Of a stretch of 64,000 nucleotides of DNA, positions 1 through 64,000 are shown piece after piece. The notes beneath the pieces were generated by a model that saw only the letters and a program-made list of their open reading frames with translations, did not search any database and was not told the DNA's origin. The first letter of the stretch is position 1, and every line of letters begins with the position of its first letter. Made by a program: the position numbers and the translations under genes. The stretch is taken from the NCBI RefSeq assembly GCF_029490015.1, contig NZ_CP120468.1, positions 1,364,001 to 1,428,000 of the forward strand, given 5' to 3'. Source of the stretch: Halobaculum limi. Lineage in GTDB: Archaea > Halobacteriota > Halobacteria > Halobacteriales > Haloferacaceae.

Positions 1-324
1 CGCGCCCGACCCGGACGCCTCCGGGCCGTCTTCCTCGACAACCGCGCCGGTATCGTCGTCGCTCAGGTCGATCCGCAGGTCCGATGCCGTCGCCGTACTC
101 GTCCCGACGTCTGTCTGGTCACCGCGTGCGACGAGGACGTTCGACAGCGAGAGGTCGTGGATGATCTCCACGTCCTCGGGAACCTCACTTCGGGAGACTT
201 CGTCGAGGTCGATCAGAAACCGTTCGTCCGCCGTCGACGCACTCGCCGATCCCACGCCAAGAGAGACACCCGCGGCCGTTGCACCGATCCCTTTCAGGAC
301 CCGTCGCCTGCTGTGGTCTGCCAT
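1..324 (-). CDS. Tat-exported protein, 5' part only (probably S8 serine protease pro-region)
   Basis: Partial gene running off the left edge; only the first 108 codons are visible. The product begins MADHSRRRVLKGIGATAAG, a textbook twin-arginine signal (RRRVLKG) followed by a hydrophobic stretch and an Ala/Ser cleavage region, so it should be exported folded. After it come strand-like segments RFLIDLDEV and PEDVEIIHDLSLSNVLVARG, which resemble the inhibitor-like propeptide of haloarchaeal subtilisins (inference from memory of the family). The catalytic domain lies outside the window. A weak TATA-like cattatg lies about 26 bases upstream on the minus strand, consistent with the ATG at 324. It could be another Tat substrate. 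Confidence 0.7.
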   Translation of the reverse strand, partial: MADHSRRRVLKGIGATAAGVSLGVGSASASTADERFLIDLDEVSRSEVPEDVEIIHDLSLSNVLVARGDQTDVGTSTATASDLRIDLSDDDTGAVVEEDGPEASGSGA

Positions 325-639
325 TCCATATCAATCACACAAACATTATGTCTTAGTTGTTTGTAAATTTCAGAAAACTACATTGATGTTTGCACGTTGT
401 AGCCGAGAGAAATATGAGATGATGACTCACACCGGGGGAATTCTCTTGTGCTGTCACAGCGACCTGTCGACAATGGAGCCCACTTCTCTGTCCCGCTGAC
501 TGTCGCGTCGGCGAGGACGCGGCGGTCGGTGCGGCGGGGGTCGCCCCCGTGAGGTACGACTGACCGACGGATCGGCCGCGGACCCGCCCGCGTCGGGACT
601 CCCCTTCCGACGGCGGCGGACGCGCGGTCACGACACACA
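325..639. other. Intergenic region between divergent genes
   Basis: The first 50 bases are AT-rich and hold the presumed promoter of the leftward gene. The remaining roughly 260 bases before the GTG of the HflX gene contain no reading frame with haloarchaeal codon character on either strand and no RNA gene that I can recognise. No clear TATA box was found for the rightward gene. Confidence 0.6.
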
Positions 640-2013
640 GTGAACACACGAGACAGACTGACGGGCGGGCGAGCGGTGATCGCCGCCCGCGACGCGGATA
701 CGACACCCGACACGACAGAGATACGGCGACTCGCGGCGGCCGCCGGCTACGACGTGGTCGGCGAGGTGACACAGCGACGCGCCGAGGACCTCCGGTACAA
801 CCTCGGGACGGGCAAGACGAAGGAACTCGCAGCAGCAGTGAGCGACGCCGACGCGGATGCGGTCGTCTTCGACGGGTCGCTCTCGCCGGGGCAGTACGCC
901 GACCTCCTCGGCGTGCTTCCGACGGGGACGACGCTCGTCGATCGGTATCGACTGGTACTGGACATCTTCGCCGAGGGCGCCGGCTCTGCGGCCGCACGGA
1001 CGCAGGTTCGACTCGCGACCCTCCGGTACGAACTCCCGCGACTGGAGCGGATGGAAGGCGAGTCGGCGCTGAACCGGGCGTTCTTCGAGAAGGGGTCGCC
1101 GGTGCTGGACGCGAAGCGCCGCATCGACGCCCTGGAGGCGAAACTCGCGGACCTCACCGACGCGGCGGCCGACCGCCGCCGCAAGCGTCGTGAGGAGGGG
1201 TTCGACCTCGTCGCACTCGCGGGGTACACGAACGCCGGGAAGTCGACACTGTTGCGACGACTCGCCGACGACCTCGACAGCCCGGAGTCGGACGGTGACG
1301 CCGGTGGCGACGGCGATGCGGGAGGCGACGATGACGACGCGGCGGGCGGCGGGGAGAGCGACCACGCAGACCTCGCCACGACCGCGAGCGTCGAGGATCG
1401 CCTGTTCGAGACGCTAGAGACGACGACGCGGCGGGCGACCGTCGACGGGCGGCGAGTGCTGCTCACAGATACGGTCGGCCTCGTCGCGGACCTGCCGCAC
1501 GACATCGTGCGGTCGTTCTCGGCGACGCTCGACGAGATTGGCACGAGCGACGTCGTCCTCGCGGTCGTCGACGCCAGCGCCGACGCCGAGACGCTCGAAC
1601 GCAGACTGGCGACGACCGTGGACGTCCTCGCCGCGGACGCGAGCGGTCCGGTCATTCCGGTCGTGAACAAAGTCGACCGCCTCGACGCCGACCAACGGGC
1701 CGCCGCACTGGAGACAGTCGAGACTGTCCTCGCGGCGGCCGAGGTAGACACGCGCGACCCGGTCGCCGTCAGCGCTCGTGACGGCGACGGCTGTGACGCC
1801 CTCCGTACGGCGCTCATTGACGCGCTTCCGAGCGAGATGGCCGAGTTCGTCGTCCCCAACTCCGGCGAGACGCAGGCGCTCGTCTCGTGGCTCCACGAAC
1901 GCGGGGACACGGCGGTCACCTACAGTGGTGAGACGGTCGAGATACGGTTCTCCGGACGGCCGGCCGTCGTGGAGGAAGCCCGTCGACGCGCGGGCAACCT
2001 CGGAGGGTCGTAG
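640..2013 (+). CDS. hflX: GTPase HflX (paralogue 1, with acidic insert)
   Basis: HflX-family translational GTPase, in other organisms a ribosome-splitting and ribosome-rescue factor. Order: N-terminal HflX domain (about 1-125), with the family hallmark of a Tyr/Glu/Leu-Pro-Arg patch (RYELPRLERM), a coiled linker with RRRKRREEGFD, then a G domain: P-loop GYTNAGKST (about 194-202), G3 DTVGL (about 277), G4 NKVD (about 343). Directly after the P-loop helix is a low-complexity Asp/Gly insert of about 30 residues (DGDAGGDGDAGGDDDD) that the second HflX in this window (45539-46879) lacks. The gene starts with GTG at 640; no ATG is available nearby. The long leftward frames here are shadows. Confidence 0.93.
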   Translation: MNTRDRLTGGRAVIAARDADTTPDTTEIRRLAAAAGYDVVGEVTQRRAEDLRYNLGTGKTKELAAAVSDADADAVVFDGSLSPGQYADLLGVLPTGTTLVDRYRLVLDIFAEGAGSAAARTQVRLATLRYELPRLERMEGESALNRAFFEKGSPVLDAKRRIDALEAKLADLTDAAADRRRKRREEGFDLVALAGYTNAGKSTLLRRLADDLDSPESDGDAGGDGDAGGDDDDAAGGGESDHADLATTASVEDRLFETLETTTRRATVDGRRVLLTDTVGLVADLPHDIVRSFSATLDEIGTSDVVLAVVDASADAETLERRLATTVDVLAADASGPVIPVVNKVDRLDADQRAAALETVETVLAAAEVDTRDPVAVSARDGDGCDALRTALIDALPSEMAEFVVPNSGETQALVSWLHERGDTAVTYSGETVEIRFSGRPAVVEEARRRAGNLGGS

Positions 2014-2122
2014 GTCGGAGGCCGTCGTTCGGGAGTCGTCGGTTGGGGGCCGTCGTCCGCGCGATTACCGAGGGCCGGTAGCGGGCCGAAGGCACATCCC
2101 TCCGCCTATCCTTCTCCCGCGT

Positions 2123-2500
2123 ATGAGTGACTCGCGTGCGGTGACGCCGACGCTGGAACTCCCCTCCGGCGAGACGGTCACGGAGGATGAGGTCTTCTCG
2201 TTCAACGGCTACCCGTATCGGTTCGTCCCGCTAGAGCACCCGGAGTACCGCTTCAAACTCGTCCCGCTCTACTGGGGCGGCGGCGATATGGACGTGCCGT
2301 TCGAGGGTCGCGAGGAACTGGTCGAGCAGTGGGGGCCGGAGTCGCGTGGCGTCCTCACCGACGAGGAGTGGCGCGACTGGCTGATCGAAGCGCGGGCGGA
2401 CGACCGCTTCGGCGAGGACGAACTCGACGCCGTCGAGCGCGAACTGTTCGGTGGGGACGATGGACTGCTCTCGCGGGTGCGACGCACGTTGGGAATATGA
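2123..2500 (+). CDS. Hypothetical haloarchaeal protein, 125 aa
   Basis: Soluble, acidic protein of unknown function. It starts at ATG 2123 (MSDSRAVTPTLELPSGE), preceded by a 109-base gap after hflX. The sequence is mostly beta-like in the first half (ETVTEDEVFSFNGYPYRFVPLEH) with a conserved-looking aromatic segment KLVPLYWGGGDMDVPF, then an acidic helical C-terminus ending in RRTLGI. No catalytic motif, membrane segment or cysteine pair is visible. I do not recognise the family; codon usage and acidity are those of a genuine haloarchaeal gene. Confidence 0.7.
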   Translation: MSDSRAVTPTLELPSGETVTEDEVFSFNGYPYRFVPLEHPEYRFKLVPLYWGGGDMDVPFEGREELVEQWGPESRGVLTDEEWRDWLIEARADDRFGEDELDAVERELFGGDDGLLSRVRRTLGI

Positions 2501-2539
2501 CACCGAAACGGTGATTGGTGCGATCCGTGATCCGTCGAT

Positions 2540-2752
2540 ATGGTCCTCGACCTCCTCCTCGCGGCCCTCGTCTCGGTCGTCGTCATCGCGACGGGCGTGT
2601 ACATCGGTGTCCTCCGGGCGCTGGACGTGTACGCCAACAGTTCTGCGAGTTTCTTCCTGATGGACCGCCCGGACCCGCCGGTGTTTCGGACCGGCGACCC
2701 CGCTAACGACCGCGGCCCCACTGACGGCGACGCCGGAAGCGACGAGGAGTGA
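2540..2752 (+). CDS. Small single-span membrane protein, 70 aa
   Basis: The product starts MVLDLLLAALVSVVVIATGV, one clear transmembrane helix (residues 2-25), followed by a short amphipathic stretch with YANSSASFFLMDRP and a charged acidic tail ending in GSDEE. It follows the 125-residue gene by 39 bases and could be co-transcribed with it. Function unknown. A plausible real small gene, because the acidic soluble tail after a hydrophobic helix is typical of haloarchaeal microproteins and the frame has strong third-position GC. Confidence 0.6.
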   Translation: MVLDLLLAALVSVVVIATGVYIGVLRALDVYANSSASFFLMDRPDPPVFRTGDPANDRGPTDGDAGSDEE

Positions 2753-2758
2753 CCGCGC

Positions 2759-3520
2759 TCACTTCTCTTGCATCGGCACGTCGCAGTCGAGACACACCTC
2801 CATCCCGGCGATCCAGTTCACCTCCGAGCGCCCGCAATCGGGGCAGACGTACACTGCGTTGTTGTGTTCGGTCGTCCCGCGCGGCGGCGCGAGGAACCCT
2901 GCCTCTGCGACCGTCGACGCGATAGCGGGCACGCGTGACCGCTTGAACCGTGCCCGGTGGACGAGGTACTCGCCGGAACTGGGGTCGGTGCCGTGGAGGT
3001 CGTCCCAGTCGAAGCGGTGACTGGTGTTGCGAGCGGCCTGTTGGGGGCCGAGTCTGACCGCCTCGAACAGCGGATCGGTCGCCCGCGAGAGCGGGTCCGA
3101 CTCGTCGGCCTCGCGGTACAACTCCACGGCGCGGTCGTAGGCGTCGCTCCCGTCGTCCGCGAGGCCGGCGGCCGCGCCGAAGTCGCCCATCGCCTCGAAA
3201 CAGCAGGCACGCTCGGCGTCGGTCTCGAACACGCTCGCGTAGTCGGCGGCGACGGCGGTGCCCTCGCGGGCGCGGAGTCGTGCGCGGCGGTCGCTTCCCG
3301 CCGCTCGGTACGCGAACGCCGCGAGCAAGAGATACCGGAATCCGTAGCCCGCGTACGTGGCGTCGTCTGCTAGGAGGTCACGGTCGTGTCCCTCGGCCTC
3401 GCGCCCGGCGAGGACGCCTCGGCCGACGAGACTGTACAGGTCGCCCGAACGGGCGGGGTCGCGATCGACGAGCGCACGGACCGCTTCTTCCCGGTGTGCC
3501 GCCGGATCGCTGTCGGTCAT
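2759..3520 (-). CDS. Helical protein with C-terminal zinc ribbon, 253 aa
   Basis: Begins MTDSDPAAHREEAVRALVDR at 3520. The body is mostly helical and rich in Ala, Arg and Glu, reminiscent of TPR-like tandem helices (for example RYLLLAAFAYRAAGSD and DAYDRAVELYREADESD). The last 30 residues form a zinc ribbon: CPDCG then CLDCD (two CxxC pairs 17 residues apart). A protein-binding or RNA/DNA-associated role is possible but not shown. It converges on the small membrane protein gene (stops 7 bases apart) and diverges from hisC. The longer open frame to 4135 runs antisense through hisC and is rejected. Confidence 0.75.
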   Translation of the reverse strand: MTDSDPAAHREEAVRALVDRDPARSGDLYSLVGRGVLAGREAEGHDRDLLADDATYAGYGFRYLLLAAFAYRAAGSDRRARLRAREGTAVAADYASVFETDAERACCFEAMGDFGAAAGLADDGSDAYDRAVELYREADESDPLSRATDPLFEAVRLGPQQAARNTSHRFDWDDLHGTDPSSGEYLVHRARFKRSRVPAIASTVAEAGFLAPPRGTTEHNNAVYVCPDCGRSEVNWIAGMEVCLDCDVPMQEK

Positions 3521-3612
3521 CGAGAGACGTAGGCGTTCGACGGAAGTGAATCCGCGGGCCGCAGACGGACGCTGTGCTAGCCAAACCGCGTCCGGCCGCC
3601 CGGTGTGAGCAC

Positions 3613-3620
3613 GCTTAAGA
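3613..3620 (+). promoter_or_regulatory. TATA box of hisC
   Basis: The sequence cttaagaa is centred about 27 bases upstream of ATG 3644. This is the archaeal TATA-to-transcription-start distance, so the hisC mRNA should be leaderless and start at or next to the ATG. It argues against the in-frame upstream start near 3605, which would lie in front of the box. Confidence 0.6.
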
Positions 3621-3643
3621 AGCGTCCACCACTTCCTCCTCGC

Positions 3644-4738
3644 ATGAACACACGCGACCTCTCGGCGAACTCCCCGTACGTGCCGGGGCAGGGCGTCGAG
3701 GAGGTGGCCCGCGAGTTGGGGCTCGACCCCGACGAGTTGGTGAAACTCTCCTCGAACGAGAACCCGTTCGGCCCGTCGCCGAAGGCAATCGAGGCCGCGA
3801 AGGCCGCGACCGAGGACGCCCACGTCTACCCGAAGGCCGCTCACACGGACCTCACCGAGGCGCTGGCGACGAAGTGGGACCTCGCGCCCGAACAGGTGTG
3901 GGTGTCGCCCGGTGCTGACGGTGCGCTCGACTACCTCTCGCGGGCGATGCTCGCGCCCGGCGACGAGGTGCTCGTTCCCGACCCCGGGTTCGCGTACTAC
4001 CCGATGACCGCCCGCTACCACCACGGCGAGGTGGCGACGTACCCGCTCTCGAAGGCAGACGGCTTCACGCAGACTGCTGAGGGCGTCCTCGACGCCTACG
4101 ACGGCGAGCGTATCGTCTACGTCACGACGCCGCACAACCCCGCGGGGACGGAGTTCCCGCGCGATGAACTGGTCGCACTGCTGGAGGGCGTCGACGAGGA
4201 GACGCTCGTCGTCGTCGACGAGGCGTACGGCGAGTACACCAACACGCCCTCTGCGGCGGGGCTACTCGACGACTACGAGAACGTCGCCGTCACGCGCACC
4301 TTCTCGAAGGCGTACGGCCTCGCCGGACTCCGCATCGGCTACGCACTCGTGCCCGAGGCGTGGGCCGACGCGTACGCCCGCGTGAACACGCCCTTCGCGG
4401 CCAACGCCGTCGCCCTCGATGCGGCGCGTGCCGCCCTCGACGACGACGACCACGTCGACCAGAGCGTCGAGTCGGCCGTGTGGGCCCGCGAGTACATCGC
4501 CGAGGAACTCGACGCGCCCACCGTCGACAGCGCGGGCAACTTCGTCCTCGCGGACGTGGGCGACGGCGCGGCGGTCGCCGAACGCGCACAGGAACGGGGC
4601 GTCATCGTCCGCGACACCGGGTCGTTCGGCCTGCCGGAGTGCGTTCGCGTCTCCTGCGGAACGGAGGCGGAGACGCGAACGGCCGTCGAGACGCTGAACG
4701 AGATACTCGTGGAGTTGGACCTCGGGGCCGAGGTGTGA
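3644..4738 (+). CDS. hisC: Histidinol-phosphate aminotransferase
   Basis: PLP-dependent class I/II aminotransferase that converts imidazole acetol phosphate and glutamate to histidinol phosphate in histidine synthesis. 364 residues from ATG 3644 (MNTRDLSANSPYVPGQGVEE). Seen: substrate/cofactor motif LSSNENPFGPSP near the N-terminus, TTPHNPAGT, DEAYGEY, and the PLP lysine in TFSKAYGLAGLRIGY, followed by the Arg-containing RVSCGTEAE near the C-terminus. The length is normal for HisC. The stop overlaps the GTG start of the next gene by four bases, so histidine synthesis is translationally linked here to a kinase and a lipid enzyme that have no obvious metabolic tie to it. Confidence 0.92.
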   Translation: MNTRDLSANSPYVPGQGVEEVARELGLDPDELVKLSSNENPFGPSPKAIEAAKAATEDAHVYPKAAHTDLTEALATKWDLAPEQVWVSPGADGALDYLSRAMLAPGDEVLVPDPGFAYYPMTARYHHGEVATYPLSKADGFTQTAEGVLDAYDGERIVYVTTPHNPAGTEFPRDELVALLEGVDEETLVVVDEAYGEYTNTPSAAGLLDDYENVAVTRTFSKAYGLAGLRIGYALVPEAWADAYARVNTPFAANAVALDAARAALDDDDHVDQSVESAVWAREYIAEELDAPTVDSAGNFVLADVGDGAAVAERAQERGVIVRDTGSFGLPECVRVSCGTEAETRTAVETLNEILVELDLGAEV

Positions 4739-5262
4739 GCGGGGACGCCATCACCCGGCTGGCCGTCACGGGCACGCCCGGAACGGGAAAGACGACCGCG
4801 ACGGACCTGCTCGCGTCGGAACGCGGTGTCGAGGTCGTCCACCTCAACGACGCCATCCGCGAGGAGGGACTGTACGCCGACCGCGACGAGGAACGCGACT
4901 CGCTGGTCGCCGACTTCGACGCCGTCGAAGCCCACCTGGGCGACTGGTCGGGCGTCGTCGACTCCCACCTCGCGCACCACCTCGACGCCGACGCGGTGGC
5001 CGTCCTCCGGTGTCGGCCCGACATCCTCGAACAGCGATTGATCGAGCGTGGTGAGAGCGAGGCGAGCGCCCGTGAGAATCGCGAGAGCGAGGCGCTCGAC
5101 GTCATTCTCGGGGAGGCCGTCGAGCGCTTCGGCGAGGAGCACGTCTACGAAATCGAGACGACCGACCGTGACCCGAAGTGGGTCGCGGCCGAACTGGGCC
5201 GCGTCCTCGACGGCGACCGTGAGCCGTCGGCGGGCGAGGTGGACTACGTGGAGTACCTATGA
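4735..5262 (+). CDS. AK6/Fap7-type adenylate kinase family protein
   Basis: Small P-loop kinase of 175 residues starting at GTG 4735, which overlaps the hisC stop. Seen: P-loop TGTPGTGKTT (residues 10-19), the NMP-binding region HLNDAIREEGLY, DSHLAHHL (central strand with the family Asp-x-His), and RCRPDILEQRL leading to a lid-like ARENRESEALD. This is the pattern of Fap7/hCINAP, which in eukaryotes has adenylate kinase/ATPase activity and assists late small-subunit ribosome maturation; an equivalent role in archaea is inferred. The stop overlaps the next ATG (ATGA). Confidence 0.85.
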   Translation: MSGDAITRLAVTGTPGTGKTTATDLLASERGVEVVHLNDAIREEGLYADRDEERDSLVADFDAVEAHLGDWSGVVDSHLAHHLDADAVAVLRCRPDILEQRLIERGESEASARENRESEALDVILGEAVERFGEEHVYEIETTDRDPKWVAAELGRVLDGDREPSAGEVDYVEYL

Positions 5263-5876
5263 CGCTCGACCAACTCAGACCCGTCGCCGAGAAGGGACTG
5301 TCGCCGTTCGTCCGCGCGGCAGATGCGGTCGGCCTCTCGCCGGACGGTGTGAGCGTCATCGCGTTCGCGTGTGCGGTCGCGGCGGGCGTCGCCTTTGGCC
5401 TCGCGCCGCCGACGGAGGCACCGCTGTACTACGTCGCGGGCGCGGTGCTCGTGTTCCTGAACGGGTGGCTCGACCTCGTCGACGGCGCACTCGCACGGGC
5501 GCAAGGCACCGACTCCTCGGGCGGCGACTTACTCGACCACGTCCTCGACCGCTACGCCGACATCGCGGTGCTGGTGGGACTGGCAGCCGGCATCGGTCGC
5601 TACGGCCTCGGTCTCGCCGCCGTGACTGGTGTGCTGATGACGTCGTACCTCGGCACGCAGATACAGGCCGTCGGCATCGGCCGCGAGTACGGCGGCTTGC
5701 TCGGGCGGGCCGACCGCCTCGCACTCGTCGGCGTCGTCGGCGTCGCCGTCGCGTTCGTCCCCGGCCCACTCGTCGCGGGACTGGGCCTTGTGGCGATTCT
5801 GCTCGTCGTGTTCGCGGTCGTCGGCCACCTCACTGCGCTCCAGCGGTTCTGGGGCGCGTGGAGCGACCTGAACTGA
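5259..5876 (+). CDS. CDP-alcohol phosphatidyltransferase family protein
   Basis: Integral membrane enzyme of 205 residues with about six hydrophobic segments. It carries the family signature D-x2-D-G-x2-A-R-x8-G-x3-D-x3-D, read here as DLVDGALARAQG followed by GGDLLDHVLDRYAD (about residues 70-100). Family members transfer a phospho-alcohol head group onto a CDP-activated lipid; in archaea this means archaeol-based lipids such as archaetidylinositol phosphate, archaetidylserine or archaetidylglycerol. The head group cannot be told from the sequence. Translationally coupled to the AK6-type kinase gene through a four-base ATGA overlap. Confidence 0.85.
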   Translation: MTLDQLRPVAEKGLSPFVRAADAVGLSPDGVSVIAFACAVAAGVAFGLAPPTEAPLYYVAGAVLVFLNGWLDLVDGALARAQGTDSSGGDLLDHVLDRYADIAVLVGLAAGIGRYGLGLAAVTGVLMTSYLGTQIQAVGIGREYGGLLGRADRLALVGVVGVAVAFVPGPLVAGLGLVAILLVVFAVVGHLTALQRFWGAWSDLN

Positions 5877-5947
5877 CGAATCGACCATCGCGTCCCCATC
5901 TGTCTGCAGCCTCGTCGGCATCCCGCGGTTCGGCGGCGTGGCACACC

Positions 5948-5955
5948 TTTTATAC
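5948..5955 (+). promoter_or_regulatory. TATA box of the MBF1 gene
   Basis: A strong box, ctttatac-like (cttttatacc), lies centred about 28 bases before ATG 5979 and predicts a leaderless transcript. A purine-rich aggaggg just ahead of the ATG looks like a Shine-Dalgarno site but would be upstream of the predicted start of the mRNA. Confidence 0.6.
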
Positions 5956-5978
5956 CGGCCAGCGCGCTAGGAGGGTGT

Positions 5979-6509
5979 ATGCCCCAGTGTGAGATGTGCG
6001 GCGCGGAGAAAGCGTCGCTCACCACCACGAAAGTCGAGGGCGCGGAGCTCGAGCTGTGCGACAGCTGCGCCGACTTCGGCACAGAAGTCCGCACGGAGAG
6101 TTCCTCCTCGGCGTCGACGAAGTACTCCACCTCGTCGTCCTCGTCATCGGGTTCGTCGGGTTCGTCGGACTCGTCGAGTTCCTCGTCTTCCTCGTCGTCA
6201 CGGCGCCGCCGCGACATGTTCGACGATATGGAGACGGTCACCGCAGACTACGACGCCCGCATCCGACAGGCCCGCGAGTCGACCGGAATGAGTCAGGAAG
6301 AACTCGCACAAGACATCAACGAGAAGGCGTCGGTCATCCGGAAACTGGAGCGCGGAGACATCCTCCCGTCCGACGACGTCCAGAAGAAACTCGAGAAGAA
6401 ACTCGGCATCTCGCTCGTTGAGGGCGAAGACGTCGACGACGCCGACTGGGAAAGCTCCTCCTCGGGCGGGATGACCCTCGGCGACGTCGTCAAGCGAAAC
6501 GACAACTGA
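5979..6509 (+). CDS. Multiprotein bridging factor 1 (MBF1) family HTH protein
   Basis: 176 residues. N-terminal zinc ribbon with CEMC (4-7) and CDSC (27-30), a serine-dominated linker (about 40-74, some 26 Ser in 35 positions), then a Cro/C1-type helix-turn-helix (about 90-145: [20 protein letters not shown]) and a short tail with [10 protein letters not shown]. This is the archaeal MBF1 architecture: zinc ribbon plus HTH. In archaea MBF1 associates with the small ribosomal subunit; coactivator function is known mainly for eukaryotes. The unusually pure Ser linker is the only oddity. Confidence 0.92.
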
Positions 6510-6609
6510 CCGCAACCGGTACGGATCCACCTTCGTCGACCACCACCGACCGACGCAACGGCTGTCAACATCGACGCGACTTTTGTGCCGCCGCCGTGAG
6601 GTGACACGT

Positions 6610-7269
6610 ATGTCCGATTCGGAGACGCTGATCCTCGTCAACCTGAAGGCGTACCCGTGTGACCCGATCGAGATCGCCGAGGCGTGTGCGACCGTCGCCG
6701 CCGACACCGACGCGCGCGTCGCCGTCGCCCCGCAGGCTGCGCACCTCTCGGCAGTCGCCGACACCGGCGTCGAGACGTGGGCACAACACGTCTCGCCCGT
6801 CGAGCACGGCAGTCACACCGGGTCGACGCTCGCGGAGGCCGTCGCCGACGCGGGCGCGACCGGGACGTTGATCAATCACTCGGAGAACCGCCTGAAACTC
6901 GCTGACATCGACGCCTCGCTCGAGGCCGCCGAGCGCGCCGGTCTGGAGACGGTCGTCTGCGCCAACAACCCTGCGCAGTCGGGGGCGGCGGCCGCACTCG
7001 GTCCCGACGCGGTCGCGGTCGAACCGCCGGAACTCATCGGCGGCGACGTGTCCGTCGCCAGCGCCGACCCCGCTATCGTCACCGACTCCGTCGCCGCCGT
7101 CGAGGCGGTCGACCCCGACGTGGACCTGTTCTGTGGCGCGGGCGTCTCGACGGGCGAAGACGTCGCCGCCGCCGGCGAGTTGGGCGCGACGGGCGTGCTC
7201 CTCGCGTCGGGCGTCGCGAAGGCCGACGACCCCGAGGCGGTGTTGCGCGACCTCGTCTCCGGGCTGTAA
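6610..7269 (+). CDS. tpiA: Triosephosphate isomerase (archaeal type)
   Basis: 219 residues, the short archaeal form of TIM (bacterial enzymes are about 250). It interconverts dihydroxyacetone phosphate and glyceraldehyde 3-phosphate. Seen: VNLKAYP near the N-terminus (active-site Lys; NFKAY in most archaea), LINHSENR (electrophilic His), [11 protein letters not shown] (catalytic Glu) and the phosphate-binding glycine region [12 protein letters not shown] and [13 protein letters not shown] 6610 is chosen because it fits the conserved N-terminus and has a T-rich box (acttttgtg) at about -30; the frame extends nine codons further upstream without support. Confidence 0.95.
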
Positions 7270-7355
7270 GCGGACGTATCCGTCCCCTCGTTCTCGTCGC
7301 TTCTTCAGAAGAACGGCAGTACAGAGAGACGACCGCAACCTCGGCTAGGCGCCTG

Positions 7356-8093
7356 TCAGCCCTGTCGAACGTCGTGTTCGAGGACGCCGACGCCCTCGAC
7401 CTCCACCTCGACGTGGTCACCGTCCGAGAGCGCTCCGACGCCCGCGGGCGTCCCCGTCGAGATGACGTCGCCCGGTTCCAGCGTCAGATACGTGGTTATC
7501 TCCTCGATGAGATCCGGGACGGAGAAGATGAACTGGTCGCGCGAGGACGACTGCTTCGTCTCGCCGTTCACGCGGAGTTCGACCGCGGCGTCGGCCGGAA
7601 CGTCGTCGGCGTCGGCGATGCACGGGCCGATTGGGGCGGAGGCGTCGAACGCCTTCCCGCGTACCCAGTTCTGCTCGCGGTCTTGGTCGTCGCGGTTCGA
7701 CACGTCGTCGAGGCAGGTGAACCCCTCGACGTAGTCCATCGCGTCGGCGGCGTCGACATTTCGTGCCTGTTCGCCGATGACGACGGCGAGTTCTGCCTCG
7801 TGGTCGACGCGCTGTTTCCCGGCGGGCAGCGTCACCGTCGAGTCAGGGTCGGCGACGGCGTTCGGCGGCTTGAGGAACAACAGCGGACGGTCGGGGACGT
7901 CCTTGTTCCGCTCGGCGGCGTGGTCGGCGTAGTTGAGGCCGACGCAGACCACCTTCGTCGGCTCACACGGCGCGAGAAGGTCCACGTCGTCGTCGCTGGT
8001 GTCGAACGTCTCGCCCGCGGCGGTCACGACTCCGTCGTCGTAGGTGCCCCGGCGGACGGTCCCGGCAGGGTCACGGATTCGAGCGTAGCGCAT
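7356..8093 (-). CDS. Fumarylacetoacetate hydrolase (FAH) family protein
   Basis: 245 residues, metal-dependent C-C hydrolase/decarboxylase/isomerase fold. Seen: CVGLNYADHAAE (family hallmark), LFLKPPNAV, DHEAELAVVIG (metal-binding ExE), GFTCLDDVSNRD (third metal ligand), and TGTPAGVG near the C-terminus. Members act on 2-hydroxy-hepta-2,4-dienedioate, acylpyruvates, oxaloacetate or 2-keto-3-deoxy sugar acids; the substrate here is not deducible. It converges with tpiA (stops 87 bases apart) and stands alone. Confidence 0.88.
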   Translation of the reverse strand: MRYARIRDPAGTVRRGTYDDGVVTAAGETFDTSDDDVDLLAPCEPTKVVCVGLNYADHAAERNKDVPDRPLLFLKPPNAVADPDSTVTLPAGKQRVDHEAELAVVIGEQARNVDAADAMDYVEGFTCLDDVSNRDDQDREQNWVRGKAFDASAPIGPCIADADDVPADAAVELRVNGETKQSSSRDQFIFSVPDLIEEITTYLTLEPGDVISTGTPAGVGALSDGDHVEVEVEGVGVLEHDVRQG

Positions 8094-8206
8094 CGACGCC
8101 GACTGGGACCGGTCGCGGCTTAGGCGTTGTGAGTCGCCCGAGGGACGCTCCCAGCGCGGCCGCTCGGCGGTTGGAAAACGAAAGGAGAGAACCGTGAGTG
8201 TTCGCG

Positions 8207-8797
8207 CTACAGTTCGACGGCTTCCTTCTGCCCGAGCGACTCGGGCGTCGTGAAGCGGATGGTGGTGGTCGCACCCGACATCGTGTTGATCTTGATCGTC
8301 ACTTCCTCGCCCTCGCCCAGTTTGCTGGGGGCGGACGTGTTCGTGAGATCGAACTCGATGTTGAAGCGGTCGTCCGCGTCGTTGAGCACGGTCGTTGAGC
8401 TGTCCGTGTTCTTCACCGCGTAGGTGTAGAACTGCCAGCCACTCTCGCCGGAACTGTTGTGCGTCAGCGTCTCGGTACCCTCCGGCCCGATCCAGTTGAT
8501 CGTGGCATTCGAGAGGTCGATCTCGCCGGCACCGGGTGCCTGCGTCACCGTCACGTTGACCTTGGTGATGTTCTCGCCGTTCTCGACCGTCCCAGTCGTG
8601 ACGACCTCCTGGAGCCGATTACTGACCTGCTTACTACTCTGTTGACCCGTTTCCTGCGACTTGCTCTGGAGGAAGCCGGCGGTGTTGATCAGGACTCCCG
8701 CAGCAATCGCTGCCACGAGCACCATCGCGATGAACACGATGAGTGTCCCGATACCAACCTGCCCCCGTTCTTCCTCGTCCGTAATGAACTCGAACAT
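8207..8797 (-). CDS. Archaellin (archaeal flagellin)
   Basis: 196 residues. Begins [20 protein letters not shown]: a short charged leader ending in Arg-Gly, then the class III hydrophobic segment (about 14-40), exactly the substrate of the preflagellin peptidase (cleavage after Gly12). The rest is beta-rich with N-glycosylation sequons ([30 protein letters not shown]). Archaellins polymerise into the rotating archaellum filament. No other archaellum gene (flaCDE, FGHIJ) flanks it, so this is a lone, possibly accessory filament subunit. TATA-like tatatg about 55 bases upstream leaves a leader of about 30 bases. Confidence 0.88.
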
Positions 8798-8927
8798 CTG
8801 TGTTGTGCTCCCGCCCGCTCTCGCACGGCGGTTACTACTGCGGAAGGTGCTCCCCTACATATACCTCAGCCGCAAAAAATCAGCGTTGAATATTGGACAG
8901 CCGGGTCGCCCACCAGACCGTGTCGGC

Positions 8928-10421
8928 TCAGCGAACAGTCGCGTCCGTGACGCGAGCGAGGTGGTCCGCGATGTCGGGGTCGAGGCCGTCGTCGGTCACA
9001 CGCCAGTCCCAGTTGCCCTGTCCCGTGCCGGGCGTGTTGAACCGGGCGTGACTGTCGAGACGCAGGAGGTCCTGCATCGTCGTCATCGCGAGCGTCGAGT
9101 TCGAGTTCCACACCGCTTCGATGATGTCCCACGCGATGTCGCTCCCGTCGGTGCCGAGGTTGTAGTGGAGGCAGTCGCGTTGCTCGCCGCCGAGGTCCTC
9201 GTAGTAGCCGACGACGGTGTCGCTGTCGTGTGTCGAGGTGTACGCGACGCTGTCTTCGGGGTAGTGCATCGGCTGGTAGAGGTGGCCCTGCTGGCACCAG
9301 TCGGCGTACTGCGGCACGCGCATCCCCGGCAGGTCGAACGCCTCTCGCAGACCGACGCTCCCCTCGTCGAGGAAGCCCAGGTCCTCGGCGACGAACGGGA
9401 GGTCGCCGAACTCCGCGCGGACGGCCTCGAAGAAGTCGTGCCCCGGCCCCTCGCGCCACTCGCCGGCGGCGGGGTCGTCGCTGTCGGCGGGGATGGCCCA
9501 GAATGCGTCGAACCCCTTGAAGTGGTCGAGGCGGGCGTACTCCACCATCGAGAACAGGCGGCGGAGGCGGTCGAGCCACCACTCGTAGCCCGTCTCCGCG
9601 AGGCGGCCCCAGTCGTACACGGGGTTACCCCAGCGCTGGCCGCTGTCGCCCGTATTCGGGGGGACGCCCGCGACGGCGGCCGGTCGGTTGTCGTCGGTTA
9701 GGTCGAACGCCTCGGGGGCGGCCCACACGTCTGCGGAGTCGAGGGCGACGTAGATGGGTAGGTCACCGAGGATGCGGATTCCACGTTTGTTCGCGTACGC
9801 GCGGACGGCGGACCACTGCTGGTCGAACACCCACTGACAGAACGCACGGAATGCGACCTCGTCGGCGAGTTCGTCGCGGTACGTCGCGAGGGTGTCGGGG
9901 TCACGCGTCCGAACGTCCTCCGGCCAGTTCGTCCAGAGGTCGCCGCCGAACTCGCGTTTGAGCGCGCGAAACAGCGTGTAGTCGGCCAACCAGTTGGACT
10001 CCTCCTCGCGGTAGTCGGCGAACGCCTCGTGTTCGTCGGCGTCGCCGTCGGCGCGGAACCGCTCGAAGGCGGTACGGAGTCGGTCGAGTTTGAACGACTC
10101 CGCGGCGTCGTAGTGCACTTCGTGCGGCGAGAAGTCGGCGCCAGCGGTGTCGAGGTCGCTCTCGTCGAGGTACCCGCGGTCGACGAGGTCGTGCAGGTCG
10201 ACGAGCAGGGGGTTGCCCGCGAATCCCGAGTACGTCTGGTACGGCGAGTGGCCGTGGATGCCAGCGGTCGGACCGAGTGGACAGATCTGCCAGACACTCT
10301 GGTCTGCACGGTCGAGGAAGTCGATGAACGAGCGTGCGCCCGCACCGAGGTCACCGATCCCGTGGTCGCCCGGGAACGCGGTGGGGTGTAGAAGGACGCC
10401 GCTCCGGCGGTCGAATCGCAT
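8928..10421 (-). CDS. malQ: 4-alpha-glucanotransferase (amylomaltase, GH77)
   Basis: 497 residues. Transfers alpha-1,4-glucan segments between maltodextrins, releasing glucose. Seen: RRSGVLLHPTAFPG and GIGDLG at the N-terminus, SPYQTYSGFAGNPLLVDL (substrate loop), GDLPIYVALDSADVWA, GVPPNTGDSGQRWGNPVYDW, RLDHFKGFDAFW (nucleophile Asp region), PFVAEDLGFLDEGS (acid/base Glu) and YTSTHDSDTVVGYY (third Asp). All catalytic blocks of GH77 are intact. No signal peptide, so cytoplasmic. It diverges from a GT4 glycosyltransferase gene, with which it shares a promoter region of about 110 bases. Confidence 0.94.
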   Translation of the reverse strand: MRFDRRSGVLLHPTAFPGDHGIGDLGAGARSFIDFLDRADQSVWQICPLGPTAGIHGHSPYQTYSGFAGNPLLVDLHDLVDRGYLDESDLDTAGADFSPHEVHYDAAESFKLDRLRTAFERFRADGDADEHEAFADYREEESNWLADYTLFRALKREFGGDLWTNWPEDVRTRDPDTLATYRDELADEVAFRAFCQWVFDQQWSAVRAYANKRGIRILGDLPIYVALDSADVWAAPEAFDLTDDNRPAAVAGVPPNTGDSGQRWGNPVYDWGRLAETGYEWWLDRLRRLFSMVEYARLDHFKGFDAFWAIPADSDDPAAGEWREGPGHDFFEAVRAEFGDLPFVAEDLGFLDEGSVGLREAFDLPGMRVPQYADWCQQGHLYQPMHYPEDSVAYTSTHDSDTVVGYYEDLGGEQRDCLHYNLGTDGSDIAWDIIEAVWNSNSTLAMTTMQDLLRLDSHARFNTPGTGQGNWDWRVTDDGLDPDIADHLARVTDATVR

Positions 10422-10532
10422 ATGAGGGCGTTACACCGGGGCCTGTATCAACTATCTGGTCTGTGGTCCGTCACGATACCCACGTCGTGGGTGGCCGACG
10501 GAGACGCCCAGCGACTAAGTACCGGTCCCACG

Positions 10533-11678
10533 ATGACCAACGCGATGCCGTACAAGGTCCTGATGCTCGGCTGGGGATATCCCCCGAACGTGACGGGGGG
10601 ACTCGACACAGCGGTCGGCGAACTGTTCGAACGCCTCGACGCACGCGATGGTATCGAGATGGAGTTGGTGTTGCCCGCGGAGTACGCCCCCGAGGGCCGC
10701 GAGAACATCCACGGCGTCCCGACCGGCGACGGCGACATCATCACCCGGATCGGCCGCCTCTCGGGTGCGTTCGTCGACCACGCCGCCGACGCCGACGTCG
10801 TCCACACGAACGACTGGTTCGGCTACAACCCCGGGTCGCGAGCACAGGCCAGTCACGACGTCGAATGGGTCACCACCTTCCACTCGCTGTCGTCGGACCG
10901 CAACGCGACGCCACCCGAACGCGAGAAGCGCACCGAACAGCGCGTGGTCAACCGCTCGGACCACCTGCTCGCGGTGAGTGAGTTCACGGCCGGCAAGATC
11001 GCACACGAGTACGGCGGCGAGGCGGACGTCATCTACAACGGCTTCTCGACCGTCGAGACGACTGGCCGGGATCTGAAAGCCGAACTCGGTATCGACGGCG
11101 AGATGCTGTTTTTCGTCGGTCGCCACACCGACCAGAAGGGACTGTCGTACCTGCTGTACGCGCTGCCGAAACTCCGCCGCGACGACGTGACGCTCGTCAT
11201 CGGCGGGACGGGTCACCTCACCGACCAACTGAAGCGGTTCGTCGAACTCCTCGACATCGAAGACCAGGTGAAGTTCGTCGGCTATCTCCCTGAAGAGGAG
11301 TTGGGCGACTACTACGCCAGCGCGGATCTGTTCGTCTCGCCGTCGCTCGCAGAACCGTTCGGCATCACCATCGTCGAGGCGCTGTCGGTCGGCACCCGCG
11401 TCGTCGCCGGGCCCAGCGGTGCCTCGGAGGTGTTGCCAGAGGACTGTCTCATCGAGGTGGACCCGAACTCCGACGCCATCGCGGCGGGCATCGACCACGC
11501 GCTCTCGCTGGACACGCCTATCGAGTACCAAGAGCGCACGTGGGATGAAGTCGCAGACGAACATATGGCCTTCTACGAGCGAATCCTCGGCGAGGACGAT
11601 GAGGCGGACGAGAACTCAGCCGAGACAGCGGCGGAAGAAGCAGCGAACGCGGACGGTGCATCGGCAGACGGATCGTAA
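10533..11678 (+). CDS. GT4-family glycosyltransferase (glycogen synthase-like)
   Basis: About 381 residues, GT-B fold. Seen: N-terminal WGYPPNVTGGLDTAVGEL (nucleotide-sugar transferase glycine motif), VHTNDWFGY, VGRHTDQKGLSYLLYALP, and EPFGITIVEALSVGTRVVAGP with the E-x7-E retaining motif. The acidic Glu/Ala C-terminal tail (about 30 residues) is typical haloarchaeal decoration. It sits between malQ and amylase genes, so a role in alpha-glucan (glycogen-like) synthesis or in trehalose-type transfer is inferred; sequence alone does not give donor or acceptor. ATG 10533 is preferred over an in-frame start 37 codons upstream that lies in the divergent promoter region. Confidence 0.85.
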   Translation: MTNAMPYKVLMLGWGYPPNVTGGLDTAVGELFERLDARDGIEMELVLPAEYAPEGRENIHGVPTGDGDIITRIGRLSGAFVDHAADADVVHTNDWFGYNPGSRAQASHDVEWVTTFHSLSSDRNATPPEREKRTEQRVVNRSDHLLAVSEFTAGKIAHEYGGEADVIYNGFSTVETTGRDLKAELGIDGEMLFFVGRHTDQKGLSYLLYALPKLRRDDVTLVIGGTGHLTDQLKRFVELLDIEDQVKFVGYLPEEELGDYYASADLFVSPSLAEPFGITIVEALSVGTRVVAGPSGASEVLPEDCLIEVDPNSDAIAAGIDHALSLDTPIEYQERTWDEVADEHMAFYERILGEDDEADENSAETAAEEAANADGASADGS

Positions 11679-11694
11679 GTTCCCGCTGAGGCCG

Positions 11695-12180
11695 TTATCG
11701 AAGGATCCTGATGTCGGTGACCGGTTCGGGGTGGACGATGCGGAAGCCGTCGGCGGTCGGTTCGAGTCCGGCCCGTTCGCTGACCGGCCCACCACGCTGA
11801 TACGGACTGTCCGACTCACCGGGCGACTGGTAGGGGCTGTCGCGTTCGACCGACTGATACGGACTATCGCTCTCGACCGACTGGTACGGGCTGTCGGAGG
11901 GGCGCGGCCCCGTGCCGTAGGCGTCTTGGCGTGCGTCCTCGGCGGAGGCGGGCGGGCGCTCGAAATCCTCCGGCGGAAGGTAGATGCGTTCGCCGGAGGC
12001 TGACTCCACGACGACGGCGGCGTCACGGTCGCCGGCGACGAGGATGACGGTGCGCCCGTCGACGATTTCGATGTCGATCGAGACGGCCGGTTCGTCGGCA
12101 GCGTCGGCGTCGGGGGAAGCGGTCGCGTCCGTCTCGGCCACGTCGCCGTTGACCGCGGTCGCGTCCTCGGGGTCGTCCAT
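11695..12180 (-). CDS. Acidic protein with four SPYQ repeats, 161 aa
   Basis: Unrecognised protein embedded in the alpha-glucan gene island. Residues 1-30 are Asp/Ala-rich; 31-75 form a small beta domain (SIDIEIVDGRTVILVAGDRD, then GERIYLPPEDFERPP); 96-128 carry four DSPYQ units spaced 9, 9 and 10 residues apart; the tail (GFRIVHPEPVTDIRILR) is again beta-like. No signal peptide or membrane helix. The tail and the middle could pair into one domain with the repeats as an exposed loop. It converges with the GT4 gene (16 bases between stops) and diverges from the amylase gene. Confidence 0.7.
   Translation of the reverse strand: MDDPEDATAVNGDVAETDATASPDADAADEPAVSIDIEIVDGRTVILVAGDRDAAVVVESASGERIYLPPEDFERPPASAEDARQDAYGTGPRPSDSPYQSVESDSPYQSVERDSPYQSPGESDSPYQRGGPVSERAGLEPTADGFRIVHPEPVTDIRILR
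11791..11898 (-). repeat. Tandem coding repeat, DSPYQ x 4
   Basis: Four imperfect copies of a 27-30 base unit encoding DSPYQSVE-like octapeptides with a spacer residue or two. On the plus strand the recurring core reads ctgatacggactgt or ctggtacgggctgtc. The DNA copies differ at synonymous positions, so the peptide, not the DNA, appears to be maintained. Confidence 0.85.
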
Positions 12181-12346
12181 ACAGCCACTGTTCAGGGGAC
12201 ACCACTTATCGGTTTGTGGTGGTCGACACGTCGAACTAGCGTCGTCGTCGTGTGGTTAGCTACCGATAGTCACGGTCTTCCACCATCGTTTGCCGGTATT
12301 GGCGGCCTCCGAAAGACCAAAACGACCTCCATCCGTTGGGCCGCCT

Positions 12347-14332
12347 ATGGAACACCCTGGCCACCCTCGCGTCTGTGCTGTCGGCGAGTCGGTGGAACTT
12401 GCACCACGCAACCCCGACCCTGACACCGAGTACCGATGGAGTGTCATCACCGCACCGTCAGATTCCGACGTCGACGTCGACGACGACGAAGCAGTCCAGT
12501 GGTTCTCACCGGACGCCCCCGGTCGCTACGTCCTGCAACTCACCGGCGGCGGCACGAGCCACACCTTGACCGTGCGCGCGTTCGACGCCGAGACCAGTCC
12601 CTCGTCGGGAACCGGCGTCTCCGGACACAGCGGCGCGTCCGGGAGCGGCCTCTCTGGGTCAGGTAGTGCCGTTGGTCGCTCGGGCGGGCAGAGTGGCTCT
12701 GCACGCGCCGGTATCGGTGGCGCGGGCGAAGGTCTCGAACGCCCGCGCGTCCACCTCGACACGGAACTCGACGACGAGTACCTCCGCGTCCACGCGTCGG
12801 TCGACCCCGACGACGACGACACCCGCGTCGAGTTCATGCTCGACGACCGTGACGACCTGACCGAAGGCGACATCCACGTCGACGGGCGGACGCTGACCGT
12901 CGCTCGCGACCGCCTGCCGGCACGGGCCCGCATCTACGCCGTCGCCGTCAACGACGAAGCGTACGGCGTGACCGACGCCATCGACGTCCGCCGTGAGGAG
13001 GTCACCGACGGCGGCGTCGACGTGGCAGAGGCAAGCACCGCGGCGGCCGGCAGTATCGTCGTCGACCGCCCGTACGACCCGCCGGCGTGGGCGCTCGACT
13101 CGCGCATCTACGAAATCTACGTCCGCGCGTTCGGCGACCCCGAGGAGGACGAGAACCGCCTCGCCGGGATCCGAAAACGCCTCGACGAACTCGACGAGTT
13201 GGGTATCGACACGCTGTGGCTCACTCCCGTCCTCCAACACGACGGCGCACCGCACGGCTACAACATCGTCGACTTCTTCGAGATCGCCGCGGACCTGGGC
13301 GGCCGCGAGGAGTACCAGAAACTCGTCGACGCCGCCCACGACCGCGGGATGAACGTCCTGTTCGACCTGGTGTGCAACCACTCTGCGCGTGATCACCCGT
13401 TCTTCCAGGACGCGTACGGCAACCCCGACAGCGAGTACTACTCGTGGTACGAGTGGCAGGAGAACGGCGAACCGGGGACGTACTTCGAGTGGGAGTTCAT
13501 CGCCAACTTCGACTTCTCGGAGTTGGAGGTGCGCCGCCACCTCCTGGACGCCGTCGACGAGTGGGCACCGATGGTCGACGGCTTCCGCTGTGACATGGCG
13601 TGGGCCGTCCCCAACGGCTTCTGGACGGAGGTCCACGACCGCGTGAAGACGATGGACTCCGAGTTCTTCCTCCTCGACGAGACCATCCCGTACATCCCCG
13701 ACTTCCAGGCGGGCCTGTTCGACATGCACTTCGACTCGACGACGGCGTTCACCCTCCGAGAGGTGGGCGACGGCAACAAGCCCGCGACGGCCATCCTCGA
13801 CGCCATCGACGAACGGCGTCGCGTCGGCTTCCCCGACCACGCCTCGTTCATGCTGTATCAGGAGAACCACGACGAGACGCGCTACCTCTCCTCGTACGGC
13901 GAGGAGGCGGCGTTCGCCTCCGCGGGGGCACTCGTCACGCTGCCGGGCGCGCCGATGGTGTACGCCGGGCAAGAGACCGGCCAACTCGGGCGACGTGACC
14001 AACTCGACTACGAGAACGTCCGCGAGGACATCCACGCACACTACGAGCGTCTGCTCGCGCTTCGCGACGAGCACCCGGCGCTGACCCATCGTGCGGCGTT
14101 AGAGCGTGTGGAGTTCTCCGTCGTCGAGGGTGACGAGGACGCGGTCGTCGCGTACCGCCGCGAAGCGGAGGACGGCGAGGCCGTCGTCACGGTCCTCAAC
14201 TTCGCAGACGGCACCGCGTCCGTCACGGTCGACACCGCCGTCGGCGACGTCGACCTCGTGACCGACGAGACAGTCGTCGACGGCGGCACCGTCTCGGTGT
14301 CCGACGTCGTCGTCGTGCCCGTCGCGGAGTAA
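12347..14332 (+). CDS. Alpha-amylase family protein (GH13) with N-terminal beta domains
   Basis: 661 residues, starting at ATG 12347. Order: Ig/PKD-like beta domain (1-85), a Gly/Ser-rich linker (about 88-135), a second beta domain (about 138-220, possibly starch-binding), then a GH13 barrel from about 245 (RIYEIYVRAFGD). Seen: LVCNHSARDHPFF, DGFRCDMAWAVP (nucleophile Asp about 415), FFLLDETIP (acid/base Glu about 445), YQENHDETRYL (transition-state Asp about 509). No signal peptide, so it should act on cytoplasmic maltodextrin or glycogen-like polymer. Followed after 206 bases by the tandem GH15 gene. Alternative specificities (maltogenic amylase, glucosidase) cannot be excluded. Confidence 0.9.
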   Translation: MEHPGHPRVCAVGESVELAPRNPDPDTEYRWSVITAPSDSDVDVDDDEAVQWFSPDAPGRYVLQLTGGGTSHTLTVRAFDAETSPSSGTGVSGHSGASGSGLSGSGSAVGRSGGQSGSARAGIGGAGEGLERPRVHLDTELDDEYLRVHASVDPDDDDTRVEFMLDDRDDLTEGDIHVDGRTLTVARDRLPARARIYAVAVNDEAYGVTDAIDVRREEVTDGGVDVAEASTAAAGSIVVDRPYDPPAWALDSRIYEIYVRAFGDPEEDENRLAGIRKRLDELDELGIDTLWLTPVLQHDGAPHGYNIVDFFEIAADLGGREEYQKLVDAAHDRGMNVLFDLVCNHSARDHPFFQDAYGNPDSEYYSWYEWQENGEPGTYFEWEFIANFDFSELEVRRHLLDAVDEWAPMVDGFRCDMAWAVPNGFWTEVHDRVKTMDSEFFLLDETIPYIPDFQAGLFDMHFDSTTAFTLREVGDGNKPATAILDAIDERRRVGFPDHASFMLYQENHDETRYLSSYGEEAAFASAGALVTLPGAPMVYAGQETGQLGRRDQLDYENVREDIHAHYERLLALRDEHPALTHRAALERVEFSVVEGDEDAVVAYRREAEDGEAVVTVLNFADGTASVTVDTAVGDVDLVTDETVVDGGTVSVSDVVVVPVAE

Positions 14333-14538
14333 CCCGACCCGCGACGCGCCGGCGACCACGGCAACAGTGGTCGTTGCCGCCTGCCTCGGGCGTGTCGTCG
14401 ACTGCGACGACCTCGCTGCTGGCTCCGTTCTCGTCGGCCGTCATCGGTCGGAATACGCCCGTCCAGCGTTCGCTGGGGCTCGTGTCAACTGCTCACGTAC
14501 CGCGGAGATTTTAACCACGGGCGTAGTTGCACACGTGA

Positions 14539-17500
14539 ATGCGGCTTCGAACGGCACTCAACGACTACAAACGCGACCGGGGACACGGCACCGCGGGCAC
14601 CGCTAGCACGGCGTTCGGGGCCCTCTCCGGACGTGGAGCACGACTGGTTCATGTGGACTCGTCGGGCGGAATCCGTGACTTCTCATCAGCGCTGTCTGGG
14701 CTTTCGGGCATCGATAGGTCGCGGTTCGGTATCGAGACTGGAGAGCGAACCTACTGGTTCGACCAACTGGAGACAGTCCGTCAACACTACTACCGCGAGA
14801 CGACGCTCGTGGAGACGGAGTACGACGCAGGCGAGTTCACCATCCACCAGTACGACCTGACGCTCGGTGGCTCACACGTCACACACGTCGAACTCCGCGG
14901 GTCGGTCCCGCCGGAGGCACACCTCGTCGCGTTCCTGACGCTCGCACCCGAAGGGCAGGAGACGCGCGTCGGCCGCCTCATCCACGACGGCGCTGGACCG
15001 GTCGACGGCGACACCGTCGAGGTGTTCCACCGCGACGAACACGACTACATCACGGCCTCGACCGGACTCAGCGACGTTCGCGCACAGATTCCAGAGCGGT
15101 TCGAGGAACTCCTCGACCCCGACCCCGTCGCACTCCCACGTGAGGGTGCGCTGAATCGGTACGAGGACACCCACCTCAGCGGCGACGTGGTCGTCACCGC
15201 ACCGCTCGAACGGGCCGGGCGCGGACTGCGGACGTCGCTCGTCACCCTGCTCACCGACGGCGACGACCGTGAGGGAGCGATCGCTGACCTCCGTGATACG
15301 GCCATCGAGTACGCCGCCGCAGACGAACTGCGGACGGTCGCCCGCGAGCGAACGGCGGTCTCAGTCCCGGAATCGGGACCGCGTCGCGGCACCGTCCGCG
15401 CCGACCTCCGCGCACTCGACCTGTTGGAGGCGTCGACGGGCGCACGCATCGCCGGGCCGGAGTTCGACCCCTTCTTCCGCAACTCGGGTGGCTACGGCTA
15501 CACTTGGTTCCGCGACGACGCCGAGATATCCAGCCACCTCTTGGGGTCGAACGACCCGCTCAATCTCGATTTGGACCCGGAGAAACTGGCTCGCTCGGCG
15601 CGGTTCTACTGTGCAACCCAGCAGTCTGACGGCTCGTGGCCCCACCGCGTGTGGGCCGTCGACGGGTCGCTCGCCCCGGGGTGGGCGAACGGTCGCGTCG
15701 AGGGGCGCGACGACTCTACAGAGTACCAGGCAGACCAGACGGCGACGACTATCGCGTTCCTCGGGAAGTTCCTCCGCGTCCACGGCGACCACCTCTCGTC
15801 GGCCGACGAGCGCCGCGTGCGGGAGGCCATCGCGGCGGGCGTCGACTGCCTCGACGAGACGCGCGAGGACGACGGCCTGCCCGCACGGTGTCAAAACCTC
15901 TGGGAGGACAACTCCGGGCGGTTCACCTACACGGCGGCGACGTACGTGCAGGCGTACGCCGCCGTCGCCCGCGCCCCCGTGAGCGAGGACCTCGCAGAGC
16001 GGGGTCGACGCGGCGCAGCGGAGACGTTCGAGGCGCTCGACCTCCTCTGGGACGAGGGCAGTCAGACGTACGCCGCCGGTCTCGACGGCGACACGCTCGA
16101 CGACCGCTTCGATACCTCGACGTTCGCCGTCGTCGACGCGTTGGCGGCGGTCGAGGCGCTCGATTCGGTGACCGTCTCCACAGACGACATCGACCGCGTG
16201 TCTGATCACGTCCGAGCGTCGCTGGGAGAGTTGTACCGTGAGTCCGACCAGTCGAACATCGCCGGACTCGTCCGATACGAGGACGACGACTGGCGAACCG
16301 ACGGGCAACACGACGAGAAGATATGGACGCTCGCGACCGCGATGGGCGCGGCGGGCGCGGCCGAACTCGGTGCGCTGTTGCACGACCGCGGGCGCGAGCA
16401 GACCGCCAACTGGATGTTCGACGAGGCCGCAGACCTGTACAGTCTCCTGGAGAGTGACGGTCCCCTGACGACGCGGATGGGGTATCTCCCCGAGCAGTGG
16501 TACGACGACGGCACGCCCGACAGCGCCACGCCGCTCGGCTACTCGCACGGCTACCGCCTGCGGGTGACGGGGACGCTGGCCGAACACGACGCGCTTCCGA
16601 GTGCCGCCGCGCCGCCGAAAGCGCCGCCAGACCGTCCCCGGTGGACGACCGGTGAGAAGTACGGCGTCGGGACCGCCGCCGACCACGACGAGTCGGAGCC
16701 TTCGCGCGTGTGGTTCACGCTGACGAAGGGAGCGCTCACCGAAGTTCGGTTCCCGCGCGTCGACCTGATGAACCTCCGGACGCTCGATTTCATCGTCTCG
16801 GAGGCCGACCACGAGTACACCGTCCGCACACACGTCGAAGGGACGCGCGACACCGACGACACGGTCAAGCGTCGGGTCGAACCCACCGAAGACGACGCGC
16901 TGTTGTTCCGTCACGTCGTCACCGAGACGGGCGACGGGCGCGGCCACGGGTGGGAACTGCGCGTCGAGTACGCCGCCGACCCCGGCCACGACGCGTTGGT
17001 CGCAGACATCGAGTTCGAGGCCGAGGACGGCCGTGAGTACGAGGTGTTCGCGGTCGCCGACACTGCACTCACGAACACGGGGACCCGCGATCGCGGCCTG
17101 CGACTGGGACAACCCGGTAGCCACCACCTCGTCGCACGCGACGCCGAAGCGTACACCGGCGAGGGCGGCGACGCGATGCTCGTCGACGAGAGCGGCGACG
17201 GCTACTCGGTCGCCGTCGCGATGGCGACCGCAGACCGCTTCGACTGGGCGACCGTCGGTGCCGCCGGCAGCGACGAACTCACCGAACTGCTCACCGAGGG
17301 CACCGTCTCCGGGACGCGGTCGTCTATCGACGACGACAACGTCGTCCTCGTCGGGCGACTCGGCACGGGGAGCCACACGACCGAGACGCTCGCACTCGGA
17401 TTCGCCCGCCAGGCAGACGCCTCCGCCGCCCTCGGTGAGGCGGTGGGTGCACTCGCGAGCGACTACGAGGCCCTTCGATCGGCCTACCGCGACACCTGGC

Positions 17501-19095
17501 AGGCGTTCCTCGCGGACAAGCCACTGCCCGACTCCGTCGCCACCGACGAGGAGTTGACGAACCAGTATCGCACCTCGCTGATGACGCTGCGGGCCGTCGA
17601 GGACAAGACGTACCGCGGCGCGTCTGTCGCCTCGCCGTCGGTTCCGTGGGGCGAAGCCGTCCACGCGGGCGAGCAAAAGGGGTACGGCTACAACTTCGTG
17701 TGGGCGCGTGACCTGTATCAGGTGTTCACGGCCGCGGAGTTGACCGGCGACATCGAGACGGCCATCGACCAACTGGAGTATATCTACGAGTACCAGCAAG
17801 ACGAGGACGGGTTCATCCCGCAGAACACCTACCTCAACGGCATCACCCGCTGGGGTGGCGAGCAGATGGACAACATCTCGTTCCCTGCGGTGATGGCGTA
17901 CCACCTGTGGGAGGACGGTGTCTCCTTCGAGGACACGCTGTACGACTACGAGAACGTCCGTCGGTCGGCCGACTACGTCGCCCGCAACGGACCGTTCAGC
18001 GCACAGGAGCGCTGGGAAGAGGAGTCCGGCTACTCGCCGTCTTCGATCGCCGCCGAAATCGCTGGCCTGTCGTGTGCCGGGAAACTGGCGCTCGAAGAGG
18101 GCCACGAGGCGGACGCGCTCGTGTGGCTGGCACTCGCCGACCGCTGGGTCGACGAGGTGGAGTCGTGGACGGCGACGACGACCGGCACCGACCGCCACGA
18201 ACACACGCCGTACTACGTGCGCGTCACTCGCGACGGCGACCCCGACGCGGGCCACCACCGGACACTGGCGAACAACGGTCCGCGACTCGACGAACGCGAC
18301 ATCATCGACGCCGGCTTCCTCGACTTGGTGCGACTGGGGATCAAGCCGTGGGACGACGAGACCATCGCGAACTCGGTGCAGGAGGTCGACGACACCATCC
18401 GCGTCGACTTGCCCGCCGGCGCGGCGTTCTACCGCTACAACGGCGACGGCTACGGCGAACGCGACGCCGGAGACATGGGCGCGCCGTGGTCCGTCGAGGA
18501 ACACGGGAAGGGTCGCCTGTGGCCCCTCCTGACGGGCGAACGTGCGGAGTACGAACTCCACGCACACCCCGAACTAGAGGACCGTGACCCGGCGCTGGAA
18601 CCGACGGAACTGCTGTGGACGATGCAGCGGTTCGCCAACTCCGGGCGGATGATCGCAGAACAGGTGTGGGACCGCGACTACCGCACCGAGTACGACTGGG
18701 GCTTCGGCGAGGGGACCGGCAGTGCGACGCCGTTGGCGTGGGCGATGGCGCAGTTCGTCCGCCTGGCACACGGCATCGACGCCGGCGAACCCGTCGAGAC
18801 GCCCACGTTCGTGCGCGACCGGTTCCTCGACCGGGAACTCCACGACAGCGACAACAAGCCCGCCCTGCGCGTCGACACGCGCTTCCAGGGCAACACCGTC
18901 GTCGTCTCCGGCAAGACGACCGGCGAGCGCGTCGCCGTGACGACGCCTGTCGACTCCGCCGTCCTCACGCCCGAGGACGGCGAGTACGAGGTGACGCTCG
19001 ACATCGAGTACGGCGAGAACGACATCACCGTCGCCGCCGCCGCCGACACCGACCTCGAATCGGCCGCCACGACCGTCTCGCGGTTCACGGTCTGA
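14539..19095 (+). CDS. Tandem glycoside hydrolase family 15 (glucoamylase-like) protein, 1518 aa
   Basis: Two GH15-type catalytic halves in one chain. Half 1 (about 1-690): beta N-domain, then GYGYTWFRDDAEIS (about 317), NLWEDNSGRFTYTAATYVQ (acid Glu about 455) and GYLPEQWYDDGTPDSATP (candidate base Glu about 652). Half 2 (from about 700) opens with a glucodextranase-type N-domain (GEKYGVGTAADHD, LTEVRFPRVDLMN), then GYNFVWARDLYQV (about 1050), WEEESGYSPSSIAAEIAGL (acid Glu about 1158), GEGTGSATPLAWAM (base Glu about 1390), and a C-terminal beta sandwich. Glucoamylases release glucose from alpha-glucan ends. No signal peptide: cytoplasmic. Both halves keep glutamates, so both may be active. 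Confidence 0.9.
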   Translation: MRLRTALNDYKRDRGHGTAGTASTAFGALSGRGARLVHVDSSGGIRDFSSALSGLSGIDRSRFGIETGERTYWFDQLETVRQHYYRETTLVETEYDAGEFTIHQYDLTLGGSHVTHVELRGSVPPEAHLVAFLTLAPEGQETRVGRLIHDGAGPVDGDTVEVFHRDEHDYITASTGLSDVRAQIPERFEELLDPDPVALPREGALNRYEDTHLSGDVVVTAPLERAGRGLRTSLVTLLTDGDDREGAIADLRDTAIEYAAADELRTVARERTAVSVPESGPRRGTVRADLRALDLLEASTGARIAGPEFDPFFRNSGGYGYTWFRDDAEISSHLLGSNDPLNLDLDPEKLARSARFYCATQQSDGSWPHRVWAVDGSLAPGWANGRVEGRDDSTEYQADQTATTIAFLGKFLRVHGDHLSSADERRVREAIAAGVDCLDETREDDGLPARCQNLWEDNSGRFTYTAATYVQAYAAVARAPVSEDLAERGRRGAAETFEALDLLWDEGSQTYAAGLDGDTLDDRFDTSTFAVVDALAAVEALDSVTVSTDDIDRVSDHVRASLGELYRESDQSNIAGLVRYEDDDWRTDGQHDEKIWTLATAMGAAGAAELGALLHDRGREQTANWMFDEAADLYSLLESDGPLTTRMGYLPEQWYDDGTPDSATPLGYSHGYRLRVTGTLAEHDALPSAAAPPKAPPDRPRWTTGEKYGVGTAADHDESEPSRVWFTLTKGALTEVRFPRVDLMNLRTLDFIVSEADHEYTVRTHVEGTRDTDDTVKRRVEPTEDDALLFRHVVTETGDGRGHGWELRVEYAADPGHDALVADIEFEAEDGREYEVFAVADTALTNTGTRDRGLRLGQPGSHHLVARDAEAYTGEGGDAMLVDESGDGYSVAVAMATADRFDWATVGAAGSDELTELLTEGTVSGTRSSIDDDNVVLVGRLGTGSHTTETLALGFARQADASAALGEAVGALASDYEALRSAYRDTWQAFLADKPLPDSVATDEELTNQYRTSLMTLRAVEDKTYRGASVASPSVPWGEAVHAGEQKGYGYNFVWARDLYQVFTAAELTGDIETAIDQLEYIYEYQQDEDGFIPQNTYLNGITRWGGEQMDNISFPAVMAYHLWEDGVSFEDTLYDYENVRRSADYVARNGPFSAQERWEEESGYSPSSIAAEIAGLSCAGKLALEEGHEADALVWLALADRWVDEVESWTATTTGTDRHEHTPYYVRVTRDGDPDAGHHRTLANNGPRLDERDIIDAGFLDLVRLGIKPWDDETIANSVQEVDDTIRVDLPAGAAFYRYNGDGYGERDAGDMGAPWSVEEHGKGRLWPLLTGERAEYELHAHPELEDRDPALEPTELLWTMQRFANSGRMIAEQVWDRDYRTEYDWGFGEGTGSATPLAWAMAQFVRLAHGIDAGEPVETPTFVRDRFLDRELHDSDNKPALRVDTRFQGNTVVVSGKTTGERVAVTTPVDSAVLTPEDGEYEVTLDIEYGENDITVAAAADTDLESAATTVSRFTV

Positions 19096-19177
19096 GGACC
19101 GTCGCGGTCGACGGCGTGACGTTTACCTAATATTACCTTATTCTCATTCATATCTGTATTAGTGAAACCTGCAAAGC

Positions 19178-19185
19178 CTTTAATA
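19178..19185 (+). promoter_or_regulatory. TATA box of the first Nudix gene
   Basis: ctttaata lies in an AT-rich 70-base spacer and is centred about 27 bases before ATG 19209. It selects that ATG over an in-frame GTG four codons upstream and predicts a leaderless transcript. Confidence 0.6.
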
Positions 19186-19208
19186 TGGGATAGTCAGTGT
19201 CAGTTGAT

Positions 19209-19679
19209 ATGACCGAGCCGGAGACGACGTACGTCGGCAAGGCGTGCGCGTACATCACCCGCGGCGGATCCGAACTGTTGGTGTTCGAAGGCCCCGGCCA
19301 CGACGGACTGCAGATTCCGAAGGGAACGATCGAAGCCGGTGAAGACCCCCGCGCTGCGGTGTACCGGGAGGTTCGCGAGGAGAGCGGTCTCGCGACGCTG
19401 TCGAGCGTCGACCACGTCGCGACCGACGTGTGGATGCGCCGCGAGTCGCCGCCGAAGGCGTACGTCCGCCACTTCTACCACGCCCGTATTCACGAACCGC
19501 GCGACGAGTGGACGCACGTCGTCCACGACGGTGGCGACGAACACGGCAGCGAGTTCGAGTTCTCGTGGATCGGAATCGAGGAGGCGCGTCGTCGCGGCTT
19601 CGCACTCGAATTGAACGACTACGTCCACGCGATCTCGGGGTCGGGAGTGGCCCACCAGTTGGCGGAACCTGCCGACTGA
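19209..19679 (+). CDS. Nudix hydrolase
   Basis: 156 residues. Nudix box G-x5-E-x7-R-E-U-x-E-E-x-G-U is intact as GTIEAGEDPRAAVYREVREE followed by SGL (about residues 40-62). Members hydrolyse nucleoside diphosphates linked to another moiety. The strand before it (LLVFEGPGHDGLQIPKGTIE) fits the mutT-like fold; substrate is unknown. ATG 19209 chosen from the TATA position. It stands between the glucan island and a metallo-beta-lactamase-fold gene, with its own promoter. Confidence 0.9.
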   Translation: MTEPETTYVGKACAYITRGGSELLVFEGPGHDGLQIPKGTIEAGEDPRAAVYREVREESGLATLSSVDHVATDVWMRRESPPKAYVRHFYHARIHEPRDEWTHVVHDGGDEHGSEFEFSWIGIEEARRRGFALELNDYVHAISGSGVAHQLAEPAD

Positions 19680-19753
19680 TCCGAGCGAGACGACGTACCG
19701 ACGCTCCCGGTGTCGCCTGCGAACGGATTTATATGTAATTCGACCGAACAACT

Positions 19754-20488
19754 ATGCGTATGTCCGCAATGGACCTCACCTGGCACGGTCACTCGACGTG
19801 GGCGGTCGAACTGGGCGACACGCGTCTGCTGATCGACCCGTTCTTCGACAACCCACACACGAGTCTGGAACCGTCGGACGTGGCCGACCCCGACTACGTC
19901 CTGATCACTCACGGTCACGCCGACCACATCGCACACGCGAGTGAGTTCTCGGACGCGACGCTCGTCGCCACGCCCGAACTCACCGGCTATCTGAGCGAGG
20001 AGGCGGGCTTCGAGGACCCCCTCGGGATGAACATCGGCGGCACCATCGAGTGCGGCGACGCGTACGTCACGATGGTTCGCGCCGACCACACCTCTGGTAT
20101 CAACACCGGCTACGAGTTCGAGGCCGGGATGCCCGCTGGCTTCGTCATCTCCGACAAGGTTCCGACGCAGACGAGCGACGAGGAGAACACCACGTTCTAC
20201 CACGCCGGCGACACGGGGCTGATGAGCGAGATGAAAGACGTGATCGGCTCGTTCCTCGAACCCGACGCCGTCGCCGTGCCGTGTGGCGATCACTTCACGA
20301 TGGGGCCGTGGCAGGCGGCCATCGCCGCCGACTGGGTTGGGTCGGAGTACGCCTTCCCGATGCACTACGACACGTTCCCGCCCATCGAGATCGACGTCGA
20401 CGACTTCGTTCGCGAGGTCGAAGCCACCGCCGGGCCCGCCGAACCGGTCGTCCTCGAAGGCGACGAGACGTTCACCATCGGCGAGTAA
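19754..20488 (+). CDS. Metal-dependent hydrolase, beta-lactamase fold (UPF0173-like)
   Basis: 244 residues. Seen: [11 protein letters not shown] and LLIDPFF at the start, the metal-binding [19 protein letters not shown], a second His cluster FYHAGDTGL and MHYDTFPP near the C-terminus. This is the UPF0173/YtkL arrangement of the metallo-beta-lactamase fold; function is not established for the group. A strong box tttatatg is centred about 25 bases before ATG 19754; an ATG two codons further (19760) fits the spacing equally well. Confidence 0.88.
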
Positions 20489-20616
20489 CCCTGGTTCCGA
20501 CGGGGTGGTTCTCCCACCCCTTCACGCTTCTCTCGTCGACGCTGGGTGACGAGTCGTACACGAACGTTCTCCCATAACAAGGTTTAGGCGGCGCGCAGTC
20601 GTGCGATCGAACGCAT

Positions 20617-21015
20617 ATGTCCGACATCGAGACCGCCACGGTCAGCGAGGAAGGGTTCACGAGCACGAGCGAAGTCGGCGAGTTCGAGTTGACGATCGAC
20701 GCGCTCGGCGAAGACGGTCCCGACCCCAACTCGGTCCTCGTGGCCGACTACGCCTCTTGTTTCCTGCCTGCGTTCCGCGTCGGCGGCCAGCAGCGTGGCG
20801 TCGACGACCTCGGGAAGGTCCAAATCGACGCCGAGGCCGACCTCGACGACGACGACGACCTCACCGCTATCCGCTTCGACATCTACGTCGAGGCCGACGT
20901 CGACGACGACACGCTCGCGGAGATCGTTGAGCGCGCAGAGGGCATCTGTCACGTCCACACGGCGCTGCGCGAGGGCCTGCACGCCGACATCACTACGCAC
21001 GGCGACGCGTTCTGA
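20617..21015 (+). CDS. OsmC/Ohr family protein
   Basis: 132 residues. The fold is recognisable from EFELTIDALGEDGPDPNSVLVADYASCFLPAF (first redox Cys at the start of the buried helix) and AEGICHVHTALREGL (second Cys). In characterised members the two cysteines reduce organic hydroperoxides. Asp-rich surface (DLDDDDDLT). Own promoter: ggtttagg about 30 bases ahead of the ATG. Confidence 0.88.
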   Translation: MSDIETATVSEEGFTSTSEVGEFELTIDALGEDGPDPNSVLVADYASCFLPAFRVGGQQRGVDDLGKVQIDAEADLDDDDDLTAIRFDIYVEADVDDDTLAEIVERAEGICHVHTALREGLHADITTHGDAF

Positions 21016-21096
21016 GGCGGGCGGCGCAGTCGCTTCGACTTCGTTTTTCTCGCAAAATTGGACGGCCAGCGACGCGTCTCTCCAGCTAGGAGGGCC

Positions 21097-21249
21097 TCAG
21101 CGAGGGGTGTCACCTTCGCCGCGGTACGTTCGGTACGTCATCGCGCGGCCGTCGATGATGACCACGTCCTCGTCGGTGTGGTCGGTACCCCCCTCGACGG
21201 GGTCGGCTGGCTCGTCCCGGAAGACGTACGGTGAGTCGCGCTCTTCCAT
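21097..21249 (-). CDS. 50-residue hypothetical protein, leaderless
   Basis: A small frame starting at ATG 21249 and ending at 21097. The product begins MEERDSPYVFRDEPADPVEG and ends GRAMTYRTYRGEGDTPR: very acidic first half, Arg/Tyr-containing tail with a short strand (EDVVIIDGRAM). No cysteine pair or membrane segment. The main support is the promoter: gatataaac on the plus strand is a TATA box on the minus strand centred exactly 27 bases before the ATG. Function unknown. Confidence 0.65.
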   Translation of the reverse strand: MEERDSPYVFRDEPADPVEGGTDHTDEDVVIIDGRAMTYRTYRGEGDTPR

Positions 21250-21271
21250 GTTACTCACTACCACGTTACCG

Positions 21272-21280
21272 GATATAAAC
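21272..21280 (-). promoter_or_regulatory. TATA box of the 50-residue gene
   Basis: Read on the minus strand: gtttatatc. Its centre (about 21276) is 27 bases from the ATG at 21249, so a leaderless mRNA is expected. No other leftward gene could use it. Confidence 0.65.
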
Positions 21281-21351
21281 CTTCGTCAGACATTCCCACA
21301 CACGATATTGTCGGACAACGAGCGCCACGCTCCCGCCGTCAGGCCACCGCG

Positions 21352-22149
21352 TCACCGTTCGCTGCCGCGTTCTGCCTCCAACACCCGGTCGAGTTCGGTG
21401 AGGTCCTCGATGACGTAGTCGGGGTTGTGCGGCGAGGCGGCGACGGCGTCGCGGCCGGTCACACCGGTCAACACCAGCGCCGTCGTCATCCCTGCGCGTT
21501 CACCGAGTGCGATGTCGGTGTCGAGGCGGTCACCGACGACGAGACACTCCCCGGGTGCACGGCCGATTCGGTCGAGGACGAGATTCTGTGCGGGTGCGGA
21601 CGGCTTCCCGAGGACGGCGTCGGGGTCGTGGTCGAGGACGCCCCGCACGGCGTTGATAACCGCACCGGACCCCGGGACGAACGCGTCGGCACCGGGGATG
21701 ACCCGGTCGGGGTCGGTGCCGACGTACGGCGTGCCGTCGCCGAGTGCCCACAGCGCCCGCGTGAGGTCGTCGTAGTCGAACGAGCGGTCGATGGAGACGA
21801 CGCCCGCCTCGGCGGCGTCGGGGTCGTCGGTCACGGTCAAGCCAGCGGCGTCCAGTTGCTCGACGAGGCCCGACTCACCGAGGACGTACAGCGTGTCGTC
21901 GGCGTGGTGGTCCTGCAGGTAGACGACCGTGCTATCGGCGGCAGTCACCACCTCCTCGGCGCTGGCCTCGATGCCCGCGGCTCCGAGTCGGTCGACGTAC
22001 GCTGCGCCGCCTTTCGTCGGGTTGTTCGAGCAAAAACAGAGCGAGACGCCCGCCGTCCGGAGGCGAGCGACCGCGTCGGCCGCGCCCGGCAACGGGTCGT
22101 TCCCGCGCACGACGGTTCCGTCCACGTCGAAAACGACTCCGCGTATCAC
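21352..22149 (-). CDS. HAD-superfamily phosphatase, NagD-like
   Basis: 265 residues from GTG 22149. Seen: VVFDVDGTVVRGNDPLPGA (nucleophile and acid/base Asp), CFCSNNPTKGG (motif II, with the type IIA cap following), and GECLVVGDRLDTDIALGERAG (motif IV Asp residues), LGKPSAPAQ (motif III Lys). This is the class IIA cap arrangement of NagD/p-nitrophenylphosphatase/phosphoglycolate phosphatase; substrate uncertain. GTG is chosen because homologous HAD proteins begin two or three residues before the VFDVDGT strand; the frame upstream of it runs antisense into the next gene. Divergent from the GTP cyclohydrolase III gene. Confidence 0.88.
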   Translation of the reverse strand: MIRGVVFDVDGTVVRGNDPLPGAADAVARLRTAGVSLCFCSNNPTKGGAAYVDRLGAAGIEASAEEVVTAADSTVVYLQDHHADDTLYVLGESGLVEQLDAAGLTVTDDPDAAEAGVVSIDRSFDYDDLTRALWALGDGTPYVGTDPDRVIPGADAFVPGSGAVINAVRGVLDHDPDAVLGKPSAPAQNLVLDRIGRAPGECLVVGDRLDTDIALGERAGMTTALVLTGVTGRDAVAASPHNPDYVIEDLTELDRVLEAERGSER

Positions 22150-22284
22150 GTGCGTCGTTCGGGCGCGGCGGAGTTGAAGCCGTCGGCGACGACGGCGTGA
22201 CGCCGACCACCGGCGAGTCGATCCGGTATCACGGATTCGAGAACGGTAACGCGTATGTGTCGTCGGCTCCGGGGATCGGATACA

Positions 22285-23043
22285 GTGACCGCCGCGCAGC
22301 TGACGTTGGTGCAGATCGACAACTACGGCCCGTGGACCGTGACGCCGGAGCCTCGTCGGGAGATGGACCTCCAGACGCTCCAGTCGCGCCTGTTCGCGGA
22401 TCTGGCACAGTACATCGGCAACCGAGGCGGCTACGTCTTCTTCACCCGCTTCGACAATATGGTCGCGGTGACGAACGGCCTCGACCGCCGGGACCACGAA
22501 CTCCTCCAAGAGTCGGTCGGCAACCGGTTCCCCGTGACCGTCAGCCTCGGCATCGGAGTCGACGAGGTTCCCATCGACGCCTTGGAGACGGCGACCGAGC
22601 GGGTGCAAGCCGCCGGGTCGGCGCAGTCGTCGGACCGCAGCGAGGGGTTCGGCGGTGAGTTCCGAACCGAGACGAGCGACGACGACGTACACATCGCTCA
22701 CTTCGACGTGAACGACGCGACCGGCAAGTACACCGACCGCCTCAACGAGTTCGACTCGTTCATCAACATCGAACACGGCTACGCCAGCCTGATGCGGTAC
22801 ATGCGCGAGGAACACGGCGCGCTGTCGTTCTTCGTCGGCGGCGACAACGTCATCGCGGTGTGTCCGGACCTGACTCACGACGAGTATATGGGTGCGATCG
22901 ACCACGTCGCCGAGGACGCCGACGTGCAGTTGAAGGTCGGCGTCGGAACCGGCGCGACCCCACACGAGGCCGGGTACGCGGCCAAACACGCCCTCGAAGA
23001 CTGCCGGTACGAGGGGACGCTCGTCGAGTTCGCCCACGACTGA
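22285..23043 (+). CDS. arfA: GTP cyclohydrolase III
   Basis: 252 residues from GTG 22285. Matches GTP cyclohydrolase III of methanogens: TLVQIDNYGPWTVTPEPRRE at the N-terminus, FADLAQYIGNRGGYVFFTRF, DNMVAVTNGLD, AAGSAQSSDR and FFVGGDNVIAVCP in the second half, a duplicated cyclase-like fold. It opens GTP to 2-amino-5-formylamino-6-ribosylamino-pyrimidinone phosphate, the first step of archaeal riboflavin and F420 synthesis. The third-step reductase gene is also in this window (48562-49227) but unlinked. An ATG ten codons upstream (22255) adds an unconserved Arg-rich leader, so GTG is preferred. Confidence 0.92.
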   Translation: MTAAQLTLVQIDNYGPWTVTPEPRREMDLQTLQSRLFADLAQYIGNRGGYVFFTRFDNMVAVTNGLDRRDHELLQESVGNRFPVTVSLGIGVDEVPIDALETATERVQAAGSAQSSDRSEGFGGEFRTETSDDDVHIAHFDVNDATGKYTDRLNEFDSFINIEHGYASLMRYMREEHGALSFFVGGDNVIAVCPDLTHDEYMGAIDHVAEDADVQLKVGVGTGATPHEAGYAAKHALEDCRYEGTLVEFAHD

Positions 23044-23193
23044 CCCGCCGCGCACGCGGTGGACGCCGGCGTGAGCAGCATCGGTGGGACGGCCGGGCGA
23101 CCGGCCATCATACTCATCACCGAGTACGGTGAGGAGACGGTGTACCGCTCGGCTCGGACGCGCAGTCGGTCGACCACATCCCACCCCACTCAT

Positions 23194-23436
23194 ATGACCC
23201 TCGACCCATCAGAAACGACTCCGGACAGCCACGAACGCACACCCGTCGAGACGCAGGCCGGACTGCTCATCGACGCGTTCCTCGAACACGAAGACGTCGA
23301 TGCGGGCGTCGAAGACGCCATCACTCGACTTCGAACCGACGGCTACCTTTGGGACGCGCTCGAACTCCTCGTCGTCGCACAGAAGGACCCGGACGCCGCT
23401 GGCAGACTCCTCGTCGCCGCCGGCTTGAACCAGTAA
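23194..23436 (+). CDS. Small hypothetical protein, 80 aa
   Basis: Starts at ATG 23194 (MTLDPSETTPDSHERTP). After an acidic disordered N-terminus it is helical: TQAGLLIDAFLEHEDVDAG, DAITRLRTDGYLWDALELLV, then DPDAAGRLLVAAGLNQ. No motif. It sits 45 bases ahead of the ADP-ribosylglycohydrolase-like gene in the same direction and may be co-transcribed. The frame extends further upstream, but that part overlaps only intergenic sequence and lacks coding character. Confidence 0.6.
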   Translation: MTLDPSETTPDSHERTPVETQAGLLIDAFLEHEDVDAGVEDAITRLRTDGYLWDALELLVVAQKDPDAAGRLLVAAGLNQ

Positions 23437-23481
23437 GTCGCCGTCGGTACGTTTGTGCCGTTCGCCGTCCACCGTCCGTCG

Positions 23482-24285
23482 ATGAGCGATGCCACCGACA
23501 CGGACCGCCGCGCGCGTGCCCGCGGCGCACTCCTCGGGCTCGCGTGCGGCGACGCACTCGGGCGGCCAGTCGAGGGAGCCACCGCCGCGGCGGTCCGAGA
23601 CCGACACGGGCGCGTGACCGAGATGCTCGGCGCAGACGGGAGCCGCGCCGGGACGCCGACCGCGCCGACCGCTCGGGCACACGAGACGGCTCGACGACTG
23701 CTCGGAGGAGCCGACACGGACGACCAGAACCCGACCACCGGGACGGGTCGGCCCGCGGACGTCCTCGCCGCTTCCGTCCCGTACGGCCTCGTGGCAGCGG
23801 CGACCGACCGGCGTGTGGCGGCCGTCGCAGCGTCAGGCGTCGGCGACACCGACCCGGATGCGACCGAGGTGTGTGTCCTGTTGGTGACGCTGGTCGGTGC
23901 GTTGGTCGACGGTGACGACGTCGAGAGCGCGCGGTCGACTGCCCAGACCGTCGCCGTCGACCGGGGGGCACCAGTTGCGCTTCGAGAGACGCTCGCGGTC
24001 GTCGGCGACCGGGCCGCCGTCACGCTCGACACGAGCGGCGGTGTGGCCGCGACGCTGGAGACGGCGCTTCACGAGGCGGTCGCCGCCGACACGCTGGAGG
24101 AGGCGGTCGTGTCGGCAGTGAGTCGGGGCGGGGCCGCGTCGTCGCTCGGGTCGGTCGCCGGAGCGGTCTCGGGGGCGCGGTTCGGCGACGCGGCGGTTCC
24201 GCGACGGTGGCTGAACGAACTGCGTGACGTCGAGACGCTCACCGAGCGTGCGGACTCGGTCGCGGCGGCGTCGCTGCCGCGGTAA
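23482..24285 (+). CDS. ADP-ribosylglycohydrolase-like protein with degenerate metal site
   Basis: 267 residues. The N-terminus ARGALLGLACGDALGRPVEG is the opening of the ADP-ribosylglycohydrolase (DraG) fold, and the C-terminus GSVAGAVSGARFGDAAVPRRWLNEL is its closing helix. The magnesium ligands are missing: the usual (W)TDDT block is replaced by a segment around SRAGTPTAPTARAH (about 54-67), and the usual GGDTDT is RGGAASS (about 215-221). All-alpha, Ala-rich. Members normally remove ADP-ribose from proteins; without metal ligands this one is probably inactive as a hydrolase and may bind a ligand or partner (inference). Confidence 0.75.
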   Translation: MSDATDTDRRARARGALLGLACGDALGRPVEGATAAAVRDRHGRVTEMLGADGSRAGTPTAPTARAHETARRLLGGADTDDQNPTTGTGRPADVLAASVPYGLVAAATDRRVAAVAASGVGDTDPDATEVCVLLVTLVGALVDGDDVESARSTAQTVAVDRGAPVALRETLAVVGDRAAVTLDTSGGVAATLETALHEAVAADTLEEAVVSAVSRGGAASSLGSVAGAVSGARFGDAAVPRRWLNELRDVETLTERADSVAAASLPR

Positions 24286-24348
24286 ACGATCGCGCGGCGA
24301 GGTGGGCACTCTCGCCCGAGTAGTACACGTCGTAAAAACGCAGCGGCG

Positions 24349-24636
24349 TTACTGGATGTGGCCTTCTTCGCGGAGTTGCTGTGCGTCGTCGGACTCATAG
24401 CGCCAGACGACCTCCGCCTTCTCGTCTTGCCAGTCCCACGGTTCGGCGATGACGATGTCGCCCTCTTTCACCCACGTCCGGAACCGCATTCGGCCGGGAA
24501 TCCGGCCCATCCGCTCTTTCCCGTCGGCACAGCGAAGCGTCACTCGCCGGCCACCCAGCATATCGGTCACGGTCGCGAACACCTGGTTGTCGTCCGGCAT
24601 TCTGAGGGGCTTTCGGCCCGTCGAATCGTCGCTCAT
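24349..24636 (-). CDS. eif1A: Translation initiation factor aIF-1A
   Basis: 95 residues. S1-like OB fold: [63 protein letters not shown]. This is the archaeal homologue of eIF1A/IF1, which binds the A site of the small subunit during initiation. Length and motif order are normal. A TATA-like acttatcc lies upstream on the minus strand, leaving a leader of roughly 10 bases or none. Confidence 0.95.
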
Positions 24637-24921
24637 AACCGAGGATTCGTGACGGAGTGGGATAAGTTCGTGTATTCGATACCCTCACCCGCTCGCGATG
24701 TCTCTTTCACGCGTGTGACGGCCGCACTCCGGCGGTAGATACGGTGAACGTACCTTTATGCTCCACCGAACGGATAGCCAGTCGGGCACCTCTGCTAGTG
24801 GTAGCCACGGGCAGAACCGACCACGTCCGAACCTGCCGAGACGCGACTGCACCTTCTCGACCCGTTCGTGTGTGCCCACCGGAAGGTGAGCGACGACGCC
24901 GCCACGGAATGGAGTACACTC

Positions 24922-25260
24922 ATGGAATCACAACAACCCAGGGTATCGTTGACCGAGAGTTTCAGTACGCTCGCCGATCCGTATCGGCGTCGCATCCTCG
25001 TCGCGGTCGGTCAGTCGAACCCTCGTAAGGAGGACGAACTGGCGTCCTCGGAGGTGTTGGGTGACCTCGGCGAGGAGTACGACGAGTTCGTCAGCCATCG
25101 GCTGTACCACATCCACCTGCCGAAACTCGCCGACGCGGGGTTCATCTCGTGGGACCACGAGACCGGTGTGATCACTCGCGGCCCACGGTTCGAGGAGGTC
25201 AGACCGCTGATCGAGTTGCTGGACCGCCACGCCGACGAACTGCCTGCGAATTGGCCGTAG
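24922..25260 (+). CDS. HTH transcriptional regulator (ArsR-like, haloarchaeal DUF7344 type)
   Basis: 112 residues from ATG 24922. A winged-helix domain: SLTESFSTLADPYRRRILVAV, then HRLYHIHLPKLADAGFISWD (recognition helix region) and VITRGPRFEEVRPLIELLDRH. This is the single-domain haloarchaeal regulator type whose members are mostly uncharacterised. ggagt seven bases before the ATG is Shine-Dalgarno-like. The nearest TATA-like box (cctttatg, about 24753-24760) would leave a leader of some 140 bases. It lies at the edge of the decayed region next to tRNA-Trp, so it may be cargo of a former element. Confidence 0.8.
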   Translation: MESQQPRVSLTESFSTLADPYRRRILVAVGQSNPRKEDELASSEVLGDLGEEYDEFVSHRLYHIHLPKLADAGFISWDHETGVITRGPRFEEVRPLIELLDRHADELPANWP

Positions 25261-25339
25261 GAAGTTCCAGTGGTGGGCGGGTGGTACATTTATAGTCAAG
25301 CCAGATATTCGAGAGGACACTCTGTTTGGAACGTCAACT

Positions 25340-25700
25340 GTGTGGGAGCGTGCGTTCGGTCTTGACGAGCGACGGCGTCGCGTTCTCGCGCACGCCGGCT
25401 TCGTCGAGCGCGTGCCTCGCGAACATCTCGACGACCGCTGGGTCATTACTGACCGGGGGCGGCTCTATCTGGCCGTTTGTAGCCAATTTGGTCGGGAAAT
25501 CTATAGAGTTGGCTAACGAGCTTCCTCAATCTGTCTTCAGCGAGGTCTATCTCCCGGGATCTATTGCACCGGAATATTCTGTTTATATCCGTGGGCCCGA
25601 TATTCCAAATTTGGCACTCTTAGAGCAGCTTACTGGTGACGGTCACTGGGGGGACCCAATTTTGGCCCGCTATCCATTAGATTCAGGGTCTTCCGACTAG
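25340..25700 (+). pseudogene. Frameshifted winged-helix protein remnant
   Basis: Reading from GTG 25340 gives a winged-helix-like segment: DERRRRVLAHAGFVERVPRE, then DDRWVITDRGRLYLAV, which resembles the wing of haloarchaeal phage-repressor-like regulators, and a stop at 25514-25516. In the neighbouring frame, from about 25500, a protein-like sequence with ordinary codons continues (ELPQSVFSEVYLPGSIAPEY, GPDIPNLALLEQLTGDG) to a stop at 25698-25700. The simplest reading is one gene broken by a single frameshift near 25500. A TATA-like acatttatag lies at 25286-25295. The full frame 25326-25700 alone gives an implausible N-terminus. Confidence 0.4.
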
Positions 25701-25723
25701 TGTCCGCTGGGTAATCTGTTTTC

Positions 25724-25951
25724 TCAGCCGAAATCGAATACGTCACCGGTTGAAACCTTCGCCTGCTCGTCCCCCTCCTCGTGACCCGACGGTCCCCAGC
25801 CGACAGTGTCCTCGACGAGGTCGCGCACGGTCTGTGCGTGCATCCGCCGGACGTCGACCGGCGTGTCGCCGTGAACAGGACGAACGCGACCCCACGTCGT
25901 CCCTGAGTCGACCGCGAACCGCGACGCGATCAGCGACCGTAGCTGCCGACG
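25724..25951 (-). pseudogene. C-terminal fragment of an unidentified protein
   Basis: On the minus strand an open segment of 75 codons ends at the stop at 25724 and is closed upstream by an in-frame TAG at 25952-25954; there is no start codon except an internal ATG. It reads LIASRFAVDSGTTWGRVRP, DVRRMHAQTVRDLVEDTVGW, ending GDVFDFG, with clear haloarchaeal codon usage and acidity. It looks like the intact tail of a truncated gene. I do not recognise the family. Confidence 0.4.
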
Positions 25952-26058
25952 CTACAAGCGGAACCGTCCCTCCGCAGGGTACTCGTCGCTTATGTGAATC
26001 GGGTGGGTTTCAAACTGAACACCCACGCCTCAGCAGTAAGATGAGAGCGCACAGGAAG

Positions 26059-26236
26059 TGGGGTCGGAGGGATTTGAACCCCCGATCGACTGATATCTCC
26101 GGTTCGCACCTCGGTACTCCAGAGGGTCGTCGTCGCGTCCGATGATCAGTCGGACGCTCGGTATATCAGTCTGGAGTTCGTCACCGGGCGCTTTGCCTCT
26201 GGAGTCAGTCGCCATACCGGGCTTGGCCACGACCCC
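26059..26236 (-). tRNA. tRNA-Trp (CCA) with 104-base intron
   Basis: Acceptor stem GGGGTCG pairs with CGACCCC, discriminator A at 26059, no encoded CCA. D arm GCCA...TGGC, anticodon stem ACTGA/TCAGT with loop CTCCAGA, variable CGATC, T arm GGGGG-TTCAAAT-CCCTC. Exon 1 is 26236-26199 and exon 2 is 26094-26059 (74 bases mature). The intron is at the canonical 37/38 position; CTCC of exon 1 pairs with GGAG of the intron to give a bulge-helix-bulge with cuts AG|A and AT|A. A large tRNA-Trp intron is normal in haloarchaea. A minus-strand TATA-like cctttacgg lies about 30 bases upstream. Confidence 0.96.
26095..26198 (-). ncRNA. tRNA-Trp intron with box C/D guide RNA
   Basis: On the minus strand the intron shows box C GTGACGA (26184-26178), box D' CCGA (26161-26158), a C'-like GCGACGA (26136-26130) and box D CCGA (26114-26111). 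The segment before D' (26171-26163) is complementary over 9 bases to exon 2 and its fifth base before the box pairs U39. The segment before D (26125-26116) is complementary over 10 bases to the exon 1 junction and its fifth base before the box pairs C34. Both obey the N-plus-five rule for 2'-O-methylation. Haloarchaeal tRNA-Trp introns are known to guide Cm34 and Um39. Confidence 0.88.
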
Positions 26237-26288
26237 GTGCGTTCAAGTGTTCATCGGAGTGCCGTAAAGGGATTTCGATTGCAGCCGT

Positions 26289-26513
26289 CTACTCGCGGTC
26301 CGTCTCGCCCCACGAACACTCCTGACACTTGAAGGCGGTCACGAACTCCGTAACGCTGGGCATGTAGCCGACCGAGAGGACGTCGCCGCCGCACTCGGGG
26401 CAGTCGCGGTCGGCGTCCTCGATAGCCTCAGCGTCCATCACGGAGTCCCCTTCGACCAGTTCGGCGAGTCGCTTCGGCGTGACCATCCGTCCCTCGACGA
26501 CGCGATTGCTCAT
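26289..26513 (-). CDS. Small zinc-ribbon protein, 74 aa (DUF5795-like)
   Basis: Begins MSNRVVEGRMVTPKRLAELV at 26513. Zinc ribbon CPECG (38-42) and CQEC (63-66) with VLSVGYMPSVTEFVTAFK between. From memory this matches the haloarchaeal family DUF5795, of unknown function. A TATA box (ttttaccc on the minus strand, 26537-26544) is centred 28 bases from the ATG, so the mRNA is leaderless. The gene lies downstream of the DUF5794-like membrane protein in the same direction, 60 bases apart, but has its own promoter. Confidence 0.8.
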   Translation of the reverse strand: MSNRVVEGRMVTPKRLAELVEGDSVMDAEAIEDADRDCPECGGDVLSVGYMPSVTEFVTAFKCQECSWGETDRE

Positions 26514-26573
26514 AGGCGTACGACGGCGGGGAGACGGGTAAAATCTCGCGGTCCGCGTGAGGGCGGTGTGCCG

Positions 26574-27599
26574 TTACAGCCAGGGGGCGCGCGACGGTTC
26601 GTCGTCGTCATCGTCGTCTTCGTCGTCGTCCGCACTCGTCGTCTCTCGACTGTCGACCGGGTCGATACCGAGCGTGGGTGCGGTCGAGGAGTCGGCGGCC
26701 GGCGACGTGTCGACGGTCGAGTCGGCAGCGTCCGTCGCGTCGGCGTTCGATTCGGCACGCTGGTCGGCCCCCGCGAGGTCGTCGCCGCCGTCGGTCGTGA
26801 CCGCAGCGTCAGCGGGCGCGTCGGTCTGTGGCGACGACGCGGCGTCGTCCCCGCTACCGAGTTCGCTCTCGGCGTTGGGGTCGTACGCGAACAGACCCGT
26901 GACGAACAGGACGCCGAGTGCGACCGGCTTGTCGGTGGGGAGTAGTCCCAGCACCGACAGCGCGAGCATCCCCAGTGCGACCGCAGACCCGAAGCGGAAG
27001 CGGTCGATATCGACGCGTTCGCGCAGGTGGTCGCCGCCCAGGGCAATAGCGAGCGCGAAGCCGACGCCGACGCCGGCGGCGGCCCCGGCCCGCGCGAGCA
27101 GCGAAGGGTCCATCGTGACGATCAGTTCCGCGCCGGAGGGCTGGAACGACGCCAGCAGACCCAAGCCGATGATCGCACCCGGGCTGGGCAGGTACTCACC
27201 GATCTCTGCGCTGGCGGTCTTGGCGGCGACCGCGAGGATGACCAGGCCGGCGAAGCGGTGGAAGACGGCGGTGTCGAGGAGGCTCTGGATCGTCTGTGCG
27301 AGGGCAGCCTCGACCATCGCCACGGGGATGAGGACGACGCCAAGCAGGAGGATAGAGATAGCCTTCTCGCGGGGCGTTCCCTGCATCTCCGCGAGGACGA
27401 CCGCCATCGTGGCGGAGCCACCGAAGATGAGCAGGCCCGTCTCCAAGATGCCGAAGGGGACGGTCAGCGCGCCCGCGATGACGAGTGCGGGGAAGATGCC
27501 GTCGACCAACGGCAGCGCCATCACCGTCGCGAGGAGTCGGGTCGCGCCGCCGACCTGTCGCTCGAGGCGCAGCGCGATGGGGTGTGCTGAGGTACTCAC
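26574..27599 (-). CDS. Multi-span membrane protein with acidic tail (DUF5794-like)
   Basis: 341 residues from GTG 27599. About seven transmembrane helices in residues 15-235 (for example VDGIFPALVIAGALTVPFG, ISILLLGVVLIPVAMVEAAL), followed by a 105-residue disordered, Asp/Ala-rich cytoplasmic tail ending DDDEDDDDDDEPSRAPWL. I recall this as haloarchaeal family DUF5794; function unknown. It is distantly reminiscent of small transporters of the TerC/LysE kind, but no motif proves it. A minus-strand TATA (ggttatgc, 27619-27626) is about 25 bases from the GTG. Confidence 0.78.
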   Translation of the reverse strand: MSTSAHPIALRLERQVGGATRLLATVMALPLVDGIFPALVIAGALTVPFGILETGLLIFGGSATMAVVLAEMQGTPREKAISILLLGVVLIPVAMVEAALAQTIQSLLDTAVFHRFAGLVILAVAAKTASAEIGEYLPSPGAIIGLGLLASFQPSGAELIVTMDPSLLARAGAAAGVGVGFALAIALGGDHLRERVDIDRFRFGSAVALGMLALSVLGLLPTDKPVALGVLFVTGLFAYDPNAESELGSGDDAASSPQTDAPADAAVTTDGGDDLAGADQRAESNADATDAADSTVDTSPAADSSTAPTLGIDPVDSRETTSADDDEDDDDDDEPSRAPWL

Positions 27600-27602
27600 G
27601 AC

Positions 27603-27806
27603 TCAGCGATACGACCCGGCATAACCCGCGACCGGACGGGAATCTGGTGACGACCCGGAGGCGACGGATGCTCGGGAAAGGAGGCCTTCACGGCGTTCTC
27701 CTGTCAACCAGTCGAGTCCGCGTTTGAACGGAATAAATGTCGGGAGTGCGGCGTTGTCGCTCACCCAGCCGACGATACCCGTTGCAATGCGGGACTCGAA
27801 GTCCAT
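27603..27806 (-). CDS. Small hypothetical protein, 67 aa
   Basis: ATG 27806; begins MDFESRIATGIVGWVSDNAA, middle FIPFKRGLDWLTGERREGL, tail Ser/Gly-rich and probably disordered. Supported by a minus-strand TATA box (cattaagtc, 27828-27836) centred about 27 bases from the ATG. Against it: the promoter of the next leftward gene lies inside its last 10 codons, and the tail looks non-coding. Function unknown. Confidence 0.45.
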   Translation of the reverse strand: MDFESRIATGIVGWVSDNAALPTFIPFKRGLDWLTGERREGLLSRASVASGSSPDSRPVAGYAGSYR

Positions 27807-28184
27807 ACTGATAGTCAATTGGAGGTGAGACTTAATGATTGCGTGGGACGTGCCCACACAGTGCGGAGAGTTCTTCGCTCTTGTTTATATAACCGACTAC
27901 AGATTATCGCCGGAATCGACTGTGGCCCGTTGGACTATCGAAATCCGAGTAGTATTTTCGCAATACTTGCAGGTGCGAGGAGACCACCTGTTCGTCCCCG
28001 GCCCGCACCCGGTTCGTCTCGAATTTTCCGTCGGCAGGTGATTCGTCCGATCTGTCACAGACGTGTATACTCTACTCGTCACGGTCCCGATCCGACCGCG
28101 TATCTGTACACACTCGTGTGTTACTCCGTGTCCAACGGCCGTCGCTCTCGGAACGTTTTTGCGGTGGCCCCCACCACCGTTGAT
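27807..28184. other. AT-rich intergenic region upstream of guaB
   Basis: 378 bases with no convincing gene. It holds the minus-strand promoter of the 67-residue gene at its left end, a very strong unassigned TATA box tgtttatataacc (about 27880-27892), and a T-rich box (cgtttttgc) about 28 bases before the guaB ATG. After the unassigned box a GTG-started 39-codon frame (27922-28041) is possible but has poor coding character. Confidence 0.5.
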
Positions 28185-29678
28185 ATGGCGAACGACGGTT
28201 TCGAGGGCAGTCAGTTCTCGCAGAAACTGGAGGTACCGGAAGCACTGACGTTCGACGACGTCCTGCTTCGACCCAAAGAGAGTCGGGTCGAACCCGACGA
28301 GGCCGACGTCTCGACGCGCGTGTCCACGAACGTCGAACTCAACATTCCCGTCCTCTCGGCGGCGATGGACACCGTCACCGAGTCGGAGATGGCTATCGCG
28401 ATGGCCCGCGAGGGCGGTCTCGGCGTGCTCCACCGCAACATGAGCGTCGAGGAGACCGCCGCCGAGGTCGAACGCGTCAAACGCGCCGACGAACTCGTGA
28501 TCCGACGTGAGAACGTCGTCACCGCCGCGCCCGACCAGTCCGTCCGCGAGGCCGACGCGATGATGGAACACGAGGGCGTCTCGGGTGCGCCTGTCGTCGA
28601 CGACGACGACACCGTCCTCGGCATCATCTCCGGCACCGACATCCGTCCGTACCTGGAGGTCGGTGAGTCCGACGCCGTCAGCGAGGCGATGACCGACGAG
28701 GTCATCACGGCCAGCGAGGACGTGAACGCCCGCGAGGCGCTCGAACTGATGTACGACCACAAGATCGAGCGCGTCCCCGTCGTCGACGACGGGAACCACC
28801 TCGTCGGCCTCGTGACGATGCAGGGCGTCCTCGCACGCCGCGAGCACACCAACGCCGCCCGCGCGAGCGACGAGTCGCTTCGTGTCGGCGTCGCCGTCGG
28901 CCCGTTCGAGGAGGAACGCGCCGTCGCCGCCGACGAGGCGGGCGCGGACGTCCTGTTCATCGACTGTGCACACGCGCACAACCTCAACGTCCTCGACTCC
29001 GCGGAAGCGATCAAAGCCGAGGTCGACGCCGACGTCGTCGTCGGCAACATCGGCACCCGAGAGGCCGCCGAGGCCGCCGTCGACTTCGCCGACGGCCTGA
29101 AGGTCGGCATCGGCCCGGGGTCCATCTGTACCACGCGCGTCGTCAGCGGTGCGGGGATGCCGCAGATCACCGCCGTCGCGCAGGTCGCAGACGTGGCTGC
29201 CCGCGAGAACGTCCCCGTCATCGCGGACGGCGGCATCCGCTACTCGGGCGACGCCATCAAGGCGGTCGCGGCGGGCGCAGACGCCGTGATGCTCGGGTCG
29301 TACTTCGCCGGCACCGACGAGGCACCGGGCCGCGTCATCACGATGAACGGCAAGCGCTACAAGCAGTACCGCGGGATGGGATCGGTCGGCGCGATGTCGG
29401 AGGGTGGCGGCGACCGCTACCTCAAAGACGCCGACGAGGACGAGGATTTCGTTCCCGAGGGCGTCGAGGCGGCCACCCCGTACAAGGGGCCGCTCTCGTC
29501 GGAACTGCACCAACTCGTCGGCGGAATGCGTTCGGGGATGGGCTACGTCGGCGCGGAGACGCTCCCCGGCTTCAAGGAGCGCGCAGAGTTCATCCGTGTC
29601 TCGCAGGCTGGGCAGACCGAGGGCCACCCCCACGACGTGACCATCACCGACGAAGCGCCGAACTACAGCCCCGAGTAA
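28185..29678 (+). CDS. guaB: IMP dehydrogenase
   Basis: 497 residues from ATG 28185. Oxidises IMP to XMP with NAD, the committed step of GMP synthesis. Order: catalytic barrel start LTFDDVLLRPKESRVEP, two CBS domains (about 110-225: ITASEDVNAREALELMYDH, RVPVVDDGNHLVGLVT), barrel resumed with LFIDCAHAHN, catalytic loop GPGSICTTRVVSGAG (Cys about 315), phosphate site VIADGGIRYSGD, flap region MGSVGAMSEGGGDRY and ELHQLVGGMRSGMGYVGA. Complete. A much longer upstream extension of the frame is unsupported by a start codon or promoter. Confidence 0.96.
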   Translation: MANDGFEGSQFSQKLEVPEALTFDDVLLRPKESRVEPDEADVSTRVSTNVELNIPVLSAAMDTVTESEMAIAMAREGGLGVLHRNMSVEETAAEVERVKRADELVIRRENVVTAAPDQSVREADAMMEHEGVSGAPVVDDDDTVLGIISGTDIRPYLEVGESDAVSEAMTDEVITASEDVNAREALELMYDHKIERVPVVDDGNHLVGLVTMQGVLARREHTNAARASDESLRVGVAVGPFEEERAVAADEAGADVLFIDCAHAHNLNVLDSAEAIKAEVDADVVVGNIGTREAAEAAVDFADGLKVGIGPGSICTTRVVSGAGMPQITAVAQVADVAARENVPVIADGGIRYSGDAIKAVAAGADAVMLGSYFAGTDEAPGRVITMNGKRYKQYRGMGSVGAMSEGGGDRYLKDADEDEDFVPEGVEAATPYKGPLSSELHQLVGGMRSGMGYVGAETLPGFKERAEFIRVSQAGQTEGHPHDVTITDEAPNYSPE

Positions 29679-29916
29679 GCAACCAGCGTCGCCGACCGAT
29701 TCCGGCGTCCAGCGGGTATCTGTCTGTCGAGTGAACTGTCGGCCGGTAGGCTTTCGATGGCGCTTCCCGTACGTACCTTCGGTGGCTGGTGGCCACCGCG
29801 GACTGTGGGGCACCACAGCAAGTGTGACGCGAACTCGTCACCCAACCCCACACGTTTTGGATCGATTCTCCCCACATCGCATACGGTTAAGTATCCGGCG
29901 ACGAGAACGCAGAGTA

Positions 29917-30048
29917 ATGACCGGACGGCGGCGGCTCACCCAGACGGGGATCCGAACGACAGTGCCCCGGCCGACCGTCCCCAAGGGGTATCTTGATAAG
30001 TATTCGTCTGCGAACACCAGAACGAACGGACGGAGCGCGAGAGAATGA
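29917..30048 (+). CDS. Possible leaderless small ORF, 43 aa
   Basis: ATG 29917 to TGA 30048; begins MTGRRRLTQTGIRTTVPRPT, ends KYSSANTRTNGRSARE. Basic rather than acidic, unlike most proteins here, which lowers confidence. In favour: ggttaagta (29885-29893) is a TATA box centred about 28 bases before the ATG, and the stop overlaps the response regulator start as ATGA. A second TATA-like box (cttgataag, about 29991-29999) could instead drive the regulator alone. The remaining 29679-29916 stretch shows nothing else. Confidence 0.3.
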   Translation: MTGRRRLTQTGIRTTVPRPTVPKGYLDKYSSANTRTNGRSARE

Positions 30049-30689
30049 GCGAGGACACGGACCCCATCGACGGGACGAACGGCGATGAGCCACCGGTAGT
30101 CCTCGTCGTCGAAGACGAACCCGACTTGGCAGACTTGTACGCGGCGTGGCTTGGCGTCGACTACGACGTGCGCACCGCCTACGGGGGCCACGACGCGCTC
30201 GACGAACTGTCCGACGACGTCGACGTGATTCTGCTCGACCGACGGATGCCGGGCCTGTCAGGTGACGAGGTCCTCGACGAGGTGCGTGACCGCGGCATCG
30301 ACGCCCGTGTCGCGATGGTCACCGCCGTCGAACCCGACTTCGACATCGTCGCGATGGGGTTCGACGACTACCTCGTCAAGCCCGTCACGCGCGAGTCGCT
30401 GTTGCAGACGGTCGAAGGGCTGTACGACCGCTCACAGTACGATTCGCGGATGCAGGAGTTCTTCGCCGTCTCCTCGAAGAAGGCCGTCCTCGAGGCCGAG
30501 AAGGGACGGGCCGCACTCGAAGAGTCCGAGGAGTATCAGGAACTCGAACGCCGTGCGGCGGAACTGCGGAAGGAACTCGACGATGACGTCGCCGGGTTCG
30601 GGGAGTCCGACTTCGACCGAGCGTTTCGCGACCTCGACGGAGACGAGGACGACGACCTCTTCGACAACAGCGATTTCGACGACCTCTAA
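30045..30689 (+). CDS. Response regulator with HalX domain
   Basis: 214 residues. Receiver domain 16-130: VLVVEDEPDLADLYAAWL (acidic pair), phospho-acceptor Asp65 in DVILLDRRMPGLSG, Thr in MVTAVEP, Lys in DYLVKPV. It is followed by a HalX domain (about 135-185: SRMQEFFAVSSKKAVLEAE, YQELERRAAELRKELDDD), a helical module found only in haloarchaeal regulators, and an acidic tail. No DNA-binding domain, so output is probably by protein interaction. No histidine kinase gene lies nearby. Confidence 0.92.
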   Translation: MSEDTDPIDGTNGDEPPVVLVVEDEPDLADLYAAWLGVDYDVRTAYGGHDALDELSDDVDVILLDRRMPGLSGDEVLDEVRDRGIDARVAMVTAVEPDFDIVAMGFDDYLVKPVTRESLLQTVEGLYDRSQYDSRMQEFFAVSSKKAVLEAEKGRAALEESEEYQELERRAAELRKELDDDVAGFGESDFDRAFRDLDGDEDDDLFDNSDFDDL

Positions 30690-30735
30690 GGGCAGCGTAC
30701 TCGCTCGATTCAGTCACTCTTTAGCGGCGCGACCC

Positions 30736-31965
30736 CTACGAGAGGAACCGTTCGAGTCGCGCCATCGCCTCCTTCAGGTCGTCCAATCCCGTCGCGTACG
30801 AGATGCGGATGTGCCCCTCGCCGCCGGACCCGAAGGCGGTGCCCGGCACCGCGGCGACCCCCTCCGCCTCCAGTAACTCTGTGGCGAACGCTCGCGCGTC
30901 GCCATCGGGGGCGACGTCGGCGACTCGCGGGAACGCGTAGAACGCCCCGCCCGGGTCGGCCACGTCGAGGCCGAGTTCGCGCAGGCGCGAGACGAGATAG
31001 CGACGGCGGCGGTCGTACTCGCGGCGCATCTGCTCGACGTCGTCGTCACACCGCCGGAGCGCCTTCAGCGCCGCGTGTTGGGCGGTCGTCGGCGCAGACA
31101 GCATCGTGTACTGGTGGACCTTCGTCATCGCGTCGACCGCCTCGGGCGGCCCCATCGCGTAGCCGAGACGGAGGCCGGTCATCGCGTACGCCTTCGAGAA
31201 GCCGTTGATGACGACCGTCCGTTCGCGCATCCCCGGTCGGGTCGCGACGGACTGGTGGTCGCCCTCGTAGGTGAGCGCGGCGTATATCTCGTCGGCGACG
31301 ACGAGCAGGTCGTTCTCGCGACAGAACTCGGCGACGGCGTCCATCTCGTCGACGTCCATCGTCGCGCCCGTCGGGTTGTTCGGGTAACAGAGGACGAGGA
31401 CGTCCGCCTCGTCTGCGCCCGCCTCCAGCAACGCCTCGGGCGTGAGCGCCCAGTCGTCCTCGTGGTGGGTGTGGACCGGGAGTGGGTCGCCGCCGGCGAA
31501 GCGCACGCCCGGTTCGTAGGAGACGTACGTCGGCGTCGGCAACGCCACCACGTCGCCGGGGTTCACGAACGCGCGGAACGCGAGGTCGACCGCCTCGGAT
31601 GCGCCAGTCGTTACGAGGATCTCCGAGTCGGGATCGTACGACTGGTCGTATCGCTGGACGCGGTCGGCGATGGCTCGCCGGAGTTCGAGCGTCCCGCGAT
31701 TGGCGGTGTAACTGGTCCGCCCGCGCTCCAGCGACTCGATGGCGGCCGACCGCGCGGGCCACGGCGCGGTGAAGTCGGGTTCGCCCACGCCCAGCGAGAT
31801 GACGTCGTCGCGCTTCTCGGCCACCTCGAAGAACTCGCGGATGCCCGAGGGCGGTACCGACGCCACGCTGTCGGCGGGTGTGAATCGCGAGCCCTCACGC
31901 TCGGCGTGTTCCGACTCGCTCGCGGTGCCGCCGTCGGATTCCATCGGATCGTCGCCCTCACTCAT
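30736..31965 (-). CDS. Class I/II aminotransferase (aspartate aminotransferase-like)
   Basis: 409 residues. PLP enzyme: VISLGVGEPDFTAPW, SYTANRGTLELRRAIADR, CYPNNPTGATMD, VVADEIYAALTYEG, the Schiff-base lysine in GFSKAYAMTGLRLGYAM, and HIRISYATGLDDLKEAM near the end. This is the aromatic/aspartate aminotransferase group; the exact amino acid cannot be decided. The first 35 residues are an acidic leader. The start overlaps the stop of the Lrp-type regulator gene by four bases, so the two are one operon. Confidence 0.9.
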   Translation of the reverse strand: MSEGDDPMESDGGTASESEHAEREGSRFTPADSVASVPPSGIREFFEVAEKRDDVISLGVGEPDFTAPWPARSAAIESLERGRTSYTANRGTLELRRAIADRVQRYDQSYDPDSEILVTTGASEAVDLAFRAFVNPGDVVALPTPTYVSYEPGVRFAGGDPLPVHTHHEDDWALTPEALLEAGADEADVLVLCYPNNPTGATMDVDEMDAVAEFCRENDLLVVADEIYAALTYEGDHQSVATRPGMRERTVVINGFSKAYAMTGLRLGYAMGPPEAVDAMTKVHQYTMLSAPTTAQHAALKALRRCDDDVEQMRREYDRRRRYLVSRLRELGLDVADPGGAFYAFPRVADVAPDGDARAFATELLEAEGVAAVPGTAFGSGGEGHIRISYATGLDDLKEAMARLERFLS

Positions 31966-32453
31966 GGCGTCACCGAGAGGCGGTCGTCGTCGTCGTGGTC
32001 GGTGAAGCGGATGCCCCGCTCTTTGTACGTCTCCATCACGTAGTGGGTCACGGTCTTCGTCACCGCGGGAAGCGGCGCGACCTCCTCAGAGACGTATCGG
32101 GAGACCTCACCCATCGACGACCCCGAGACGTTGACGGCGAAGTCGTAGTCGCCCGACATCAGGCGGAGCGAGTCGACCACGGGCGACTCCGCGATGCGTC
32201 GAGCCACGTCGTCGTAGTCGGTCTCGCGGTCGAGTTCGACGTTCACCTCGACGACGGCGCTGACTCGTTCCTCGTCGATGGCGTCCCAGTCGACAATCGC
32301 GGTGTAGCCGCGCAGCGCCCCCGCTGCCTCCAACTCCGCGAGTGTCTCCTCGACTTCGGCTTCGTCCATCCCGGTCTGGCGTGCCAGGTCGGCGGTGGAC
32401 TCGCGGGCGTCCGCGACGAGTGCGTCGATCAGGCTGCGGGTTGCCTCGTCCAT
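31962..32453 (-). CDS. Lrp/AsnC family transcriptional regulator
   Basis: 163 residues from ATG 32453. N-terminal helix-turn-helix (RSLIDALVADARESTADLAR, EVEETLAELEAAGALRGYTA), C-terminal RAM/AsnC ligand-binding domain (SAVVEVNVELDRETDYDDVA, DSLRLMSGDYDFAVNVSG). The stop is nested in the start of the downstream aminotransferase, suggesting that it regulates that gene in response to an amino acid (inference). A 22-codon upstream extension of the frame has no start support. Confidence 0.92.
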   Translation of the reverse strand: MDEATRSLIDALVADARESTADLARQTGMDEAEVEETLAELEAAGALRGYTAIVDWDAIDEERVSAVVEVNVELDRETDYDDVARRIAESPVVDSLRLMSGDYDFAVNVSGSSMGEVSRYVSEEVAPLPAVTKTVTHYVMETYKERGIRFTDHDDDDRLSVTP

Positions 32454-32610
32454 GTGCCCGACTGCACAGCGCCGGCCAAAGGGGTTTCGCACGGTGCGAT
32501 ATGCGCGACCACGCCACACGGCCGGCCGATCTATCTGCCAGCCGACACCGACCCGTCGCCTCGTCGCCCGGAGTCGAACCGCTCATACGGGCTACGAATC
32601 AGGGATCGAT

Positions 32611-33036
32611 ATGAACTACATCGCGTGGTCGCTGGTCGCGATGGCGGCGTACTCGCTTGTCGCGCCGCTGATGCGACTGGCGACGGCAGGAGACGGTGCC
32701 ATCCCCAGTACGGTCGCGGCGTTCGTCGCCAACGCCATCCTCGTGGTCGCGACGCTGGCAGTCATCGGCTACACCGGAAGCGGCGTCACACAACACCTCG
32801 CCGATCCCCGAATGCGGTACGTCGTCGCCGCCGGAGCGTGTCTGTCGGTCGGTATCCTCGCGTACTACCGGGCGCTGTCGGTGGGGCGCGTCTCCGTCGT
32901 CGCGCCGGTGTTCGCGATGTTCTTCGTCGCCTCCTCCGCCGTCGGCGTCGTCCTCCTCGACGAACCCGTCACCGCGCGGAAACTCCTCGGCGTCGCCTTC
33001 GCGGTGGTCGCCGTCGTTCTCGTCGCTGGCGAGTGA
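32611..33036 (+). CDS. Half-size EamA/DMT-type membrane protein, 141 aa
   Basis: Five hydrophobic segments in 141 residues: MNYIAWSLVAMAAYSLVAPL, TVAAFVANAILVVATLAV, YVVAAGACLSVGILAYYRAL, VVAPVFAMFFVASSAVGVVL, LLGVAFAVVAVVLVAGE. Pattern and loop ALSVGRVSVVAPVFA ... DEPVTARKLLG are those of one EamA repeat; standard transporters carry two. Such single-repeat proteins may act as dimers, like SMR pumps. Substrate unknown. No neighbouring second half exists here. Confidence 0.78.
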   Translation: MNYIAWSLVAMAAYSLVAPLMRLATAGDGAIPSTVAAFVANAILVVATLAVIGYTGSGVTQHLADPRMRYVVAAGACLSVGILAYYRALSVGRVSVVAPVFAMFFVASSAVGVVLLDEPVTARKLLGVAFAVVAVVLVAGE

Positions 33037-33105
33037 TGACACACGGGGGCGCCCTCACTTCCTTTCTCGCGAACGTTTTTCATCGAAGTCGACGCAGACG
33101 GCGCG

Positions 33106-33492
33106 ATGCGCCCCCCGGACTCCGTCGGTCAAACGACCCTCTCAGACCGTGATTCGTCGGATTCGTGTCCTGACTGCACGCGTCACACCTCGGGCCGGAC
33201 GTCGACGACGGCACGCCGGTCCGCCCGACTCCCACCGACGACGCTCGTGGTTCCGGCACTCGTCGCCTGTGCACTCCTCACGGCCATCGGATCGCAGTCG
33301 GTCGCACTCGTCGTGCGCGCGTCGGCCGAGGCGGTCGACCCGGCCACGTTCCGTGCCCTCGGCGTCGCCGACCCCCTCTCCGCCGTCGCCGCGTCGGGGT
33401 CGCTCGCCGCACGGGTCGCAGGTGCTGTCGCGGGTGCCGGGACCGCGTACACGCTCGCTCGAACGGGCGTGTGGCTGGCGCTTCGAGCGTGA
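33106..33492 (+). CDS. Hypothetical membrane protein, 128 aa
   Basis: ATG 33106. An N-terminal polar segment with CPDC (one Cys pair, residues 21-24) and Arg-rich RRSARLPP, then two or three hydrophobic segments (TTLVVPALVACALLTAIGSQ, AASGSLAARVAGAVAGAGTA). Supported by a T-rich TATA-like box (gttttt, 33075-33080) 28 bases ahead of the ATG. Not recognised. Confidence 0.5.
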   Translation: MRPPDSVGQTTLSDRDSSDSCPDCTRHTSGRTSTTARRSARLPPTTLVVPALVACALLTAIGSQSVALVVRASAEAVDPATFRALGVADPLSAVAASGSLAARVAGAVAGAGTAYTLARTGVWLALRA

Positions 33493-33606
33493 CGTGTGCG
33501 AGACCGCGTCGCCGCCGATCGAACAGAACGCTCGGCGGGGGCGCAGTGGAACGCCGTCCGGTCGCCTTTCAGCGACCTTTTGTACGGTCGTGTCGAATCA
33601 CGCGTT

Positions 33607-33816
33607 ATGACTGAATTCGAGAAGGAAGACAGCGTCATCCTTCACGACGAGCACAGCGAGTTCGACGGCGAGACGGGCACCGTGACGCAGGTGATGGAGA
33701 CGATGTTCGGCGACGCCACCTACACCATCTCCTTCGAGGAGGGGCAAGAGCAGGGCGTCCCCGCCGACGCACTCGAGGCGGCCGACGGCGACGACAGCGA
33801 CGACGACGAAGAGTAA
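33607..33816 (+). CDS. DUF1918-like small protein, 69 aa
   Basis: ATG 33607; MTEFEKEDSVILHDEHSEFD, then GETGTVTQVMETMFGDATYT and SFEEGQEQGVPADALEA, ending in an acidic tail. A small SH3/KOW-like barrel resembling the domain called DUF1918 (recognised by pattern, not verified). A cttttgta box about 27 bases upstream predicts a leaderless mRNA. The frame continues upstream without start support. Confidence 0.7.
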   Translation: MTEFEKEDSVILHDEHSEFDGETGTVTQVMETMFGDATYTISFEEGQEQGVPADALEAADGDDSDDDEE

Positions 33817-33884
33817 CGCTGCTCCGCCTCGGCGGACCTACCGCCACCAACGTATTTACGTACCGACACTCCCGAGCCGTGGCT

Positions 33885-34367
33885 ATGCCGAAGGTCCCCG
33901 GACGACGGCGAACCGCGGTCGTCCTCTTCGTCGCCATCACGGCGGTCGCGAGCGCGATGCTCGTCCCCGTGCTCTCGGGCCACCTCGCGGTGGCCCGCAC
34001 GGACCGCATCGACGCAACCGCGACCGACGCGACGGTGCTCGAGGACGGCGACCGCGTTCAGGTCACGCTCCGCTTGGACAACCCGACGACTGCTGCCGTG
34101 ACCGTTCCCGAGCGCCCGAGCGAGGCGGGTCTCGCCCTGTTCGACGGTGAGGCCCGCATCACGGACCCCCGTGGCGTCGACGTCGGCGGGGCGCGACTCC
34201 CGGCCGGCGAGTCGGCGACGCTCACCGTCACGATGGCCGTGACGGACGACCACTCGCCGGTGACTCGCGACCGAATTGTCGGGACGGATCTCACCGGGTC
34301 ACTGACTATCGAGGTTGTGGGGTACGAGACACAGATAGACGTCGACGCCGCCGTGAGGGCCGCCTGA
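33885..34367 (+). CDS. Membrane-anchored LEA14-like beta protein, 160 aa
   Basis: ATG 33885. An Arg-rich N-terminus and one transmembrane anchor (TAVVLFVAITAVASAMLVPV), then a beta-sandwich ectodomain: VLEDGDRVQVTLRLDNPTT, GLALFDGEARITDPRG, RLPAGESATLTVTMAVTDDH. The alternation resembles LEA14/water-stress domains. atttacg at -29 sets the start. The stop overlaps the next ATG (TGATG), so it forms an operon with the following membrane protein. Confidence 0.7.
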   Translation: MPKVPGRRRTAVVLFVAITAVASAMLVPVLSGHLAVARTDRIDATATDATVLEDGDRVQVTLRLDNPTTAAVTVPERPSEAGLALFDGEARITDPRGVDVGGARLPAGESATLTVTMAVTDDHSPVTRDRIVGTDLTGSLTIEVVGYETQIDVDAAVRAA

Positions 34368-34795
34368 TGGGTGAGATCCGCGTTCGGACATCGCGACTGC
34401 AGACCGTCGCGCTCGGGGTGTTTCTCGCGCTCCTCGGCGGGATACTCACGTTCGTCTGGGTGCAAGACGGCGTCTACGCGACGGCGCTCCCCACGCCGGG
34501 GTGGGTGCCGCCCGCGCTGACGCTCGTCGCCGGCGTGTCGCTGTCGCTGTTGCGGCTGGAACTGCGGAGTGCGACGGGCGTGCTCATCGTGATGTTGCCG
34601 CTGTCGTACGTATCGTATATGCTCCTCGTCCTCTCGCCGCAACTGCTGGCGGGGTGGGACCTGAACACCCTCCTGCTGGTGTTCACTTACGGCGCGGGCG
34701 GCCAGGGCTTCCTCGCGTGGCTGGTGTCGTTCCCGATGGTGTTCGTCGCCGGGTTCGGCACCCACCTCGTCGTCGACGAACTGTACTACGGCTGA
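34367..34795 (+). CDS. Four-span membrane protein, 142 aa
   Basis: Begins MGEIRVRTSRLQTVALGVFL. Four hydrophobic segments (LGVFLALLGGILTFVWV, PPALTLVAGVSLSLLRL, GVLIVMLPLSYVSYMLLVL, FLAWLVSFPMVFVAGFGT). Translationally coupled to the LEA14-like protein. Unknown function. Its last ten bases overlap, tail to tail, the end of the convergent MFS gene. Confidence 0.72.
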   Translation: MGEIRVRTSRLQTVALGVFLALLGGILTFVWVQDGVYATALPTPGWVPPALTLVAGVSLSLLRLELRSATGVLIVMLPLSYVSYMLLVLSPQLLAGWDLNTLLLVFTYGAGGQGFLAWLVSFPMVFVAGFGTHLVVDELYYG

Positions 34796-36018
34796 GTCGG
34801 CGCGTCGCCCGCTTCCGTTCCGGCTCCAGTCTCTGCCGGAACAGGGGCACGCCACGCGAGAATCGCGAGCGATCCGGCGGCGAGGACGACGCCGGCGGCC
34901 GCGAGGGCGACACCGGGCGAGAACTGGTCCGAGAGGCTCCCGCCCGCGAGTTGGAAGGGGACGACCGTCAGTCCCGACACCATCGCCATCGCCGACAGCG
35001 TCGTCGCACGACCGACCGAGACGAGGCGGTCGTTGACGTAGCTTGCTGCGAACACGCTGGTCGCCTCCGAGAGCCCTCGAACGAGCAAGAACGCTGGGAG
35101 CGCCACGAGCGGAATCGCCCACTGTCCCACGAGGAGGGCCGCGACCACCAACGGAATCGCGACGAACCACGTCCGGACGCCGACGTGTTCGCGGAGCCAC
35201 CCGGCCCGTCCGGTGAGCGCCGCGCCGACGAGGCTGATGCCAGCGTAGTACCAGCCCAACAGCGGTTCGACGCCGCCGGTGAGTGTGACTAACTCCGCGG
35301 CGGGGCCGGTCGCGACGACCGCCTCGATGCGTGGCTGGAGGAAGATGAACACGAGGTACGTCACCGCCGAGAACAGCACGTAGTAGTACGGAACGAACGA
35401 GCGCAGTCGTGGGTCAGACAGTGCGTCTCGAATCGCGTCGGCCGCCCGGCGCGGCGTCAACGGGTCGAACTCGGGTGCGTCTGCGGGTTCCTCGACTGTC
35501 AGCAACACGGCCGCGCCGACGGCGGTGACGACCGCAGCGACGAGGAACGGATAGGTAAGGCCGATACCGGCGAGCCATCCCCCGACGACAGCACCGCCGA
35601 CGCCGACCGCCAGCGCGACGGACTCGCCGCGCCCGCGCACTTCGGCGAACTCGCCCTCGCCCGTCAGCGAGTCGTACAGCCACGCGTCCTCGCTGCCCGA
35701 TCGGAAGGCGTAGCCGACCGACCACAGCACGTACAGCGAGAGCAACGCGGGGAACGTCGTCGCGAACGCGATGCCCGCCAGCGTCGCCGCGATGACGCCC
35801 GTCCCGACGACGAGGCTGAGTCGTCGACCGATGCGGTCGCCGACGTATCCCGTCGGCACCTCCGCCAGCACCGTCGTCACGTTGTAGGCGGCTTCGAGGA
35901 ACGCCAATTGCGTAAACGAGAGGCCGACCGACAGGAAGTAGAGGTACATCACCGGGCGGTACAACTCGACCGCCCGCGTCGCCTTGTAGAGGTAGTAGCG
36001 AAGTACCGCCGGAGTCAT
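34786..36018 (-). CDS. MFS transporter
   Basis: 410 residues from ATG 36018, with about 12 membrane spans. Seen: ELYRPVMYLYFLSVGLSFTQ, the loop 2-3 signature EVPTGYVGDRIGRRLSL (G-x3-D-R-x-G-R-R), SGSEDAWLYDSLTGEGEF, then a middle acidic loop and the second six spans. Resembles drug/sugar exporters of the MFS; substrate unknown. The frame upstream of 36018 is Arg-rich and unsupported. The 3' end overlaps the convergent gene by ten bases. Confidence 0.88.
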   Translation of the reverse strand: MTPAVLRYYLYKATRAVELYRPVMYLYFLSVGLSFTQLAFLEAAYNVTTVLAEVPTGYVGDRIGRRLSLVVGTGVIAATLAGIAFATTFPALLSLYVLWSVGYAFRSGSEDAWLYDSLTGEGEFAEVRGRGESVALAVGVGGAVVGGWLAGIGLTYPFLVAAVVTAVGAAVLLTVEEPADAPEFDPLTPRRAADAIRDALSDPRLRSFVPYYYVLFSAVTYLVFIFLQPRIEAVVATGPAAELVTLTGGVEPLLGWYYAGISLVGAALTGRAGWLREHVGVRTWFVAIPLVVAALLVGQWAIPLVALPAFLLVRGLSEATSVFAASYVNDRLVSVGRATTLSAMAMVSGLTVVPFQLAGGSLSDQFSPGVALAAAGVVLAAGSLAILAWRAPVPAETGAGTEAGDAPTQP

Positions 36019-36115
36019 TCGTCCGTCTGTCTCAAAGGCGAGCACAAAACGCTCCGGGTTTCGTCGTGTCCGAGTCGCACCCTTTTCAACCCTGACACGC
36101 GTAGCGGGAGTCACT

Positions 36116-36580
36116 ATGGGCTCCGTGCCGTTCCACTACGTCGATCTGCGGACCTTCTGCTACGCCACCGAGGACGAGAAGCGCGTGGAGGACGCCCTCC
36201 GGCGGTTCCTCCCCGAGGAGTTCGAACTGGAGCGCGTCGTCAACGAGGGCCACCACGGCGACCGTATCGTCGTCTACTCCGCCCGCGTCGAACGCGCCGA
36301 CGACGTACGCCATGTCCTCGCGACGCTGTCGGAACTGGCGGAGTGGGACCGCGTCCTCGCGGAACTCGACGACCGCGTCGACGACAACAACTCGCTGTTC
36401 CTCCGTCTCGACAAGCAGGCGGCGTTCAAAGGCCGCGTCGCACTCGGGCCGGGCATCACCCTTCGCGCGAAGGTGGAGGCGTACCCCGCGAAACGCGAGA
36501 AGGCCGTCGCCAACGCTCGGGAGACGTTCGAGGAACTCGCGGAGGAGGCGGCCGACGGGGAGTCGGGCGAGGCGGCGTAG
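36116..36580 (+). CDS. RNA-binding protein (predicted exosome-associated, COG1325-like)
   Basis: 154 residues. MGSVPFHYVDLRTFCYATED, EKRVEDALRRFLPEEFELER, NEGHHGDRIVVYSARVERAD, then SLFLRLDKQAAFKGRVALGP (basic loop) and ITLRAKVEAYPAKREKAVAN. This matches an archaeal protein family predicted to act with the exosome or in rRNA handling; the function is inferred, not proven. The start at 36116 (ATG) follows the short intergenic promoter region shared with the MFS gene. Confidence 0.78.
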   Translation: MGSVPFHYVDLRTFCYATEDEKRVEDALRRFLPEEFELERVVNEGHHGDRIVVYSARVERADDVRHVLATLSELAEWDRVLAELDDRVDDNNSLFLRLDKQAAFKGRVALGPGITLRAKVEAYPAKREKAVANARETFEELAEEAADGESGEAA

Positions 36581-36645
36581 GCGGCGGACGCGGGGAAGCG
36601 GACGGCCGGCGGCGAGAAGCGCCGGGAGTCAGCGTCGGCGAATTC

Positions 36646-37206
36646 TCAAGGCCACTTGATCGAACAGCCACGGCTTGGCCCAGGGTCGAGGTCCACGTCC
36701 TCGCCCGCGAGGACCGCGTCGATGGCCTCGGTGACGTAGAACTTGGTTGCCTCGTCGTCGGGATTGAGTGCGTCGTCGAGGCGGCCGTGGAAGACGACGG
36801 TGAACTCGCCGTCGCCGTCGTTGCGCAGGAGGAACGGGTCGGGCGTACATACCGCGCCGTACGCCTCCGCAACCTCGGCCGTCTCGTCGCGGAGGTATGC
36901 GTCGTACGCGACCGCGCCCGACTCGACGTACTCGACCATCGTCTCGAAGGAGTCCTCGGGGTACTCCGCGTCGTCGTTGGGGTTGACACCGACGACCGCG
37001 CAGTCGTCGTACTCGTCGGCGAGGTGGTTCAGCAGGTCGAACTTCGCTTTCGCGTACGGACAGTGGTTGCAGGTAAACACGAGCAACACGGCGTCGGTGT
37101 CGGCGAAGTCTGCCAGCGAGTACGTGTCGCCGTCCGTGCCGGGCAACGCGAAGTCTGGTGCGGCGTCACCGACCGCGAGTTCGGAGTCGGATTCCTCGAG
37201 TACCAT
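36646..37206 (-). CDS. Thioredoxin-like peroxiredoxin family protein
   Basis: 186 residues from ATG 37206. AVGDAAPDFALPGTDGDTYS, LLVFTCNHCPYAKAKFDLLN (redox CxxC), AVVGVNPNDDAEYPEDSFET, YGAVCTPDPFLLRNDGDGEF and the C-terminal RGCSIKWP. This is the redoxin subgroup found in many bacteria and archaea (AhpC/TSA-like), with CNHC in place of CxxC of thioredoxin. Likely reduces peroxides or disulfides. The reading frame continues upstream but without coding character. Confidence 0.88.
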   Translation of the reverse strand: MVLEESDSELAVGDAAPDFALPGTDGDTYSLADFADTDAVLLVFTCNHCPYAKAKFDLLNHLADEYDDCAVVGVNPNDDAEYPEDSFETMVEYVESGAVAYDAYLRDETAEVAEAYGAVCTPDPFLLRNDGDGEFTVVFHGRLDDALNPDDEATKFYVTEAIDAVLAGEDVDLDPGPSRGCSIKWP

Positions 37207-37356
37207 ACGTAAAGCGTGGGCCGCCGCGGAGAAAACCGTTCGGCCGCGTCCAGAACGCGTGTGTGGAGAACTGGCCTCCAGGTAGCGCGTCATTTCTTCA
37301 CATATGTAGCAGTCAATAGACCTATATGGTCGCGCGTATTGTGTTCTACCGAGAAT

Positions 37357-37506
37357 ATGAGTGAATCTTCTCTCTGTCCAAGTTGCGGGTCGGACCAAGC
37401 AGATATTGATCGTGAAATGGGCGTATTTCTGTGTGAACCGTGTGGTCTGTACGGAGAAATCGACGAAGTTCGAGAAAGTAACACCGCACAGTCGATAGCG
37501 AGTTAA
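37357..37506 (+). CDS. Small zinc-ribbon protein, 49 aa
   Basis: ATG 37357. LCPSCGSDQADIDREMGV then FLCEPCGLYGEIDEV: two Cys pairs 16 residues apart, a complete minimal zinc ribbon, and an acidic tail. The gene is less GC-rich than its surroundings. tatatgg (37323-37329) lies about 30 bases upstream. Unknown function. Confidence 0.55.
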   Translation: MSESSLCPSCGSDQADIDREMGVFLCEPCGLYGEIDEVRESNTAQSIAS

Positions 37507-37620
37507 CTTCGACGCGAACCGTCTCGCAGGCCAGTCGGCGGTCGAACGCCGCCCCGGGTATCGTCTTTCAGAGCAACCAACAGAACCCTCCTTCTCGACG
37601 ACCCACTGTGAGGAACTGCG

Positions 37621-38700
37621 TCAGTCTGCCGTCGACGGCGCCCGGTGGAACGGCTGGGTGGCGATAGACTCACGCAGTCGTGGGAGTGCGTCGCGCCCGT
37701 GTTCGTGTGCGGCGGTGACGACCGCGAACACCTCTTCGCGACTCACTTTCACGCCCTCTCCGGTGACGGCGCGTTCGGGATGTGCGGAGAGTTCACGAAG
37801 CGTGCCGACCGCCAAGAGGTACGGAATCGTCCACGCCGCGAGCGTGTTCCCCTCGACCAGCGGAACGTGTTCGAGGTACGTCTGTGCGCCGTCGAGGAAG
37901 CCGCGGGCGAACCCCGCCGTGCGGGAGACGACGTTCGCGGTGCCCTCTCGGTTCTCGGGCGCGACGACCGCGTCCTGGTCGACGCCCTGTTCTGCCAGCC
38001 ATTCGGCGGGCAGGTAGACGTTGTTCTCTTCGGTGTAGTCGTCGTGGACGTCTTTCGCGACGTTGACCAACTGGAGGAGGAGGCCGAACTCCTCGGCGAC
38101 TTCGTACAACCGCTCCGTACGCTCGTCGTCAACGTTGCCGAGCGTGGTGACGAGGTTGGTGATGAGGTTCCCGACGGTGCCGGCGACGTAGTAGCAGTAC
38201 TCTTCGAGTTCGCTCCGCGTCTCGATGCGAAGGCCGCCCTCGTCGGCGTATCGCTCGACGAACTTCGCCATCCCCGTCGCCATCTCGCGGGCAGGCGGGA
38301 CGACGGCGCGGCGCACTTCCGGGGGAAGCCCTTCGAACGTGGCGAACACGCGTTCGACCTCGGCGACGACCTCCCAGTCGGCCGACCGCTCTCCCTCCGG
38401 TGGGAGATACTGGTCGACGGACGCGCGAAACTCCGTCGCGGTCGTGTCGTCTTCGGGGTCGAGTGCGGCATCGAACTCACGGAGGAGTCCCGCCTGTTCA
38501 TCGGGCGCGATGTGGTCGGCGTCCTCGACGGTGTCGGCGATACGGCACACGAGGTAGCCGAGACAGATGTACGACGACATCGGTTCGTCGAGGGTGTCGA
38601 CGGTCAACGCGAAGGTGCGAGAGACTCCTTGCACGGCCTCGTGGCACCACGCGAGGTCCGCATCGGGGTCGGGGACTGCTGGTCGGTCGGCGTCGGGCAT
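37621..38700 (-). CDS. Squalene synthase-like prenyltransferase
   Basis: 359 residues. Head-to-head isoprenoid synthase: SRTFALTVDTLDEPMSSYIC, first Asp motif D56-x3-D60 (CRIADTVED), the squalene-synthase block EYCYYVAGTVGNLI, second Asp motif D217-x3-D221 (NVAKDVHDD) and YLPAEWLAEQGV. YCYYVAG and the length favour squalene (or dehydrosqualene) over phytoene synthase. Haloarchaea use squalene as a membrane isoprenoid. A TATA-like ctttttaac lies about 33 bases upstream on the minus strand. Confidence 0.88.
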   Translation of the reverse strand: MPDADRPAVPDPDADLAWCHEAVQGVSRTFALTVDTLDEPMSSYICLGYLVCRIADTVEDADHIAPDEQAGLLREFDAALDPEDDTTATEFRASVDQYLPPEGERSADWEVVAEVERVFATFEGLPPEVRRAVVPPAREMATGMAKFVERYADEGGLRIETRSELEEYCYYVAGTVGNLITNLVTTLGNVDDERTERLYEVAEEFGLLLQLVNVAKDVHDDYTEENNVYLPAEWLAEQGVDQDAVVAPENREGTANVVSRTAGFARGFLDGAQTYLEHVPLVEGNTLAAWTIPYLLAVGTLRELSAHPERAVTGEGVKVSREEVFAVVTAAHEHGRDALPRLRESIATQPFHRAPSTAD

Positions 38701-38812
38701 TCAGTTGACCCAGCCTATGCTGTGCGGGTTAAAAAGTACTGTGTGGTGTCGCGCGCGGATTCGACCGCCGAGACCGCAAAGGTTGAAGCCGCGGTAACCC
38801 ACAGGGACGATT

Positions 38813-39958
38813 ATGGACTTCGCCCTGACGACGGAGCAACGACAGATCCGCGATATGGTCGCGGAGTTCGTCGACGAGGAGATCAAACCGCGTGCCGGTG
38901 AGATCGACGAGACCGACGAGTTCCCGCGCGACCTGGTCGACGAGATGGCCGAGTTGGGCCTGATGGGGATGCCGTTCCCCGAAGAGTACGGCGGTGCAGA
39001 CCTCGACTACCACAGCTACGCACTGGGTCTCTCGGAGATCTCCCGTGGCTCCGGCGGTCTCGGTACCGTCGTCGCCGCGCACATCTCGCTGGCGGGCAAT
39101 ATGTTGTACGCCTTCGGGAACGAGGAGCAGAAACAGGAGTACCTCACGCCACTCGCAGAGGGCGAGGACATCGGCGCGTTCGCGCTCTCGGAGGCCGGCG
39201 CTGGGTCGGACGTCCCCGCGATGGAGACCACCGCCGAGAAGAACGGCGACGGCTACGTGGTCAACGGCGGCAAACTCTGGATCTCCAACGGCTCCGTCGC
39301 CGACACGGTGACGCTGTTCGCCAAGACCGACCCCGACGCCGGCAACAAGGGTATCTCCTCGTTCGTCGTGCGCCCCGAGGAGGACGACGGCTTCATCGTC
39401 GAAGGCACGGAGCACAAACTCGGAGACAAGGGCTGTCCCACCGCCGAACTCCGCTTCGACGACCTGTACCTCCCAGAGGACCGCCTGCTCGGCGACGAGG
39501 GCGACGGCTTCGTGCAGGCGCTGAAGACGCTCAACGGCGGCCGCATCACCATCGCCGCCCGCGGCGTCGGCATCGCGCGGGCCGCGCTCGACGAGGCGGC
39601 CGAGTACGCCACTCAGCGCGAGCAGTTCGGCGGCCCCATCTCGCAGTTCCAGGCGATCCAGCACAAGATCGCGGACATGGACACGAAACTCCAGGCGGCC
39701 GAGTTGCTGATGCACAAAGCCGCAGACCTGAAGATCAAGGGTGAGCCGTTCATCAAGGAAGCAGCGCAGGCGAAACTGTACGCCAGTGAGATCAGTCGCG
39801 AGGTCGCCAACGAGGCGATCCAGATCCACGGCGGCTACGGCTACACGAAGGACTTCCCGGTCGAGCGGTTCTACCGCGACGCCAAACTCAACGAGATCTA
39901 CGAGGGGACCAGCGAGGTGCTGCGCAACACCATCGCGCAGCAAGTGCTGGACGAGTGA
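38813..39958 (+). CDS. Acyl-CoA dehydrogenase
   Basis: 381 residues, FAD flavoprotein of fatty or branched acyl-CoA oxidation. Seen: LTTEQRQIRDMVAEFVDEEI, GMPFPEEYGGADLDY, FALSEAGAGSDVPAMET (FAD binding), KLWISNGSVAD, YATQREQFGGPISQFQAIQ, and the catalytic glutamate in NEIYEGTSEVLRN. Complete and of normal length. Located without other beta-oxidation genes; an enoyl-CoA hydratase lies at 53597. Confidence 0.95.
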   Translation: MDFALTTEQRQIRDMVAEFVDEEIKPRAGEIDETDEFPRDLVDEMAELGLMGMPFPEEYGGADLDYHSYALGLSEISRGSGGLGTVVAAHISLAGNMLYAFGNEEQKQEYLTPLAEGEDIGAFALSEAGAGSDVPAMETTAEKNGDGYVVNGGKLWISNGSVADTVTLFAKTDPDAGNKGISSFVVRPEEDDGFIVEGTEHKLGDKGCPTAELRFDDLYLPEDRLLGDEGDGFVQALKTLNGGRITIAARGVGIARAALDEAAEYATQREQFGGPISQFQAIQHKIADMDTKLQAAELLMHKAADLKIKGEPFIKEAAQAKLYASEISREVANEAIQIHGGYGYTKDFPVERFYRDAKLNEIYEGTSEVLRNTIAQQVLDE

Positions 39959-40001
39959 ACATAGCGTAAAATCCGGCCGACCGATCGTTCGCGGTTCGCG
40001 T

Positions 40002-40991
40002 TCAGTCGTCGCCCAGCGCCGCGCCACCCTCGGTGGGCGTGTTCAGTTCTACGTTGCCCGACAGATCCCGCTGCGGGAACGGAATCTCGATACCCTCCTC
40101 GTCGAAGCGCTGTTTCACGTTCGTCACGTACTCGCCGCGCGTCTTCACGAAGTCGGCGCGCGAGGGGTTGGCGATCCAGACGCGACTCTTGAGGCCGACG
40201 TAGGAGTCACCGAGTTCGGTGAGGCGGACCGACGGCGCAGGATCAGAGAGGATCTCCGGGTGGCGTTCGGCCTCCTCGACGATGATCTCGGTGGCGTGCT
40301 CGATGTCGTCGCCGTAGCCGATGCCGAACAGGAACTGCAGGCGGAGCGTATCCTTCGCGACGGGGTTCTTGATGACGCCGTCGGTGAGTTGGGAGTTCGG
40401 CACGGTCAGCAGTTCGTTGTCGAACGTGCGGACGCGCGAGACGCGGAAGGAGATGTCTTCGACGATGCCGGAGTTTCCGTCCCACTCGATCCAGTCGCCG
40501 ATGCGGAACGGGCGGTCGGTGAAGATGAAGATACCCGCGACGAAGTTCTTGATCACGTCCTGCATCGCGAAACCGATGGCGAGCGTCGCCGCAGCGGCGA
40601 CGGTCGCCAGCGACTGGAGGAAGTCGCCGTAGCCGGCGAAGCCGAAGCCGACGGCGATACCGACGAACACGACGACGACGTTCGTTATCTTGCGAAGCGG
40701 GCGCTTGGCGTGGGTGTCGAGGCCGCGACCCTCCAACACGCGGTCGACCAACGGCACGACGAACAGGCGACTCGCGAGGTAGAACGCGCCGAGAACGACG
40801 ACGAACGTGATGCCGCTTCCGAGCACCTCTGCGAGTCCTCGGGGAACACCGAGACTCGCGAGCAACGACGCGATGGGGGTCGTGAGCACCGCGCCCGCGG
40901 CACTCTCACCGCCGCCCGTGGGAGGGCTCGACCCGGGCGTCACAGTCGGCGTACCCGTCTGCAGCAGTGAGTCGCCGCCGAGACGGCTCAT
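40002..40991 (-). CDS. Small-conductance mechanosensitive channel (MscS family)
   Basis: 329 residues. After a Gly/Ser/Pro-rich N-terminus come two or three membrane helices, the pore helix ATVAAAATLAIGFAMQDVIK with the glycine/alanine packing typical of TM3, then the beta domain FIFTDRPFRIGDWIEWDGNS, TFDNELLTVPNSQL and the alpha/beta C-terminal domain. Opens under membrane tension to release solutes on hypo-osmotic shock. Its start overlaps the stop of the upstream YhbY-type gene by four bases. Confidence 0.93.
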   Translation of the reverse strand: MSRLGGDSLLQTGTPTVTPGSSPPTGGGESAAGAVLTTPIASLLASLGVPRGLAEVLGSGITFVVVLGAFYLASRLFVVPLVDRVLEGRGLDTHAKRPLRKITNVVVVFVGIAVGFGFAGYGDFLQSLATVAAAATLAIGFAMQDVIKNFVAGIFIFTDRPFRIGDWIEWDGNSGIVEDISFRVSRVRTFDNELLTVPNSQLTDGVIKNPVAKDTLRLQFLFGIGYGDDIEHATEIIVEEAERHPEILSDPAPSVRLTELGDSYVGLKSRVWIANPSRADFVKTRGEYVTNVKQRFDEEGIEIPFPQRDLSGNVELNTPTEGGAALGDD

Positions 40992-41236
40992 CTATGGAGG
41001 ACCGCCGTGTGGCCGCGCGTCTCCACGAGGTCTGCCGACACTTGGTCTGCGAGGTCGGCCGCGAGTTCGTCGACGTCGGTGCCCGCCTGCGCCGAGCGGT
41101 GGAACTTCACCTTCACGAGGTCGCGGTCTTTCAACTGGTCGTCGAGTTCGTCGACGACCGCGCCGACACCCTTCTTGCCGACCCAGACGGTCACGTCGAG
41201 GTCGTGGGCCTGCTTTCGGAGGTCTTGATCAGTCAT
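40988..41236 (-). CDS. YhbY/CRM-domain RNA-binding protein
   Basis: 82 residues from ATG 41236. CRM domain: DLRKQAHDLDVTVWVGKKGV (with GxxG-like VGKKG), DELDDQLKDRDLVKVKFHRS, ADQVSADLVETRGHTAVLHR. In bacteria YhbY binds the large ribosomal precursor. Overlaps mscS by ATGA, so the channel is translated behind an RNA-binding protein. The open frame upstream of 41236 is unsupported. Confidence 0.88.
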   Translation of the reverse strand: MTDQDLRKQAHDLDVTVWVGKKGVGAVVDELDDQLKDRDLVKVKFHRSAQAGTDVDELAADLADQVSADLVETRGHTAVLHR

Positions 41237-41303
41237 ACCTCCCGCTATCGGTGGAAGCGGTTTGAACGTTCCCGTTCGTCGACTCGCGAGGTTACAGCAC
41301 CCA

Positions 41304-41624
41304 ATGTTTTCGGTGTCGGCGTCGGAACACGTGCTCGACGTGATGCCCTCCATCGACGTCGCGTTGGGCGGGGCGTGGCTCCTCGTCACGGGACTCGTCG
41401 CCGTCCAACACTACCGTGGGAACGTACCGCCGCGACGCCTCCCGCTCCTACTGGGGATGTGCGCGATATGGCTCTCGTACGGCCTCCTCCAACTCACGCA
41501 GGGCGGACCACTCCGAACCGGGACACCGCTCAACTACGCACTCGACGGTCTCGCCGTCGTGTTGCTCACCGCCAGTCTGTACGGCTTCTTCGGGTGGTGG
41601 AGGCGTCGAGAGGCGGATCAGTAG
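41304..41624 (+). CDS. Three-span membrane protein, about 106 aa
   Basis: Begins MFSVSASEHVLDVMPSIDVA; a second candidate ATG is 13 codons later (41343). Three hydrophobic segments (ALGGAWLLVTGLVAVQHY, LPLLLGMCAIWLSYGLLQL, LDGLAVVLLTASLYGFFGW) and a positively charged end. Unknown function. Convergent with the RNase P component 4 gene. Confidence 0.6.
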   Translation: MFSVSASEHVLDVMPSIDVALGGAWLLVTGLVAVQHYRGNVPPRRLPLLLGMCAIWLSYGLLQLTQGGPLRTGTPLNYALDGLAVVLLTASLYGFFGWWRRREADQ

Positions 41625-41652
41625 GGAGGCCCACCCGTCAGACCGGACGAAC

Positions 41653-41940
41653 TCAGCGATACGGGTAGCGCTCGGTCGCACCACAGTCACAGCGGATCAC
41701 GACGTGACTCCCCTCCTGCAGGCGGACGCGGGCGTTGCGTCCCGGGATGAGGTACGCGTCGCAGGCGTCGCAGGTGAACCGCTCGAAGCGGCGCGGGACG
41801 CCACAGCGATGTCGCTCGGCGATGCGACGTGCCAGTCGAACCGCCTCGCGGGCGAGGTCGTCCTCGCCGGCACGGGTCATCGACCGGGCGAACGCCGCGA
41901 GGCGGTCGATCCGCTCTTCGGCGATGGTGGCGTCGTCCAT
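41653..41940 (-). CDS. rnp4: RNase P protein component 4 (Rpr2/Rpp21)
   Basis: 95 residues. Helical N-terminus (TIAEERIDRLAAFARSMTRA, AREAVRLARRIAERHRCGVP) followed by a zinc ribbon CDACDAYLIPGRNARVRLQ ... CDCGATERYPYR. This is the archaeal Rpp21 protein of RNase P, which matures the 5' end of tRNA. CxxC and CxC give the zinc ligands. It diverges from the NAD(P)HX repair gene. Confidence 0.88.
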   Translation of the reverse strand: MDDATIAEERIDRLAAFARSMTRAGEDDLAREAVRLARRIAERHRCGVPRRFERFTCDACDAYLIPGRNARVRLQEGSHVVIRCDCGATERYPYR

Positions 41941-42078
41941 CGAACTGCTCACCTCAGAGTCGGCGGCCGCGGCGGATAGCGGTTTCGGGAGCGGTTCGCC
42001 GCTCACGACTGCGGCCTGTCTGGGGGCCCGGAGCCACCCCCCGCGTTTTACTCGCCGGCCGTCGAATCCGGCCACACG

Positions 42079-43530
42079 ATGATCACCTCCGAGCGAATGG
42101 CGATGGTCGACCGCAACGCCGCTGCCCTCGGCGTCCCCCGCAAACAGTTGATGGAGTCGTCGGGCAACGCCGTCGCCCGCGCGTTTCGTGAGCGAGCGAG
42201 TCCGGGCGACCGCGTCCTCCTCGTGTGCGGGCGGGGCAACAACGGCGGCGACGCGGCCGTCGCCGCACGCTTTCTCGATGAGTTCGACGTCCACGCCGTC
42301 CTCCTCGGCCGACCCGAGACCATCACGACCCGAATTGCCCGCGAGAACTGGGACGCACTCGACCGCGCGGAACTTCCGACGACGACGTGCACCGACTCGC
42401 GGGCGTTCGATCTCGACGAGTACAACCCAGATGTCGTCGTCGACGCGATGCTCGGAACGGGTGTCACGGGCGCGCTTCGCGAACCTGAGGCGACGGTCGC
42501 GCGCCAGGTCAACACCGCCGACGTGGACGTGGTCTCGGTCGACGTGCCCTCCGGCGTCGACGCCGACACGGGCGAGGCCGCGGGCATCGCAGTCGATGCC
42601 GACGCGGTCGTCACCTTCCACGACGACAAACCCGGCCTCGCGAACCTCGACGCCGAGGTGACGGTCGCGGACATCGGCATCCCCGAGGGCGCGGAGACGT
42701 TCGTCGGTCCGGGCGACCTGCACGCACTCGACCGCGACGCCGACTCTCACAAAGGCGACAACGGCGAGGTTCTCGTCGTCGGCGGCGGTCCCTACACCGG
42801 CGCACCCGCCCTCTCCGCGCGGGCGGCGCTTCGCGCGGGTGCAGACCTCGTCCGCGTCGCCTGTCCCGAGTACGTCGCTCGCGAGATACAGGGGTACGGC
42901 CCCGACCTGATCGTCCGACCATTCGCTGGCGACCACCTCGCGCCGAAACACGTCGACCAGATTCTCGACCTCGCGGCCGGGCACGACACGGTCGTGTTCG
43001 GGCCGGGACTCGGCGACGAGGCGGCGACGCTCGACGCGGTGGCGAAGTTCCTCGCGGCGTACGACGGCCTCGCGGTCGTCGACGCCGACGCCCTGCAGGT
43101 TGTTCCCGAGGTCGACACCGACGCCGAACTGATCTGCACGCCCCACCAAGGCGAACTGCGGAAGATGGGCGGGACGACGGCCGACGACTGGCGCGAACGG
43201 GTCGAACACGTTCGCGAGTTCGCTGCGGATCTGGGGCACACGCTCCTCGTGAAGGGCCGCTACGACGTCATCTCCGACGGCGAGGAGACTCGTGTGGGCC
43301 GGACCGGGAACCCGGGGATGACCGTCGGTGGGACGGGCGACGTCCTCGCGGGCGTGACGGGTGCGCTCGCGGCACAGATCGACTCGTCGGTGCAGGCGGC
43401 GGCGCTGGCGGCGTACGCGAACGGTCGCGCGGGCGACGCCGCGGCGGAGATGTACGGCGACGGCCTCGCGGCGTCGGACCTGCCGGATCGCATCCCCCAA
43501 GCCCTCCGAGACGAAGGTGAGGGCGAATGA
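42079..43530 (+). CDS. nnr: Bifunctional NAD(P)H-hydrate epimerase / ADP-dependent dehydratase
   Basis: 483 residues. N-terminal YjeF_N epimerase domain (about 1-210: VLLVCGRGNNGGDAAVAARF, DAMLGTGVTGALREPE, VDVPSGVDADTG) and C-terminal ribokinase-fold dehydratase (about 225-480: GEVLVVGGGPYTGAPALSAR, VFGPGLGDE, TPHQGELRKM, GNPGMTVGGTGDVLAGVTGA). Repairs damaged NAD(P)HX. Stop overlaps the moaC start (ATGA). Confidence 0.94.
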   Translation: MITSERMAMVDRNAAALGVPRKQLMESSGNAVARAFRERASPGDRVLLVCGRGNNGGDAAVAARFLDEFDVHAVLLGRPETITTRIARENWDALDRAELPTTTCTDSRAFDLDEYNPDVVVDAMLGTGVTGALREPEATVARQVNTADVDVVSVDVPSGVDADTGEAAGIAVDADAVVTFHDDKPGLANLDAEVTVADIGIPEGAETFVGPGDLHALDRDADSHKGDNGEVLVVGGGPYTGAPALSARAALRAGADLVRVACPEYVAREIQGYGPDLIVRPFAGDHLAPKHVDQILDLAAGHDTVVFGPGLGDEAATLDAVAKFLAAYDGLAVVDADALQVVPEVDTDAELICTPHQGELRKMGGTTADDWRERVEHVREFAADLGHTLLVKGRYDVISDGEETRVGRTGNPGMTVGGTGDVLAGVTGALAAQIDSSVQAAALAAYANGRAGDAAAEMYGDGLAASDLPDRIPQALRDEGEGE

Positions 43531-44048
43531 CCGATCCATCCGATTCCAATACGAGCGACGCGGCCGACCCCGACGACGACCTCACCCACACTGACGAGGC
43601 GGGCGACGTGCAGATGGTGAACGTCGGCGAGAAACCCGACACCGCCCGCCGAGCGGTCGCTCGCGGCACGATCCACCTGACGGAGTCGACCGTCGACGCC
43701 GTCCGCGGCAACGAGGTGAAGAAGGGCGACGTCCTCGCGACCGCTCGCGTCGGCGCGGTGCAGGCGGTGAAACACACCTGGGAGACCATCCCGATGTGTC
43801 ACCAAATTCCGATCACGAATGTCGACACCAAGTTCGTCGTCCACGACGACCGCATCGACCTCGAAGTCGCGGTCGAGACGACCGGCAAGACCGGGTGTGA
43901 GATGGAGGCGCTGGAGGGCGTTACCACCGGCTTGAACGTCGTCTGGGATATGGTGAAAGCCGCCGAGAAGGATGTGACCGGCGGCTACCCCGACACGCGG
44001 ATCACGGACGTCGAAGTCGTGAGCAAAGAGAAGACCACACTGGAGTAA
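43527..44048 (+). CDS. moaC: Cyclic pyranopterin monophosphate synthase
   Basis: 173 residues. Converts the MoaA product to cyclic pyranopterin monophosphate in molybdenum cofactor synthesis. Seen: [49 protein letters not shown] (active-site His), [20 protein letters not shown]. The 28-residue acidic N-terminal extension is haloarchaeal. Translationally coupled to the NAD(P)HX repair gene; the other moa genes are elsewhere. Confidence 0.95.
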
Positions 44049-44121
44049 CGACCGAGACGACACCAATTCCGACAGCCCCCGCCACCCCGCCGGCGTACAC
44101 CGGGGACGTTGCAGTCGGCGG

Positions 44122-44130
44122 ATACCTTTT
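44122..44130 (+). promoter_or_regulatory. TATA box of the SBDS gene
   Basis: atacctttta, centred about 28 bases before ATG 44156. It implies a leaderless mRNA and separate transcription from moaC. Confidence 0.55.
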
Positions 44131-44155
44131 ACTCACGGGGGGAGTACTGCCGTCT

Positions 44156-44881
44156 ATGATTTCACTCGACGAGGCCGTCACCGCACGCCTGGAATCCCAC
44201 GGCACGCGCTTCGAAGTGCTCATCGACCCGGACGCGGCACTTGCGATGAAACGCGGGGAGTTCGATGGCGACTTGGAGGACGTCATCGCCGCCGAGGACG
44301 TCTTCGAGAACGCCTCGCGCGGCGACCGCCCGCCCGAGGAGGACGTCGAGGAGGTGTTCGGGACGACCGACCCGATGGAGATTATCCCGGAGATCGTGCG
44401 ACGGGGAGAGATCCAGATCACCGCCGAACAACGCAAGGAGATGCTCGAACAGAAGAAGAAGCAACTCATCAACAAGATCACTCGCAACGCGGTGAACCCG
44501 CAGATGGACGACGCGCCGCACCCGCCCGAGCGGATCGAACGGGCACTGGAGGAGGCAGGGTTCACCATCGACCCGATGGAACCCGTCGAGAACCAGATCG
44601 ACGACGCCCTCGACGCGCTTCGGCCGGTGATCCCCATCCGCTTCGACGAGGTGACCATCGCGGTGCAGTTGCCCGCGAACTACGCCGGATCCGGCCAGGC
44701 GAAGGTGCGCGAGTTCGGCGACCTGGAACGCGAGGAGTGGCAAAGCGACGGGTCGTGGGTCGGCGTCGTCACGTTCCCCGCCGGCCTGCAAAACGAGTTC
44801 TACGACCTCGTCAACGAGGTCTCGAGCGGCGAGGCTGACACGCGCGTCGTCAAAGAGGAAGACGAGATCAGTCGACGGTAA
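44156..44881 (+). CDS. Ribosome assembly factor SBDS
   Basis: 241 residues. SBDS/Sdo1 fold: [40 protein letters not shown] (FYSH domain), then [20 protein letters not shown] (central helical domain) and [20 protein letters not shown] (ferredoxin-like C-domain). Promotes release of the anti-association factor aIF6 from the large subunit. Normal archaeal length. Confidence 0.95.
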
Positions 44882-44958
44882 CGGCGAGCGCGGCGATACC
44901 GGACCGCGCGGACCCGTTCGACGCGATTCGCCGCCTTCGATCGCAGCGAGGAGCGGCG

Positions 44959-45300
44959 TTATCCGCGCTTGAAGCCGATGAAGAAGCCGCCGGTGAAGCC
45001 CGCCGAGACGGACAGCGTCGAGAGGATGCTCTGCACCCACGTCGGGGGCTGGTTCGCGGTCGCGGCTTCCCCTGCGGACATGAACGTCGCGCCGAGTTTG
45101 TCCCAGTTGACCGTCAGGACGCCGCGGGATTCGAGGAACTTGAACAACGCGAGTTCGAGGCCGACGATCACCGCGAGGAGTTTCGCGATCTTCTTGGCCG
45201 CGAACCCGATGATGCCGCCGACGACCGCGCCGGTCCCGAGTTCGAGGCCGAGTTTCTGCGGGTCGATGCCCAACTGTGCGATCACGTCGAACGCTGGCAT
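44959..45300 (-). CDS. FUN14-family membrane protein
   Basis: 113 residues. PQKLGLELGTGAVVGGIIGF, AKKIAKLLAVIVGLELALFK, then SVSAGFTGGFFIGFKRG: Gly-rich transmembrane segments characteristic of FUN14 proteins. The function in archaea is unknown (eukaryotic members are mitophagy receptors). It converges with the SBDS gene and diverges from the second HflX gene. Confidence 0.88.
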   Translation of the reverse strand: MPAFDVIAQLGIDPQKLGLELGTGAVVGGIIGFAAKKIAKLLAVIVGLELALFKFLESRGVLTVNWDKLGATFMSAGEAATANQPPTWVQSILSTLSVSAGFTGGFFIGFKRG

Positions 45301-45538
45301 ACCACCGGTTCGGCCGTCTGCGGTTAAGTCGTTTGTGGAGCAGGTGTCAACCGAGTATCGTCACGACGGGTTCAAGTGGCGTACTCGAAGGCCGTTCTGC
45401 ACGGCGACCGCCGATCGTTCGAGTGGACCGGTCGACTGCGCCGGCCACCGCGAGACGCCGGCGGCGCGGAATTGAAGTCACCTGACCGCGTACCCGCGCG
45501 TATGGACACACGAAGCGGATCGGGGGTGACGCACAGCC

Positions 45539-46879
45539 ATTCCTGACCGTCACACTGGCGAGGACCTCACCGCCGTCGTGGCCAAGCGCGTCGACCGCGG
45601 TCACGCCGACCTGTCGGAGGTGACCGACCTCGCTCGCGCCGCCGGCTACGAGGTCGTCGCCTCGCTCACACAGACACGCGACCAGGACCCAGCCTACCAC
45701 TTCGGTGAGGGGAAAGCCGACGAACTCGCGGCGTTGGTCGCCCGCGAGGACGCCGACGTCCTCATCATCGACAACGAGGTCGGCCCGTACCAGACGTTCA
45801 ACATCGGGTCGAAACTCCCCGAAGGCGTCGAGGTGATCGACCGCTTCACGCTCATTCTCGACATCTTCGGGCAACGGGCACAGACTCGGAAGGCGCAACT
45901 CCAAGTCGAACTCGCGGAACTCCGGTACGAACTCCCGCGCGCCGAGGTGAAAGCCAGCCTCGCCAAACGCGACGAGCGACCGGGGTTCATGGGGCTCGGC
46001 GAGTACGACGAGTCGCGCGAACGCGACATCAAGTCGCAGATCAGTCGGATCAAAGACGAACTCGACGCTATCGCTGAGACCGAAGAGAAGCGCCGCGAGC
46101 AACGGCGCGAATCCGGCTTCGATCTGGTCGCACTCGCGGGGTACACGAACGCCGGGAAGTCGACCCTCCTTCGGCGTCTCGCGGACGACCTCGACGTCGA
46201 GGAGAACGCCGAACGCCACCCGGACTTGGACTCGACGGCCGAGTCGCGTGACCAACTGTTCACGACGCTGGGGACCACAACTCGTCGCGCGAACACGGGC
46301 AAGCGAGACGTCCTCTTGACGGACACAGTCGGGTTCATCTCGGATCTACCCCACTGGCTGGTGGAGTCGTTCAAGTCGACGCTCGACTCCGTGTACCACG
46401 CGGATTTGGTCTTGCTCGTCGTCGACGCCAGCGAGTCCGTCGAGGAGATGCGCGAGAAACTCGTCACCTCCCACGACACGCTGTACGAACGCAACGAGGC
46501 ACCGATCGTCACGGTGTTCAACAAGGCCGACCGCCTGAACGACGACGAACTCCGGCGCAAGCGGGAGGCGTTGTCGGCGCTCGCGCCAAACCCCGTCTGC
46601 GTCTCCGGGTTGATGGGGACGCACATCGACACGCTGTGTGAGCGTGTCGAGGCGGAACTCCCGGAGTGGAAGCGTGAACGACTCTTGTTGCCCCTGTCCG
46701 ACGACGCGATGAGTCTCGTCGCGTGGATTCACGACAACGGCCACGTCGAACGTGAGGAGTACGACGGCCAGCAGGTCGATATCGAGTTCGAGGCACCGCC
46801 GTCGGTCGTCGAACGGGCACGGTCGCAGGCCGCCGAGGTCGAACGCGACGCCGCACCCGAATCCGTCGAGTCGGCCTAG
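45539..46879 (+). CDS. hflX: GTPase HflX (paralogue 2)
   Basis: About 446 residues if read from ATT 45539, 433 from GTG 45578. HflX N-domain with YHFGEGKADELAALVARED, RYELPRAEVKASLAKRDERP and GFMGLGEYDESRERD, then G domain: GYTNAGKST, DTVGFISDLPHWL, FNKADRLND. Unlike paralogue 1 there is no acidic insert and the MGLGEYDESR segment is present, as in most archaeal HflX. The family N-terminus (TG...AVVAKRVD, aligning to TGGRAVIAAR of paralogue 1) lies upstream of GTG 45578, so translation probably starts earlier; the only in-frame candidate after the upstream TGA stop is ATT 45539. Confidence 0.9.
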   Translation: MPDRHTGEDLTAVVAKRVDRGHADLSEVTDLARAAGYEVVASLTQTRDQDPAYHFGEGKADELAALVAREDADVLIIDNEVGPYQTFNIGSKLPEGVEVIDRFTLILDIFGQRAQTRKAQLQVELAELRYELPRAEVKASLAKRDERPGFMGLGEYDESRERDIKSQISRIKDELDAIAETEEKRREQRRESGFDLVALAGYTNAGKSTLLRRLADDLDVEENAERHPDLDSTAESRDQLFTTLGTTTRRANTGKRDVLLTDTVGFISDLPHWLVESFKSTLDSVYHADLVLLVVDASESVEEMREKLVTSHDTLYERNEAPIVTVFNKADRLNDDELRRKREALSALAPNPVCVSGLMGTHIDTLCERVEAELPEWKRERLLLPLSDDAMSLVAWIHDNGHVEREEYDGQQVDIEFEAPPSVVERARSQAAEVERDAAPESVESA

Positions 46880-46974
46880 CCGGCCGATAACGGGTGGTGT
46901 GCTCGGTTTCGAGACCGCCGATATGGCAGTTATCCAGGGCGTACCAAAGGGTAGTGGGTGTGTTCTCGGTCGTG

Positions 46975-47115
46975 ATGCACGACCAGTTGTACCACGTGGT
47001 CTGTCGTGACTGCCCGACCGAATCGCTCCGCCCGTCGAAGGAAGCCGCCGTCGAAGCGGCCACTGACCACGCGGACGACGCCGACCACGACGTGTCCGTC
47101 GGCCGCGTCCACTGA
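46975..47115 (+). CDS. Small CxxC protein, 46 aa
   Basis: ATG 46975. MHDQLYHVVCRDCPTESLRP, then SKEAAVEAATDHADDADHDV: one CxxC pair, an Ala-rich helix, and an acidic His-containing tail. It fits the many haloarchaeal single-CxxC microproteins. No clear TATA box was found. Unknown function. Confidence 0.6.
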   Translation: MHDQLYHVVCRDCPTESLRPSKEAAVEAATDHADDADHDVSVGRVH

Positions 47116-47178
47116 CCGGTCGCTCCTGCAGGCAGGTCGGACCGACCGAGGTTAGTACCGGCCGGCCGTGGCCCGCGT

Positions 47179-47991
47179 ATGGACGACGCCTCGGACGCCG
47201 ACACGAGCGACTGCGACCGCTTCGAGACCTGCGTCGACGCCGCCGAATCCGGCGGCCGTGTCGCACTCGACTCCTTCCGTTCGGATCTGGTGGTGGAAGC
47301 GAAGGGCGACGACCCACTGGACGCGGTGACGGCGGTGGATCGGGCAGTGCAAGACCACGTCTTCTCGGTGATCGGAGACCGCTATCCCGACGACGCGGTC
47401 GTCGGCGAGGAAGACGACGCGCTGAAATCCGTCCCCGAGTCGGGCGTCGCGTGGGTCGTCGACCCAATCGACGGGACAGTCAACTACGTCGGCGGCAACA
47501 GGGTGTGGATGACGAGCGTCGCCGTCTGTCGCGACGGCGACCCGGTCGCAGCGGCGAACTACGCGCCAGCGGTCGACGACCTGTACGTCGCGAGCGACGG
47601 AGCGGCGACCCGAAACGGCGAGCCAATCACGGTCAGTGAGACGACCGATCCGGCCGCGTTCACGATCAATCCGCTGTTCGGCGTCTCACGCCCCCACCGA
47701 CGCGAACTCGCTGGCGTCGTGGAGACGATACTCGACGAGTTCGGTGATCTCCGGCGGTTCGGCTGTGCACAGGCGGCGCTGTCGGGCGTCGCGGCGGGCG
47801 AACTCGACGCCACGGTGTCGACGGTCGAACTCAACGACTGGGACACCGCGGCAGGCGTTCACATCCTCAGACAGGCAGGCGGCCGAGCGACGGACATATC
47901 CGGCGAGCGCTGGCGACCCGGTTCGGAGGGGCTGATCGCTTCAAACGACGAGGCACACGAGGAACTGGTCGCGGCGTTCGACGCGACCTAA
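47179..47991 (+). CDS. Inositol monophosphatase family protein
   Basis: 270 residues. Mg-dependent phosphatase fold: VVGEEDDALKSVPESGVAWV, DPIDGTVNYVGGN (metal site), and ELNDWDTAAGVHILRQAGGR (WD motif). Archaeal members are often bifunctional (inositol phosphatase and fructose-1,6-bisphosphatase); the substrate is undecided. The glutamate of the metal site is GEED. Confidence 0.9.
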   Translation: MDDASDADTSDCDRFETCVDAAESGGRVALDSFRSDLVVEAKGDDPLDAVTAVDRAVQDHVFSVIGDRYPDDAVVGEEDDALKSVPESGVAWVVDPIDGTVNYVGGNRVWMTSVAVCRDGDPVAAANYAPAVDDLYVASDGAATRNGEPITVSETTDPAAFTINPLFGVSRPHRRELAGVVETILDEFGDLRRFGCAQAALSGVAAGELDATVSTVELNDWDTAAGVHILRQAGGRATDISGERWRPGSEGLIASNDEAHEELVAAFDAT

Positions 47992-48040
47992 CAGAATACT
48001 GGAACAGCGTCGGCGACGCTGTCACGCCGGGCGTCGTAGT

Positions 48041-48376
48041 TTACCGAAGCGACTCGACGACGCGGAGGAGGTCGGATTTCTCCTGGACGCCGACGAGGCG
48101 TTCGGCCTCCTCGCCGCCCTCGAAGAACTGCAGCGCCGGGATACCGCGGACGCCGGCTTCGCTCGCGAGGCCCTGGAACTGGTCGACGTCGACCTTCAGC
48201 ACGGTGAGGTCCTCCTCCTCGGCGGCGAGTTCCTTCACCGTCGGCTCCAGCATCTTGCACGGCCCGCACCAGTCGGCGTAGTAGTCCACGAGGACGATGC
48301 CTTCGCTGGTCAACTCGCGGAACTGCTCTTCGCTCTCGACGTGAATTGGCTCCCCTGCTGGAGTCTGACTGCTCAT
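48041..48376 (-). CDS. trxA: Thioredoxin
   Basis: 111 residues. GIVLVDYYADWCGPCKMLEP holds the classical WCGPC redox motif; cis-Pro in VRGIPALQFFEGGEEAE. Normal thioredoxin length with a short acidic N-terminus. General protein disulfide reductase. Convergent with the inositol monophosphatase gene. Confidence 0.95.
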   Translation of the reverse strand: MSSQTPAGEPIHVESEEQFRELTSEGIVLVDYYADWCGPCKMLEPTVKELAAEEEDLTVLKVDVDQFQGLASEAGVRGIPALQFFEGGEEAERLVGVQEKSDLLRVVESLR

Positions 48377-48561
48377 CGGTTCCCTATTGGGGAGTCCCCG
48401 TGATACCGACGCTGTCGCCGACGACCCCGCAGAGACGTGGCTCCAGCGGAGCGGAACTGGCGAACAGGCGACTGGGACCGCCGTCCGCCGGTGTGTCGCG
48501 CACCCGCTACCCGACGGACGCTGCTGTCAGCGCACGGACGAGGTGGTCTCGGTTCCGTACT

Positions 48562-49227
48562 TCAACGTTCGTACGAGAGGAGGACGCCGTCGTCGACGCG
48601 CTCCACGTCGACGAGGTTGAGGCGGGGGAAGTCGTCGACGAACCCCTCGCCGTCCGCGAGCGTGGGGGCCTCGCGGCCGCCGATCACGAGCGATCCGACG
48701 TACAGCGTGAGTTCGTCGACGAGGTCGGCGTCAAACAGCGAGAAGATGACCTCGCCGCCGCCCTCGACCATCGTTCGCTCGACGCCCTCCGATTCGAGGG
48801 CGTCGAACGCCACCCCGAAGTCGACGCGACCATCGTCGCCGCCGACGGCAAGCACCTCCGCGCCAGCCTCGCGGAGTTCGTCGAGTCGGTCGGGGTCGGC
48901 GCGGTCGCTCACGAGGAGGTAGGTGGTCGCTTCGTCGTCGAGAATCCGCGCGTCCGTCGGCGTCCGGGCGCGAGAGTCGGCGACGACGCGGGCGGGATTG
49001 CCGGACCGACCCGCGCGAAGTCGTTGTACGCGGCGGTCCTCCTCGTCGAGCGTGAGGTGCGGGTCGTCCGCGAGGACAGTGCCGACGCCCACGAGGACGG
49101 CGTCGGCGGCCGCGCGAATCCGGTCGACGCGGTCGAAGTCGGCGTCGCCGCTGATACGGACTTGCTCGCGACGTCGTGAGGAGAGTTTGCCGTCGACGGA
49201 GACGGCGGCGTTGACGTGGACGTACAC
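48562..49227 (-). CDS. arfC: 2,5-diamino-6-(ribosylamino)pyrimidinone phosphate reductase
   Basis: 221 residues, the RibD C-terminal (dihydrofolate reductase-like) fold. YVHVNAAVSVDGKLSSRRRE, DAVLVGVGTVLADDPHLTLD, NPARVVADSRARTPTDARIL, MVEGGGEVIFSLFDADLVDE. It reduces the ribosyl group in archaeal riboflavin synthesis (ArfC), downstream of GTP cyclohydrolase III. It follows the S10-like gene by 14 bases in the same direction, so the two are probably one operon. Confidence 0.9.
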   Translation of the reverse strand: MYVHVNAAVSVDGKLSSRRREQVRISGDADFDRVDRIRAAADAVLVGVGTVLADDPHLTLDEEDRRVQRLRAGRSGNPARVVADSRARTPTDARILDDEATTYLLVSDRADPDRLDELREAGAEVLAVGGDDGRVDFGVAFDALESEGVERTMVEGGGEVIFSLFDADLVDELTLYVGSLVIGGREAPTLADGEGFVDDFPRLNLVDVERVDDGVLLSYER

Positions 49228-49241
49228 AGGGTCCGAATCGG

Positions 49242-49574
49242 TCAGTTCTGACGGTAGCCGAGCGGCTTCTTCTGTTCGAGTTCGATCTCGACGTGGACGG
49301 AGTCGGGGAAGTCCATGTGGCCGACCTCACGGGCGATATGATCGTTGCCGTGGATCTCCAGTCGGCGTGCGAACACGTCGAACGACCACTCGCCGAGCGT
49401 GTCGCCCGAGGAGAGACCCTCGTACAGCGGGACGGTCACCCGTTCGGCGGGTTCGGTGTGGGGACCCTTGCACTCGGCTCCCTTTCGTTCGAGCATCTCC
49501 CGGATTCCGTTCACCGTGTCGTCCAGTGCGGCCCGGTCGCCGCTCTGGAATCGGAGTTTAGTTACGAAGGTCAT
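49242..49574 (-). CDS. uS10-like protein (S10/mL48 family paralogue)
   Basis: 110 residues from ATG 49574. MTFVTKLRFQSGDRAALDDT, EMLERKGAECKGPHTEPAER, VPLYEGLSSGDTLGEWSFDV, ARRLEIHGNDHIAREVGHMD. It has the fold and the order of blocks of ribosomal protein S10 but is not the canonical haloarchaeal rpsJ; haloarchaea carry such a second S10-like protein. Role not known. The frame runs six codons further upstream to a start with no promoter support. Confidence 0.82.
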   Translation of the reverse strand: MTFVTKLRFQSGDRAALDDTVNGIREMLERKGAECKGPHTEPAERVTVPLYEGLSSGDTLGEWSFDVFARRLEIHGNDHIAREVGHMDFPDSVHVEIELEQKKPLGYRQN

Positions 49575-49822
49575 AGGCTGGGGGTCTACCACGACTGATT
49601 AGCCGGAGCGTCAAAAGCGCATCTACCCGTTGGTGGTTCGTGGCTCGGTCGCACACCGTGCTCACGGTGACGTGCAAAACCAGCGATCCTGGACCGCCTG
49701 AAACTGGGTTGTCGCGAGGAGCGAGGCGGTGCCTGCAGTCGATTCCGTCGGGGACCACTGGTGGCATCGCTGGGGTCGTGGCTCCGACATACTCTTGAAC
49801 CGGGGTGGCTTACCAATCGCCA

Positions 49823-50284
49823 ATGCCGGTCGAAGCGACTAGCGCTGGAGCCATCCTCTTCCGCGACACCCGCGGTCGCAGGGAGTACTTACTCCTGAAG
49901 AGCCGACCCGGGGACTGGGAGTTCCCGAAAGGCGGGGTCGAGGGCGAAGAGGAACTTCAGCAGACGGCGATCAGAGAAGTGACCGAGGAGGCAGGAGTCG
50001 AAGACTTCCGCCTCATCGACGGCTTCCGCAAGGAGTACGACTACGTGTTCGAGGCGGGCGGCAACACCATCCACAAGACGGTGCACCTGTTCATCGCTCA
50101 CTCGTTCGAAGCCTCCGCGGAACTGTCGACCGAACACCGTGACCTGCAGTGGCGCGACTACGAGCAAGCGCTCAACACCATCACGCAGGACGGCCCCCGC
50201 GACATCCTCCGCGAGGCACACGACTACCTCGACGAGTTGCAGGCGACCGACGCCGACGGCTACATGCTCAACACCGGAGACTGA
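49823..50284 (+). CDS. Nudix hydrolase, diadenosine tetraphosphatase type
   Basis: 153 residues from ATG 49823. VEATSAGAILFRDTRGRREY, WEFPKGGVEGEEELQQTAIR followed by EVTEEAGVEDF (Nudix box), then FRKEYDYVFEAGGNTIHKTV. The KGG-x-EGEE arrangement and size are those of asymmetric Ap4A hydrolases. The DUF5787-like gene follows 104 bases later. Confidence 0.9.
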   Translation: MPVEATSAGAILFRDTRGRREYLLLKSRPGDWEFPKGGVEGEEELQQTAIREVTEEAGVEDFRLIDGFRKEYDYVFEAGGNTIHKTVHLFIAHSFEASAELSTEHRDLQWRDYEQALNTITQDGPRDILREAHDYLDELQATDADGYMLNTGD

Positions 50285-50388
50285 CGCGGCCCGTCCTCGC
50301 CCCCGCGGTCCGATGTTCCAACCGCTCGACGACGAGCGACCGCCCCGACACCGAAACCGGTTAGTCCGGTTCTCCCCCAGCGCAGGAC

Positions 50389-51393
50389 GTGTTTCCGGGT
50401 GCTGGCGACAGCGAGTTCGCGTTCGAACTCCTCGTGAGTCGGTGGGCCGAACTCGCGTGGCATCCGAGCGACGGCGCTCGCCCGGTCGTCGTCGCGCGCC
50501 AACTCGGCACCCGCGAGCGCCGGTGGGACACGGTCGTCCTCGAAGTCGACCCCGAGGCGTTCGCCGTGCGACGACGGTTCGGCGACCGTGGCCTCGACTC
50601 GGACCTACTACGGATCGTTCAGAGCGCACCGGCCGAGTTCGCGTGGTACCGCGACGCCGTCGACGACCCCGGGTTCCCGTGGCGCTATGTCCGCGAGGCC
50701 GTCCACCGCGCGGCCGCCCGTGACCTCGTCGAGAAACGGAGCGGGCAAAACGGCCGCATCGAGTTCCGGCGCGTGCGCGAGTACCCCGACTGGGTCGAGC
50801 GTATCGTCGCCATCGAGAACAAGCCCGACTTGGACGCCAGCGCGGCCGCGGCGCTCGCGGACCAACTGCAGTACGACGTCGAGTCGGGGCTCGCGGACGA
50901 GGTGTGGGTCGCAACTGCCGCGACAGGTGAGCGCGTCTCGCCCGCGTTGCTGGAGGATATCCCCGTTGAGGTCGGGGTGTTAGAGTTCGACTTCGCCGCC
51001 GGCGTCGACGCCGACACCGCCGAGGTGGTGTGGCATCCGACGACGCTCGATTCCGACCCCGAGAACCGAACGCGGCGACTGCTCGCCGAACGCGGCTACG
51101 GGAAGGGGTGGCGCTCGTTCACCGAGACGATGCGCCCGGACTGCCGCCACTTCGAACTTCGACGCGAGGGGCGGGCGCTCGTCCCGTACTGCGCGGCCAA
51201 AGAGCGCGTGCCGACGGCCGCCGAGTGTAAGGGGAGTTGTGGCGAGTTCTCACCGGAACCGCCGACGTGGCGAACCGGCGGATGGCCCGTCGAGGGAGGG
51301 CCTGGAAAGGGGATTCGGGCGCTGTTGGAACGGCGGCGAGAACGGGAGCGGGAGTGTGCGAGCAGAGAGACCCAATCGTCGAAGCAGCGGTGA
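50389..51393 (+). CDS. Nuclease-like haloarchaeal protein (DUF5787-like), 334 aa
   Basis: Starts at GTG 50389. N-domain with FAFELLVSRWAELAWHPSDG and RWDTVVLEVD (Asp47); central AIENKPDL (Glu143-x-Lys145) followed by a helix with ADQLQYDV and a strand DEVWVAT, the layout of a PD-(D/E)XK nuclease core; C-terminal four-Cys cluster C252-x15-C268-x11-C280-x3-C284, then a basic tail (RRRERERE). From memory it belongs to the haloarchaeal family DUF5787, whose function is unknown. The nuclease and metal/Fe-S reading is inference. Confidence 0.75.
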   Translation: MFPGAGDSEFAFELLVSRWAELAWHPSDGARPVVVARQLGTRERRWDTVVLEVDPEAFAVRRRFGDRGLDSDLLRIVQSAPAEFAWYRDAVDDPGFPWRYVREAVHRAAARDLVEKRSGQNGRIEFRRVREYPDWVERIVAIENKPDLDASAAAALADQLQYDVESGLADEVWVATAATGERVSPALLEDIPVEVGVLEFDFAAGVDADTAEVVWHPTTLDSDPENRTRRLLAERGYGKGWRSFTETMRPDCRHFELRREGRALVPYCAAKERVPTAAECKGSCGEFSPEPPTWRTGGWPVEGGPGKGIRALLERRRERERECASRETQSSKQR

Positions 51394-51453
51394 ACCGCAT
51401 CCGCTGTGGACGAGATAACTGACAGACGGCAGTAACTACTTCCCGCTCTGGTT

Positions 51454-51936
51454 GTGAGTACGGTCGTGTCAGCAGACGACTCCCTCCTCGTCCAGCGACT
51501 TCGTGCAGCCGACACCGACTCGCTCCGTGCGGAAGCACGAACGCTCCTCCCTCCGTTGGCGTATCTATTCGCCCTCTCGTTCGCGATCAGTGTGGACAGG
51601 CCGCCGCTCTCGAATCTCAACCTCACCGCACCGGTTGGGATGGCGCTCTACTACCAACTCACGTGGCTGTTTCACTTGACGCTCGCCGTCGGCGTCGCCG
51701 CCGCGGTCCGTCGTGGAGTCGCCCGCCACCGGTTCGTGCTCGGCGTCGTGACTGTGGTCGCCGCCGTCAACCTGAACGCCGCCGTAGACTTCGCCGGCCG
51801 CCTCGGTCCAATTCCGCTCGGTGACAAACTCGCAATCTACGCGAGGTCCGCGCTCGTGTCGGTTCCACTTTCGATTGTGTTCTCGGTGCCACCGATCGTC
51901 GTCGGGTACGGAATCGCCCGTCTCCTCGACCGCTGA
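51454..51936 (+). CDS. Four-span membrane protein, 160 aa
   Basis: GTG start at 51454 (STVVSADDSLLVQRLRA). Four hydrophobic segments: LLPPLAYLFALSFAISV, MALYYQLTWLFHLTLAVGVA, FVLGVVTVVAAVNLNAAVDF, ALVSVPLSIVFSVPPIVVGY. No motif. Stop lies three bases from the end of the convergent DUF5797-like gene. Confidence 0.65.
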   Translation: MSTVVSADDSLLVQRLRAADTDSLRAEARTLLPPLAYLFALSFAISVDRPPLSNLNLTAPVGMALYYQLTWLFHLTLAVGVAAAVRRGVARHRFVLGVVTVVAAVNLNAAVDFAGRLGPIPLGDKLAIYARSALVSVPLSIVFSVPPIVVGYGIARLLDR

Positions 51937-51939
51937 GTC

Positions 51940-52455
51940 TTACGCCTCGGCTTCGGAGACGACCTCGACCTCCTCACGAGGGACGGCGAGTTTGAACGTC
52001 GGCACCGTCCGGTAGATGACCTCGACGACGTTCTTTCGACGGAGGCTCTGGAGGGCGCGACGCACGTCGCCCGCCTCGGGGTCGACGCCGAACTCCTCGC
52101 GCACCTTGTTCAACACGGAGACGACCGACTCCGAGCGCTCGTCGTGGTCGGCGACGACGCGGAACACCTGCGCGTGGAGTTCCGGCACCGTGATTCGTTC
52201 GGGGACGGCGTTGGGGTCGTCCTCGTCGTCGACGACGCCGGGTTCGACACCAGTCAACTCGGCGGCCTCCGCGGTCGCGCGGATGAGGCTGTTGTCGTCG
52301 CGGTAGTAGTAGTCCTTCAGGTGGCCTTCGAGGTAGCCGTGGACGTCGCTCCCGCTGTCCATTCCCCACCGCTCACCGAGTTCGCTGTTCTTCGTCGGCT
52401 GGAGGCGCACGACGTCGCCGAGGCGCTCCAGTTCCTCGTCGGTGAGGTCGCTCAT
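51940..52455 (-). CDS. DUF5797-like protein with winged helix, 171 aa
   Basis: From ATG 52455. MSDLTDEELERLGDVVRLQP, TKNSELGERWGMDSGSDVHG, YYYRDDNSLIRATAEAAELT, then a second HTH-like half (QVFRVVADHDERSESVVSVL, AGDVRRALQSLRRKNVVEVI). I recall the N-terminal pattern as haloarchaeal DUF5797. Probably a regulator or replication-associated DNA-binding protein; not proven. Confidence 0.75.
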   Translation of the reverse strand: MSDLTDEELERLGDVVRLQPTKNSELGERWGMDSGSDVHGYLEGHLKDYYYRDDNSLIRATAEAAELTGVEPGVVDDEDDPNAVPERITVPELHAQVFRVVADHDERSESVVSVLNKVREEFGVDPEAGDVRRALQSLRRKNVVEVIYRTVPTFKLAVPREEVEVVSEAEA

Positions 52456-52514
52456 CGGGAGACGATTCCGGGTCGGAGTATTTGGGCCTCCCGGTTCCGC
52501 GAGTCGGCGTCGCC

Positions 52515-53444
52515 TCACCCGAGGAGTAACGACAGACAGCACACCGACCCACCGGCCTTCTGGAACTCGCCGGTGTCGAGCGGAACTGGCGTGAAGCCTG
52601 CCGCCTGAAGCCGACGCTCCGTCTCGGGGTTGCCGCTCGCGAGGAGGACGTGGTCGTCGTCGACGCAGTGGCAGTTGCACGCGAGGCCGCCGGTCGCTTC
52701 GTGTTCGGGCACCTCGATGACGCGGTCGAACAGGGCGTCGATGCGCGCACGCCCGGCGGCCGTGAACGCCTCGGGAACGATGAGCGCTGTGTCCTCGGTC
52801 AACGGCGCGAAACAGACGTCGAGGTGGTAGTAGTGGGGGTCGGACAGTTCCAGCGTGACGACTGGCGTGTCGAGTAGCGCCGCGAGTTCGTCGTACGCCG
52901 CCCGCTCGGTCCGCACGCCGTACCCACCCCACAGCAGTCGCCGGCCGGGGTGCCAGATGGCGTCGCCGGTGCCCTCGAACGCGGCGGTGGTCGACAGCGA
53001 CTCCACCTCGTAGCCGTCGTCGAGCGCCCACCGCTGGAAGTGCTGTGGCTCGCCAGCGCGTTCGTCGGTCGCCATCTGCGCGAGGACGACGCCCCCGCCG
53101 TCGGCCGTCGGGACGGCGAGGTTCGCGGCGAACACCAGATCCGGGAGCAGGGATACCGGTACGTCCGGCACGGCGCCGTCGCTCGCGGGCCAAATCTCGT
53201 CGGGGTCGACGATGCGCACTCGGTTGGCGTACCGTTCGTACGCCCGCCGGACGTTCATCCACTGGTCGAGCGCCCGCCCCGGAACGACGCGCCCCCCCAT
53301 GTACGGGTTGATGCGGTAGCGGACCGCGAAGTGCGTCGGCGACACGAGGAGGACCGTCTCGTGGTCGGGGCGCGACGGGAGGTCCGAGCGGTCGAGCGTC
53401 AGCGGGGTTCGATCGTCGTACACGCGATGTGCGATCGTCGACAT
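52515..53444 (-). CDS. Amidinotransferase-fold hydrolase (dimethylargininase-like)
   Basis: 309 residues. Pentein fold: VLLVSPTHFAVRYRINPYMG, LLPDLVFAANLAVPTADGGG, TAAFEGTGDAIWHP (Glu/Asp site), DPHYYHLDVCFAPLTED (catalytic His), LLASGNPETERRLQAAGFTP, and GGSVCCLSLLLG with the nucleophile Cys about six residues from the end. Members hydrolyse or transfer guanidino groups (dimethylarginine, arginine, ornithine pathways). Substrate not deduced; no arginine genes nearby. Confidence 0.85.
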   Translation of the reverse strand: MSTIAHRVYDDRTPLTLDRSDLPSRPDHETVLLVSPTHFAVRYRINPYMGGRVVPGRALDQWMNVRRAYERYANRVRIVDPDEIWPASDGAVPDVPVSLLPDLVFAANLAVPTADGGGVVLAQMATDERAGEPQHFQRWALDDGYEVESLSTTAAFEGTGDAIWHPGRRLLWGGYGVRTERAAYDELAALLDTPVVTLELSDPHYYHLDVCFAPLTEDTALIVPEAFTAAGRARIDALFDRVIEVPEHEATGGLACNCHCVDDDHVLLASGNPETERRLQAAGFTPVPLDTGEFQKAGGSVCCLSLLLG

Positions 53445-53596
53445 TCGACGCAGTACGACCGTTTGGGATATAGTAACACACCGAATATCCGAACGTCTGC
53501 ACCAACTCGACGCTGTATAACTGGACGAACAGCCGGTTCTACTCGCTCTGCTCCCCGACCCGTACGCCTTTCTCCGTTCCCCGAGACGGGGGAGCC

Positions 53597-54373
53597 ATGA
53601 CGGACTGGGAGACGATCCGATACGAGGTGGACGACGAGGTGGCGACGGTCACGGTCGACCGACCGGACAAACTCAACTCGCTGAACGTCGCGACGCTCGA
53701 AGCTCTGCAGGACGCCATCGCACAGGCCGAGGACGACGACGTTCGAGCGCTCGTGCTCACGGGCGCGGGCGAGAAGGCGTTCATCGCCGGCGCGGACATC
53801 AGTTATATGAAAGACCTCGACACGCCGGAGGCGCAGGCGTACGCCGAACTCGGTCACGACGTGGCGCGGTCGCTGGAGACGTTCCCGGCCCCCACCATCG
53901 CGGCGGTGAACGGCTACGCGTTCGGCGGCGGCTGTGAACTCGCGCTGGCGTGTGACCTGCGCGTGGCCGCAGAGAACGCCGTCTTCGGGCAGACCGAGAT
54001 TGACTTGGGTATCGTTCCGGGGTGGGGCGGCACCCAACGGCTTCCGCGCCTCGTCAACGACGAGGTGGCCCGCAGACTCATCCTGTTCGGCGACCGCATC
54101 GACGCAACCGACGCCCACGAGTACGGGATGGTCGGCGAGGTGGTCGCCCACGACCAACTCGATGCTCGAATCGACGACCTCACCGCCGACTTGGCCGCCC
54201 AGCCGAAGTTCGCGGTCGCCGCGGCGAAAGAGGCTATCAACGCGGCCCACGAGACGAGTCTCGAATCCGGCCTCACCTACGAGAAGCGCGTGTTCTCGGG
54301 GCTGTTCGGGACGCACGACCAGCGTGAGGGGATGGATGCGTTCGTGAACAAGCGCGATCCCGAGTTCGAGTAG
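53597..54373 (+). CDS. Enoyl-CoA hydratase/isomerase family protein
   Basis: 258 residues, crotonase fold. VATVTVDRPDKLNSLNVATL, AFIAGADISYMKDLDTPEAQ (oxyanion loop), AAVNGYAFGGGCELALACDL (Glu), GQTEIDLGIVPGWGGTQRLP (second Glu), AKEAINAAHETSLESGLTYE. Both hydratase glutamates are present, so 3-hydroxyacyl-CoA dehydratase activity is likely. It stands next to the permease gene without other beta-oxidation genes. Confidence 0.92.
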   Translation: MTDWETIRYEVDDEVATVTVDRPDKLNSLNVATLEALQDAIAQAEDDDVRALVLTGAGEKAFIAGADISYMKDLDTPEAQAYAELGHDVARSLETFPAPTIAAVNGYAFGGGCELALACDLRVAAENAVFGQTEIDLGIVPGWGGTQRLPRLVNDEVARRLILFGDRIDATDAHEYGMVGEVVAHDQLDARIDDLTADLAAQPKFAVAAAKEAINAAHETSLESGLTYEKRVFSGLFGTHDQREGMDAFVNKRDPEFE

Positions 54374-54448
54374 GCAGCGTCGCCGGAATCGGCGGTACGT
54401 TTTCGTCGCTGTACGTAAACTGTCACCGTAGCACATGGTGGCCGAGGG

Positions 54449-56035
54449 ATGAGCGGGGCACACGGGAGTCGCTCACCAGCAACGAATCTCGGGTTGCTGG
54501 ACGCGACGATGATCGGCATCGGCGCGATGATCGGCGCGGGCATCTTCGTGTTGACTGGCCTCGCGGCCGAGACCGCGGGGGCGGGTGCGATCGTCGTGTT
54601 CGCGCTCAACGGCGGCGTCACCGCCTTCACCGCGCTGTCGTACGCCGAACTCGCAAGCGCCATCCCGAAGAACGGCGGCGGCTACGCGTACGTCCGAGAG
54701 GCGTTCTCTGCACCGGTCGCGTTCGTGATGGGGTGGACGCGGTGGTTCACGTATATGGCCGCCGGCGCGCTGTACGCGCTCGGCTTCTCGTCGAACTTCG
54801 TCGAACTCGTCCACCTGTACTGGCCCGGCCTCCCGGCGTCGGAGCCGTGGATCATCGGCTACGCGCTGTTCGCGATCGTCTCGTTCGTCGGCCTGAACGC
54901 GCTGTCGACGGAGGCGTCCGGCGGCGCGGAGACGCTCGTGACGGCGATCAAGATCGTCATCCTCCTCATCTTCGTCGCATTCGGCATCAGCGCCGTCGAC
55001 GGCGCGAACTTCTCACCGCTGTTCCCACCCGAGAGCGGGTTCGTGAGCGTCCTTCCCGCGATGGGCCTCACCTTCATCGCGTTCCAGGGGTACGACCTCA
55101 TCGCGACGGTCACCGAGGAGGTCGAGAACCCCCAGCGCAACATCCCGCGCGCCATCTTCGCCTCTGTCATCGTGACGGTGATCATCTACCTCCTCGTGGT
55201 CGGCGTCGCCATCGGGACGCTCGGCCCGGATCTGCTCGCGGCCGCGGGTGAGACCGCCGTCGCCGAGGCAGCTATCGGCTTTATGCCCGACGTTGGACTG
55301 TTCGGCGCACCCATCGGGGGCGCGCTGATCGCCTTCGGCGCGGTGTTCTCGACGGTGAGCGCGCTCAACGCCGTCGTGATCGGGTCGAGTCGGGTGGCGT
55401 TCGCGATGGGGCGCGAGCGGCAACTCCCGGCCCGTCTGGGGCGCATCCACCACGAGTACGGCACGCCGTATCTCGCTATCCTCGCCAGCGCGACGGTGAT
55501 GCTCGTCGCGACTATCGCCGCGCCGATTCGCGTCGTGGGCAACCTCGCCAGCCTGTTCTCGTTGCTCGGGTTCGCGGTCGTCAACCTCGCGGTGATCCGG
55601 ATTCGCAACCAGCAACCCGACCTGAGTCGACCGTTCAGCGTCCCGCTGTACCCGGCGACACCGATCCTCGGCATCGTGTTGAACCTCCTGCTCTCGGCGT
55701 TCATCTCGCCGGAGACGTGGGCCATCGCCATCGGATGGCTCGCGGTCGGCGCGGCGCTGTACGTCGTGTTGAGTCGCCGGGCGCCCGGGATCGGTGCGGA
55801 CGAACCCGTCGGGGGTGTGGCCTCGGAGGCGTCGACAGCGACGGTCCCGGGAGAGGGACCGCTCGACGCCGAGGACACCGCGGCCATCGAGACGGTCGCG
55901 GGAGCCGAGACCGGCGGAGAGATACCCGACCCGTGGGACGGTGACGGCGACCGCGACGGCGGCAGTCGTGCCGCAGAGACCGACCCCGGGTTAGAAGTAG
56001 ACTCCGAGCAGAATCTTACGGAGGAAGACACATGA
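54449..56035 (+). CDS. APC-family amino acid permease
   Basis: 528 residues, 12 membrane spans. LGLLDATMIGIGAMIGAGIF (substrate-site GIGAMIGAGIF), SYAELASAIPKNGGGYAYVR, AFQGYDLIATVTEEVENPQR, SALNAVVIGSSRVAFAMGRE. The last 80 residues are an acidic cytoplasmic tail. Stop overlaps the ATG of the TrkA-like protein (ATGA), so transport is probably regulated by that nucleotide-binding partner. Confidence 0.92.
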   Translation: MSGAHGSRSPATNLGLLDATMIGIGAMIGAGIFVLTGLAAETAGAGAIVVFALNGGVTAFTALSYAELASAIPKNGGGYAYVREAFSAPVAFVMGWTRWFTYMAAGALYALGFSSNFVELVHLYWPGLPASEPWIIGYALFAIVSFVGLNALSTEASGGAETLVTAIKIVILLIFVAFGISAVDGANFSPLFPPESGFVSVLPAMGLTFIAFQGYDLIATVTEEVENPQRNIPRAIFASVIVTVIIYLLVVGVAIGTLGPDLLAAAGETAVAEAAIGFMPDVGLFGAPIGGALIAFGAVFSTVSALNAVVIGSSRVAFAMGRERQLPARLGRIHHEYGTPYLAILASATVMLVATIAAPIRVVGNLASLFSLLGFAVVNLAVIRIRNQQPDLSRPFSVPLYPATPILGIVLNLLLSAFISPETWAIAIGWLAVGAALYVVLSRRAPGIGADEPVGGVASEASTATVPGEGPLDAEDTAAIETVAGAETGGEIPDPWDGDGDRDGGSRAAETDPGLEVDSEQNLTEEDT

Positions 56036-56694
56036 GCGAAACCGGGGACCTCCGCGTCGTCGTCGTCGGGAGCGGCCGGGTCGGACTCGAGACGGCCCAC
56101 TCGCTACACGACCGCGGCCACGACGTCGTCATCGTCGAGCGAACGCCCGAACGCGTCTCGGCGGCGGCCGACGAGTACATCGCGTCGGTCATCGAGGGCG
56201 ACGCCGCGCGCCCGTCGATACTGGCACAGGCCGCACCCGACCGCGCGGACGTGGTCGCGGCGCTGACGGACACGCTGGGGACGAACCTCGCCGTCTGCCT
56301 CACGGCCAAGCGCCTCGCGCCCGACGTGCGGACGGTGTTGCGAGCGACTGAACGGGAGACGACGGAGTTCGAACCGTTCGTCGATCACGTGTTCTACCCG
56401 GAACACGCCGGGGCACGCCGCGCCGTCAACGAGATAGAAGGCGGTGACGCCGTCCGGACGCTGGAGACGGTCGCCGGCGACTTGGACGTGATCGAACTCA
56501 CCGTCGCGCCCGACGCACCCGTCGCGGGCCGGACACTCCGGGAGGTGTCGCTGCCGCGCGGGAGCCTCGTCGTCTCCGGTCCTGGCTGTGACGGCGTCGC
56601 CAACGCTGACACGGAACTTCGCCCGGAGGTTCGGTATCTCGTCGCCGCCGAGTCCGCCGTCGTCGACGAGGTCAGGCAGTTGTTCCGGGGATGA
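56032..56694 (+). CDS. TrkA-like (RCK) NAD-binding regulatory protein
   Basis: 220 residues. RCK_N Rossmann domain LRVVVVGSGRVGLETAHSLH (GxGxxG), VEGDAARPSILAQAAPDRAD-like ligand strand, then an RCK_C domain (DVIELTVAPDAPVAGRTLRE, LRPEVRYLVAAESAVVDEVR). Normally gates potassium channels; here it is coupled to an APC permease. Cytoplasmic. Confidence 0.9.
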   Translation: MSETGDLRVVVVGSGRVGLETAHSLHDRGHDVVIVERTPERVSAAADEYIASVIEGDAARPSILAQAAPDRADVVAALTDTLGTNLAVCLTAKRLAPDVRTVLRATERETTEFEPFVDHVFYPEHAGARRAVNEIEGGDAVRTLETVAGDLDVIELTVAPDAPVAGRTLREVSLPRGSLVVSGPGCDGVANADTELRPEVRYLVAAESAVVDEVRQLFRG

Positions 56695-56763
56695 GGCGCG
56701 TCCTCGCAGTCCCGATCTGTGGGCAACGATAATACCCTCGCGGCGCGTATGGGACGGTCGAAT

Positions 56764-57018
56764 ATGTCATCAGTCAAACTATCCCGGGTCGAATCGCTGT
56801 TCGGGGAACTGTCGTACCCGGTGTCACGCGCGGAGGCGGCCGAGGAGTTCGCCGACGTGACCGTCGAGTTCGCTGACGGCGAGGGGAATCTCGGAGAGTA
56901 CGTCGGCGAGTGCCGAAGTGACCGATTCGAGGACGCCCAAGACCTGCACACCAGCCTCCAGAACGTCCTCCCCATCGAGGCGGTCGGCGAACCCGGACAG
57001 TCCGAAGGCGACGGCTAA
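56764..57018 (+). CDS. DUF5789-like protein, 84 aa
   Basis: From ATG 56764: SSVKLSRVESLFGELSYPVS, RAEAAEEFADVTVEFADGEG, EYVGECRSDRFEDAQDLHTS, QNVLPIEAVGEPGQSEGDG. Recalled as haloarchaeal DUF5789, a small basic-start acidic-end protein of unknown function. A cgataatacc box (about 56727-56736) lies 32 bases upstream; an in-frame ATG five codons earlier is also possible. Confidence 0.8.
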   Translation: MSSVKLSRVESLFGELSYPVSRAEAAEEFADVTVEFADGEGNLGEYVGECRSDRFEDAQDLHTSLQNVLPIEAVGEPGQSEGDG

Positions 57019-57382
57019 GACGTATCCGTGGGGATCAGTGGGCTTGTTGTGGCCGGTTCACTCTGGCGGGCTGGCTGGCGTCCGGCCCACCCACAGTCAC
57101 TCGCGCGCCGTGACGAGGTGGCGGAGCGAGGCGCCGACTATCCTGAGGTAACAGAGCCAACAACAGTCCGTCGGGCGGGCGTAGTAGCATCCGCTGCGGA
57201 CCTCGGGAATGTGCATCTGCTTGTCGAACGCAGTCTCGTCGGAGGACACGTCACGCTTGCGTCGGGTGGCGACGGACTTCGTTAGTCGTCGATTTCGAGA
57301 TGAGACTGGGGGAGACGCCAGCGTGCCGTCTCTGTCAGTCGAATCCCGCAGTTTAAGTGCAAAGACGGCGGACCACGCCGGT
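57019..57382. other. Intergenic region upstream of TFS
   Basis: 364 bases. The last 35 hold the TFS promoter. On the minus strand a 39-codon frame (57214 down to 57097, MHIPEVRSGCYYARPTDCCW) rich in Cys is open but lacks a TATA box and haloarchaeal amino acid bias. Nothing else is seen. Confidence 0.5.
57350..57358 (+). promoter_or_regulatory. TATA box of the TFS gene
   Basis: agtttaagt, centred about 28 bases upstream of ATG 57383; leaderless transcript predicted. It rules out longer N-terminal versions of the frame. Confidence 0.6.
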
Positions 57383-57715
57383 ATGAAATTCTGTGACGAG
57401 TGCGGGTCGATGATGCAGACCGAGGGGGACAAGTGGGTGTGTCAGTCGGCGGAGTGCGACTACGCGGAACTGCGTGACTCCGCGACCGAACAAGAGATGA
57501 CGACGACGCAGGGGCAGGAGGGAAGCACCGTCGTCGATATGTCCGACGTCGACGAGTCCGAGGTCGGCCCGACGGTCGAACAGAAGTGCCCCGAGTGCGA
57601 CGAAGTCCAGACCGTTCGCTACGAGATGAAACAGATTCGCTCGGCCGACGAGTCCGAGACGCGATTCTTCACCTGCACCGTCTGCGGGAAGAAGTGGCGC
57701 GAAGACGACCACTGA
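57383..57715 (+). CDS. tfs: Transcription elongation factor TFS
   Basis: 110 residues. N-terminal zinc ribbon MKFCDECGSMMQTEGDKWVC and CQSAECDY; C-terminal TFIIS-type ribbon QKCPECDEVQTVRYEMKQIR, SADESETRFFTCTVCGKKWR with the acidic DE pair that stimulates RNA cleavage by RNA polymerase. Length and Cys spacing are those of archaeal TFS. Confidence 0.95.
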   Translation: MKFCDECGSMMQTEGDKWVCQSAECDYAELRDSATEQEMTTTQGQEGSTVVDMSDVDESEVGPTVEQKCPECDEVQTVRYEMKQIRSADESETRFFTCTVCGKKWREDDH

Positions 57716-57739
57716 AGGAGCCGAGACACTACCGAGGAG

Positions 57740-57991
57740 TCACTTCTTGCGGAGTTCGGTCCCGTCGCGGGGACAGTAGTTCACGTCCGGCGAGCGAGTC
57801 GTGAACCCACAGACAGGGCACTCTTTCACCGCCGGTCGGTCGCCGTCGCCCGCCAGTCCACGGAACAACAACGGGACGAACGGCAACAAGAGGAACACGA
57901 GCAGCGTGTCGAAGTAGTACCACGCGGCGACGCTGACCACGAGCGACACCGCGAGGCCGACCAGCGCCGTCAGCGTCCGCGATCCGACCAT
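57740..57991 (-). CDS. Small membrane-anchored zinc ribbon protein, 83 aa
   Basis: Two N-terminal membrane helices (TLTALVGLAVSLVVSVAAWY, LLVFLLLPFVPLLFRGLAG) then CPVCGFTTRSPDVNYCPRDG: a zinc ribbon with CxxC and a second CPxDG. Unknown function. It lies downstream of the trm56 gene in the same direction (4 bases apart), so probably in one operon. Confidence 0.72.
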   Translation of the reverse strand: MVGSRTLTALVGLAVSLVVSVAAWYYFDTLLVFLLLPFVPLLFRGLAGDGDRPAVKECPVCGFTTRSPDVNYCPRDGTELRKK

Positions 57992-57995
57992 CTCC

Positions 57996-58574
57996 TCACT
58001 CGTCGGCGTCCTCGTCGTCCCCGACTTCTGCGTCCACGTCGTCCGGGTCGACCACCTTCTTGCCCGTCTCCTGCGGGAGGACGACGCGGTCGGCGTCTTC
58101 CCACTCGCGCTCCAGTTCCGATCCCTCGAACAGACGGTCGAGGAAGACGGCGAGGCCGGCGACCTCCGAGTGTGGCTGGTTCGTCACGCCGACGTTGTAA
58201 TCGGCCTCTTCGTAGAAGTCGAACGGTACCTTCTCGCCGCCGACGACGACCAGAAGTGGGGTGTCGGCGTCGACGCTGTCGGCGCGAACGTCGGCTTCCA
58301 CGTCCTGCACTCGTTCGCCGTACATGGTGAGGTGGACCACGGTCCCCTCCCAGTTGCGGGTGAACGCGCGCTGGTCGTCACGGAGTTCGACGGCGAAGGG
58401 GCCGCCGAAGCGGTCGGTGATGTCGCGAATCGTCTCGGCGGACTGGCCCGCGTTGTCGGGGAGGATCACCCGGTCGGCACCGAGTGCCCGCGCGGTCAGT
58501 CCGACGTGTGTCGTCATACGGTCGTCGCGACCGGGGCGGTGGCCGTACCGGAGGACGACGACGTCGTCGGTCAT
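57996..58574 (-). CDS. trm56: tRNA (cytidine(56)-2'-O)-methyltransferase
   Basis: 192 residues from ATG 58574. SPOUT fold: VVVLRYGHRPGRDDRMTTHV, GLTARALGADRVILPDNAGQ, GTVVHLTMYGERVQD, LLVVVGGEKVPFDFYEEADY (knot region), NVGVTNQPHSEVAGLAVFLD. This matches archaeal Trm56, which methylates C56 in the T loop. Acidic C-terminal tail. The much longer frame upstream runs antisense through the SDR gene. Confidence 0.92.
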   Translation of the reverse strand: MTDDVVVLRYGHRPGRDDRMTTHVGLTARALGADRVILPDNAGQSAETIRDITDRFGGPFAVELRDDQRAFTRNWEGTVVHLTMYGERVQDVEADVRADSVDADTPLLVVVGGEKVPFDFYEEADYNVGVTNQPHSEVAGLAVFLDRLFEGSELEREWEDADRVVLPQETGKKVVDPDDVDAEVGDDEDADE

Positions 58575-58673
58575 ACCCGACCGTCGGGACGCGCCGGTAA
58601 GGGCGGTTCGTTTCACGCTCGCGTCGCCGCCGTGGCCGCGACCCATATCTGCGTTCAGTCCGTTCAGGCGACT

Positions 58674-59699
58674 GTGACGAACTATCCAGAAGACATCGCG
58701 GGCGTCGGCGACGAACGCCTCGTCGGACAGACCGCACTCGTGACCGGGTCGACCAGCGGCATCGGGCGAGAGACGGCGCTGTCGCTCGGCCGACTCGGCG
58801 CACACGTCATCGTCCACGGCCGCGACGAGGCGGCCGGACGCGAGGTTGTCGACGCCATCGACGCCGGCGTCAACGAGGGAACCGCGCGGTTCGTCTCCGC
58901 TGACTTCGCCGACCCCGACGACGTGACTGCGCTGGCCGACGCGACCCGGAAGGCGGTCGGCGACGACGGTCTCGACCTCCTGATCAACAACGCGGGCGGC
59001 TACTTCCGCAACGGGGAACTGACCGACCTCGGCGTCGAGTACACCTTCCACGTCAACCACCTCTCGCCGTACCAACTCACCGCCGAGTTGCTCGACGACC
59101 TCGCAGACAACGCGCGGATCATCACGACGGCCTCCGAGGCACACCGCGGCGATCAGATCGACTTCGCGGAACTCCGCTCGGTGGACGACTTCTCCTCGTG
59201 GCGAGCGTACCAGCGGTCGAAACTGGCGAACGTCCAGTTCGCTGCCGAACTCGCGCGACGCCTCTCCGACGACGACCGTTCGATCACGTCCAACAGTTTC
59301 CACCCCGGCGCGATTCCTGGGTCCGGCTTCTTCCGAAATCTGCCGGGTCCCTTGTCGGGCGCGGCGGGACTCCTCGGCAACCTCCCGTTCGTGACGACGC
59401 CCGCGGACGGTGCGGCGACCGCGATGTATCTCGCAGTCAGCGACGAGGGCGGCGACGTCTCGGGGCGCTACTTCGCCGACCGGCGCGAGAAGAAACCGAG
59501 CATACAGGCGCAGGACCCGGCCGCGCAGCGCCGCCTGTGGGAGGAGAGTGCAGTGATGCTCGACATCGACGAACCGCTGGCGGCGATAGACGCCGACGCG
59601 GCGGGACCGAGCGAGGTGACGGACGAGGAGTCGGACGAACACGGAGACGAAGACGCCGCCGGAGACGCGACGGCAGACACGGCCGCAGACGACGACTAA
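58674..59699 (+). CDS. SDR-family oxidoreductase
   Basis: 341 residues, GTG start at 58674. LVGQTALVTGSTSGIGRETA (Rossmann TGxxxGIG), ADFADPDDVTALADATRK, LLINNAGGYFRNGE (NNAG), SSWRAYQRSKLANVQFAAEL (YxxxK), HPGAIPGSGFFRNLP. Resembles retinol dehydrogenase-like SDRs. The last 50 residues are an acidic tail. Cofactor and substrate unknown. Confidence 0.88.
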   Translation: MTNYPEDIAGVGDERLVGQTALVTGSTSGIGRETALSLGRLGAHVIVHGRDEAAGREVVDAIDAGVNEGTARFVSADFADPDDVTALADATRKAVGDDGLDLLINNAGGYFRNGELTDLGVEYTFHVNHLSPYQLTAELLDDLADNARIITTASEAHRGDQIDFAELRSVDDFSSWRAYQRSKLANVQFAAELARRLSDDDRSITSNSFHPGAIPGSGFFRNLPGPLSGAAGLLGNLPFVTTPADGAATAMYLAVSDEGGDVSGRYFADRREKKPSIQAQDPAAQRRLWEESAVMLDIDEPLAAIDADAAGPSEVTDEESDEHGDEDAAGDATADTAADDD

Positions 59700-59805
59700 C
59701 GACGGACGACGACTGACGATTGACGACCGGCCACCAACGACGGCGACGCTGAAGACGCTGGCCCCGACCGCAAGACACTTTGAACGCTCTGCCGCCCGAA
59801 CGAGT

Positions 59806-60741
59806 ATGGATCTCACCGGAGCCACCGTCCTCGTGACGGGCGGGGGCGGCCTCATCGGTTCCCACCTCGCGGGGCACCTCCAAGACCACTACGACGCGAC
59901 GGTTCGCGTCGTCGACGACTTCTCGAAGGGCGACCGCGATCGGGTCCCCGACGGCGTCGACGTCGTGACTGCAGACCTCACCGACGAGGCGGCGACTGCC
60001 GATGCGGTCACCGCGGACCTCGACGCTGTCTTCCACCTCGCGGCGTACACGGACACGAACTTCGACGACGACCGGACGCTGTTCGAGGAGAACACCGAGA
60101 TGACGTACAACGTCCTCGAAGCGATGGAAGACGCCGGCGTCACGAATCTCGCCTTTACCTCTTCCTCGACCGTCTACGGCGAGGCCCCTCGCCCGACGCC
60201 GGAGGACTACGCGCCGCTGGAACCGATCAGCATCTACGGCTCCTCGAAACTCGCGGACGAAGCGATCGTCTCGACGTACGCGAAGAGTTACGGCTTCACC
60301 GCGTGGGTGTACCGCTTCGCCAACATCGTCGGGCCGTACCAGCGCGGCAACGTCGTCCCCGACTTCATCCAGAAACTGCAGGCCGACCCCGAGGAACTGG
60401 AGATACTCGGCGACGGCCGCCAGGAGAAGTCGTACCTCCACGTCACCGACTGCGTCGACGCGATGTGTCACGTCGTCGAACACGGCGACCGCGACCTCAA
60501 CACCTACAATTTGGGATCACGGACGACCACCTCGGTGAACCGCATCGCCGACATCGTCAGCGAAGAGATGGGACTGGACCCCGAGTACGCCTACACCGGC
60601 GGCGACCGTGGGTGGACCGGCGACGTGCCGAAGATGCGCCTCTCCGTCGAGAAACTCTCGGCGCTCGGGTGGGAACCGCCCACATCCAGCGACGACGCCG
60701 TCCGCCGCGCGACGCGCGACCTCCTCGACGAACTGGCCTGA
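59806..60741 (+). CDS. NAD-dependent nucleotide-sugar epimerase/dehydratase
   Basis: 311 residues, extended SDR. VLVTGGGGLIGSHLAGHLQD (GxxGxxG), VFHLAAYTDTNFDDDRT, AFTSSSTVYGEAPRPTPEDY, SIYGSSKLADEAIVSTYAK (YxxxK), YRFANIVGPYQRGNVVPDF. UDP-glucose 4-epimerase-like; likely to supply sugars for S-layer or archaellin glycosylation (inference). Confidence 0.9.
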   Translation: MDLTGATVLVTGGGGLIGSHLAGHLQDHYDATVRVVDDFSKGDRDRVPDGVDVVTADLTDEAATADAVTADLDAVFHLAAYTDTNFDDDRTLFEENTEMTYNVLEAMEDAGVTNLAFTSSSTVYGEAPRPTPEDYAPLEPISIYGSSKLADEAIVSTYAKSYGFTAWVYRFANIVGPYQRGNVVPDFIQKLQADPEELEILGDGRQEKSYLHVTDCVDAMCHVVEHGDRDLNTYNLGSRTTTSVNRIADIVSEEMGLDPEYAYTGGDRGWTGDVPKMRLSVEKLSALGWEPPTSSDDAVRRATRDLLDELA

Positions 60742-60884
60742 CACACCACCGGTCGCCGACTCGTGTTCTCCACCGTCGAACTACCAGTAGCCACTGCTGT
60801 TCGGTTCGGCCTACGGCACAATCCGCACGACTAGATATGTCGGCTGCCTGCCTGCTCAGAAGTTTTTACTCGGTAGTGAAAAAC

Positions 60885-60891
60885 TATTTAT
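60885..60891 (+). promoter_or_regulatory. TATA box of the 32-residue microprotein
   Basis: tatttat in a 50-base AT-rich stretch, centred about 27 bases before ATG 60915. An A-run (gaaaaac) directly upstream fits a BRE-like element. Strong promoter with no other downstream gene in this direction until 62840. Confidence 0.65.
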
Positions 60892-60914
60892 CCTCACACG
60901 TCATATGATTGAGT

Positions 60915-61013
60915 ATGACCTCATTCCGTCAAGCAACTTACGTCGAAGTCTCGGACGCGATTCACGCCGTCAACCAGCGCGCCGTTCCGATGGGCCGCCC
61001 TGCGGGCGAGTAA
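60915..61013 (+). CDS. 32-residue microprotein
   Basis: ATG 60915 to TAA 61013. Reads MTSFRQATYVEVSDAIHAVN then QRAVPMGRPAGE: short helical middle, no Cys, no membrane span. Not acidic overall. The strongest evidence is the promoter at exactly the leaderless distance; the codons have high third-position GC. An alternative ATG at 60905 is in another frame and too close to the TATA box. Function unknown. Confidence 0.6.
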   Translation: MTSFRQATYVEVSDAIHAVNQRAVPMGRPAGE

Positions 61014-61070
61014 CGTCGCCGCCCCGCTCCGATCACTCCGAGTTTCACTTCTCAGGGCGTTTTCACACCG

Positions 61071-61427
61071 TCACTCGTCTGCAGGAACGACGACCATCAT
61101 CGTCGCTGCAGCGTCGGTATCTCCGGTCGCGAGCGACGCCGTCACCTCGTACTCGCCGGCCGGTGGCGACTCCCACGTCCCCTCGTAGGTGGCGGACTCG
61201 CCCGCCGCGAGCGTCTCCGACCCGAGCGCCATCGTGAACATCCGCCCGTCGCTCCAGCGCCAGACTACCTCGCCGTGCGCTGCGTCGCGGGCGACGAACT
61301 CCGCTCGTTGGCCGTCGCTGAACGAGAGGTCGACCGCGTCGGTGCCGGCGTTCTCGACCGTCAGCGACAGTGAGAGTCCGTCGTCGGTCGGTGCGACTGT
61401 GAGCGTCGCGTCGAGTGAACTGGACAT
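61071..61427 (-). CDS. BsuPI-like (intracellular proteinase inhibitor) domain protein
   Basis: 118 residues from ATG 61427. All-beta: SLDATLTVAPTDDGLSLSLT, VENAGTDAVDLSFSDGQRAE, VVWRWSDGRMFTMALGSETL, AAGESATYEGTWESPPAGEY. This is the BsuPI/intracellular-proteinase-inhibitor-type Ig domain (motif WRWSxGxxFT). No signal peptide. It lies immediately downstream of the subtilisin gene in the same direction (71 bases), suggesting control of the protease inside the cell (inference). Confidence 0.78.
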   Translation of the reverse strand: MSSSLDATLTVAPTDDGLSLSLTVENAGTDAVDLSFSDGQRAEFVARDAAHGEVVWRWSDGRMFTMALGSETLAAGESATYEGTWESPPAGEYEVTASLATGDTDAAATMMVVVPADE

Positions 61428-61498
61428 ACCGGTGTGACCGGGCCACACGCGAAGAAAGTGGGGGCCGGTCGGCGAAGTGTTCGACGTGTGAGTCGCCG

Positions 61499-62638
61499 TC
61501 AGTTGTCGCTGGAGTCGTACCCGAGCGCCGCCGCGGTGTCGAGGAGGCCCGCGCCCTGTTCGTTCGACGCGAGGCCGAGATCCTCGGCGGTCGACGTCAG
61601 CCGCGACCGTGCCTCGGCGTTCGTGTAGCCGTTGGCCATCAACTGGCCGGCGGCACCAGCGACGTGGGGCGTCGCCATCGACGTCCCCGAAAAGGTGTCG
61701 TAGCCGCCAGGGACCGTCGAGTAGATGCTCGATCCGGGCGCGATGATCTCGACTTCCGGTCCCGTCGAGGAGAACCCGGACAGCGAGTCGTCGCTGGCGG
61801 ACGAGGAGACGGCCATACACTCGGGGTACGCGGCCGGGTAGCCCACGCAGTCGGTACACGGCCCGGAGTTGCCAGCGGCCGCGACGAGGAGCACGCCCTT
61901 GTTCTGGGCGTAGCTACAGGCGTCTTTCAGCGCCGCCGACCCCGAGGACGCACCGAGGCTCATCGACCCGACGTCCCAGCCCTGGTCGGCGACGTACTCG
62001 ACGCCGGCGGCGATGTCGGAGAACGACCCCGACCCGCGCTTGTCGAGCACTTTCACCGCGTGCAGCGTCGCCTCCGTCGAGACGCCGCGCACGCCCTGAC
62101 TGTTGTCGTCGGCTCCGGCGATGCCGGCACAGTGGGTGCCGTGGTCGTTGTCGTCGTCCCAGTCTTCGGCGTACCGGCCGCGGGATTTGACGAACGCCGT
62201 GCCCGATCCGAGGTTCGCCTGCAGGTCCGGGTGGTCGGAGTCGATGCCGGTGTCGAGGATGGCGACGTCCGCGCCCGCGCCGGTCGACCCGTTCGCGTGG
62301 GCCACCTCCGAGTCGGTCCGGTCGATGCCCCACGTCAGTTGCTGCGCGAGGGCGTGCATCTCGCCGTTCTCCTCGACGTAGCGCACGTCCGGACGCTGCT
62401 GGAGGCCCTGGATGGCGTTCTCGTTGACCCGCATCGTGAGGGCGTCGAAGTTGAACTCCCGCACCACGTCGCTGGCGGCCGACAGCGCCGCCCGACGACC
62501 GCTCTCGTCGCTGTAGCCGACGTTGACCTCGATAGTCCCCGGCGACCCGGACGCCATTCCCGCGAGGCCGGTCGTCGCGACCGCCGCGCCGGTCGCCTTC
62601 AGTACGTCACGCCGTGTCTTCCCGTCACGATATACCAT
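61499..62638 (-). CDS. Tat-exported subtilisin-family serine protease (halolysin-like)
   Basis: 379 residues from ATG 62638. Tat signal KTRRDVLKATGAAVATTGLA, an inhibitor-type pro-region (about 40-100: RAALSAASDVVREFNFDALT), then the S8 domain with Asp in VAILDTGIDSDHPDL, His in DHGTHCAGIAG, oxyanion Asn in VAAAGNSGPC, Ser in GTSMATPHVAGAA. It lacks the C-terminal extension of classical halolysins. Extracellular proteolysis. Upstream DNA is AT-rich with a minus-strand TATA (attttat) at about -32. Confidence 0.95.
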   Translation of the reverse strand: MVYRDGKTRRDVLKATGAAVATTGLAGMASGSPGTIEVNVGYSDESGRRAALSAASDVVREFNFDALTMRVNENAIQGLQQRPDVRYVEENGEMHALAQQLTWGIDRTDSEVAHANGSTGAGADVAILDTGIDSDHPDLQANLGSGTAFVKSRGRYAEDWDDDNDHGTHCAGIAGADDNSQGVRGVSTEATLHAVKVLDKRGSGSFSDIAAGVEYVADQGWDVGSMSLGASSGSAALKDACSYAQNKGVLLVAAAGNSGPCTDCVGYPAAYPECMAVSSSASDDSLSGFSSTGPEVEIIAPGSSIYSTVPGGYDTFSGTSMATPHVAGAAGQLMANGYTNAEARSRLTSTAEDLGLASNEQGAGLLDTAAALGYDSSDN

Positions 62639-62809
62639 GACGAACGTGAAAATATGACACACCAATAAAATTCTATCGAAGATAGATTCAAATAACTACA
62701 TATTCAGTTGATTCAACGGCCTCCAGACAGATGTCACGGTGGAGTTTCCGAGGCTCTGCGTGCCACTCGGTGCGCGGTGTCTGGTGGCGACCCACCCGGA
62801 GTGGACACG

Positions 62810-62817
62810 GCTTTACC
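62810..62817 (+). promoter_or_regulatory. TATA box of the DUF2797-like gene
   Basis: gctttacc, centred 27 bases before GTG 62840. Chooses the GTG over longer in-frame upstream starts. Confidence 0.5.
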
Positions 62818-62839
62818 CACCGAGCGGCTACCCCTCGTT

Positions 62840-63685
62840 GTGCAGGTCGTGGGCTACGAAACGCCGGCGGGCGCGTTGTTCGTCAGCGACGCCGACCCCG
62901 CGACCGATGCCCCGCCCGGGACGCCAACCGGCGACGTCGACCGAATCGCCCTCGACCCCGGAACCGACCTCTCGTGGCGCCTCGGCGAGCGACGCTGTGC
63001 CGGGACGGTCCACGAGGGCGGCCACGTCGTCTGCGACGCCGACGACGCGCCCTACTGCGACGACCACCGCTCGACGTGGGTGTGTGCGCGGTGTACTGGG
63101 ACGTGTCTGAAAGACGAGATGGACTGCTTCGACGACCACGCCATCTACCTCGCGGCGTTCGCGCCGGACACGTTCAAGGTGGGCGTCACCAGAGAGTGGC
63201 GATTGGAGACGCGCCTGCGCGAACAGGGCGCCGACCGCGCGGTCCACCTCCGCACCGTCGACGACGGCCGCATCGCCCGTGAGATCGAGTCGGGGATCGC
63301 CGCGAACGGCCTCGACCGACACAGCGACGAGCCCACCGCGGTCGCCCGTCCCGACACCGATGGAATCCCCGACCGCGTACGGGTGCCGACGAAGGTCGCG
63401 GGCCTCGCAGCCACCGTCGACGAAGCCGCGTGGGACCGCCTCCTCGACGGCGTCGACTACGAGGCCTCCTTCTCGTTCGACTACGACCTCGACCTCAGCG
63501 AACGCCCGGTGGCCGAGACGCTCGCCTCGGGGACCGTCGTCGGGACGAAAGGGCGGATCCTCACGGTGGAGAACGCGGGGACGACGTACGCGGTCGATAT
63601 GCGTGACCTCGTCGGCTACGAACTCCTCGACGGCGACGACGGCGAGGGGCGCGACCTCCAGTCGAGTCTCGGTGCGTTCGGCTGA
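62840..63685 (+). CDS. DUF2797-like zinc-binding protein, 281 aa
   Basis: GTG start. N-domain beta-rich (VVGYETPAGALFVSDADPAT), then Cys-rich ERRCAGTVHEGGHVVCDADD, YCDDHRSTWVCARCTGTCLK, DEMDCFDDHAIYLAAFAPDT, and an FKVGVTREWRLETRLREQGA (GIY-YIG-like strand). Recalled as family DUF2797; nucleic-acid role possible. Function unknown. Confidence 0.78.
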   Translation: MQVVGYETPAGALFVSDADPATDAPPGTPTGDVDRIALDPGTDLSWRLGERRCAGTVHEGGHVVCDADDAPYCDDHRSTWVCARCTGTCLKDEMDCFDDHAIYLAAFAPDTFKVGVTREWRLETRLREQGADRAVHLRTVDDGRIAREIESGIAANGLDRHSDEPTAVARPDTDGIPDRVRVPTKVAGLAATVDEAAWDRLLDGVDYEASFSFDYDLDLSERPVAETLASGTVVGTKGRILTVENAGTTYAVDMRDLVGYELLDGDDGEGRDLQSSLGAFG

Positions 63686-63770
63686 CCCGTCTGTCGCTTC
63701 ACCGGATCCAATCGTGATACTCACGACCGGGAGTTGATACGTTGCGACTGTGTTTGCATCGGCAGATACG

Positions 63771-64000
63771 ATGGTACAGTTCATACGCCGGAGTTTCGCC
63801 GTGAAACTCGTGATCGGGTTCGTGGTGACGGCCGGCGCAGTCGTCGCGTACGGCCTCCTCACGCGCAACGTCGTCGGGACGATACTGATGTCGACCGCCG
63901 GGCAGGTGGTGCTCGGCGCGTACCTCGGCACGAATATCGTCGTCTCGATGCGAACGCTCGAGACACAGACGGAAGCGATCGCGGACGGCGACTTGGACGT
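63771..64000 (+). CDS. Methyl-accepting chemotaxis/transducer protein, 5' part
   Basis: Partial, cut by the window end after 76 codons. MVQFIRRSFAVKLVIGFVVT begins the first membrane helix; a second follows (TILMSTAGQVVLGAYLGTNI), then the start of a HAMP domain (LETQTEAIADGDLDV). This is the architecture of haloarchaeal transducers with a short or absent periplasmic loop. The signalling domain is outside the window. Confidence 0.72.
   Translation, partial: MVQFIRRSFAVKLVIGFVVTAGAVVAYGLLTRNVVGTILMSTAGQVVLGAYLGTNIVVSMRTLETQTEAIADGDLD

Follow-up and report, generated by a model that had tools for sequence, protein, structure and literature searches.

A frame of only 32 codons behind what was described as a strong leaderless promoter lies near the end of a 64,000-nucleotide stretch of Halobaculum limi DNA (contig NZ_CP120468.1, positions 1,364,001 to 1,428,000; hereafter the window), and raises the question of whether it is a small protein gene, a small RNA or neither. 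The frame (60915–61013, forward strand) starts with ATG, ends with TAA and translates as MTSFRQATYVEVSDAIHAVNQRAVPMGRPAGE, confirming the length given in the original prediction. Its TATA box, TATTTAT, occupies 60885–60891 on the same strand; the distance of 27 bases claimed for it holds for the centre of the box, the first T lying 30 bases from the A of the ATG. Such spacing is typical of haloarchaeal promoters that give leaderless transcripts, and the mRNA start is predicted at about 60915. The AT-rich patch described there was likewise recovered, the 60 bp preceding the ATG having a GC content of 35% versus 66.8% for the window, and only 0.26% of all 60-bp windows counted across the stretch are equally AT-rich. 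In a census of both strands that accepted 13 TATA-like hexamers, such a hexamer was present at −33 to −22 in 10 of the 793 ATGs of the window, including this one. Eight of the ten open frames of at least 130 codons, the exceptions being the present frame and one of 50 codons. An alternative ATG at 60905, which opens 110 codons in a different frame, was rejected, as it is confined to its own genome and is not conserved.

Homologues of the peptide within Halobaculum

Searching 60 relatives with the peptide returned nine full-length places in eight genomes of the same genus, the source genome included (E up to 0.011). A profile built from these nine sequences found the same nine places among 170 genomes of the family, with E values of 1.2e-17 or better and no further match below 1e-4, and it gave no full-length match beyond Halobaculum among 392 genomes of the order, a sample that drew only part of Halobaculum. 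Family-search matches with E above 0.002 and order-search matches at 0.0026–0.0028 covered part of the profile only and were dropped as chance; candidate distant homologues in genomes G083 and G010 were partial profile matches to pieces of other frames. Plasmids and phages that were searched gave no match to the peptide. At 20 loci from other genera, taken from 24 genomes with a match, the position following the epimerase gene held no profile match above noise; two of these loci carry an unrelated frame of 21–22 codons with a TATA-like site. Conservation among haloarchaea, proposed originally as a check on the gene, was thus found inside the genus, with nothing full-length elsewhere in the family and order samples, and the gene looks genus-restricted.

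Homologues are present in 8 of 11 Halobaculum genomes, in loci that include those of H. litoreum, H. gomorrense and H. saliterrae, and all nine copies encode 32–33 amino acids. Their identity to the window peptide is 38–59%, and evolution within the genus is fast, peptide identity falling to 38% against 89–91% for the neighbouring epimerase. All eight orthologues keep the start, the length of 32–33 codons and the promoter. The ninth copy, G004b, is a paralogue in H. saliterrae (G004) that has a different context and does not carry the promoter element. It lies at L058:8026-8121 on the reverse strand, adjoining what by eye appears to be a sugar-ABC-transporter cluster.

A gene-specific promoter

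Comparison of the eight orthologues resolved the promoter into several elements. An upstream element at 60859–60879 (+), reading GAAGTTTTTACTCGGTAGTGA in the window and GAACTATTTACTCGGTCGYGR in most orthologues, is kept in all eight when a one-base indel is permitted, and is a possible regulator site. It is followed by AAAA, a BRE-like element at −35 to −32 (60880–60883, +) that is invariant in the eight, by TATTT at −30 in seven orthologues and −29 in the other, and by TA at −11/−10 (60904–60905, +), the haloarchaeal −10 WW position, where T is found in 8/8 and A in 7/8. Upstream of its ATG, every orthologue carries GAACTATTTACTCGGT[AC]G[TC]G(A/G)AAAACTATTT or a sequence differing little from it. 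These elements agree with those proposed for Haloferax, namely TTWT (TATA), CGAAA (BRE) and WW (−10), in a study reporting that 72% of protein-coding transcripts of Haloferax volcanii are leaderless (PMC4983044). The spacing of BRE, TATA and −10 places the predicted transcript start at the ATG, and on these grounds the transcript is very likely leaderless.

The long promoter pattern occurs as a single site per genome in 8 of the 170 family genomes, all of them Halobaculum and always at the microprotein gene. A version allowing up to three mismatches added no site among the 170, although a one-base insertion in G004 keeps that genome from matching it, and the pattern was not found in viral contigs. 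Conservation of the upstream element suggests that the gene is regulated, and a promoter element found nowhere else in the 170 genomes would make this gene a well-isolated system in which to test regulated leaderless expression. That the core motif TTTACTCGGTNGYG marks a broader regulon was considered and rejected, the two extra sites, in G001 and G007, having neither the TATA half nor a peptide. These two occurrences lie at a similar-looking place, around position 1500 of loci L114 and L115.

Evidence for protein-level selection

Across the nine sequences the mean pS was 0.48 and the mean pN 0.28, and pS exceeded pN in 35 of 36 pairs, the remaining pair being tied at two decimals. We then compared the alignment with neutral simulations run on the gene's own tree at matched divergence. 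For the eight orthologues, the observed BLOSUM score was reached in 0/1000 simulations and the observed identity in 5/1000, while all eight rows were free of stops in just 197/1000; with nine sequences, neither score was reached in any of 1000. The pattern named in the original prediction as evidence against a gene, substitution without amino acid conservation, was therefore not what we observed.

Conservation among the eight orthologues is confined to two blocks: the promoter, from −56 to −26, and the coding frame as far as the stop codon. Ungapped identity is 0.60–0.71 in the promoter core (−50 to −21) and 0.56–0.79 in the frame, compared with roughly 0.3–0.4 upstream of the promoter and 0.24–0.4 beyond the stop (0.24–0.34 from the 110th base). 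Extension of the protein N-terminally through the upstream block was rejected, because it meets an in-frame stop in the H. limi genome (G000), and a one-base displacement of the block in G004a and G006 breaks the frame. Taken with the Halobaculum homologues, these coding tests and the end of conservation at the stop codon indicate that the frame is almost certainly a real protein-coding gene. A frame of 32 codons is smaller than those for which gene finders are usually trusted, yet comparison within a genus can in this way make the case that it encodes a protein.

Predicted product and relation to known families

The AlphaFold2 model, which draws on four sequences, consists of a single helix (residues 2–23) and an unstructured tail, with a mean pLDDT of 72.8 and a pTM of 0.35; confidence in the model is moderate, and a single helix by itself says little about function. 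The helical hydrophobic moment is moderate (0.29–0.43) and the net charge lies between −1 and +1. The C-terminal tail is conserved, resembling SLGRPAGDD (S/P-L/M-G-R-P-A-G-D/E), and six positions, M1, R5, Y9, R22, G27 and P29, are invariant in the nine sequences. A conserved unstructured tail beside an amphipathic helix points to partner binding. From these features, a soluble partner-binding microprotein is the most likely assignment; that binding would be achieved by the helix-plus-tail arrangement as modelled we regard as about an even chance.

No match was found to Pfam or NCBIfam with three peptides at E values up to 10, and PDB sequence matches were no better than E 0.29. In PHROGs, queried with two peptides, the best match was phrog_26597 (E 0.032), obtained with one homologue, residues 3–24 aligning with residues 3–24 of 92. 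This likeness is weak and N-terminal only, and since phrog_26597 matched neither the window peptide nor anything in any Halobaculum genome, it was judged to be chance. In size class, predicted leaderless expression and haloarchaeal host, the peptide resembles the µ-proteins (<70 amino acids) of Haloferax volcanii, for which about 400 microproteins are reported (PMC12186497), and its nine copies of 32–33 residues under purifying selection fit that description. It differs from them in having no sequence relative outside Halobaculum among the 170 family and 392 order genomes. Like the C(P)XCG zinc-finger µ-proteins, such as HVO_0758, it is small and haloarchaeal; unlike them it has no cysteine pairs and thus not the two C(P)XCG motifs, eight of the nine homologues containing no cysteine and the paralogue G004b one. 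Among publications on Halobaculum small proteins and transcriptomes, judged by title, none describes the microprotein. The peptide is thus a new orphan family of an already known µ-protein kind, and offers a compact, deletable target for studying microprotein function in haloarchaea.

Neighbourhood, presence and probable loss

The local gene order is SDR, epimerase, peptide, convergent BsuPI and subtilase, and DUF2797. As originally described, the frame faces a subtilisin/inhibitor pair, a subtilase (PF00082) and a BsuPI inhibitor (PF12690) encoded downstream on the opposite strand. The tie to this pair that had been suggested did not hold up. The peptide occurs with both genes in G000, G003, G004, G006 and G008, with BsuPI but no subtilase in G002 and G009, and with neither in G001; where it is absent, both genes are present in G007 and neither in G005. 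Presence of the three genes is uncoupled, so the tie is not supported; the gene forms a monocistronic unit of its own, separate from the convergent pair.

G005 and G007 have clean syntenic sites with no peptide. In G005, about 120 nt separate the epimerase match from the first DUF2797 match, and in G007 only 29 nt separate the epimerase match from the BsuPI match, with no peptide in either interval. In G010, neither the peptide nor the epimerase gave a match. With no copy found in 3 of the 11 Halobaculum genomes, the gene is dispensable. G005 is the sister of the carrier G004 (support 100/100), and G000 is placed outside the remaining Halobaculum genomes. The ancestor of the genus therefore probably carried the gene, with a loss in G005; the placement of G007 is weakly supported (85.5/62).

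Exchange of the promoter-peptide cassette

Variants of the peptide go together with variants of the promoter, and the history of this cassette conflicts with that of its flanks in one pair of genomes, G006 and G009, picked after the sequences had been seen. The two are 98.6% identical in the TFE-like gene, 96.9% in SDR, 97.6% in the epimerase and 95.3% in DUF2797, and are sisters in most flanking genes. Trm56 disagrees, each being closest to G007, of which only a Trm56 fragment is available. In contrast to the flanks, their peptide genes are only about 63% identical, that of G006 being nearest to G004 (87.9%) and that of G009 nearest to G001 (84.8%), and a promoter-plus-frame tree constraining G006 and G009 together was rejected (p-AU 6e-10). 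By this conflict between trees, the cassette has been exchanged at least once, and the exchange may have taken in more of the variable interval.

Weighing of alternative explanations

The explanation that we consider likely is a genuine, independent microprotein gene of the genus Halobaculum, whose peptide would act as a regulator or adaptor. The gene-specific promoter, comprising the upstream element, AAAA, TATA and the −10 TA, would set the transcript start at or near the ATG; the leaderless transcript would be translated from its first codon; the frame is kept by purifying selection on the protein; and the soluble peptide would dock on a protein partner by its amphipathic helix (about residues 2–23) and flexible tail. 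The main alternative left by the original prediction, "a real small gene or a small RNA", is a regulatory RNA in which the short frame is incidental or of minor dual function. Haloferax offers precedents, with 395 novel intergenic sRNA candidates (PMC4983044) and most ribosome-associated sRNAs reported to be without evidence of coding (PMC12482152). However, the RNA from the ATG to 61070 folded no better than shuffles (z +0.92), Rfam gave no match in 60000–63000, and the structure that RNAalifold drew from eight sequences was weak (−7.69 kcal/mol) and lay in part in promoter columns that would not be transcribed; its 23 pairs gave a covariation term of −0.5, and at 5 of them both partners changed in one or more sequences. 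Amino acid conservation past neutral expectation, constant length, conservation bounded by the stop, promoter spacing and the lack of an RNA-structure signal together favour the small gene, and the RNA half of the prediction is quite improbable. That the frame is spurious or the remnant of a longer gene would suit its shortness, fast evolution and genus restriction, but the start, length and promoter common to the eight orthologues and the rejection of neutrality leave this very little probability, the coding test refuting it unless the alignment is artefactual. We give as little weight to a leader peptide that attenuates a downstream gene. Such an arrangement is approached in G001, where DUF2797 is the next recognised gene, co-directional and with its first match about 175 nt past the last codon of the peptide, but at seven of the eight orthologous loci the nearest recognised gene after the peptide is BsuPI, which runs in the opposite direction, and the peptide has no run of amino-acid-sensing codons.

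Somewhat less improbable than these, though still unlikely, is a polymorphic peptide swapped between species together with its promoter, for example an intercellular signal, a self-recognition peptide or an inhibitor. The cassette would then be a recombining unit of a genus-restricted, allele-swapped system, lost by some species and encoding a signal or recognition peptide, specific to a species or strain type, with a hypothetical partner, a picture to which we likewise assign a low probability. The near-identical flanks of G006 and G009 around cassettes that group elsewhere speak for it, as does the variable presence of the gene. Against it, visual inspection shows no hydrophobic secretion signal, no gene for immunity or a receptor is linked, purifying selection is observed, and a single clear exchange could come from routine homologous recombination across a stretch whose gene content varies.

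Two features of the neighbouring genes were also noted. The epimerase (59806–60741, +) has a second copy in the same genome with 88% identity (G000:C1:1604337-1605266), which is not followed by a peptide. The subtilase (61071–62638, reverse strand), after which comes the BsuPI gene on the same strand, has an N-terminal RRDVLKATG that by eye resembles a Tat signal.
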